Positions 1 to 40,512 of a stretch of 40,512 nucleotides of DNA are shown one piece after another. Numbering within the stretch: the first letter of the stretch is position 1; every line of letters starts with the position of its first letter. Origin of the DNA: Thermoprotei archaeon (GTDB lineage: Archaea > Thermoproteota > Thermoprotei > Thermofilales > B15-G2); the NCBI GenBank assembly GCA_003650815.1, contig QMSB01000007.1:1-40512 (forward strand), written 5' to 3'. The notes under the pieces were generated by a model. The model was not told where the DNA came from. It saw nothing but the letters and a program-made list of their open reading frames with translations, and ran no database searches. A program made the translations under genes and the position numbers.

Positions 1-2405
1 ATATCCCCGCTTTCTAACAATATTGTTTCAAATACAGCATAGCTAGTAAGGTATCCGTAATAAAGCATATTGTAATAAAACCCTATTCCTTGGAGGTTAT
101 ATAAAGATATAGTACCTCTGTATACTCCTATTGCTGAAGGCCACGGATACGCGTAGAGATCCATTTGAAAAGGAGCTATAATTCGGTACGGAGTGAAATA
201 TGTTGTGTAAGGAACTGTTCTCCACTCAGCTCTACCTGATCTAAAATCCATATAACCGTTAGTGCAGACATAGGCTCCTCTATAGGACAGTCCGTAAAAA
301 GGAAAAGTGAAGCCAAATGACTGATATACATAATTATCATCGCCGTACAGAATGTATGTTAATGACGATAATTCATAGAAAATATGAGGAAATTTCAGCA
401 CAATATAATACTCAGTGTCATACGCTGTACTATTGTTTATCGTATCTACATAACTCACATTGTAGTATTGCGAGGGGGGTTGTGCAGGCCCATTTTCTAA
501 TGTATTAAAATATATGTATACTTGAGAAATTGAGCCGGGCGTTATGTTCGCTGGAAAGACTATCCACATACACGCATTTGTCAGAGCGTTAAAGCCTGCC
601 GCAGTTGTGTAATTATATGGTATTTCTCGAAGCGTCGTAGCGTTAAGGACTCTTATCGAGTTAATGTCTAAGGTTCCAGCGACTCCGAGGTCTTCTAGAA
701 GTTTAGTAAAATTTATGAAAACTGGAGTAGGGAAATTTATTCTTCTAAATGGACTTGTTATATTTACTAAAACTCTATAGTATGGGGGTTTGCGTACATA
801 TAGTGTTGCATTAGCATAGCTTCCGTTATGGAGAATTACTACAGTTCCGTAGGAAGGCGGAAGATTTCCCTCTTCATAGCGTACCTCAAGAGAAACAGCG
901 ATGAGTTCTCTTACATAGAGTACTTCGCTTGTACTATTTTCTACAACTATTCCGAATACATCTGTTCCATTAGCTTTTACTAGCAGAGTTATCTTGGTAG
1001 CACTTGTGCCTGTAACATTTATTATATACTTAAAGAAGGCTTCTGCGCTCGAAGGCAAGACGTCGATCTTCACTGGTAGTGGTCCCAATACGATATTAGC
1101 GTCTCCATCGATTACTGATAAGCTCAAATATGTAGATACATTGTATACGTCTACGTCGCCAGTATTTCTCACTCTAATAGCTATAGTTGTGTTAAAGCCG
1201 CTTATGACGGTTGAAGGCGCAAAAATTACGCAGGATAAATTTCCTCCCTCTCTCACGTAGATTTCCCTTGAAGCTACTTCACTCGTGTATACAGTATGAC
1301 CTGTAACTGAATCATATCCATAAGCGTACACAAAAACAATTATTGTACCCCTACCCTGACATGTTAGGTTATATCTGAAGACTGCAAAACTATTAGCTGG
1401 TATAGTCTGAGGAGAGTCTAATAAGGCGTATTGAACACTTATTGATTGAGGATACTTACCTATCAGTGAAATCACTGGAGTAACATTATTTACATCATTT
1501 GGACCAAAGTTTGTCACATTGACTATAATAGTCACATTGTCTCCGCTCCGACACAAGTTGTTTTCGATAATTATTTTAGCGGAAATAGTGGAGATTCTAG
1601 GAGTAGGAACTACGCCGACAGTTCTATTAGCTGAGACAGATACGTTGAGTGAGAGGAAGTATGCTGTAAATGTCACGTTCTCGGCAGTGCCTAAGGAGTT
1701 CACAGTGATATTCCAGAAAAATATGGCAGTTGCTCCTGGAGGAAGGCGATCTATACTCGTCGGAGTTGCATTACTTATAGAAATATTAACGTCTTCCGGA
1801 GAGTAGCTCAATATAGGTGTTAGGTTAAATAAAGGTGAAGTAGAGTTATTGATAACAACTAGCCAAACAGAGCCTACACAACCATTATAGAGTACAGGGG
1901 GGCTTACAAATAAATATGCCATAGGAACTACTAATTTTAAATATGTTGAATAAACATTTCCTCTCGTAGAGAGTAATTTAAATAGATAATATCTAGTTTC
2001 ATTAGGAATTATATAAGGTATAGTTATATTGAAATAGAGGCACTCACCAGGAGAAATACTCCTAAAAGAGGGCTGTACAAGGGGGATATCTGTATAATTT
2101 CCTTTATCTATTAAAAAAGCGTAGATGTGCTGAGGTGTAAGTGTAAGAGAGCCTGTATTAAGTAGCCCGAATGTAATCATACAGTCGCCATTGGTGACAT
2201 TTATTTTAACTATAAATAGCTCAGCATTTTCAGCCATTTTTTCTCTTTCCTCTCTTACTACCTGAACACCAGTCCTACTTATCTCGCCTATACGATGTAT
2301 TAAGAAAAGCATAAAAGCTATCGAAAGCACTATTATTAAGATCATAAACATAGTAGCTATTGGAACAGATATTCCCTTACGGCGACCTAACACTGTATTC
2401 AGCAT
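1..2405 (-). CDS. Large surface/secreted protein with type IV pilin-like (class III) leader, repeated CARDB/NEW3-like beta domains and a C-terminal nidogen-like region; runs off the left edge (partial)
   Basis: Manual minus-strand translation from ATG at 2405: MLNTVLGRRKGISVPIATMFMILIIVLSIAFMLFLIHRIGEIS..., no stop found through position 1 (~801 codons). Visible end includes FGFTFPFYGLSYRGAYVCTNGYMDFRSG...IIAPFQMDLYAYPW, resembling NIDO-type domains. Missing from ORF track because no stop lies in the window. Confidence 0.85.
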   Translation of the reverse strand, partial: MLNTVLGRRKGISVPIATMFMILIIVLSIAFMLFLIHRIGEISRTGVQVVREEREKMAENAELFIVKINVTNGDCMITFGLLNTGSLTLTPQHIYAFLIDKGNYTDIPLVQPSFRSISPGECLYFNITIPYIIPNETRYYLFKLLSTRGNVYSTYLKLVVPMAYLFVSPPVLYNGCVGSVWLVVINNSTSPLFNLTPILSYSPEDVNISISNATPTSIDRLPPGATAIFFWNITVNSLGTAENVTFTAYFLSLNVSVSANRTVGVVPTPRISTISAKIIIENNLCRSGDNVTIIVNVTNFGPNDVNNVTPVISLIGKYPQSISVQYALLDSPQTIPANSFAVFRYNLTCQGRGTIIVFVYAYGYDSVTGHTVYTSEVASREIYVREGGNLSCVIFAPSTVISGFNTTIAIRVRNTGDVDVYNVSTYLSLSVIDGDANIVLGPLPVKIDVLPSSAEAFFKYIINVTGTSATKITLLVKANGTDVFGIVVENSTSEVLYVRELIAVSLEVRYEEGNLPPSYGTVVILHNGSYANATLYVRKPPYYRVLVNITSPFRRINFPTPVFINFTKLLEDLGVAGTLDINSIRVLNATTLREIPYNYTTAAGFNALTNACMWIVFPANITPGSISQVYIYFNTLENGPAQPPSQYYNVSYVDTINNSTAYDTEYYIVLKFPHIFYELSSLTYILYGDDNYVYQSFGFTFPFYGLSYRGAYVCTNGYMDFRSGRAEWRTVPYTTYFTPYRIIAPFQMDLYAYPWPSAIGVYRGTISLYNLQGIGFYYNMLYYGYLTSYAVFETILLESGD

Positions 2406-2823
2406 AATTACCCCTCCTACTAACAACCCTTATTCTAATAAGAGAAGAAGAGCTAACTGTAGAAGTAAAAGGAACTTTTATTACAGCGACTCTACTAGGC
2501 ATAAGCTTATAAGCAGGCAATAAATTTACAAGAGTATCATTAATGTAAACTGTACTTATGGTTACTAGTATATCACCATAATTATAAACATATATTGAAA
2601 TATTTAAAGTAGAAGAATCAGAGTTTTTTGAGACTGATACATGAATTATTTTAAATCTTTCACGCAAGGAAAGTTCTTCTTCTAATAGAAGTCTATTAAC
2701 AGCACTTTCAACATTTGATAAATATCCAGTATACCATAAGTAAATTATTAAACTAATTACCACAGTTATAACAAGCATCAACACAGAGGACACTACTTCA
2801 CTTACTGCTCTGTCATTTTTCAT
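2377..2823 (-). CDS. Archaeal type IV pilin / archaellin-like N-terminal domain protein
   Basis: N-terminus MKNDRAVSEVVSSVLMLVITVVISLIIYLWYTGY is a class III signal peptide with hydrophobic stretch; overlaps the start of the giant downstream protein by 29 nt. Confidence 0.85.
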   Translation of the reverse strand: MKNDRAVSEVVSSVLMLVITVVISLIIYLWYTGYLSNVESAVNRLLLEEELSLRERFKIIHVSVSKNSDSSTLNISIYVYNYGDILVTISTVYINDTLVNLLPAYKLMPSRVAVIKVPFTSTVSSSSLIRIRVVSRRGNYAEYSVRSP

Positions 2824-2921
2824 AACTAGTTATTTCTACATAGATTGTGATAAAAACTTTGTGCATATTTTTGAACGAAAAATCAATATATCTTGCCGTA
2901 AGTATCTTAGTAGAGATTTAA

Positions 2922-4427
2922 ATGAGAGCTGAACTAAAGCTTAAGGAAACACGTTTCAAAGGCTACATATTTAAGGAGTTTTATGCAGTTAACCCTCCTT
3001 TAGCTTATGTTGCTATAGCTAAAGACAAAAGAGGGTTCCTAAAATATCTAGTAATAGAGCCTCTTTTAAGCGATTACGAAAAGAAAGCTCTCGATGAAGT
3101 TAAAAGAATATTTCTAGATTTCATAGAGTCTAGTGAAAAGTTAATGATTGAAGCAAAGTCAGAAGAATTTGTGCAAAACACTATAGTAAAGATTATTAAG
3201 AAATTCAGGATAAAGGTACCAAAGCCTTCAATACACAAAATTATATATTATATTAAAAGAGACTTCCTAGGCTATGGGAAAATAGACGTTATGATAAGAG
3301 ACGAGAACCTCGAGGACATATCATGTGACGGAGTAGGCATACCTGTATACGTATGGCACAAATACTACGAGTCCATTCCATCAAACATAGTCTTTGAAAC
3401 CGAAGATGAGCTAGAAGCTATGATACACAGACTGGCCTACAAAGCTGGAAAACATATCTCAATAGCCAAGCCCATACTAGAGGGATCACTGCCCGAAGGA
3501 TTTCGTATACACCTTACCCTCAAAGAAGTCTCAATGAGAGGAGGCACATTTACCATAAGAAAGTTTAGAGCAGTACCCTTCACCATAATAGACTTAATAT
3601 CACTTAATACAGTATCTCCAGAACTAGCAGCCTACTTCTGGCTTGCAGTCGATAACATGAGGACAATAATAATAAGCGGAGCGACAGCAACAGGCAAAAC
3701 AACGATGTTAAACGCCATAGCCACTTTCATTAGACCCGAGCTGAAAATAGTGACTATCGAAGAAGTTCCTGAGATAAGACTTCCCCACGAAAACTGGATA
3801 CCTCTAGTAACTAGACCCTCTACTGAAGCGGGAGTAGAAAACATAACACTATACGATTTACTGAAGTCAGCTCTAAGGCAGCGGCCAGACTACATTATCA
3901 TAGGAGAGGTGAGAGGAGAAGAAGCATTTACTCTCTTCCAAGCAATAGCTTCAGGACACGCGGGCATGTGTACAATACACGCCGAAAGCTGCGAAGCCGC
4001 CGTAATGAGACTTCAAGCAAGACCAATGAATGTCCCTCCAGAACTCATACCTTTCGCTAATGTATTTGTGCAGATGGTGAGACATAAGCTAGGCGACAGA
4101 GCTGTAAGAAGAGTCTATGAAGTTTACGAAGTATTAGGCTACGATAGAGCTAAAGGAGAAGTGAAAATGAAGAGGGTATTTAGATGGGATGCGAGAAGAG
4201 ACATTTTTGTACAAGTCGGAGAAAGCGAGCTTCTCAAGAAAATAGCTGAAAGAAACTTCGTGACGCTAAATGAAATAATGGAAGAGTGGCATAGAAGAGC
4301 AGAAATACTTAATATACTAGCTTTAAGAAAAATAAAGAGCTTTGATGAAGTAGCAGAGTTTATCAATAAGTACTATAGGAGTCCGAGAGAAGCCTATACT
4401 TCGCTTAAGGCGGGGGCTATTATATAA
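2922..4427 (+). CDS. Type II/IV secretion system (pilus assembly, TadA/GspE/ArlI-like) ATPase
   Basis: Walker A GATATGKTT, Walker B-like DYIIIGEVRGEEA, ASGHAGMCTIHAES motif typical of secretion ATPases. Confidence 0.95.
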   Translation: MRAELKLKETRFKGYIFKEFYAVNPPLAYVAIAKDKRGFLKYLVIEPLLSDYEKKALDEVKRIFLDFIESSEKLMIEAKSEEFVQNTIVKIIKKFRIKVPKPSIHKIIYYIKRDFLGYGKIDVMIRDENLEDISCDGVGIPVYVWHKYYESIPSNIVFETEDELEAMIHRLAYKAGKHISIAKPILEGSLPEGFRIHLTLKEVSMRGGTFTIRKFRAVPFTIIDLISLNTVSPELAAYFWLAVDNMRTIIISGATATGKTTMLNAIATFIRPELKIVTIEEVPEIRLPHENWIPLVTRPSTEAGVENITLYDLLKSALRQRPDYIIIGEVRGEEAFTLFQAIASGHAGMCTIHAESCEAAVMRLQARPMNVPPELIPFANVFVQMVRHKLGDRAVRRVYEVYEVLGYDRAKGEVKMKRVFRWDARRDIFVQVGESELLKKIAERNFVTLNEIMEEWHRRAEILNILALRKIKSFDEVAEFINKYYRSPREAYTSLKAGAII

Positions 4428-5296
4428 TGCTAGAAGCATATGGCTACAAGTTCTATAGAACTTTCCTCGAGAGATATGAAGATAAATTGAGGTCTTTTAT
4501 AGATTTGTGTATAAAGGCAAAAATAAAGATGCACTATAAAGCGTACATCGGATTAACTTTTTCTATACCTTTTTTTACATTAGCCGCGTCCTTAGTTATC
4601 TTAGTGATATTACATATAGTACTATTGAAAGCCCCCCTCTTTATATCGATACTTCTTGGAATAATACTCTCGTTGGTCGTCTCACTATCCTTCTTAATGT
4701 TTATGATAGCTTACCCCCTCTACAAAGTTTCAGAGAGAAGAAGAATAATAGAAAAAAGTTTGCTTTATACAGTTAGCTATATGGCTGTATTAGCTGCGGG
4801 AGGAGCATCGCTGGAGCATATGTTAGAAAGAGTAGCAGAAGTAGAGCCTGAGAAAGAGATCAGAAGCGAATTTCAAGGTATAGTGAAGAGCATAAAAGTA
4901 CTTGGATATGACCTGCCTACAGCACTAAGTATTGCGGCTCAGCGAACAGCATCGCCAGTTTTCGCGAGGCTCCTTATAGGTTTAAGAGAAACCGCGCTTA
5001 CTAGCGGGGATCTAAGAAGCTACCTAAACTATGTGACGTCTACTATGATTAGAGAAAAGGAATCTAAACTCGAAAGCTTAGTAGAGACACTGAGCTTTCT
5101 CTCTGAAGTATATGTCGCAGCAATGGTCGCTGCACCAGTAATATTCATACTACTTTTCGTCTTGATGTCAATGATAGGTGGAGCGGTCTTCGGACTAGAT
5201 CCAGTAGTGCTGACTGTAGCCATTATTTTAATATACATGCCGTCGGCCTCTCTTGTAATGCTACTTCTATATGATAGCGTATTGTCTAGATCTTAA
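4427..5296 (+). CDS. Type II secretion/pilus assembly membrane protein (TadC/ArlJ-like)
   Basis: Multiple TM segments, T2SF-like cytosolic region; overlaps the ATPase stop by 1 nt. Confidence 0.85.
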   Translation: MLEAYGYKFYRTFLERYEDKLRSFIDLCIKAKIKMHYKAYIGLTFSIPFFTLAASLVILVILHIVLLKAPLFISILLGIILSLVVSLSFLMFMIAYPLYKVSERRRIIEKSLLYTVSYMAVLAAGGASLEHMLERVAEVEPEKEIRSEFQGIVKSIKVLGYDLPTALSIAAQRTASPVFARLLIGLRETALTSGDLRSYLNYVTSTMIREKESKLESLVETLSFLSEVYVAAMVAAPVIFILLFVLMSMIGGAVFGLDPVVLTVAIILIYMPSASLVMLLLYDSVLSRS

Positions 5297-5326
5297 AAAA
5301 TTTAAGCGGAGAATCATGAATACTCT

Positions 5327-6265
5327 GTGAGCATACTAATTCCAAAAGAGCTTAGATACTCAGTGTACACTCTATCCGGGATATTAGGTACAATTATCAT
5401 ATTCTTTCCTATACTTACAGGTATTAAAACTCTAAATGAATGTTTAGTATTTACATCTATAGGTATACCTTTACCCTATGACTTAATTTTCAATACTTCA
5501 GTTATATTTGGCTTAATTCTCATCTGTATACCAATAGCTCTCATAAACTACTTAGAAGACAGATATGTCAGAAGCTTAGAGGACAAACTACCAGACTTTT
5601 TCAAAGAATTAGCTGAGAGCACCAGAGCAGGGCTAAGTTTACCACAAGCCCTAGAGGATTACGCGAGAAGAGAGCGAGAGAGCGCTTTAGGTAAAGAGTT
5701 AAACAAAGTAGTGATAAGGTACAAGCTGCGAGCAGACTTCGAAGACGCTGTAAAAAGTCTAGCGAAAAGAATACCCACGACCTCAGTCCAGAGAGCTTAC
5801 GTAACACTAGTAGAAGCTTATAGGAGTGGAGGTAGAATGACTGAAGTCTTAGATTCAGCTGCTAGAATATACTCTATGATAAGAGACTACGAACAGAGCA
5901 AGAGAGGAAGACTAAAACACTACGTGTGGATAATATACATGAGCGTGTTTCTCTTTAGCTTTATAGCAGTAATAATAATGGAGTCATTCATAAGGCCTAC
6001 AGCAGAAATAGGCAAAGCAGTAGGAGGAACCTTTATTTTCGGTACACTAGATGAGCGAATTTATGAAGGACTGTTCTTTCTAAGCTCTCTTGTTCAGTCG
6101 ATTATGGGAGGATTCATAGCAGGAAAGATCGTTGAAGGATCCGCTACCAAAGGTATAAAACACGTAATTATAATGTTAATCGCGGTAGCTTTCTTCTTTA
6201 GTATTTTAAGTATTATACTGAGAGGCTACTTTGAATCTATAATAAAAGGATCTATCTCCATGTAA
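5327..6265 (+). CDS. Second type II secretion/pilus assembly membrane protein (TadC/ArlJ-like), GTG start
   Basis: T2SF-like pattern LPDFFKELAESTRAGLSLPQALEDYARRE...TTSVQRAYVTLVEAYRSGGRMTEVLDSAA plus C-terminal TM segments. Confidence 0.85.
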   Translation: MSILIPKELRYSVYTLSGILGTIIIFFPILTGIKTLNECLVFTSIGIPLPYDLIFNTSVIFGLILICIPIALINYLEDRYVRSLEDKLPDFFKELAESTRAGLSLPQALEDYARRERESALGKELNKVVIRYKLRADFEDAVKSLAKRIPTTSVQRAYVTLVEAYRSGGRMTEVLDSAARIYSMIRDYEQSKRGRLKHYVWIIYMSVFLFSFIAVIIMESFIRPTAEIGKAVGGTFIFGTLDERIYEGLFFLSSLVQSIMGGFIAGKIVEGSATKGIKHVIIMLIAVAFFFSILSIILRGYFESIIKGSISM

Positions 6266-6280
6266 TCTAATTAATTCAGA

Positions 6281-7225
6281 TTAACTTCTAATATCTGAAA
6301 CTATATTGTCATAAATCTTAGTTAATTTATCTCTGAGTTCTTCAACGCTATTAAAAGTAATACACATAAACTCCGTTTCATAGCTCTCTTTCACACCACT
6401 TCCTTTTAAAACTAAAAGGACAGACTTTACTGCATTTACATCTCTTATATCGATGTATTTTGCATAAGATCTCACATAGATGTCCGAGCAGTCTCCATCA
6501 GCGAGCTTTACGTCAATATAGAGTCCTTTATTTTCTCTTATAGCTAGAAATGAGAAAACATGATTAAGTCCGCTGGCTCCTTTAGCTATAGCCTCCTCTT
6601 TTACACTAAATCCTCTTTCCTCGAAAAATGATCTAACTATATTTAAAACGATTGATTCCTCAAGTTCCTTAAATTTCTGCTCTACTATTTCATACTCATA
6701 TATTCTCTCATAAATAGCTTCCCTATGAGTGAACTCTATGCCACAATTTAAGCAATAATGCTTAACAGCCGGTTCATCAAATCTAGCTTTACAGGAATTA
6801 CATTCCATTATTTCTCCTAAAAGCTCTAAATCCTCACTTCTAATGACTTCTCCACATGTTGGACATTTTTCTTTGAATGTCGACAAGACATCAATGTGAC
6901 CACAAGGTACATGCATAACTAGCTTTATTCTCTCTACATCAAATGAGCCGCAGTTTGGGCATAAGTACTTTGATAGTGCTAGGTGAGAGTTACAATTAGG
7001 ACACAGTATTATTCTCGTAAATTTTCCTCTTTTAAGGTATCCTTCAGAAGCTAGCTCTTCTAATAGGTCAACGACTTCAAAGTAGTTGCCTATATCAGGA
7101 TAATATATTCCTTCTACTTCTACGACAGGTTTTAATACTTTTATATCTTTTGTTAGTAGAGAATATACAAGATATCTAACATTCTCTCTGGTAATTTCAG
7201 TTTTACTAAAGCTTTTTTGGCTCAT
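6281..7225 (-). CDS. TackOD1-type zinc-binding protein with possible C-terminal nuclease-fold domain
   Basis: Series of CPNC/CPTC/CNSC zinc ribbons (CPNCNSHLALSKYLCPNC, CPTCGEV, CNSCKARFDEPAVKHYCLNC); resembles TackOD1 family. Confidence 0.7.
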   Translation of the reverse strand: MSQKSFSKTEITRENVRYLVYSLLTKDIKVLKPVVEVEGIYYPDIGNYFEVVDLLEELASEGYLKRGKFTRIILCPNCNSHLALSKYLCPNCGSFDVERIKLVMHVPCGHIDVLSTFKEKCPTCGEVIRSEDLELLGEIMECNSCKARFDEPAVKHYCLNCGIEFTHREAIYERIYEYEIVEQKFKELEESIVLNIVRSFFEERGFSVKEEAIAKGASGLNHVFSFLAIRENKGLYIDVKLADGDCSDIYVRSYAKYIDIRDVNAVKSVLLVLKGSGVKESYETEFMCITFNSVEELRDKLTKIYDNIVSDIRS

Positions 7226-7398
7226 AATCCACTATATAAACTCACCTTAGGAGACTTTATATTTTTTAGGTTAGGTTTTTGATGTATCACGATAAGCTAT
7301 CATCCACAATGTTACTTAATGAAGTAGCCTCTATTAGAGAAGACCGATAAGGCATTATAGTATAAATATAATGTAAAGAAAAATTAAGAAGGAATATT

Positions 7399-8373
7399 TT
7401 ATTTTTTCTTTTTCTTGAGAAGAAGCACTACTATTACTGCTATGATCACTATGACTACTATGGGTAATACCATCATCAGTGTATTCATCAGCTTCTTCTG
7501 CTCAAGCGCTTTCCAAACAGGCTCTGGATTTACTCCTAGTTTAACTACTTTAGTCACGAATGCTGGACCGTCTAGTGATACATCGTGATATATTGTTGTC
7601 CACATTCCACGGTAGTGGTCGAAAGGTGCTTCAGCAGAATAGAACACTATGTTCTTCTTATCTGGAAAAACTTCAGCAGCCATTAAGACTAGCTTACCCT
7701 CATATCCTACTTCATGTACCTCAGGCAGGGGCTCAACGAACTCAGCTACAGCACCCTTGTCGCTTGTCCAAGCAATCCTGAAGACATTTTCGGGAGCCTT
7801 ATCTTCAAGAGGCATCCATTTGCCGTTCTTGTAGGCTACTATTATACCTGGTCCGTGGAAGAGCACAGGCTTACTTACCTTTAGTTCTCCAAAGACGTCA
7901 TCAGGATTTATTAGAGCTGCTACTCTGTATGGTTTACCGCAGTTCGATCCCCTATCTACACCTTCTGTGTGCTCGTTTCTTAGTACTGTTCCTACGGCTT
8001 CAGCTATTTTGTTCATTTTAGGTATTCTCTTGAAGTCTCCGCCCTTGTAGTCACTGTCACCACACAGCCATAGTGTTTTACCACCATCATTAAACCATTT
8101 TACAATAGCACTTATTTCCTCGTCAGCGAATTCAGCGTCAATATCCACTAGAACTACTATAAGCATTTTAGCATCCTTAATATCGTCATACGTAATAGTC
8201 TCTGTGAAAACCTTCCACTCAACATCAGTAATATTACCAATCATCCACTCAAGCTGCAAATTCATCTTAATCATTCCCTTAGCGAAGACAGCAACAACAG
8301 GCTTAGCCGAAGCAGTCCCGGCAATTAGTACTGCTAATAGAATTAGTGCTAGAAGGCATACTTTAGTTCTCAT
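7399..8373 (-). CDS. Secreted, C-terminally membrane-anchored protein with GATase1-like/DUF4350-like domain
   Basis: Signal peptide MRTKVCLLALILLAVLIAGTASA; DAKMLIVVLVDIDAEFADEEISAIVKWFNDGGKTLWLCGDSDY pattern; C-terminal TM followed by KKKKK. Confidence 0.65.
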   Translation of the reverse strand: MRTKVCLLALILLAVLIAGTASAKPVVAVFAKGMIKMNLQLEWMIGNITDVEWKVFTETITYDDIKDAKMLIVVLVDIDAEFADEEISAIVKWFNDGGKTLWLCGDSDYKGGDFKRIPKMNKIAEAVGTVLRNEHTEGVDRGSNCGKPYRVAALINPDDVFGELKVSKPVLFHGPGIIVAYKNGKWMPLEDKAPENVFRIAWTSDKGAVAEFVEPLPEVHEVGYEGKLVLMAAEVFPDKKNIVFYSAEAPFDHYRGMWTTIYHDVSLDGPAFVTKVVKLGVNPEPVWKALEQKKLMNTLMMVLPIVVIVIIAVIVVLLLKKKKK

Positions 8374-8398
8374 AGTCTCCGGAAGTTAGACTTTCAGA

Positions 8399-8408
8399 AG
8401 GTATATAA
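8399..8408 (-). promoter_or_regulatory. Putative TATA box for the 7399..8373 gene
   Basis: Minus strand CTTATATACC about 26-35 nt upstream of ATG at 8373. Confidence 0.55.
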
Positions 8409-8542
8409 GATTTATCTTAAAAATAAGCGTGCGAATACCGAATTTTTTAACTTAATTAAATAGCCCAACTATTTCTCGTGAAGAAAGCTTAGCTGAATAG
8501 CTCAGAGACAGGAATAAATATTTATGAGAGACATAACATACG

Positions 8543-9988
8543 ATGAGGTCTAAGGGGAAAATATCCCTTAAGATAGCAGCTATAGTAGTTGTAGTTATTC
8601 TAGCGATATCTGTAGGCGCTTACTTTTTAATGACCCAAAGACCCCAGAAAAAAGGTGTCGTACTTAGGGTAATAACTAGACATGGATATGACATACTGGA
8701 TAAAACTAAGGAGCTTTTCCTAAAGAGCAAAATAGCCAAAGAGTATAACATAGTCGATATAGTGTGGCTACCAATAGATCCAGGACAGTGGATAGAGATC
8801 ATTAAGTCGAGTGGCCAGAAGCCGGGAAAAGAAATAGATGTTGCCTGGGGAGGAGGTCCAACGCTCTTTGACTACTTAGCATACGAGGGCTTACTTAAGC
8901 CGATGAACAGCACGCTGATTAAAGAAGTACTTAAAGAAATACCTGAGGAGATAAATGGAGCGCCCTTAATCAGGAGAAACGAGAAAGGAGAAATAATATG
9001 GATTGCTGCTGCAATTTCATCATTCGGCTTCACAATAAATACTAAGGTCATAAGTGAGCTAAAAATACCTGAACCTAAGTCTTGGATAGATTTAGCAAAC
9101 GAGACTTTCGCAGTATACCTGCCTGATTCTAAGGTAGGTGTAGCTTGCCCAACTAGAAGCACTAGTAATACGAGAATGTACGAGATAATACTCCAGATCT
9201 ACGGATGGAAGAAAGGCTGGATAATAATTACGCTAATGGGTGCTAACTCTAAGATATTCGGAGAGTCTGGTCTAGTGAGAGACGCTGTAATTAGAGGAGA
9301 CATAGCCGTGGGAATCACTATTGACTTCTATGGGTACACTGCACAGATACAGAATCCAAACTGTAAGTATGTGATGCCTGATGACGGCACAATAATAAAT
9401 GGAGACCCCATAGCACTGCTAGTAACAAGTAAGCATCCCAAAGAAGCTCAGGCGTTTATTGCATGGGTTCTCAGCGCTGAGGGACAAAAAGTGTGGCTAG
9501 ACAAGAACATAAATCGTCTGCCAGCGAATCCTAAAGTTTTTGGGACTCCTGAAGGCAAGGAGAGAGAGGACATTAAGCGAGCCTACGAAGAGACTTTAAG
9601 CAAAATACCAATAGGCTTCAGCGATGAGCTAGCACTGTCCTATGAGAACGCTATGAGGTGGTTCTTCTACGCAACTATCACTGACGCCCACAGTAAACTT
9701 CAGGAGGCGTGGATGCTTATAGTCGAAGCAAAACAGAAAGAGAAAATAGACAGAAACAAATTCATCGAGCTAATAGAGGAACTAGCAGACCCCACTAAAC
9801 TTGTTTTCACAGATCCCGCTACAGGAAAAAGCGTGACATTTACACAAGAGTATGCACAAAGCATAAACACTAAGCTAGTTAAAGACGTTGACTACAGGAA
9901 TAAGCTACTTAAAGTATGGAAGGAGTCTGCTATTAACAGGTATGAGAAAATAATAAGCGAAGTCAAAGCTATCATCGGAGGAGGTTAA
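8543..9988 (+). CDS. ABC transporter extracellular solute-binding protein (family 1-like)
   Basis: N-terminal TM anchor, DVAWGGGPTLFDYLAYEGLLKPM, HPKEAQAFIAWVLSAEGQKVW motif typical of Fe/thiamine/polyamine-type binding proteins; followed by permease and ATPase. Confidence 0.85.
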   Translation: MRSKGKISLKIAAIVVVVILAISVGAYFLMTQRPQKKGVVLRVITRHGYDILDKTKELFLKSKIAKEYNIVDIVWLPIDPGQWIEIIKSSGQKPGKEIDVAWGGGPTLFDYLAYEGLLKPMNSTLIKEVLKEIPEEINGAPLIRRNEKGEIIWIAAAISSFGFTINTKVISELKIPEPKSWIDLANETFAVYLPDSKVGVACPTRSTSNTRMYEIILQIYGWKKGWIIITLMGANSKIFGESGLVRDAVIRGDIAVGITIDFYGYTAQIQNPNCKYVMPDDGTIINGDPIALLVTSKHPKEAQAFIAWVLSAEGQKVWLDKNINRLPANPKVFGTPEGKEREDIKRAYEETLSKIPIGFSDELALSYENAMRWFFYATITDAHSKLQEAWMLIVEAKQKEKIDRNKFIELIEELADPTKLVFTDPATGKSVTFTQEYAQSINTKLVKDVDYRNKLLKVWKESAINRYEKIISEVKAIIGGG

Positions 9989-10065
9989 GCTATTAGGAAT
10001 ATTTTCCACATATATTTATTAAATAAACTTTTTTAGCCGAAATACATCTACTACAAGGGAATTAG

Positions 10066-11904
10066 ATGAACTTAAATATTAAACTAATCAAACGAGAACT
10101 AGATCCTCTTACAGTAACCCAATTAATAATAGTTGGCTTAATACTAGGAGCATTCCTAGTGCTTCCAGTATCTTTCATGATCCTAAGAGCGTTCTTCCAC
10201 AAAGGTTCTCTTTCATTATATTACTTTGAGTCTCTTGTCGCGGGAGGAGACTTTATTAAAACAAAGCCTGAAACTTCATGGATAGAGCTTGTCCGCACTC
10301 CTCAGGGAGAAATACTTATAATAGGGCGAAAGGGACCTGACTTCGGTATCTTTCTCAATACTCTCTTCGTATCGACGATGGTAATGATTTTCGCCACTAC
10401 TCTCGGCGTCTTAGCGGCATTCATTATGGCTAGATACGAGTTCCCGGGTAAGAACTTCTTCAAAGTAATCTTACTTATCCCTATGTTAGCAACACCATTC
10501 GTTAACGCCTTTGTACTAGGAAAAGTGCTTGCAGTAAATGGATTAGTAAATTATCTCTTATACGAGACTCTGAAGATATTACCATTTAAAATATGGGTGA
10601 CGGGATTACCTGCACTTATCTTAATACAAACCTTAAGCTTATACCCAATAGTATATTTGAACGCGTATTCCTCTTTCATAAACATAGATCCATCTCTCGA
10701 AGAGCAAGCAGAGAACTTGGGAGCAAAGGGGCTTAAATTGTTTCTAACAATAACTCTCCCCTTAGCTCTGCCAGGAATATCTGCTGGAGCAGCATTGGTT
10801 TTCATATTTAGTATGGAAGACTTAGGTGCACCAATAGGACTAAGTGGAGCCTTTGGTAGCGGGCTCCATGAAAAAATCTTAAGTTTTCGAATATATGATG
10901 AATTCAGAAAAGGTATAGGATCTATTGAACAAGTACACGCATCAACATACGCAATGGCGGTAGTCATGCTAATAATAGCTTTAGCTATATTTCTGCTGAT
11001 TAAAAAGTACGTTACCCTCAAGAGCTATGCTATGCTAAGTAAAGGTGGTAGATGGAAGCCCAGAGTACGTAGATTAGGTGTTAAAGGACTTGTACCTATA
11101 TACGTATTCCTCATAATACTAGCCCTCTCTGCATCATTTCCACAATTCGGAGTAGTAGTCTTAGCATTTACTGACTGGGCGATGAGTAAACTGCCTTCTA
11201 AAGTAACACTAGAACACATATCGGCTCTGCTTGTCAATAGAGAAGTATTTAGAGCGATACTAAATAGTCTGATTTACTCTTCGGTAGCTACATTAATCAT
11301 GCTATTGGTGGGAACGAGTGCAGCATATGTAGTGGCTAGAAGAAAAATACCTGGAAGAGATCTAATCGACGCTCTGTCTACTCTCCCAATAGCTATTCCC
11401 GGTATTATCGTAGCTGTAGGCTACCTACTTTTTTTCGCGACCTACTTCTCACAAACACCACTAGACCCATTCTTCAACCCAGGACTACTGCTCATATTCT
11501 CATACAGCGTGAGAAGACTTCCGTTCACAGCCAGAACGGTTTTCGCAGGTTTTCAGCAAGTACACGAGAGTCTAGAAGAGGCGGCACTAAATCTAGGAGC
11601 AGACCGAGCAAAAGTATTCTTTACAATAGCTCTCCCTCTCATAATATCAAACGTTATTAGCGGAGGAATACTCTCCTTCGTATACTCAATGAACGAAGTC
11701 AGCACGAGCATTACTCTCAGTAACCTAAACCCAAATCAAGGACCAATAACGTTCTACATGAGCCAAGTAATATATGCTAGCGCGGCAGTAGGAACAGTAA
11801 GCGTAGCGGCAGCACTAGGAGTACTTTTAATAGTAGCTCAAATATTAGCTATATCAGTGTCCAACTATATACTTAAGCAGAGAGTAGCATTCCTGGGTGT
11901 ATAA
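10066..11904 (+). CDS. ABC transporter permease, two fused MalF/ThiP-like membrane domains
   Basis: Two EAA-like loops: EEQAENLGAKGLKLFLTITLPLALPG and EEAALNLGADRAKVFFTIALPLI. Confidence 0.9.
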   Translation: MNLNIKLIKRELDPLTVTQLIIVGLILGAFLVLPVSFMILRAFFHKGSLSLYYFESLVAGGDFIKTKPETSWIELVRTPQGEILIIGRKGPDFGIFLNTLFVSTMVMIFATTLGVLAAFIMARYEFPGKNFFKVILLIPMLATPFVNAFVLGKVLAVNGLVNYLLYETLKILPFKIWVTGLPALILIQTLSLYPIVYLNAYSSFINIDPSLEEQAENLGAKGLKLFLTITLPLALPGISAGAALVFIFSMEDLGAPIGLSGAFGSGLHEKILSFRIYDEFRKGIGSIEQVHASTYAMAVVMLIIALAIFLLIKKYVTLKSYAMLSKGGRWKPRVRRLGVKGLVPIYVFLIILALSASFPQFGVVVLAFTDWAMSKLPSKVTLEHISALLVNREVFRAILNSLIYSSVATLIMLLVGTSAAYVVARRKIPGRDLIDALSTLPIAIPGIIVAVGYLLFFATYFSQTPLDPFFNPGLLLIFSYSVRRLPFTARTVFAGFQQVHESLEEAALNLGADRAKVFFTIALPLIISNVISGGILSFVYSMNEVSTSITLSNLNPNQGPITFYMSQVIYASAAVGTVSVAAALGVLLIVAQILAISVSNYILKQRVAFLGV

Positions 11905-11905
11905 A

Positions 11906-13000
11906 ATGGTCGTCGTGAGGCTAAAGAACGTGAGTAAGAGGTTCGGAAAAGTAGTAGCAGTTGACGATGTTACTCTAGAGATAAAGGAAGGTGAGTTCTT
12001 TACATTCCTAGGGCCTAGCGGATGTGGGAAAACAACTACTCTAAGAATAATAGCGGGATTAGAATACCCCGATAAAGGTAGAATATTCTTTGACGACGAA
12101 GACGTCACCGACGTCCCTCCATATAAGAGAAATACTGGAATGGTTTTCCAAAACTATGCTCTCTGGCCCCACATGACTGTCTTCGAAAATATCTCGTATG
12201 GCCTTAAAATAAGAGGATACTCTAAACATGAGATAAAGAAGAAAGTCGATGAAGTATTAGAACTAGTTCAGCTAAAGGGACTTGAGAACAGGTATCCAAC
12301 ACAGCTGTCTGGAGGACAGCAGCAGAGAGTAGCTTTAGCGCGTGCTCTAGTAATTGAGCCTAAAGTTCTCCTTCTAGACGAGCCTCTCAGCAACTTAGAC
12401 GCTCGCCTTAGGGTTGAGATGAGAGAAGAGCTTAAACGCTTACAGAAAGAGCTCAAAATAACCACTATATACGTAACTCATGACCAAGAGGAGGCATTAG
12501 TGATTTCCGACAGGATAGCTGTAATGAGGCAGGGCAGAATAATGCAAGTAGGAGAGCCAGACGAGGTTTATCGCCGACCTAAAAACCTCTTCGTAGCCAC
12601 TTTTCTAGGTAGATGTTCTCTCATAGAAGGAAAAGTCGTAGATGTAGACAAAGACCTTGTGACTATAGCTATAGACCATATAAGGATTAAAGGAGTGCTT
12701 CCAGATAAAGATATGAAATTGAGGAAAGGCGAGGAGGCATACGCTGTTCTAAAACCAGAAGACTTTGCGTTGAGAATAGACGATCCGAGTAAAGCAAATG
12801 AGTTCACAGGTACTGTTGAATGGTTGTTCTTTGTCGGACCATTTAACCAAATAAGACTAGGTCTAGGTAGAATAAGCATATTAGTAAATGTTGAGCCTTG
12901 GTTTACACCATCGCTGAAAAGCAAAGTAACTGTATACATACCTTATGAATACGTGATAATATTGCCAAAGAAAGAGCAGGAAGTGTGTCAAGAGACTTAG
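11906..13000 (+). CDS. ABC transporter ATP-binding protein (MalK/FbpC-like with TOBE-like C-terminus)
   Basis: Walker A GPSGCGKTT, signature LSGGQQQRVALARAL, Walker B VLLLDEPLSNLD; ATG at 11906 preferred over upstream GTG at 11897. Confidence 0.95.
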   Translation: MVVVRLKNVSKRFGKVVAVDDVTLEIKEGEFFTFLGPSGCGKTTTLRIIAGLEYPDKGRIFFDDEDVTDVPPYKRNTGMVFQNYALWPHMTVFENISYGLKIRGYSKHEIKKKVDEVLELVQLKGLENRYPTQLSGGQQQRVALARALVIEPKVLLLDEPLSNLDARLRVEMREELKRLQKELKITTIYVTHDQEEALVISDRIAVMRQGRIMQVGEPDEVYRRPKNLFVATFLGRCSLIEGKVVDVDKDLVTIAIDHIRIKGVLPDKDMKLRKGEEAYAVLKPEDFALRIDDPSKANEFTGTVEWLFFVGPFNQIRLGLGRISILVNVEPWFTPSLKSKVTVYIPYEYVIILPKKEQEVCQET

Positions 13001-13055
13001 CGAGATTGGCTGAGCTCAAGTTTAAGCAGTGCTCGCTTGTTTCTCCTAAAAAATC

Positions 13056-13073
13056 ATAGCTTAAATAAGCTAT
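13056..13073. promoter_or_regulatory. Perfect 8-2-8 palindrome ATAGCTTA-AA-TAAGCTAT, candidate operator
   Basis: Perfect inverted repeat just upstream of TATA-like AATATATTTAAATC (13081-13094) and ATG at 13122. Confidence 0.5.
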
Positions 13074-13121
13074 TGTCAAGAATATATTTAAATCTGTTAT
13101 ACCGGGACTATTTCGGGAGTT

Positions 13122-15353
13122 ATGCGTAAGAGGATAATTATTGTTAGCGTATTGATTACAATACTGCTGCTGTGCTATCCTATATCTTCCCCTCCACCAC
13201 AGGTACCAGTCAAATATTACGCTGAGGTAGTCAAGTATCCTCTCCCAGGATTACCTGAGCCAGTTCTAGTGGGAGGGGAACTGGAGGTTTTAATTAAGGC
13301 AAGCGATAAGGCTTCTCAGTGGTCGGCTCTAATAAAGAATAAGTACTACGGTGAGTGGTCTCTCGAGCTCAAGTCCTCTTCATATAATAAAGAAACGAAA
13401 ATATGGCAATTAATATTCAAACTGCCCGGCGATTTAAAAGAGGGGCTCTATGATTTAACAATAGAGTTTAGCGAAGGAGGATCAAAGAAAACTATAGAGG
13501 AACCTCACAGCGTTTGGGTTCTCCCTTCGTGGCCGGATAAGCTCAGGCTATTAGTTTTCGCAGACACAAAGACTCCAGGAGGAGCAGACTACTTCTATGA
13601 AGCTATAAAGACAATAAACCTCCTAAACCCAGACTTAGCGATATTTGTAGGAGACCTCGTAGAAAGACCGACCAGCGCTAGCGGCTGGAAGTATTTCTAT
13701 GGATCATTTTTCCTGCTGGAGTGCCCATGTTACCTCGTTATAGGAAACCATGAATACGACTACGGATGGGTTGCAGAAACCTATGAAAGCATAGTCGGTC
13801 CACAGAACTACAGCGTATCTTTCGGAGAATTTCTGTTGATCGCACTGCCTACAGGTAGCGACGGCTGGATTCCAATGAAGTACTTAAAGTGGGCCGAAAG
13901 AATATTAGCTGAAACTAAGTGTAAAGTAAAAATGCTCGCTTTCCATCATCCCCTATTCTCTCCTGCCTACAGAGACCAAGGATTAAACCAGGTAATCAAG
14001 ATAAGTAGCACAAAGGACTTCAGTAAGCTACAACAATATCTCTACTCTTCGTGGCAGAACCACTTAGATGAAGCTCGCTACTTATTCGAGCTGATAATAA
14101 AGTATGACGTAAGACTGATTTTTGCAGAACACGTACATACAGACCTCAATGTCGTAATAGAAGATGCTCAAGGTAGAAGACACTACTTCGTAACTCCCGC
14201 AGCTGTAGCCTACGATGTTAGAGAAAAGGACATAAGAGGATTCAAGTACTTAGTCATTTACTCGAATGGAACTGTAGACGAAACAACACTATACTACAGT
14301 GCCTCAGGTCTCTTCAAGTACCCCAACTCCATCCCAATAGACTTAGGAGAAAAAGTCAAGCCATATAAGATAGGAACAATAGAATACTACTACGCTCCAG
14401 CAAACGATGGAAAACATTACGCAGTATCCTTTAGAGCCAAAAACGAACTCAAACAGTATTTCCACGACATAAGAATAGTCTTCAAGCTACCAAAAGACAA
14501 GCCTCTCACAGAGTACAAGTGGTATCCTACTACTCCAGAGTACAACGTAATTGAAGCAGAAGACTGCTACTACATAGTCCTCAAGAACGTGGACTTGCCC
14601 CCAGAATCTGTAGTCAAGTTTACGGTAGCAGCTACAACCGATGACAAGTCTCCTCTAGTGTTCATTTCGGAGAAACTTACTCAAGAAGACCAGTGGGTGC
14701 TGCTGACAGTAGAGGCTAAAGACAGTGAGTGGGGCGTAGACGAAGTCAAAGTGCTATATTCACTAGACGGCAAAGAATGGCATAAGCCAGCACTAATGGA
14801 TCTAGTAGACCCTGAATTTGAGAAAGTGAGTTACATAGTCTGGCTCCCGCTAACTAAAGAAGACTTAGGTAAAGCAGAGAAGCTGTATATAAAAGTCATA
14901 GCACGTGACTTCGCAGGCAACGTCAACGAAACCATTAAAGAAATAGCCTTAGCAAAGCCTAAACTCGAGGTCACAGTATCAGCTCCATCGAGCTTAGGTA
15001 AAGGAAAATCTAGCTCTATCACAATCAAGATAAGTAACATAGGAGACGCTACTGCAAGAGACGTCGAAGTGCGAATAACAAACATAGAGAACCTCGTAGT
15101 AGAGAGCACTCGAATAGCTGTAGGAGATATTGAGCCAAATAAGTACAAAGAGATTAAAATAAGTATAGAAGGCAAAGAAATAGGCTCAGCTTCACTTAAA
15201 GTAAAGGTCTACGCTTCAAATTATCCAGAAGTAACAAAGACAATATCACTCGAGATAACACAGCCTATTGAGATATATATAGCTATAATAGCAGTTATAG
15301 TTATAGCAGTGGTCGCAGCAGTAATATTACTGAGAAAAAGGAAAACTAGTTAA
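13122..15353 (+). CDS. Secreted calcineurin-like metallophosphoesterase with C-terminal CARDB/NEW3-like domain and TM anchor
   Basis: Signal peptide; FADTK, FVGDLVE, GNHEYDYG, FHHP, EHVHTD motifs; C-terminal TM plus LRKRKTS. Confidence 0.85.
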   Translation: MRKRIIIVSVLITILLLCYPISSPPPQVPVKYYAEVVKYPLPGLPEPVLVGGELEVLIKASDKASQWSALIKNKYYGEWSLELKSSSYNKETKIWQLIFKLPGDLKEGLYDLTIEFSEGGSKKTIEEPHSVWVLPSWPDKLRLLVFADTKTPGGADYFYEAIKTINLLNPDLAIFVGDLVERPTSASGWKYFYGSFFLLECPCYLVIGNHEYDYGWVAETYESIVGPQNYSVSFGEFLLIALPTGSDGWIPMKYLKWAERILAETKCKVKMLAFHHPLFSPAYRDQGLNQVIKISSTKDFSKLQQYLYSSWQNHLDEARYLFELIIKYDVRLIFAEHVHTDLNVVIEDAQGRRHYFVTPAAVAYDVREKDIRGFKYLVIYSNGTVDETTLYYSASGLFKYPNSIPIDLGEKVKPYKIGTIEYYYAPANDGKHYAVSFRAKNELKQYFHDIRIVFKLPKDKPLTEYKWYPTTPEYNVIEAEDCYYIVLKNVDLPPESVVKFTVAATTDDKSPLVFISEKLTQEDQWVLLTVEAKDSEWGVDEVKVLYSLDGKEWHKPALMDLVDPEFEKVSYIVWLPLTKEDLGKAEKLYIKVIARDFAGNVNETIKEIALAKPKLEVTVSAPSSLGKGKSSSITIKISNIGDATARDVEVRITNIENLVVESTRIAVGDIEPNKYKEIKISIEGKEIGSASLKVKVYASNYPEVTKTISLEITQPIEIYIAIIAVIVIAVVAAVILLRKRKTS

Positions 15354-16077
15354 TTCCTATAAGTTTTTTAGCATTTTCTTCTAAAATCATCCTCTTAAAC
15401 TTCTCAGATATCTCCGCCTTAGTTACCTTGAGTATTGAGGCTAGTGGATAGCTAAAGGGCATATTTGTCCCGAAAAGAATGCGGTCAGCTCCCATCACAT
15501 CGACCAGAGTCTCGACCCCTCTATAGCTTTGAAGCAGAGAGATCTCTAAGTAAACATTGTCTAAGTTTCCAAGAAAACTTATGACTTCTAACAGAAGATC
15601 GTAATTAAAGCCCCCGACTATAATACCTAAGTCTCTGTTCTTTAGCGCAAATTCTCTTACATCGAGCACTTTTACCTGGTAAGGCTCAGTAAAGTGAAGT
15701 CTAAGTGGTATGTGTAAGGGAAGCTCCGTCTCCACAATTATTTCCGCAAGCTTTTTTGAATATTTTTCATTAACAAGAGAATATCCGTGATACAGAGGAC
15801 TTACTCTAATGACCCTTATTTTGTCAGAAGAGACTATACTTTTATCGATCAGCAGAGAAGGATTAACAACTATTGCCGCATAAAGCTCCCTATACTTCCT
15901 CGAAATCTCTGCTACCACCTTATTCCCATAAAGTGGACTTCTACTTAAATGAGAGCTTGTATGAGAAACCACCATGTACTTTATGCCGTGTCTCTTAGCG
16001 AGCGCTATCATCTCCTCTAAAGTAAGTCTGCAAGACCTCTTGGGCAGACTTCCGATATAGCTGGAAACATCTATCAT
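15346..16077 (-). CDS. Amidohydrolase-like TIM-barrel protein, predicted metal-ligand-deficient paralog
   Basis: Similar layout to the upstream gene, but MIDVSSYIGSLP replaces HxH and FGTNMPFSYP replaces FGSDIPFQSP. Confidence 0.7.
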   Translation of the reverse strand: MIDVSSYIGSLPKRSCRLTLEEMIALAKRHGIKYMVVSHTSSHLSRSPLYGNKVVAEISRKYRELYAAIVVNPSLLIDKSIVSSDKIRVIRVSPLYHGYSLVNEKYSKKLAEIIVETELPLHIPLRLHFTEPYQVKVLDVREFALKNRDLGIIVGGFNYDLLLEVISFLGNLDNVYLEISLLQSYRGVETLVDVMGADRILFGTNMPFSYPLASILKVTKAEISEKFKRMILEENAKKLIGIN

Positions 16078-16808
16078 ATTTTCCCCCTCAAATTAAATAA
16101 CTCTAATGCATTTCTATAAAAAATCATTTCTTTGACATAATCACTAATATTTGCCTCTAGAACCTTAGCCATCGAAATGCTCGGCGACTGAAACGGAATA
16201 TCACTTCCGAAAAGTACTCTCTGCTCTCCGAGAACCTCGACAGCTGTTTCAACCATACCTACATCAACAAACGAGCTAGACATCTCAACATAGACGTTGT
16301 CGAATCTACGCACTCTCAGCACTCCTTCCTCCCAGTCTCCTCCACCCATATGATACATAACAATAAGGGCGTCAGGATACCTATCAGCTAGGTTCTCGAG
16401 TTGTACTCCTCCGTCATAGGAGTGAATAAAAAGAGGAGCTCTGAGGCTAATAGCCTTTTCAACAATAGGATTCATTAAAGGACTATCAGCAGGCACATTA
16501 AAGTAGTGAGGATGTATCTTAACTCCTATGAAAACTTCTTTCGCCAGTCTTCTTGTCATCTCTTCAATAGCTTCTTTTCCGTAAAGAGGATTTACTGCAA
16601 CTAATCCGAAGAGCCTCTTAGGGTATTCTAAACAAGCCTTCTCTACATCCTCATTGCCTTCTATATAATCGTATACAAGGCTCTTAATAGACGAGATAAA
16701 AGAACACTTAATACCATAGCGATCCATAGCTCTTACTAGTTCTTTAGCGCTCATTCTGAAGCAAAATCTCTGATCACACCCTATATGCGCATGAACATCT
16801 ATTATCAC
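16074..16808 (-). CDS. Amidohydrolase-2 family metal-dependent hydrolase
   Basis: MIIDVHAHIGCD (HxH), VKIHPHYF, LFIHSYDGG, YHMGGGDW, FGSDIPFQSP. Confidence 0.85.
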   Translation of the reverse strand: MIIDVHAHIGCDQRFCFRMSAKELVRAMDRYGIKCSFISSIKSLVYDYIEGNEDVEKACLEYPKRLFGLVAVNPLYGKEAIEEMTRRLAKEVFIGVKIHPHYFNVPADSPLMNPIVEKAISLRAPLFIHSYDGGVQLENLADRYPDALIVMYHMGGGDWEEGVLRVRRFDNVYVEMSSSFVDVGMVETAVEVLGEQRVLFGSDIPFQSPSISMAKVLEANISDYVKEMIFYRNALELFNLRGKI

Positions 16809-16898
16809 AGACGGTACTCTCCTAGCTAAAAATAAATAACTTCTTCAGCACTGAAGATAAAAATCTCTTCAGAAATTTGGTCGAAAATCTTAAATTCC

Positions 16899-17516
16899 TT
16901 GAAAGAACATCTTCTCGTGCTTAAGAACCTAGTGGAGCCAGCGAAGGAGATATGGCCTTTACTGCTACTCGCAGTTGATGACGCTTCTCCTCTCTATGGA
17001 TTTGCTAGAATACAGCTAATGTTTTTCATATACCAGTATATAGATTTTAACTACAGCCTCGGAACATTTGCTCCCTACAGTCACGACTTAACACGAGCCC
17101 TGATCAAACTGGAAATGGACGGACTAATTAAATCTCATGTCGTCAGGACAGCTGACGGAAACCTTGTGAAAAAATACTCTCTGACTCCTAGAGGGAAGAG
17201 AATAGCCTACAAGCTCATGAGCGAAATGAAAGGCAAGTACATCAGACTGAGTAAAGTTCTCGTGAGAAAAGCAGACGATGTCATAAAGGATTTAGAAAAG
17301 CTGAAGAAAACGTTCAAAGACAAGCCGCTAGTAGTACTCTACCTTAAGGCTCTATCTATGTTTGAGAAAAAGTGGCCTCTTACATTAAATGTTCCAGACA
17401 ACAGCATGAAGGAGTATCTCCTAGACTACAGCAAGGATATTCTCTACGAAATGAAGAAAGCTGTATTTAAAGACTTTGAAACACGCAGCTACCTATGGCT
17501 ACTATCGGAATTATAA
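16899..17516 (+). CDS. Winged-helix protein with YwgA/Panacea-like N-terminal pattern (uncharacterised)
   Basis: PLYGFARIQLMFFIYQYIDFNYSLGTFAPYSHDLTRALIKLEMDGLIK...YSLTPRGKRIA; TTG start. Confidence 0.5.
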   Translation: MKEHLLVLKNLVEPAKEIWPLLLLAVDDASPLYGFARIQLMFFIYQYIDFNYSLGTFAPYSHDLTRALIKLEMDGLIKSHVVRTADGNLVKKYSLTPRGKRIAYKLMSEMKGKYIRLSKVLVRKADDVIKDLEKLKKTFKDKPLVVLYLKALSMFEKKWPLTLNVPDNSMKEYLLDYSKDILYEMKKAVFKDFETRSYLWLLSEL

Positions 17517-17540
17517 ATTGAGAGAAAATACAATGATATT

Positions 17541-19163
17541 ATGTATAAAGTTTTTGAAATACGAGAAAAAAATATAGTGAGAAAAAATCTATTGAGAGCA
17601 GACATTAAAGTAGCTATCTGCTATCCTTCTATATACAGAGTAGCAGTATCTAGCCTAGGCTATCAGTTAATATACTTTCTCCTAAACTCTCAGGAAGAAA
17701 TAGCATGTGAAAGAGCAGTACTATCTTCTCAAAAAGGACCAGAACCCCCTGTAAAAACACTAGAGTCGGGTTCTCCTCTCAAGTTCTTCGATATAATCAT
17801 TTTCTCAGTACACTACGAGCTAGATTATCCTAACATAGCACGCATGTTGCTAGCCTCCGGTATAAACCCACTAAAACACAAAAGAGGGCTCAAAGACCCC
17901 ATAGTAGTTGTCGGCGGGCCTCCAATAACAGCAAACCCAGTCCCCCTAGAAAGTATAGCTGATGTTCTCTATATAGGCGAAGCAGAGTACTCACTACTAA
18001 AACTCGTCTACGAAATACATGCTCTAGAAAACAGGAAAGATCTCTACAAAATCTCTGATATAAAAGGAGTCTACGTACCCGGTAGCGAAACAAGAGCACA
18101 AAGAGCTTGGGTAAGAGATCTAGATAAAGCATTTCATCCATCAAGCCAGATAATACCGTTATCTGATAAAAGTGAATTTCAGCCAGTTTTTGGCAGAGCT
18201 GCACAACTAGAAGTGACGAGGGGTTGCGGCAGAGGATGTAGGTTTTGTCTCTTAGGATATTCTTTTAGACCATATAGGGAGCGGTCTTTTCCGGTAATAG
18301 AAAGTCTCCTTAAAAAAATCATAGAGAAAAATGGCGTCTTAAAAATAGTTTTAATAGGTTCTTCTCTCAGCGACTATAAGTATCTCCAAAAATTGCTGGA
18401 AACGTGTATTGAAGAGAATATCCAAGCTTCGCTCCCTGCGCTAAGGACAGACGCTGTAGAAGATGAAGTCTTAGAGCTAATACCGCGTCTAGGGCAGAGA
18501 ACTTTGACGTTCGCGCCTGAAACAAGCATTCGCTTAAGAATCAAATTAAATAAACCTATTGAAAACTCTGAAATAATCGAAAAAACAGAGAACGCTGTAG
18601 CAAAAGGAGTTAAAAACATCAAACTTTATTTTCTCTATGGAGTTCCAGGGGAAAGCAAACAAGATTTGATAGAAATAGTAGAGCTAGTTAAGAGAATCAA
18701 AAATAAAGTTAAATTATCTAAAGAAAATATAAGAGTTTCAATAAATCCTCTCATACCCAAAGCACACACTCCTCTTCAGTGGACAGTAATAGAAGAGGTG
18801 AGCATACTAAGAAGAAAAAGAAGATTTCTTTTAGAGAAACTCGGCTCTCTAGCCCGAGTAGAGGGCTATGATCCCTTTGAGGCGCAGATACAAGCACTTC
18901 TATCATTAGGCGGCTCTCAGCTCGGAGAAATAGTAGCATATGTAGCTGAAGCCGGGGGAGGAAGGCAAGCCTGGAGAAAAGCTCTGAGAAGATTTCAAAT
19001 AAACGTACAGAAATATCTGGAGAAAACTATAGCGAAAGAGCCTTGGAGTGTAGTAGACGTAGGGGTATCAAGAGATTTCCTCGAAAAAGAGTATAAGAAA
19101 TTCCATGAAGGAATACTTACACCTCCCTGTAGCACTTTCTGCTCTAAATGCGGTGTCTGTTAG
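17541..19163 (+). CDS. Radical SAM protein (B12-binding-like N-terminal region)
   Basis: CGRGCRFCLLGYSFRPYRERS (CxxxCxxC) core, FYLYGVPGE-like LYFLYGVPGESKQD, C-terminal CSTFCSKCGVC. Confidence 0.9.
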   Translation: MYKVFEIREKNIVRKNLLRADIKVAICYPSIYRVAVSSLGYQLIYFLLNSQEEIACERAVLSSQKGPEPPVKTLESGSPLKFFDIIIFSVHYELDYPNIARMLLASGINPLKHKRGLKDPIVVVGGPPITANPVPLESIADVLYIGEAEYSLLKLVYEIHALENRKDLYKISDIKGVYVPGSETRAQRAWVRDLDKAFHPSSQIIPLSDKSEFQPVFGRAAQLEVTRGCGRGCRFCLLGYSFRPYRERSFPVIESLLKKIIEKNGVLKIVLIGSSLSDYKYLQKLLETCIEENIQASLPALRTDAVEDEVLELIPRLGQRTLTFAPETSIRLRIKLNKPIENSEIIEKTENAVAKGVKNIKLYFLYGVPGESKQDLIEIVELVKRIKNKVKLSKENIRVSINPLIPKAHTPLQWTVIEEVSILRRKRRFLLEKLGSLARVEGYDPFEAQIQALLSLGGSQLGEIVAYVAEAGGGRQAWRKALRRFQINVQKYLEKTIAKEPWSVVDVGVSRDFLEKEYKKFHEGILTPPCSTFCSKCGVC

Positions 19164-20428
19164 TCTGCAAGCCCCGCTACAAAGAACCCGCAGGTACCGT
19201 GAATATGAGGAAACAGTCTTTTCACCTTCGTGGAGCAAAGAAATCCTCTATACCCAGAACTGCCTATAGTCCTAGTCAAGCACTTGTATCCCTTACTCAC
19301 GAAATAGTCTACTACCTTCTCTCCCTCCTCAGGAAGAATAGAACACGTAGAATATACGATGCTGTGCACCTCCGGGAGCGATAGAGCAGCCTCCAATAAA
19401 CTTCTCTGAAGGTTCGAGTACTTCTCAACAATGTTTGGGAGAGAAAGCTGGATTCTTATAGCAGGATCCTTAGACATGACACCACTCGAAGAACAAGGAG
19501 CATCTACAAGCACTTTAGTTACTCCACAGCCTTTTCTAACAAAAACTTCTCTAGAGTCTGCCTTAATAACATCTACTTTGCTCAAATCCACTCCATGTAA
19601 CCTCAAGAGCTTTTTCATAATTTTAATACGATCCCATGAAATATCACATGCAAGAACACGGCACTGATTCTCAAGTAGCTGAAAAATAAGAGAAGTCTTC
19701 AGACCAGGAGCCGCGCACAAGTCTAAAATATAGTCATTTCTCTCAAGAGTCAAAGCGTCTACAATAGCTACAGATCCTTTGTCTTGAATTACAAGCTTAC
19801 CTTCCCTAACATATTTAAGCGCGTAGACAGGAGCTCTACTCTCCTTAACTCTTAACATAAATTCATAGTCTTCATCTAACTCAACTTCAACGTGTTTCCT
19901 GGTCAAATAATCCATCGCCTCTCTAACACTAATCTTCAACGTGTTTACACGTAACCACACAGTCTCTTCCGCCATAGAGCTAAATAGTTGTTCAAGTTCT
20001 TGAAAAGACATGTACTTAGAGAGCTTCTCTACAATCCACAGAGGCACTGAATACTTAACCGACAGCTTTTCTCCACAGCTAAGCTCTTCCAATAAAGCCT
20101 CAGGAGAAACTACCTTCCCTCTCTTAGACAGCTTTTTCTTAAGCCTCAACGTAGCCTCACGTAGCTCAGCATAGTTCTCGCCGTAAAGAACAATCCATGT
20201 CCTAACAATATTTTTCCTAGAGGCTCTTCCGAAAAACTCTCTGGCAATATCTCTTAGAAAAAAGTATTTTGAGACAACATCTCTGCCAATAACATAGTAT
20301 AGTCTCAAGGGTCTCTTAACTTTAAGATCGTTTCTAGTATATATAAATGCTTTATCAAAAGAAGTATTTTTCTCTTCAATATAATATATTAACCTAGAGA
20401 CAAATGATACTATCTGGTCTATTTTCAT
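19160..20428 (-). CDS. NOL1/NOP2/Sun (NSUN/RsmB-type) RNA m5C methyltransferase
   Basis: LDLCAAPGLKTSLIFQL, VDAPCSSSGVMSKDP, YSTCSILPEEGE motifs. Confidence 0.9.
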   Translation of the reverse strand: MKIDQIVSFVSRLIYYIEEKNTSFDKAFIYTRNDLKVKRPLRLYYVIGRDVVSKYFFLRDIAREFFGRASRKNIVRTWIVLYGENYAELREATLRLKKKLSKRGKVVSPEALLEELSCGEKLSVKYSVPLWIVEKLSKYMSFQELEQLFSSMAEETVWLRVNTLKISVREAMDYLTRKHVEVELDEDYEFMLRVKESRAPVYALKYVREGKLVIQDKGSVAIVDALTLERNDYILDLCAAPGLKTSLIFQLLENQCRVLACDISWDRIKIMKKLLRLHGVDLSKVDVIKADSREVFVRKGCGVTKVLVDAPCSSSGVMSKDPAIRIQLSLPNIVEKYSNLQRSLLEAALSLPEVHSIVYSTCSILPEEGEKVVDYFVSKGYKCLTRTIGSSGYRGFLCSTKVKRLFPHIHGTCGFFVAGLAD

Positions 20429-21801
20429 TATTTCCTCTTTTTCTTAGGCAATATTACCTCCTTAGGCGCTTTCGGGAACAGCTCTAAATATCGCCTCAGA
20501 ACCTTAGGCACAACTACTGTCCCGTCAGGCTCCTGGAAGTTCTCTAAAATCGCGGTTATAGCCCTAGTCGATGCTATAGCAGTGCTATTAAGAGTGTGTA
20601 CATACTCTCGTTCTCCAGTCTTTCTTCTCCTAAACCTTATTTTCAGTCTATAGCTTTGCCAGTCAGTACAGTTACTACAGCTGACCATTTCTCGGTACTT
20701 TCCTTGGGCAGGCATCCATGCTTCGAGGTCATACTTCTTAGCAGCCACTACTCCAAGGTCTCCCGTACATATATTTACTACTCTATATGGTACTCCTAAA
20801 CCCTGCCATAGTTTCTCAGCATTCTCTAAAAGCTTCTCATGCCATTCCCAGCTCTCTTCTGGTCTACAGAAGACAAACTGCTCTACTTTATGGAACTGAT
20901 GCACCCTGAAAATGCCTTTAGTGTCCTTGCCGTGAGCACCTGCTTCTTTACGGAAACATGGACTTATTCCAGCGTAAAGAAGGGGCAAGTCCTTCTCCTC
21001 TAGAATCTCATTCATATGGAGCGCCGCTATTGGGTGCTCTGAAGTAGCTATTAAGTACAAGTCTTCATCTTCGATCTTATATATGGCGTCCTCGAAGTCA
21101 GAGAGCGCTGTTACACCTTCATAAGGCTTCCTTCTAAGCATATAAGGAGGCATAACTATCTTAAATCCCTGCTGGGCGAGAAAATCTAAAGCATATAGTA
21201 AAAGAGCTAAGTCTAGCCAGACTAAGTCATCGAAGATATAGAAGAACCTAGAGCCAGCTACTTGAGCCGCCTTAAAGGTATCTCCGAGACCCAGAACCTC
21301 AAGCATGTCTGCATGACCAATAGGCTTCCAGTCGATAACCTCATACTCTACGCTAAATCCCTTAGTCTGTTCCTTAAAGCGGTCAAGATATCTTCTCCAA
21401 ACTTTAGGCTTCCCCCAGAACTTTACTGGAACATTATCTTCTTCATCTTCTCCTTGAGGTACAGACTCGTGAACTATGTTAGGTATACTCAACAGAACTT
21501 CTTCACGCTCAGCCTCTATTTTCCTTAAAATTTTCTCTTTCTCTTCTATAAGCTTCAGTAAACTCTTAGCTTCAGCCAGCTTCTTCTCTCTAGCTTCTCC
21601 CTTAAGCCTACCTATCTCCCTAGAAATCTGGTTATGTTTTCTTCTCAAGTCGTTAAGCTCAGTAAGCGTCTTCCTCCATAAAGTATCAAGCTCAAGAGCT
21701 TTGCCTACAATAGCCTCGCTAAAACCTCTCATCCGCATATTCCATTTGAGCTTCTCTGGATCATTTCGTAGATAGTAGAGTATAGACCACATGGCAGGCA
21801 T
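20428..21801 (-). CDS. serS: Seryl-tRNA synthetase (canonical type)
   Basis: N-terminal coiled-coil tRNA arm, class II motifs CFRKEAGAHGKDTKGIFRVHQFHKVEQFVF and LNSTAIASTRAITAILENFQEPDG. Confidence 0.97.
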   Translation of the reverse strand: MPAMWSILYYLRNDPEKLKWNMRMRGFSEAIVGKALELDTLWRKTLTELNDLRRKHNQISREIGRLKGEAREKKLAEAKSLLKLIEEKEKILRKIEAEREEVLLSIPNIVHESVPQGEDEEDNVPVKFWGKPKVWRRYLDRFKEQTKGFSVEYEVIDWKPIGHADMLEVLGLGDTFKAAQVAGSRFFYIFDDLVWLDLALLLYALDFLAQQGFKIVMPPYMLRRKPYEGVTALSDFEDAIYKIEDEDLYLIATSEHPIAALHMNEILEEKDLPLLYAGISPCFRKEAGAHGKDTKGIFRVHQFHKVEQFVFCRPEESWEWHEKLLENAEKLWQGLGVPYRVVNICTGDLGVVAAKKYDLEAWMPAQGKYREMVSCSNCTDWQSYRLKIRFRRRKTGEREYVHTLNSTAIASTRAITAILENFQEPDGTVVVPKVLRRYLELFPKAPKEVILPKKKRK

Positions 21802-21863
21802 ACTTTCTACATACTTTTTGACAGAATAATAAATTTATATTCTGCCACTAAAGAGCCACTGAA

Positions 21864-22130
21864 ATGACGAGGAAAAGAAAGTACCCAAGCAGAAAGGACT
21901 TAGCAGAAGCAGTTAAAAAGGCTTTATCCAAGGTGATATTTCATCCACACGACTTTCCGCAAGCAGTTTACGAGGTTCTACAAGAAGAGGGATTTGACTG
22001 TTCATACTTGACTGTAAAACGTATATGGAGGACGTATGAAGAAATGGTTCGCCGCGGCGAAATATTCGACATACTTGGAGTGGTAGTAGACAAAGAAAAT
22101 AGACATTACGGTAATATTTCCTCAGAGTAA
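21864..22130 (+). CDS. Small conserved hypothetical protein (possible DNA-binding)
   Basis: Intact 88-aa basic ORF with HTH-like composition directly upstream of the tatD-like gene, divergent from serS. Confidence 0.65.
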   Translation: MTRKRKYPSRKDLAEAVKKALSKVIFHPHDFPQAVYEVLQEEGFDCSYLTVKRIWRTYEEMVRRGEIFDILGVVVDKENRHYGNISSE

Positions 22131-22141
22131 ATTAATTACTT

Positions 22142-22897
22142 GTGGTTAAAGTTATAGATGCTCACGCGCACTTAGAGGAGCTTGATGACCTAGAGAGTGC
22201 TCTGAAGAGAGCTCGTGAAGCAGGAGTAGTTGCAGTAGTGGCTGTAGGCTCTGACTATTCTTCTAATAAAGAAATTCTTGAAATATCGTCTAGCTATACT
22301 GACTATGTTTATCCAGCGCTAGGCTTACATCCATGGGAGCTTAGCCAAGACTACGAGAAAGTATTAGAGCAAATAGAGGCACATGCAGATAGTATCGTAG
22401 CCATAGGAGAAGTAGGGCTAGACTACAGGATATCAACGAGCAGAGAACTTCAGAAAAAAGCTTTCAGGGAAGTAGCTCGTCTTGCCTCAAAACTAGATAA
22501 GACATTGATAGTGCATGCAAGAGACGCTTGGAGAGACGCGTTCAAAATAGTAGCAGAAGAAAACGTAAGTAAGGCTATCTTCCACTGGTTTTCAGGCCCA
22601 CTAGACCTACTAGATGAGCTGAGAGAAAAACACTACTTTATATCGGTTACTCCAGCAGTTCTCTACCAAAAGAAGCACATCAGAGCAGTAGAGAGGTATC
22701 CTATTGAACTAATAGTTATTGAAAGCGACGCCCCTGTAAGCTATAGAGGTAAGGTATCAGAACCAGCCGATACTCTGCTCTCACTCAAGGGGCTCGCATC
22801 CCTCAAAAAACTGAGCCTAGAGGAGACCGCTAAAACAGTATTTAACAACACAGTAAGGTTATACGGTTTGCGCGGGCTAGAATATGAAGAAGACTAG
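22142..22897 (+). CDS. TatD-like metal-dependent hydrolase/DNase, GTG start
   Basis: DAHAHLEELDD, ALGLHPWEL, AIGEVGLDYR, LIVHARDAW, VIESDAPVS. Confidence 0.92.
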   Translation: MVKVIDAHAHLEELDDLESALKRAREAGVVAVVAVGSDYSSNKEILEISSSYTDYVYPALGLHPWELSQDYEKVLEQIEAHADSIVAIGEVGLDYRISTSRELQKKAFREVARLASKLDKTLIVHARDAWRDAFKIVAEENVSKAIFHWFSGPLDLLDELREKHYFISVTPAVLYQKKHIRAVERYPIELIVIESDAPVSYRGKVSEPADTLLSLKGLASLKKLSLEETAKTVFNNTVRLYGLRGLEYEED

Positions 22898-23504
22898 CCT
22901 ATTAAAGCATATCATAGTCTCAGTGCTATTAAAAGAGCCCATGAGTCTAAGGGAACTAAAGGAGCTGACAGGACTGAGTCGCAGAAGCCTAAAGAAGATA
23001 CTTTCCCAGCTAATAAACGAAAAGAAGATACTAATGAAGAAAATAGGAAATACTGTAGTTTACTGGACAAATCCTTTAGTCTTCCACAGAGAACTTTACA
23101 TAGCAGGCAATTTGGCTAAACAACTTTTGACACAAAATATCGGCAAGATATATTCTCTCTATAAGGCTCAAGGTTTTTCAGAAAAAGAAATAGATACAGC
23201 GATAGCACTACATATATGTATGGTAGAAACCCTTGATAATATACACCAGGACGTAGTTTTCTTAATTCTTCCATTTCTCGAGCTAATAAGGAAAGATGGT
23301 TTTCCTTTAATCGTAGACTATGATACTGCAACTGAAATAGTAGAAAGGCTTGTAGGAGAAAAGGTAGAATTGCTCATAGAGAAGTATCCAGAACTGCTAT
23401 GGGTTGAGCCAGATAGAGAAAGAGGTGTAAGTAGAGCTTTTCTAATAATAAATAAGCCATGGAAGAATAGAGGAGAAGTATATGAGCATAGTAGAAATAG
23501 TTGA
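22884..23504 (+). CDS. ArsR-like winged-helix transcriptional regulator-like protein
   Basis: HIIVSVLLKEPMSLRELKELTGLSRRSLKKILSQLINEKKILMKKIGNTVVYW; overlaps tatD-like gene by 14 nt. Confidence 0.7.
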   Translation: MKKTSLLKHIIVSVLLKEPMSLRELKELTGLSRRSLKKILSQLINEKKILMKKIGNTVVYWTNPLVFHRELYIAGNLAKQLLTQNIGKIYSLYKAQGFSEKEIDTAIALHICMVETLDNIHQDVVFLILPFLELIRKDGFPLIVDYDTATEIVERLVGEKVELLIEKYPELLWVEPDRERGVSRAFLIINKPWKNRGEVYEHSRNS

Positions 23505-25155
23505 AAAAGAGAGGGAGAAATTCAGAGAAGTATTAGATGAGACTTGTAAATACCTATATTACAGGCTGAAAAGCTCATCTCCAATAGAATACTCTAAAAT
23601 AAAGCCTCTCAGCCTAGAGAAAATACTTGTAGACATACGTGGTCTTAAAGAACTCAAAGAGCTACTGACAAAGTTGCTCGATGAGCTGAGAGTTAGAGAG
23701 GGAAAACACTTAATCCTGTATATAGCCCCCTTCGGAGGCTCAAAATCACAATCATTCGAGTACGTCAAAGAAATAGTAAAAAGTAGAGAAGATTCAGACA
23801 AAATAGTAGAATTTTCTTTCTCCTCTTCCTCAAGACTCCTAGGAGTATTAAAGTCTATGGTACTCTCGCTTTCAGCAATACTCCTTTCTTCAGGTGAACT
23901 TGAGGACTATGAGAAAACCACTATTTTAGAAGTCTTAGCAGAGTACAAAATACTAGAAAGAAGTGCCGCCGAAGGCTCTCTAAGAAGCTATGTCGAAGAC
24001 TTCCTACCACTAATCTCATCCTTAGTTAGCGTAGCAAATAAAGAAAAACAAGTGCTCCTAATACAGGTAGACGAATGCGACTTATGGTACGGAAACTATG
24101 AAAGATACAGAGACTTCGGTAAACTCTTCAGAGAGCTCTATGACAGAGCAGATAGAATAATATTCATACTCTATGCAACCACAGAAGCCTACTATCAGTT
24201 CAGAAAGTGGAGCTCCCTAGACCCTTTCCTAAACAGGTCCCTAAGCACTGCAAACATAGTAGCTTCTCCAGGAAAATACCTCGACAAAGTAATCTACGCA
24301 CTAGCAAGATTAGCTGTCCTAACAGAGAGAGTAAACAACATTGAATTTAGCAGAGAAGAACTTGAGTTGTTGCTGAAAATAGTGGAAGTAAAGAAACTAG
24401 GCAAAACACTTGACATAAGGCGCTGTAACCTAATGATAATAAACTTCCTTGAGAAACTATCAGAATTCAATAAATATAAACTAATTCAAATAGGGAAAGA
24501 ACTCTATCCCCAGCATGTCGAAGAGATACCAGCTCTCCTAGCTAGAGAAGTCTTCCCACGAATACCTGGACTAAACTTCACGCCGATCCAAAGCACCGAA
24601 GCGGAAGGAGTGTTTGAAATAGGGCAGGTCAAAATTCCGCTAAAAATCATAGTTTCTCAACAGGATAAAGAAACTCTAAAAAGTATAGCTGAAAAACACA
24701 ATAAAGTAATCGCAATAAATGTACTGCGAGAAGAGCTGACAGAAATACCAAACGTCAGTACACTAGAGCCGGAGCCAGTAGACCTTCTGTACCCACTAGT
24801 GGGAATAGTACACCATCCCACCTTAAGTAGTAGGGAAAGAGAGTTACTCTTAAACCAGTATGCTAGCTTCTTCCGAATAGCAACTGAGCTAGACACACTA
24901 ATAGAAAGCGAAATAATCAGACCTAAAGCACCTAGCACGGAAATAGAGGCGCGTCCTTCTGCTCCGCTGAGATTAGAAGAGAAGCCTAGAGTAGAGAGAG
25001 AACTGGCCTTACTGACTAGTTTTATCCAAAGCTGGCGCAGTATTAAAACAGTATGCAAATTTATGGGCATAAGCGAAAAAGAAGTAAAAAGTCTAGTCGA
25101 GAAATATAGAAAATACTTCTATATTAAAGGAAACAGAATATATAGACGAAAGTGA
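23482..25155 (+). CDS. P-loop ATPase-like protein with atypical Walker A and C-terminal HTH-like region (uncharacterised)
   Basis: LILYIAPFGGSKSQSF (G to S change in Walker A), VLLIQVDECDLW (Walker B), IIFILYATTEAYY (sensor-1-like), C-terminal SIKTVCKFMGISEKEVKSLVEKYRKYFYIKGNRIYRRK. Confidence 0.65.
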   Translation: MSIVEIVEKEREKFREVLDETCKYLYYRLKSSSPIEYSKIKPLSLEKILVDIRGLKELKELLTKLLDELRVREGKHLILYIAPFGGSKSQSFEYVKEIVKSREDSDKIVEFSFSSSSRLLGVLKSMVLSLSAILLSSGELEDYEKTTILEVLAEYKILERSAAEGSLRSYVEDFLPLISSLVSVANKEKQVLLIQVDECDLWYGNYERYRDFGKLFRELYDRADRIIFILYATTEAYYQFRKWSSLDPFLNRSLSTANIVASPGKYLDKVIYALARLAVLTERVNNIEFSREELELLLKIVEVKKLGKTLDIRRCNLMIINFLEKLSEFNKYKLIQIGKELYPQHVEEIPALLAREVFPRIPGLNFTPIQSTEAEGVFEIGQVKIPLKIIVSQQDKETLKSIAEKHNKVIAINVLREELTEIPNVSTLEPEPVDLLYPLVGIVHHPTLSSRERELLLNQYASFFRIATELDTLIESEIIRPKAPSTEIEARPSAPLRLEEKPRVERELALLTSFIQSWRSIKTVCKFMGISEKEVKSLVEKYRKYFYIKGNRIYRRK

Positions 25156-25159
25156 AACA

Positions 25160-25885
25160 ATGTCGTCTAAGGAAGAAAAATTCTACGAAATACTAGACTC
25201 ACTAGAAAAATCAGAGTGGACACTAAGCCACAAGTCGGGGGACAATGTATATTTAGTTAAGACATACAAGGTAATGGAGCATAAGTGCACAGTAACTGTC
25301 TCAGTAAATCCTAGGGATCCCAAAATATCGCTAAACTATATTACTATTACTCCTTCCTCCATTAAGCTAGCTAAAGCAATAAAAGAAGTCTTCGGAGAAT
25401 ATGCCTCAGTAGGAAGACATGAAAAAAGAATAGATGTAGTTTTCTTAGTCAAAGAAGTATACTCAGATGTAGCTGAGCTAGAAGAGAGAATAGAAGAAGT
25501 TTTTGAAGCTGTACGAGAAGAAGTAAACAGAACGAGAATAGAAGTACGAGACTACGCTGCAAACTTAATGAAGGAAGGATACCTTATTTCAAAAGAAGAT
25601 GACAAATATAAATTACTCAAAATAGTTGTAACATCTTCTGCTACAATAAAAATAGAGGGAGAAATACGCAAAAATATTCTCTTCTTAGAAGTCTTCGTAA
25701 TGAACGGGGAAAGAGAGTATAGAAAAATAAGAGAATTTCTCCTTAAAAACAACTTCAGTCTCCTAAAAAAACTTCAGCATAAAGGAGCGCACTATATTAA
25801 ATCATATGCCTTCTTCACGAGTCCAGAGAACATAATTAATACGCTGGTATTACTGGGAAAAAGTATCTTAGGGCAAAAAGACTAA
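25160..25885 (+). CDS. Uncharacterised protein co-transcribed with the ATPase-like gene
   Basis: 241-aa intact ORF 4 nt after the ATPase stop. Confidence 0.7.
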   Translation: MSSKEEKFYEILDSLEKSEWTLSHKSGDNVYLVKTYKVMEHKCTVTVSVNPRDPKISLNYITITPSSIKLAKAIKEVFGEYASVGRHEKRIDVVFLVKEVYSDVAELEERIEEVFEAVREEVNRTRIEVRDYAANLMKEGYLISKEDDKYKLLKIVVTSSATIKIEGEIRKNILFLEVFVMNGEREYRKIREFLLKNNFSLLKKLQHKGAHYIKSYAFFTSPENIINTLVLLGKSILGQKD

Positions 25886-25916
25886 CAATATATTTCTAGT
25901 CTAAATATATCACTTA

Positions 25917-26225
25917 ATGATAGGTATAGAACACTTTCTCTTTCAAGTAAGCGTAGGGGGATTACTAGGATTCGCTACGGGCTATGCTGTCAAGAAAATA
26001 GCAAAGCTAGCCATACTCGTGCTGGGAATATTCACGGCGATTCTCCTATACTTAGAGTACAGCGGGGTCATAACAATAAACTACGCTAAACTCACTGAAA
26101 TTATGTATAATATGTGGCAAGTAGTATCAGCTAAGGCGCAGGGAATGCAAAGCTACGTAGCCTCACACATACCTTTCGCCGCTAGCTTCATACCAGGCTT
26201 CATCATAGGATTTAAGAAAGGCTAA
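25917..26225 (+). CDS. FUN14 family small membrane protein
   Basis: GGLLGFATGYAVKKIAKLAILVLGIFTAILLYLEYSGVITINYAKL pattern, C-terminal glycine-rich TM. Confidence 0.8.
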   Translation: MIGIEHFLFQVSVGGLLGFATGYAVKKIAKLAILVLGIFTAILLYLEYSGVITINYAKLTEIMYNMWQVVSAKAQGMQSYVASHIPFAASFIPGFIIGFKKG

Positions 26226-27595
26226 AGAATCACTGCGACCGAAAGATCATTGACATTTGTTCCTGTAGGTCCAGTAAATATTAGATCATCTAGAGACTTG
26301 AAGTACTCGTATGTATTGTTCTCAGACAAATAGGCGTATGGATCTAGTCCAGTAGCAAGCCCTCTGTCAACAGTCTGTCCATCGCATACTGCTCCGGCAG
26401 CATCAGTAACACCGTCTATTCCATCACTCCCAAGAGAAGCAAAGGCCACATCGGACACACTTTTCACGCCTAGAGCAAAGCCTAAGACAAGTTCCTGGTT
26501 TCTTCCTCCCTTTCCTTTCCCGACAACAGTCACAGTAGTTTCTCCCCCAGCAAGAATAGCACAAGGTCTAGAGACAGGCTCGCCATAAAATCTCGCTTCC
26601 TTAGCAATCGACGCCAAAACCCTACCCACGTGTCTAGCTTCTCCCTCCAGGAAAGATGTGAGCATAAGAACGTTTAAAGAAAGCTCTCTAGCTTTCTCCG
26701 CCATTTTATTAAGCGATATCCTATTACTAGCTACTATCACATTGAAAACCCTCTCGAAGATAGGGTCCCCAGGCTTAGGAGTCTCGTCTACTTCACCTCT
26801 CACACCTTTTTCTAAGAAGTTTCTCACACTACTCGGAACAGACTCCCAAAAACCGTATCTCTTCAAAACTTCTACAGCATCCTTAAATGTCGAAGGATCG
26901 GGTGCAGTGGGCCCAGAGGCTATGTACTCTATGGGATCGCCTACAACATCGGAAATTATCAGACTGAGCACAGTGGCTGGAAAAGCTCTCTTAGCGAGAA
27001 ACCCTCCCTTAACTTCAGACAAATGCTTCCTAACAGTATTCACCTCAACTATGTTCGCTCCGCTCTTGAGCAAAAGCTCAGTTAGCAGCCTAATATCGTC
27101 TAGTTCTAGTTTACCACGAGGCTTAGTAAGTAGCGCAGAGCCGCCGCCAGAAATAAGACATATTATCAGAGTATCTGGACGAGCATTACTCTCGACTAAA
27201 TTCAGCAGCTCCTCAGCAGCCACCACATTACGCGGTGAAGGTACTGGATGATCGGCCTCAACTAACCTGATTTTTCTACACGAATACTTCCTGGAATATC
27301 CTCTTGGAACAATAACGAGGCCACATTCTATTTTCTCCGAAAGAATCTCTTCAAGAGCCTCTGCCATCCCTCCGGAAGCTTTTCCAGCACCTACGACAAT
27401 TATCTTTCTATAATCACTTAAACTAAGCCTTAGGTCTCCTGGAGAGATAAAGAGCTTTTCTTCATGAATGCTCATACTTTTCCTAACAGCTGTAGAAGGG
27501 TCAGCAGCCTTAAGTCCAGCCTCAAGAATTTCGAGAATCTTTCTCCTAGCCTCGATCTCGCCGTGCTCAAGTAAGCTATCCTTATTTAAAATCAT
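26222..27595 (-). CDS. Glycerate 2-kinase (DUF4147/MOFRL type)
   Basis: VVGAGKASGGMAEALEE, CLISGGGSALLTKP, ILAGGETTVTVVGKGKGGRNQELVLGFAL, ASLGSDGIDGVTDAAGAV. Confidence 0.95.
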   Translation of the reverse strand: MILNKDSLLEHGEIEARRKILEILEAGLKAADPSTAVRKSMSIHEEKLFISPGDLRLSLSDYRKIIVVGAGKASGGMAEALEEILSEKIECGLVIVPRGYSRKYSCRKIRLVEADHPVPSPRNVVAAEELLNLVESNARPDTLIICLISGGGSALLTKPRGKLELDDIRLLTELLLKSGANIVEVNTVRKHLSEVKGGFLAKRAFPATVLSLIISDVVGDPIEYIASGPTAPDPSTFKDAVEVLKRYGFWESVPSSVRNFLEKGVRGEVDETPKPGDPIFERVFNVIVASNRISLNKMAEKARELSLNVLMLTSFLEGEARHVGRVLASIAKEARFYGEPVSRPCAILAGGETTVTVVGKGKGGRNQELVLGFALGVKSVSDVAFASLGSDGIDGVTDAAGAVCDGQTVDRGLATGLDPYAYLSENNTYEYFKSLDDLIFTGPTGTNVNDLSVAVIL

Positions 27596-27727
27596 CGAAG
27601 TTCTGTAACCCGAAATAATATAAGTACTTCTCCCCTACAAACAGCCACACAGTATTTCAGAACCTCCGTTCAACATACCAGAAATTTTTATAATAAAGTG
27701 AAAGAAGCTAGAGATGGTGAGTAGCAC

Positions 27728-29026
27728 ATGTATATAGCTTTATTTGAGGACACAGACTATGACTTTCTCTACCCTCTAACACATATGCGCCCAGCCTATG
27801 CCCTGAGAATAGGAGTCTACTCTCTAATAGATAGAGTAACTAAGCTAGCTGAAGATAAGGTCTTCCTCTACATGAGAGACTACTTAATAAAATACTTCGA
27901 GTGGAGACTAAATCACGAAGGATACAAAAACATTTACATAAACAAAGAAGTCGACGAAGAAACATTATTCATAAACGGTAAAATAGTCTTTGACGAAAAC
28001 TTCGAAAAACTGCTAAGTAGCCTAAAGGAAAGAAAAGGAAACTACATTGTATACAAAGACAACGAAGTAGTAGCCCTAAAAGCCTCAAGCGACTTAGCAC
28101 GAGAACTCTCAGAGTACTTCACGAAACCAGTCTCCCCAGAGGTCTTTGAAGCAGTTAAAGAGAAAGTAGAGAAAATAGAAGCACCCGACATAAAGCTAGT
28201 GAGGTTCCCATGGGACGTAATTAAAGTAAACTCCGAAATGATAGCGAGAGACCTGAAAGCATATTATGGAAAAGAGTGGGAGACATCAGCTGACGTCAAG
28301 ATAATCGGGGACCCGAAGAACGTTTACATAGGCAAAGACGTAGAAATAGAGCCATATGTCGTAATAGAGGCCAGGACAGGACCAGTCTACATAGGAGACG
28401 GCACTAAAGTCCAGGCAGGAGCTAGAATAGAGGGCCCAACATACATAGGCAAAGACACTATAATTGTAGGAGGTGCGCAAGTCAGAGAAGGAAGCAATAT
28501 CGGAGATGTATGTAGAGTAGGCGGAGAATTCGAAGAATCCGTAATGCACGGTTTCTCGAACAAGTATCACGCAGGCTTCATAGGACACGCGTATGTCTGC
28601 GAGTGGGTAAACATTGGCGCTATGACAACAAACAGCGACTTAAAGAACACCTATGGAACAGTCAGACTGACAATAAGAGGACAGAAAATAGACACTGGCA
28701 TGAAGAAAGTAGGATGTTTCATAGGAGATATGGCTAAGACTTCTATTGGCGCTTACATATATACTGGAAAAAGAATAGGAATAGCCTCCCAGATACACGG
28801 CTACATAACATCCGACGTCCCGTCTTTCACATTCTACGCGAAGTCTCTCGGAGGAGTACTAGTAGAGCTCTACATAGACTCCGTCATAGAAACACAGCGC
28901 AGAATGAAAGCCAGAAGAAAACAGCCGCTACCCCCAGAGGAAGCCGAACTAATACGAAAACTATTTGAGCTAACGGCTCCTGAGAGAGAAAAGGCAGGCG
29001 TGAAAAAGGGTAGAATATCGCTCTAA
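27728..29026 (+). CDS. GlmU-like sugar-phosphate nucleotidyltransferase/acyltransferase (left-handed beta-helix)
   Basis: N-terminal YPLTHMRPAYALRIGV; hexapeptide repeats VYIGDGTKVQAGARIEGPTYIGKDTIIVGGAQVREGSNIGD. Confidence 0.8.
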   Translation: MYIALFEDTDYDFLYPLTHMRPAYALRIGVYSLIDRVTKLAEDKVFLYMRDYLIKYFEWRLNHEGYKNIYINKEVDEETLFINGKIVFDENFEKLLSSLKERKGNYIVYKDNEVVALKASSDLARELSEYFTKPVSPEVFEAVKEKVEKIEAPDIKLVRFPWDVIKVNSEMIARDLKAYYGKEWETSADVKIIGDPKNVYIGKDVEIEPYVVIEARTGPVYIGDGTKVQAGARIEGPTYIGKDTIIVGGAQVREGSNIGDVCRVGGEFEESVMHGFSNKYHAGFIGHAYVCEWVNIGAMTTNSDLKNTYGTVRLTIRGQKIDTGMKKVGCFIGDMAKTSIGAYIYTGKRIGIASQIHGYITSDVPSFTFYAKSLGGVLVELYIDSVIETQRRMKARRKQPLPPEEAELIRKLFELTAPEREKAGVKKGRISL

Positions 29027-29073
29027 ACTACTTTAAGATAAGTATTTATTTTCCTCAACACTTTTTATACTCG

Positions 29074-29772
29074 ATGAGAATTAAACTCTCGTTAATAATC
29101 CTCGCAGTACTCGTATTAATTATACCTTTTGCTCAAGCTCAGCCATTTATCTCAACTCCATCAAAAACACCTTTAGCGGGAGCTAAAGTTAAAGTAACAT
29201 ACGTCACTGGAGAAAGCTTTGAAGCAACACTAGATTCTGAAGGACGTCTAGTCTTAACGAACGTCCCACTAGGTAAAGTAAATGTGACAATACTAGAGTG
29301 GAAGGGAGTCCCCATAGGAGTAACGTATCTAGTTACCTACAAGAACCCAGTGATAGTCTGTAAGGAAATAGGTAAACTCGAAGTAAAAGTCGTAGGTGCG
29401 AGAGGACAGGAAATAAAGGGCGCTACCGTGGCAATACTTTACGAAAACAAAGTAATTGAGACAGGGACAACAGACACAGCTGGAACATATATGACAGAAC
29501 TACCTCAAGCAAAGTACAAAGTTAAAGCAACATACGGAGGGAAAACAGCTGAAGGAGAAGTAGAAGTCGTAGGTAGCGAAACAGCAAAAATAACACTTCA
29601 GCTCGACATCTTCGTCACATTAGCTGGCTGGAGCATGACACTACCAGAGTTCATAGGCCTTATAATACTAGTGATAGTAGTGATCATAGCACTAGTTATA
29701 ATAGCCTACGAGTACTCAATATGGCGCAGAAAGAAACTAGCAAAAGCTCTAGTAACTCCTTCAACTAGGTAA
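29074..29772 (+). CDS. Secreted carboxypeptidase-regulatory-like domain protein with C-terminal TM anchor
   Basis: Signal peptide ending FAQAQP; PLAGAKVKVTYVTGESFEATLDSEGRLVLTNVPLGKVNVTI and a second similar repeat; TM plus basic tail. Confidence 0.7.
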   Translation: MRIKLSLIILAVLVLIIPFAQAQPFISTPSKTPLAGAKVKVTYVTGESFEATLDSEGRLVLTNVPLGKVNVTILEWKGVPIGVTYLVTYKNPVIVCKEIGKLEVKVVGARGQEIKGATVAILYENKVIETGTTDTAGTYMTELPQAKYKVKATYGGKTAEGEVEVVGSETAKITLQLDIFVTLAGWSMTLPEFIGLIILVIVVIIALVIIAYEYSIWRRKKLAKALVTPSTR

Positions 29773-29822
29773 CCAACCATCAAATTAATTAACAATTTAT
29801 TTACCTGTTACTTAGATGCTAT

Positions 29823-30920
29823 ATGAGCCAGTTTAAATATAGGGCCGACACTGAAGGAATGCTGAACACATACCTCGACTGGTATAAACAAGCCGAGTAT
29901 ATTCTTTCCCTCAAACCTTCTTTACCAGATAAATTCAAAACCTCTAAAGGAGCCCGAGAATATCACAGACCACAGCACATCATAATATGTGGTTTAGGAG
30001 GATCAGGAATAGCAGGAGACCTCGTAAAAGACGCTCTAGGTAACGAGATAAAAGTCCCAATAGAAATAGTCAAAGAATATACGCTCCCCTCATATGCGGG
30101 AGAAGAAACACTAGTCATCGCAGTAAGCTACTCAGGAAACACCGAAGAAACTCTCTCATGCTACGTAGAAGCAGTAGAGAAAAACTGCATGATAGCCAGC
30201 ATTTCCTCCGGAGGCTACCTCAAAAAATTCTCTGAAAAAACAGGAGCTCTCCACATAGACCTAATGTCAGGATACCAGCCGAGAGCGTCACTTCCGCAAC
30301 TCCTTTTCGCCATACTGAAAACCCTTGAAACACTTAAAATAGTCTCAGGACAGCCCTACGCAGAAGTAATCCAAGTACTAAGAGAAAACAAGACAAATTT
30401 CTCCCCCGAAAACGAGCAAAATAAAGCAAAAGAGCTCGCAGAAAAACTATACAGAAAAATACCAGTCATATACGGGCACAGCTTCTACAAGGGAGTAGCC
30501 ATAAGACTGAAAAACGAGTTCAACGAAAACACCAAAATACCGGCTAAAGCCGAGGTCTTCCCAGAACTAGATCACAACGATATAGTAGGATGGGAAGACA
30601 ACGAACTATCAAAAAACTTCACAGCGATAATACTGAGAAACGAAGAAGAATACATGAAAGAGAGAATAGAAGCAACAATAGACATAATGAAGAAATATGG
30701 CGCAGAAGTCATAGAGCTTAGCAGCAGGGCAGAAACAGTTCTGGCGAAAATAATGGACATCTGCCACTTAGGAGGACTAGCGAGCATATACCTAGCACTA
30801 CTATACGGAAGAGACCCCGCCTTAATAGAACCAATATCACTACTGAAAAAGAGGCTCGGAGAAAAAGTAGGTCTGCAGAAGAAACTACTAGAAAAACTAT
30901 CAAAAACAGTATCTCAATAA
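29823..30920 (+). CDS. Bifunctional phosphoglucose/phosphomannose isomerase
   Basis: IIICGLGGSGIAGDL, AVSYSGNTEETLSCY, PELDHNDIVGWE motifs of archaeal PGI/PMI. Confidence 0.93.
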   Translation: MSQFKYRADTEGMLNTYLDWYKQAEYILSLKPSLPDKFKTSKGAREYHRPQHIIICGLGGSGIAGDLVKDALGNEIKVPIEIVKEYTLPSYAGEETLVIAVSYSGNTEETLSCYVEAVEKNCMIASISSGGYLKKFSEKTGALHIDLMSGYQPRASLPQLLFAILKTLETLKIVSGQPYAEVIQVLRENKTNFSPENEQNKAKELAEKLYRKIPVIYGHSFYKGVAIRLKNEFNENTKIPAKAEVFPELDHNDIVGWEDNELSKNFTAIILRNEEEYMKERIEATIDIMKKYGAEVIELSSRAETVLAKIMDICHLGGLASIYLALLYGRDPALIEPISLLKKRLGEKVGLQKKLLEKLSKTVSQ

Positions 30921-31502
30921 ATGAAAATAGATAAATTCGATATAAAAATATTTAATAGTGTTTACCCTCCCTCAGAAGACACATACCTTCTATATGACAA
31001 CATAGAAACAAAAGCCTCAAAAGCAGTCGAAGCATGCTGTGGAACAGGAATCATTACCCTTAAAATAGCCGACAAAGGAGCATATGTAATATCAACAGAT
31101 ATAAACCTTCAAGCATGCCTCAACACAGTAGCCAATGCGAAAGCAAACAACCTTTTCGATAAAATAGACGTAATCTGCACAGACCTCCTACTAGCCCTAA
31201 GAAAAGGAGCAAAAATAGACTTAATAGCATGCAACCCACCATATCTCCCCTGCGAACCAAAAGACCTTGAAGACCTAGCAGTATGCGGAGGAAAAGAAGG
31301 CTACGAAACAGCACTAAGACTAATACACATGTACCATGAACTCTTCCAAGGAAAATGCACTCTATACCTAGTAGTCTCAAGCCGAACAAACCTAAACAAA
31401 ATACTAGCCGAGCTAAAGAAGTTAAAGCTGAATATAAGAATAATAGCTAAAAAAGACCTACAGTTTTTTGAAACACTCTATTTATTAAGAATTCAAAGTT
31501 AA
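30921..31502 (+). CDS. HemK/PrmC-like (HemK2-type) methyltransferase
   Basis: YPPSEDTYLLYDNI, EACCGTGIITLKIA, LIACNPPYLPC (NPPY). Confidence 0.9.
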   Translation: MKIDKFDIKIFNSVYPPSEDTYLLYDNIETKASKAVEACCGTGIITLKIADKGAYVISTDINLQACLNTVANAKANNLFDKIDVICTDLLLALRKGAKIDLIACNPPYLPCEPKDLEDLAVCGGKEGYETALRLIHMYHELFQGKCTLYLVVSSRTNLNKILAELKKLKLNIRIIAKKDLQFFETLYLLRIQS

Positions 31503-31549
31503 ATAGTAAAGGATAATAAGAACTGATTAGCTAAGAACAATCTAACTTA

Positions 31550-33055
31550 CTAGTTTCTCTCAACTATTATGTCTACGAAGACAGGACCCTTGATATCTAC
31601 TACTCCCTGTTTTTCATGAATATATTTGAGTACATTCGACGAGATTCTAATATTAGCGTCAGCTGGGCCCTCAACCCATCTTACTCGCAACCACCCAGAC
31701 TCACCATCCTCTACGAGTCTAGCAAACTTCTTGACAATGAAGTCTATGTAACGTCCAACATAAACACCCTCATGTTCCTCTAAGCTGCTAATAATATTGC
31801 CCCTATGCACATAGATCCTGTTAAAGGCTGCTGGACCAGCATAGGGCTTAGGATCAGGCTCATATAAATATATCTTGATCTTATCATCACGGTATACTTC
31901 AAGCTTAAAGGGCCCTGTCTTATCTCTATATTTCTCAATGTTTTTGAGGATTACTTTCTCTAGTTTCTCACCGTAAGATGTTCTAGGAGCTAAAATAGGC
32001 TTTATTCTAGCCGCTATATCTTCATCGCTTATTACTGAGTATAGATAAGGAAATACTAGTACTCTTATGTCATCTACATCATATAGTACCTGAGCTAGCC
32101 GCTCAACACCTATACCGAAGTTGTACACAGGATAGGGGATCTCGTAGTTAGCTAAGGCAATAGGAGAGTAGAGTCCGAAAGTACCTATCTCTTGAAGGTT
32201 GCCACGGTACTCCACGTATACTTCATACTCCTTCCCGTAAGCATAGTACCTCGACGTATCCTTCTTCTTAACAATCTTTACAGAAGACAGCCCTAGATGA
32301 CTCATTATCGACTTAGTTAACTCAACTGCTGCTTCCTCGTTTAAGCTATCGTCAACAACCACAATCGACGCTGAGTGATAGTAGCGTAAATGCTCTTTAT
32401 CTACTCTCTGCTCCCTTCTAAAAACCCAATCGATTGAAAATAGTCTTAGAGGAGGGTCTAAGTACCTGAGCACGCGGCTCAAGGTAATAAACCAGGCAGC
32501 TGTCATGTGACTCCGCAGAGTAGCAGCTAGAGGACTAGGCTTTAACTCAAAGAAGTCTTTAAGAATACTGATAAGCCTCAAGCACTGCTTATCCGATATC
32601 CCTAGCTCCCTCTTTAAAACCTCTATGAGCTCATCCGCCTCTATTTCCCGCTCCCTATACTTTCTTAAAACATTCTTAAGTATATTGAAGTCTATTTCAC
32701 CTACTTCTTTTCTTATCTTATCTATGTATTCTGTACTAAGCCCTATATCTGGTCTCGGCAGTCCCGCCAGAAAATATATTCTGTCGAGAATTACTGGAGC
32801 TTCTGGACCATATTGCTTGTAAACATCTTCTACTGGTATAAATACAGGATTAATGACTTCAGTGAAGCCGAGTGAAAGAAGCTTTTCACGTAAAGTAAAT
32901 ATCAGGTCGACTACTGGGTGAGATTTACCCATGGATTTTACTAAAGGTATTCTTCTGGTAATATCTGGGAATATATCTGAGTATTCTAGCCACAAGTCTT
33001 CGAAACTCTTGTTTTCCCTAAGCTTTTTCCTGATTTCATCTATTGGTAAAACCAT
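31550..33055 (-). CDS. sepS: O-phosphoseryl-tRNA(Cys) synthetase (SepRS)
   Basis: LRSHMTAAWF, FSIDWVFRREQRVDKEHLRYYHSASIVV (class II motif 2 region), IGTFGLYSPIALANYEIPYPVYNFGIGVERLAQVLYD (motif 3); adjacent to SepCysS. Confidence 0.93.
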   Translation of the reverse strand: MVLPIDEIRKKLRENKSFEDLWLEYSDIFPDITRRIPLVKSMGKSHPVVDLIFTLREKLLSLGFTEVINPVFIPVEDVYKQYGPEAPVILDRIYFLAGLPRPDIGLSTEYIDKIRKEVGEIDFNILKNVLRKYREREIEADELIEVLKRELGISDKQCLRLISILKDFFELKPSPLAATLRSHMTAAWFITLSRVLRYLDPPLRLFSIDWVFRREQRVDKEHLRYYHSASIVVVDDSLNEEAAVELTKSIMSHLGLSSVKIVKKKDTSRYYAYGKEYEVYVEYRGNLQEIGTFGLYSPIALANYEIPYPVYNFGIGVERLAQVLYDVDDIRVLVFPYLYSVISDEDIAARIKPILAPRTSYGEKLEKVILKNIEKYRDKTGPFKLEVYRDDKIKIYLYEPDPKPYAGPAAFNRIYVHRGNIISSLEEHEGVYVGRYIDFIVKKFARLVEDGESGWLRVRWVEGPADANIRISSNVLKYIHEKQGVVDIKGPVFVDIIVERN

Positions 33056-34184
33056 ATTTTTCGAACCTCTCCACGATTTCTACCAAAGAATCAACAAAGT
33101 AATTAGCATCCTCTTTTTCTAAAAGATAGGTACTTATCTTCATCCTCTTAGTAATCCCCGGCTTTATTCCAATGATCTTTCTCTTCTTAAGCTCCTTATA
33201 CAGGAAAAAGCGGTCACGTATCTTAACTGATATCTCATAAAGACGCGGTGTCTCAAAGTGCAGCAAATCGTGTCTACGAGGTCTCTCTCCCAGCAATCTG
33301 AACTCTAGCTCTTTTTCAAGCCTGTCAGCCACATACCTTGCTATATTCACTTTAGCGTCCCACTTAACTACTCTCTTCTTTAAGTAGGGAAGAACTTTGA
33401 GAAGACAGATAGCAGGTGCTCCTCTAACAGTACAGCCAAGTAGCTCTACCTCTTTTCCCTCCTTAAACTTACTCTTCCTGAGAACAATCTCTGCTTCTCT
33501 ACCTACTATACCTAGAACTCCAATAGGACCTGTACAAGCCATGCTCTTATGACCTGAGCCGACGACAAAGTCTGCCCCAGTATCTCTAAGCGAAAACTTC
33601 ATTCTGCCAATAGCGTATGCAGCATTGATTAGCACGGGGACTCCGTGACTCTTACAAATATCCACTATCCTCTTCAGCTCAGGTAAATTACCATAATATC
33701 CATCGGGATAAGTGACTAGCGCAAGAAGAGGAGGTTTTCCGTGCTCCCTCTCAACTTCACTAATCTTTTTCTCATAGTCTTCAGCTACCACACAGTACTC
33801 TGGGTGCTCAGTAGTAGCAGTAAAAACTACATCAAGCATACTTCTCTCAGCAGCTAATATACTAGTATAGTGAGCATTGCCGTCAGCAACTACAACAGGA
33901 GCTCTAGCCCCCTTCAGCACATATTCCTTGAACATCGCAAACATCACAGTAAACATTCCCTCTCTCGCACCATGAACTAGCCTAACATAATCACAGTCTA
34001 TAAACTCCTCTAAACTCTCAACAAGCTTCTTTATATTAGGCTTTCTTAACTCATGAAGATCTCCAGTACAGTATAAACATGTAGAATATCCGTCTAAATA
34101 TTCTAAAAGCTCTCTCTTAATTCCATCAGGAACTACTCCACCACTCCTAATAGGATCGACCAAGAGCACCTTCTTCTGTGACAC
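33036..34184 (-). CDS. pscS: Sep-tRNA:Cys-tRNA synthase (SepCysS), PLP-dependent
   Basis: DGYSTCLYCTGDLHELRKPNI, VRLVHGAREGMFTVM, VADGNAHYTSILAAERS, LVTYPDGYYGNLPEL, GADFVVGSGHKSMACTGPIGVLG (PLP Lys), LLGCTVRGAPA. Confidence 0.94.
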   Translation of the reverse strand: MSQKKVLLVDPIRSGGVVPDGIKRELLEYLDGYSTCLYCTGDLHELRKPNIKKLVESLEEFIDCDYVRLVHGAREGMFTVMFAMFKEYVLKGARAPVVVADGNAHYTSILAAERSMLDVVFTATTEHPEYCVVAEDYEKKISEVEREHGKPPLLALVTYPDGYYGNLPELKRIVDICKSHGVPVLINAAYAIGRMKFSLRDTGADFVVGSGHKSMACTGPIGVLGIVGREAEIVLRKSKFKEGKEVELLGCTVRGAPAICLLKVLPYLKKRVVKWDAKVNIARYVADRLEKELEFRLLGERPRRHDLLHFETPRLYEISVKIRDRFFLYKELKKRKIIGIKPGITKRMKISTYLLEKEDANYFVDSLVEIVERFEKYGFTNR

Positions 34185-34321
34185 ATCTGCAGACCACTAC
34201 TACTTCTAGGTAATAAAGATTACGTGCTGAGCTATTACACTTAATGATAGACACAGGAAATGACTACCATAACATGTATATGTGTCAAAAAACATAAATA
34301 TTTACCATTAGAGAATTAAAG

Positions 34322-34380
34322 CAGATGATTAGACCAGGCCGGCACTGAATAGTGATGAGCTCCTGCCCCATTAATGATTT
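34322..34380 (+). ncRNA. Candidate C/D box-like sRNA (imperfect terminal boxes)
   Basis: D'-like CTGA (34345-34348), 3 nt, C'-like GTGATGA (34352-34358); GATGA near the 5' end (34324-34328); TATA-like CATAAATATTTACC about 25 nt upstream. Terminal C and D boxes deviate from consensus. Confidence 0.25.
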
Positions 34381-34469
34381 TAGCATCAATAAGTCTTCTA
34401 GTATATTTATGTCAGAGATAGGAAGACCTTATAAGGCAAATCAAATCTATAAGCTTGGGTTAACTGAAA

Positions 34470-35567
34470 ATGCATTACTTAGAGATGTCTTACCTAGTAT
34501 TTGAGAGAACAAAAGAGCTCGTAAGCAAGTATTTCTACATACTCTACAGCGAAATGGAAGGGCTTATACCTGTCTTCTATATTCAGTATGAAAAGGATCT
34601 TAAGAAAAAGTTCAAGTACCTAGCACTAGAGGCTAAAAGAGAAGGTTTTCTGCCTCTCCTCAGGCAGAAAGATGAATACTTAGTAATAAAAGTAGTACCA
34701 TTCAAAGCTAAGAGAAGAAATCCTAAAACCGCTTTAATTTTATTTGCGGCAACTTTTTTCACAGTACTTATAGACGGCTTTATAAGAGCCTCTGACAGAT
34801 TTCTGCCTGAAATAATAGGCGAAGTGAATGTGCCGTTGATGACAATATCTTACACTGTAGCACTGCTAGCTGTAATTGGAGTACACGAGATGGGACATAA
34901 AATAGCGTCTATGATTCATCAAGTGAAAACATCCTTACCCTACTTCATTCCAGCCCTCCCTGGAATAGGTATAGGAGGTACTTTCGGCGCAGTAATACTT
35001 CAAGAAGAGCCTCCAACAAATAAAGATGAATTATTCGACATAGGGCTTAGTGGCCCCATATTCGGCTTTATAGCAACTATAGCCGTGACTCTTGTAGCCG
35101 CGAAGATCTCTGGAGTAGTTTCAGTAAAGCAGCTTAAACAGTGGACACAGCAGGGATACTCTTTCACAGTAATACCGACACCACTTCTCATGACTCTTAT
35201 ATTCTCCTACTATAGTCCCCTACCTGGGCCAGACTACATGTACTACTTACATCCCCTAGCCTTTGTTTCCTGGGCAGGTTTCATAATAACTGCACTAAAT
35301 CTCTTCCCTGTGTGGCAGCTCGACGGAGGGCATGTCATAAGAGCACTACTAGGTCCAAAAAAGGCTAGAATACTCTCAATACTTAGCGTAATTCTAATGG
35401 CTGCACTAGGCTACTGGTTTATGGCACTCGTCCTTTTGCTATTCATGATGATAGGAGGAAAACCAGTGGAGCCTCTCGACAATGTGTCTCCCTTAAGCCT
35501 TTCACGTAAACTACTGATATTGGGATATATCATAATACTAATACTATGCTTACCTCTACCGTGGTAA
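34470..35567 (+). CDS. Site-2 protease (M50) family membrane metalloprotease
   Basis: VIGVHEMGHKIAS (HExxH), LFPVWQLDGGHVIRALLG, multiple TM segments. Confidence 0.92.
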   Translation: MHYLEMSYLVFERTKELVSKYFYILYSEMEGLIPVFYIQYEKDLKKKFKYLALEAKREGFLPLLRQKDEYLVIKVVPFKAKRRNPKTALILFAATFFTVLIDGFIRASDRFLPEIIGEVNVPLMTISYTVALLAVIGVHEMGHKIASMIHQVKTSLPYFIPALPGIGIGGTFGAVILQEEPPTNKDELFDIGLSGPIFGFIATIAVTLVAAKISGVVSVKQLKQWTQQGYSFTVIPTPLLMTLIFSYYSPLPGPDYMYYLHPLAFVSWAGFIITALNLFPVWQLDGGHVIRALLGPKKARILSILSVILMAALGYWFMALVLLLFMMIGGKPVEPLDNVSPLSLSRKLLILGYIIILILCLPLPW

Positions 35568-35598
35568 AATTTAATAAGTCTAAGCTACCTAGCTACAT

Positions 35599-37764
35599 GT
35601 GAGAAAACTTCTAGCAATTATCTTTACAGTACTGTATTTATCAGTATTTTTAAATCAGTTACTCATAACTGTAAAATGCTCGAATATGGAGGTAAGCGTG
35701 AGAAAAAGTATAGAATATTACTGCATATTAAGTCTTAACGGAGAAATCGAGGAGTGGAAAGTAGACATAGAAATCATTGTAGATGGAGTAGGGAGAGCTA
35801 CAGTAGTAGACAGAATGTGGTATATCTCTCCAGAAACCCTTTTAGAAGCTGAACCTAAACCTTCTACTATATTGTTTTACGGGAAGTACTCTAAACTCAT
35901 ATGGAGAGACATAAAAATACCTACTGTAATAAAATACTCAGCAAGACTTTTCTCAGCTCCCCCGCTAAAGTACTCTATCGAAGTGCGTGTTAATGGAGAA
36001 AAGGCTAACATTACTCAGAGGAGCGGTGTGAATTACATTAAAGCTGACGTAGGAGACTTAATATCAGTAAATATTACCTTAGTAAACTCTAAAGGGAAGT
36101 GGCTCTGTGAAGGAGAGGAAATAGTAGTACCGCTGAACCTAATAGTAATGTTTAGCTTGCCGTCGTACTTAGGTCTCCTATCACTAACACCTGAGTCAAA
36201 TGTTTCATTAACTATAGGTGATGGTAAGACAGATGTTTGGATGTTAACTCTATACGATAAAGTCACTATATGTTTTAAAGCCAGAGTGACAGGAACTAAT
36301 CCTTGGGGAGAAGTTCCCCTCAAGTCAATTACCGTTCAAGTGGTAGATAGACCTGACGTAGTGTCAAAGAAGGCTGAAGAAATGTTATCTAAATTAGAAG
36401 AAAACATCGAGAGCTTAAAATATATTACTAGAAAACTTGAGCAGGGAATAAATGCTTCAAAAACACTGGCTAAGGGACTGATGAATGTCTCATCTCTACT
36501 AAACTACACAGGATACTCTTTAGTGTCAATAGCTGGGGCATTGAAAACTTCTGGAGAAAAGTTAATTGAAGCCTCTAAAGAAATGAGCAAACTCCTATCT
36601 TCCTTTGAGTCAGCTATTAGTGAAGCGTCATCAATAGTATCTACGTTAGATAGCACAGTAGAGTCTCTTAAGTCAGGTGAAGTAAACTACGAGCAGCTTA
36701 CCCAGATGATAGATCAGCTAATAGAGCTACTAGAAGCCACTGGACAAAATCAGTCTCTCATAGATACACTCGTAAAACTTAAAAACTTACTAATAGAACT
36801 AGAGGCACATCAAGAAGAGCTAGTAAAAGAACTAGAGTACATATCGGGGTTAGTGAAATCTTTAAGTAATGCTTTAAAAGAGGGAAAAGAAGCCTCAGAG
36901 GAACTAGAGAAAGCAGGTCAAATGTTTACCAAACTTGCAGAAAGTGTTGAGAAAATAGGGTTCACAAACATAAATGTATCAAAAGGACTATATAATATTT
37001 CACAAAACCTGTTCTCAGCAGTAAACTCAAGTATAAAGCAGCTCGACTCACTTAAAGAAAAACTTAGCGAATTAGAAAACACTGAAAGCCGATTGAGAAG
37101 ACTCAAGAAATGTGCAGACGCGGAGTGGAACTTGTACTACAAGTACTCACTTGAAGTAGCGTTAAGCGAGGTTACAGAAACACCTGAAATAAAAATAATT
37201 CAAACAGGTAAAGTAGTCAGAGATATCAGAGCAGAAACACCCTATGTAGTTTACGGAGTCCTAGTAAGAGACACCACTAATATAAAACCAGTAATAGCGT
37301 CTAGCGAAGACATCATAAAAGACGCAAGCGTACATATGCTAAACAAATCAGTGCTCATATGTCCTCTATCAAATGGAAGCATCCTCAAAACAGCTTTAGG
37401 AACCCCCCTCGAGCTTATAAACGCCACTAGCCCCAAAGTAGAACTAGATACTTGCGCCTTCCCAGCTAACATAAGCTTTTCAGTAGCATTTACGTTAGAG
37501 CTAATACTACCCAGAATACTTTCTCTCAAGAAGTTCACTCCAGAAATCATAGGGGAAAAAAGACCCTCACCTCAAAGAAAAATATCGAGCGAACTACTAG
37601 TACTAACAACAGCAATCCTGTGTACAGCAATACTTTCAGCAGTCAAATTGCTTAAAAAGAGGAGAAAAAAGATTGAAGTAGACATAACAGACATCATCAA
37701 CGAAATAGAGAAAATACGAAGAGAAATAGCAGCCAGAACTACATCAAGTGATCAAACATCCTAA
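35599..37764 (+). CDS. Secreted membrane-anchored protein with long coiled-coil region, GTG start
   Basis: Signal peptide, N-terminal beta-rich region, roughly residues 255-510 heptad-rich coiled coil, C-terminal TM and charged tail. Confidence 0.75.
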   Translation: MRKLLAIIFTVLYLSVFLNQLLITVKCSNMEVSVRKSIEYYCILSLNGEIEEWKVDIEIIVDGVGRATVVDRMWYISPETLLEAEPKPSTILFYGKYSKLIWRDIKIPTVIKYSARLFSAPPLKYSIEVRVNGEKANITQRSGVNYIKADVGDLISVNITLVNSKGKWLCEGEEIVVPLNLIVMFSLPSYLGLLSLTPESNVSLTIGDGKTDVWMLTLYDKVTICFKARVTGTNPWGEVPLKSITVQVVDRPDVVSKKAEEMLSKLEENIESLKYITRKLEQGINASKTLAKGLMNVSSLLNYTGYSLVSIAGALKTSGEKLIEASKEMSKLLSSFESAISEASSIVSTLDSTVESLKSGEVNYEQLTQMIDQLIELLEATGQNQSLIDTLVKLKNLLIELEAHQEELVKELEYISGLVKSLSNALKEGKEASEELEKAGQMFTKLAESVEKIGFTNINVSKGLYNISQNLFSAVNSSIKQLDSLKEKLSELENTESRLRRLKKCADAEWNLYYKYSLEVALSEVTETPEIKIIQTGKVVRDIRAETPYVVYGVLVRDTTNIKPVIASSEDIIKDASVHMLNKSVLICPLSNGSILKTALGTPLELINATSPKVELDTCAFPANISFSVAFTLELILPRILSLKKFTPEIIGEKRPSPQRKISSELLVLTTAILCTAILSAVKLLKKRRKKIEVDITDIINEIEKIRREIAARTTSSDQTS

Positions 37765-38443
37765 CAGCCCTCTCAACATCTTCTCTACGTCCAAGAAAAT
37801 AAACTTCCACACCCTTCTCTAAAACTCTAGTCTTAATATAGACTCCAGGAACCTTCTCAAGAATCCTGCTAACTTTCCCGTAGACACAGATCTCAGGCAG
37901 CCCTTTAACCTTAATCCTTTTCTCTACGAGAACAGTACCCCCAGAAAACTTCTTCAGCTCATCTTCAACACGAGAAAACATAGGCTTAAGCTCGTGCGGA
38001 GGGCCGGGTAAACATATTATTAACTTAGACCCGTACTCTATAACCATTCCGGGAGCCGCGCCAACAGAGTTAGGAATAATCCTACAGCCATCTACGACAG
38101 TAGCCATTCTCTCAGCAGCCTCTTTCTCACACCTACGCCTAGACAATAGCTCTTCTAAGACCCCTCTATGTAAAACAAGTCTTCTGCCAGTAACCCTAGC
38201 AACAGCCTCTCGAGTCACATCATCCCTAGTAGGACCTAGTCCACCAGTCACGATTACTATATCAGCTCTACTTAAGGCATTCTTCAATACATCAGAGATT
38301 TCTTCAATACTATCGCCGACAACAGTGATCCTCCTTACAGTAAAACCCATTAAAGTAAGCCTTTTAGCGATCCAGCTAGCATTAGTATTAACAACTTCAC
38401 CTACCAACAACTCATCGCCAGTTGAAACAATCTCAACAAACAT
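37739..38443 (-). CDS. CinA N-terminal/MoaB-like molybdopterin-binding domain protein
   Basis: VEIVSTGDELLVGEVVNTNASWIAKRLTLMGFTV, VIVTGGLGPTRDDVTREAVA, CLPGPPHELKPMF. Confidence 0.9.
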   Translation of the reverse strand: MFVEIVSTGDELLVGEVVNTNASWIAKRLTLMGFTVRRITVVGDSIEEISDVLKNALSRADIVIVTGGLGPTRDDVTREAVARVTGRRLVLHRGVLEELLSRRRCEKEAAERMATVVDGCRIIPNSVGAAPGMVIEYGSKLIICLPGPPHELKPMFSRVEDELKKFSGGTVLVEKRIKVKGLPEICVYGKVSRILEKVPGVYIKTRVLEKGVEVYFLGRREDVERAVRMFDHLM

Positions 38444-38545
38444 AACACTCTCTAATTACGCCAACTTTATTTAAAAACGTATTTCACTAAAGCGAAGACA
38501 CATCTTTAAAACCTTATATATTTAACCAAGTATTTAGGAAACGAG

Positions 38546-39022
38546 ATGAAAAAATGCTTCTGCTGCGGCAAGAAAAAAGCGTCTAGAAAAATGTATTTCA
38601 GAAGTGAGGAGGGCGAGGAAGTGCCGATAGAACTCTGCACAGAATGCTATCACGAGTGGACATATACGTCAAGAGAATACAGGTTCCCCCTTTACCTCAG
38701 AAATATCGAAAAGTTTAGAAAATTATGTAAGCACAGCTTAAATTTAGAAAAATACGAGTACATGCCTTATAAAAACGAATACCAGGAAATACTAGAGTTA
38801 CTAAGACTAGTAGGAATAAAAATCTCTAAAACAACTCTTAAAAACGCTATAAACAAGGATGAGAGATGCTTAAAATGGATGAAAGCGCTAGTAAGAGCTC
38901 TTCCCTCATCTCAGAAAAAGGTACTTGAAAGCAAGCTTAAAAGACTAGTAATAGATAAAGATAGCTATGTAGCAAAAATAGTCTTAGAACTAATGCAGAG
39001 TAGAGACAAGTCTTCTACCTAA
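38546..39022 (+). CDS. Small zinc-finger protein (uncharacterised)
   Basis: CFCCGKKKASRKMYF...ELCTECYHEW double CxxC; TATA-like TTATATATTTA about 25 nt upstream of ATG. Confidence 0.65.
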   Translation: MKKCFCCGKKKASRKMYFRSEEGEEVPIELCTECYHEWTYTSREYRFPLYLRNIEKFRKLCKHSLNLEKYEYMPYKNEYQEILELLRLVGIKISKTTLKNAINKDERCLKWMKALVRALPSSQKKVLESKLKRLVIDKDSYVAKIVLELMQSRDKSST

Positions 39023-39904
39023 CACATTATAATCATATTCAACATTGTCTACAATAACTATCCCACACCGCCTAAGCTTCTCCTTAATATCACTAGGTAC
39101 GCCTACACGCGATACAACAATAAGTTTCCTAGGCTTAAAAACTTTCAAATATTTTCTAATTAAATCAACATTTGCGACACTACCATATACCCTAATATTA
39201 CTTTTCCTAAACCACTCTACTCCCGACTCAACTTCAATAACATAATCGGGACACGGAATAATCTTCATGCCGTCAAAGAATATCTCCACTATATTTCCTC
39301 CATAAACCATGATATCAGGTCTATAGCGGGGAATACCCTTACTCTCGACAGGGCGTAACGCCTCAAAAAACAAACTCAAGTAATCTCCCCCAATCCTCAA
39401 AACAATATTAGCGGGAATCCAGCCAAGCCGAGAACTCCTAGAAAGAACAATCCTGCCCCTAGGATACTCAAGCACAGCACCACGCTCACCCAGCTCGACG
39501 AGAAGAGATAATAGAACAAACAGCTCATAAAGATCCCGAAACTTAATATTAAGAGAAAGCCTAACAGCAGCCCTAACCCTATCAAAAAACTCAAGCCCAT
39601 CAATCCTCCCCTCATCATAAGCCCTAAAAACCTTCCTCAAACTAACAAAACACCTAGGATCCATAACAGAAACATACTTCTCAAAAGACCCCAGCTCAAA
39701 AAGCCTACTAACACTAAACCCAGCATCAAATTCATCTAAACAATACCTATCCTTAACAACCTTAATCAAAAACTTCAGCTTCTCAAGCAGAAAATCAAGC
39801 TCACTACACAATTCCGCGAACTCACTACAAACTAAATCAAAAGCAATCCTACCGGCAACACTTCTCCCACAACTCATCAGTAAACACCACGGACTCATCG
39901 ACAC
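38990..39904 (-). CDS. Uncharacterised protein, possible PD-(D/E)XK-like fold; start or frame uncertain
   Basis: Long intact ORF; RYRPDIMVYGGNIVEIFF...CPDYVIEVESG...KPRKLIVVSRVGVPSDIKEKLRRCGIVIVDNV. Confidence 0.65.
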   Translation of the reverse strand: MSMSPWCLLMSCGRSVAGRIAFDLVCSEFAELCSELDFLLEKLKFLIKVVKDRYCLDEFDAGFSVSRLFELGSFEKYVSVMDPRCFVSLRKVFRAYDEGRIDGLEFFDRVRAAVRLSLNIKFRDLYELFVLLSLLVELGERGAVLEYPRGRIVLSRSSRLGWIPANIVLRIGGDYLSLFFEALRPVESKGIPRYRPDIMVYGGNIVEIFFDGMKIIPCPDYVIEVESGVEWFRKSNIRVYGSVANVDLIRKYLKVFKPRKLIVVSRVGVPSDIKEKLRRCGIVIVDNVEYDYNVLGRRLVSTLH

Positions 39905-40035
39905 TAAGCTTCAACATATCAATCATTCACCAAAGTATATAACTTATATCAATAACTCAAGCCACATAACCACCCATAAATACTCACAAATACCATGAAA
40001 ACTTATTAACTATAAGCTATCATAAATACCAGAAA

Positions 40036-40512
40036 ATGCAGACAGAAACCCTAGTAAGCCTAATCAGCATAATCGCCACAATCATAGGCTCCACAGCCTC
40101 AATAGCCTACTGGCTAGGCAAAAAATTCTCGGAAATAGACAAGAAATTCTCAGAAATAGATAAAAAATTCAATGAAATAGATAAAAGATTTGATGAAATA
40201 GATAGGAAATTCAATGAAATAAATAAAAAGTTCAGTGAAATAGATGAAAAGTTTACTAAAATAGATAAAGAGTTCAATAAGGTTCACGAGGAAATAAAGA
40301 CTATTGACAGAAAAGTAGAGAGCATTACTAAAGCTACTCAAGACCAACTAGAATTCTTCTCAGAGTTCCTAGGATTCAGAGGCATATTTACAGACAAAGA
40401 CATAGCCTTCGTTAAAAGCGAACTACAAAGACTCTCAGCCCGAGCAACAAACCCCCTAACTAAAGAAGAACTAAAAAGAATAAGAGAACTCATCAAAAAA
40501 GACGAGCTAACA
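40036..40512 (+). CDS. Membrane-anchored heptad-repeat coiled-coil protein, runs off the right edge (partial)
   Basis: Manual translation from ATG 40036: MQTETLVSLISIIATIIGSTASIAYWLGKKFSEIDKKFSEIDKKFNEIDKRFDEIDRKFNEINKKFSEIDEKFTKIDKEF...; no stop to window end, hence absent from the ORF track. Confidence 0.85.
   Translation, partial: MQTETLVSLISIIATIIGSTASIAYWLGKKFSEIDKKFSEIDKKFNEIDKRFDEIDRKFNEINKKFSEIDEKFTKIDKEFNKVHEEIKTIDRKVESITKATQDQLEFFSEFLGFRGIFTDKDIAFVKSELQRLSARATNPLTKEELKRIRELIKKDELT
40123..40290 (+). repeat. Eight tandem 21-bp units encoding KFxEIDK heptads
   Basis: aaattctcggaaatagacaag / aaattctcagaaatagataaa / aaattcaatgaaatagataaa / agatttgatgaaatagatagg / aaattcaatgaaataaataaa / aagttcagtgaaatagatgaa / aagtttactaaaatagataaa / gagttcaataaggttcacgag. 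Confidence 0.9.

Follow-up and report, generated by a model that had tools for sequence, protein, structure and literature searches.

The SepCysS-SepRS locus

The window, that is the whole stretch of 40,512 nucleotides that was analysed, carries an overlapping pair of genes encoding O-phosphoseryl-tRNA:Cys-tRNA synthase (SepCysS) and O-phosphoseryl-tRNA synthetase (SepRS), the enzymes of a tRNA-dependent cysteine route that is best known from methane-producing archaea. The coordinates, strand, protein lengths and overlap listed in Table 1 are all as given in the original prediction, which had been made from the DNA alone. The overlap is consistent with translational coupling of the two genes.

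Table 1. Features of the SepCysS-SepRS locus and its surroundings, in window coordinates
Feature	Position	Strand	Remarks
SepCysS (O-phosphoseryl-tRNA:Cys-tRNA synthase)	33036..34184	-	382 aa, GTG start, first gene of the pair
SepRS (O-phosphoseryl-tRNA synthetase)	31550..33055	-	501 aa, ATG start, second gene of the pair
Overlap of the SepCysS and SepRS frames	33036..33055	-	20 nt, from ORF coordinates
Shortened base-37 segment of SepRS	31739..31795	-	residues about 421-439, anticodon-binding domain; from SepRS alignment, residue table and model
Intergenic stretch upstream of SepCysS	34185..34469	.	no SepCysSn-like ORF, no tRNA gene
Canonical SerRS	20428..21801	-	60-71% identity to same-order genomes; outside the pathway

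Both proteins were identified with NCBIfam equivalog models. SepCysS scores 448.8 bits against TIGR02539 (cut-off 365.25) and matches PDB entry 2e7i with E=8e-105, while SepRS scores 383.1 bits against TIGR00470 (cut-off 380.65), passing by only 2.5 bits, and matches PDB entries 2du7 (3e-91) and 2du3 (1.5e-88). Identification of the SepRS frame as PheRS-alpha and of the SepCysS frame as a cysteine desulfurase was rejected, the best PheRS and desulfurase models reaching only 80.5 and 32.6 bits respectively, and the assignment first proposed for the pair is therefore upheld. The Pfam SepRS_C model (PF18006) has no match anywhere in the genome containing the window, which marks the window SepRS as divergent; this 31-position C-terminal model was not taken as defining for SepRS and, among 14 controls, was matched only by M. 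jannaschii and M. acetivorans.

SepCysS bears no SepCysE-like N-terminal extension, in agreement with the original prediction, the ORF list holds no plausible SepCysSn frame in the 285 nt upstream of SepCysS, and at the locus neither SepCysE nor SepCysSn occurs as a fusion or as a gene adjoining the pair. ARAGORN reports no tRNA in the window. The identities of TackOD1, FUN14 and the canonical SerRS, already recognised among the surrounding genes, were confirmed, and the pairing of SerRS with a neighbouring rSAM gene (17541-19163) is also seen in same-order genomes. The TackOD1 zinc-ribbon protein belongs to a row of genes (2377-7225) that also includes an archaeal type IV pilin-like gene, a secretion ATPase and two T2SSF membrane proteins. 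A further frame at 35599-37764 encodes a 721-aa protein with weak coiled-coil-like matches only (SMC/Rad50-type, MCE).

Catalytic residues and recognition of base 37

Aligned with its A. fulgidus and M. jannaschii counterparts, the window SepCysS shows K213 in GSGHKS as the PLP lysine, and C36, C39 and C251 as the equivalents of the CxxC and LGC cysteines; the lysine and the three cysteines had all been pointed out from the sequence beforehand. The protein belongs with the A. fulgidus (clade I) SepCysS and has no 8-aa insertion. A 7-residue insertion at FKEYVLKGARAP of the window SepCysS is common to the SepCysS of an uncultured archaeon, SRR6823441_bin.24 (L044, CALBHZ010000070.1; L044:5858-6964), and absent in the other 8 aligned SepCysS. 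Two further SepCysS in the comparison, L043:4358-5428 and L065:2794-3867 (Aenigmatarchaeota and Woesearchaeota MAGs), have all three Fe-S/persulfide cysteines missing, with YDIS or YDLS in place of CxxC and LGS in place of LGC. Neither the L043 nor the L065 genome yielded a CysRS above cut-off, and a cysteine-free SepCysS is possibly the sole Cys-tRNA route of these two organisms.

The class II motifs of SepRS are intact, with motif 2 at FRREQ 212-216 and motif 3 at GVER 316-319, as had been read from the sequence. The residue comparison covered 80 SepRS loci from the genome scan and, in addition, SepRS of A. fulgidus and M. jannaschii. The Sep pocket is kept in full, T185, S228, S230, T292, N312 and G314 being identical to A. 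fulgidus T188, S231, S233, T305, N325 and G327. The anticodon contacts E399, D401 and N412 correspond to A. fulgidus E418, E420 and N432, and D occurs at the position of D401 in half of the aligned family. The roles of these pocket and anticodon residues are presumably those seen in the A. fulgidus structures. The AlphaFold model of the window SepRS (pLDDT 89.9, pTM 0.71) has A. fulgidus SepRS 2du3 as its closest solved structure (Foldseek E=8e-45, TM 0.79), with an rmsd of 15 A that makes the domain arrangement of the model uncertain.

The divergence of SepRS, its borderline TIGR00470 score and a shortened anticodon-binding segment would suit a SepRS-like enzyme of non-canonical kind, acting on a different amino acid or in a different role, as has been suggested for the Thermoplasmata SepRS-like proteins. 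Such a function is nevertheless highly improbable, as the Asn-X-Gly motif (discussed in PMC8762117), which the Thermoplasmata proteins have lost, is kept in the window SepRS (N312-F-G314), all other Sep-pocket positions are identical to those of A. fulgidus and the operon partner is an intact SepCysS. To judge from these sequences, both SepRS and SepCysS are probably catalytically active in the indirect cysteine route. SepRS would attach O-phosphoserine to tRNA-Cys, K213 and PLP of SepCysS would eliminate phosphate from Sep-tRNA-Cys, and the three cysteines would deliver persulfide sulfur to yield Cys-tRNA-Cys, which would feed the ribosome, with free cysteine arising after deacylation or protein turnover. 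Judged at the locus, the pair would operate without SepCysE or SepCysSn.

A. fulgidus SepRS is thought to read m1G37 through Ile444 and the helix after it (PMC5424206). The window SepRS lacks this motif, since Ser424 occupies the Ile444 position and the following helix is absent; the model secondary structure (E420-424/E431-435) predicts a short hairpin in its place. The aligned base-37 segment comprises 33 residues; A. fulgidus has 41, and most other SepRS have about 46. L044 SepRS is shortened in the same way, and short segments are also found in some DPANN (33-37) and some Asgard (36-38) SepRS, so the shortened module is not unique to the window enzyme. Nor is the m1G37 motif obligatory for SepRS membership, because bacterial SepRS without it is active in vitro (PMC5424206). 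The window SepRS probably reads base 37 in a relaxed manner. Loss of the base-37 module as a co-adaptation to an A37 tRNA-Cys is unsupported, because the tRNA-Cys genes of the L044 genome and of same-order relatives carry G37, together with a GCA anticodon and U73. Searches of the 85%-complete window assembly with Rfam and with a purpose-built model found no tRNA-Cys; the best match of the latter model in the genome is a CAT tRNA, and the L200 tRNA called Cys by ARAGORN is without the GCA anticodon. Introns of 13-20 nt lie directly after G37 in the tRNA-Cys genes of six same-order genomes and one same-class genome (L234, L235, L238, L240, L243, L244 and L262).

Host genome and the co-resident CysRS

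The window genome, a MAG, totals 1.99 Mb over 175 contigs, with a completeness of 85.4% and a contamination of 2.9%, and forms its own family among the genomes searched. Contig C1 of the same-order genome G008 was recognised as the Thermofilum pendens Hrk 5 plasmid NC_008696.1, from which the window genome is placed in the same order as T. pendens, presumably the heat-loving Thermofilales. This position indicates that the organism is not a methanogen and bears out the TACK-like, non-methanogen setting suggested at the outset.

The contig is native to the window genome and is not misbinned. By tetranucleotide profile, the window stands at a distance of about 0.13 from 20 further contigs in the genome, like the contig-to-contig distances, as compared with 0.33-0.53 for L044, L043 and L045. 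In a third-order Markov comparison every 4-kb slice, and the pair alone, fit the window genome best over 65 other loci, with same-order loci as the runners-up. The codon use of the pair lies inside the range of its contig neighbours. The two genes flanking the pair, encoding a PGI/PMI (29823-30920) and an M50 protease (34470-35567), have nearer relatives in other families or classes of the phylum, and the M50 protease is almost absent from the order; this outside-order affinity fits gene exchange, yet it is outweighed by the other evidence of nativeness. A binning or assembly artefact, in which the pair, with or without the rest of the contig, would come from another organism, might be suspected from these flanking genes and from the fragmentation of the MAG, but it is barely credible given the fit of the slices and of the pair, the same-order identity of the SerRS located 10 kb from the pair on the same contig, and the neighbourhood shared with same-order genomes. 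On composition, codon use, SerRS identity and neighbourhood, misbinning or a chimera was rejected.

SepRS above cut-off is present in the window genome and in none of the 26 other same-order or the 54 other same-class genomes, while among 40 genomes from more distant parts of the phylum 8 have it. SepCysS above cut-off was found in the window genome only, among 61 searched. A search for cysS, suggested with the original prediction, located CysRS on another contig of the window genome (G000:C1:16913-18325, 592.8 bits), with 57-60% identity to the CysRS of same-order genomes G005, G006 and G009; a CysRS search over 41 genomes gave scores above cut-off in 40. As CysRS is also encoded, the window genome holds a dual system, direct and indirect, for cysteine. 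CysRS and SepRS are both present in Methanosarcina acetivorans and Methanococcus maripaludis (PMC8762117). In contrast to the window genome, no CysRS above cut-off was found in the SepRS-bearing L045 (Thermoprotei MAG) and L060 (Bathyarchaeota MAG), genomes G126 and G127. The window CysRS would charge tRNA-Cys with free cysteine in parallel with the indirect route, and a division of labour between the pair and CysRS is probable. The cysteine synthase candidate of the genome is a cysKM-like gene on contig C67, below cut-off. It lies in a cluster (L270:2602-8803) with genes for a TrpB2-like protein, SufS, an IscS/NifS-type desulfurase and an IscU/NifU scaffold, which is possibly a sulfur-transfer hub.

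Phylogeny and origin of the pair

The original prediction described the pathway as only patchily known outside methanogens and Archaeoglobus. Its occurrence in other archaea stands, but the extent was put too low, SepRS and SepCysS having been described from across the TACK, Asgard and DPANN lineages and from some bacteria (PMC5424206, PMC8762117), with TACK cases published in 2017 and 2022.

The nearest relative of the pair is L044, with 54% identity in SepRS and 55% in SepCysS. In SepRS trees of 81 and 40 rows, the root of which is not known, the window and L044 proteins group with support of 100/100 with a stem length of about 0.84-0.9 changes per column in both trees. The free trees place this group outside the TACK, Bathyarchaeota, Asgard, Hadarchaeota, Altiarchaeota, DPANN and euryarchaeal groups. 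Window and L044 also group together in the SepCysS tree. In AU tests, union of the window-L044 SepRS with Thermoproteota SepRS is not rejected (p=0.154), nor is union with DPANN SepRS (p=0.083). The best matches of L044 genes to taxa are mixed, within a comparison set that is biased. L044 also agrees with the window in gene order, in the shortened base-37 segment and in having CysRS, although its two genes nearly abut (2-nt gap) where those of the window overlap, and the identity of the proteins is limited.

The A. fulgidus pathway (SepRS 2du3; SepCysS1 2e7i) has the same two enzymes, pocket and catalytic residues and three cysteines, and likewise no 8-aa insertion; the window differs in its overlapping genes in one operon, in the presence of CysRS, and in the shortened base-37 segment with the change of Ile444 to Ser. 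SepRS-SepCysS operons are found characteristically in DPANN, early euryarchaea and bacteria, while published TACK SepRS genes adjoin TRAX and endonuclease V (PMC8762117). The window pair is of the operon kind and without a TRAX neighbour. It shares adjacent genes, a clade I-like SepCysS and a shortened base-37 segment with the DPANN/bacterial operon type (Mukai 2017, 2022), including the gene order in the case of L121, but the tree gives no support to their union, and DPANN L043 and L065 differ in their opposite gene order and in a SepCysS without the three cysteines. With the TACK SepRS (Methanomethylicia, Nezhaarchaeota, Bathyarchaeota; TRAX-linked clade I) it has the enzyme family and the superphylum in common, while the SepRS belongs to another branch, at about 40% identity. 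The pair departs from the kind usual in TACK, its SepRS standing outside the TACK clade in the free trees and its genes forming one operon with a clade I SepCysS and no TRAX.

An old horizontal acquisition is the most likely origin of the pair. The genes could instead be a vertical relic, a working pair from a TACK or archaeal ancestor that was lost in the other sampled Thermofilales and the rest of the class and replaced there by CysRS. Native composition and codon use, the unrejected grouping with Thermoproteota and the proposal that the pathway is ancestral in archaea (PMC5424206) fit such descent, which is nonetheless unlikely, as it requires losses across all the same-order and same-class genomes searched, the gene order and SepCysS type are unlike those of published TACK loci with TRAX/EndoV neighbours (PMC8762117), and the free trees separate the window SepRS from the TACK clade. 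Taken as a whole, the locus is probably best explained by horizontal gain, as a working indirect cysteine route beside CysRS. An unsampled lineage akin to L044 would have been the source of this old gain, and the genes would since have taken on the composition of their host.

The pair is an intact occurrence of a known pathway on a deep, separate SepRS branch, rather than a new kind of system. The occurrence in this order, the SepRS lineage standing apart and the presence of CysRS in the same genome look new, and the literature searched contains no report of the SepRS-SepCysS pathway in Thermofilales. On a bolder and rather doubtful reading, the window and L044 would represent an undescribed deep SepRS-SepCysS lineage of thermophilic archaea that charges G37 tRNA-Cys without an m1G37 checkpoint, in parallel to CysRS, with two synthetases sharing one tRNA-Cys pool, and that could be an ancestral relic among the 'modern Crenarchaeota', a group believed to have lost the system. 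The new SepRS branch is useful for asking whether tRNA-dependent cysteine synthesis was ancestral in archaea or spread by transfer. The window genome provides a natural case of CysRS and SepRS together outside methanogens, and studies of tRNA recognition and genetic-code expansion can make use of a SepRS that lacks the base-37 module.
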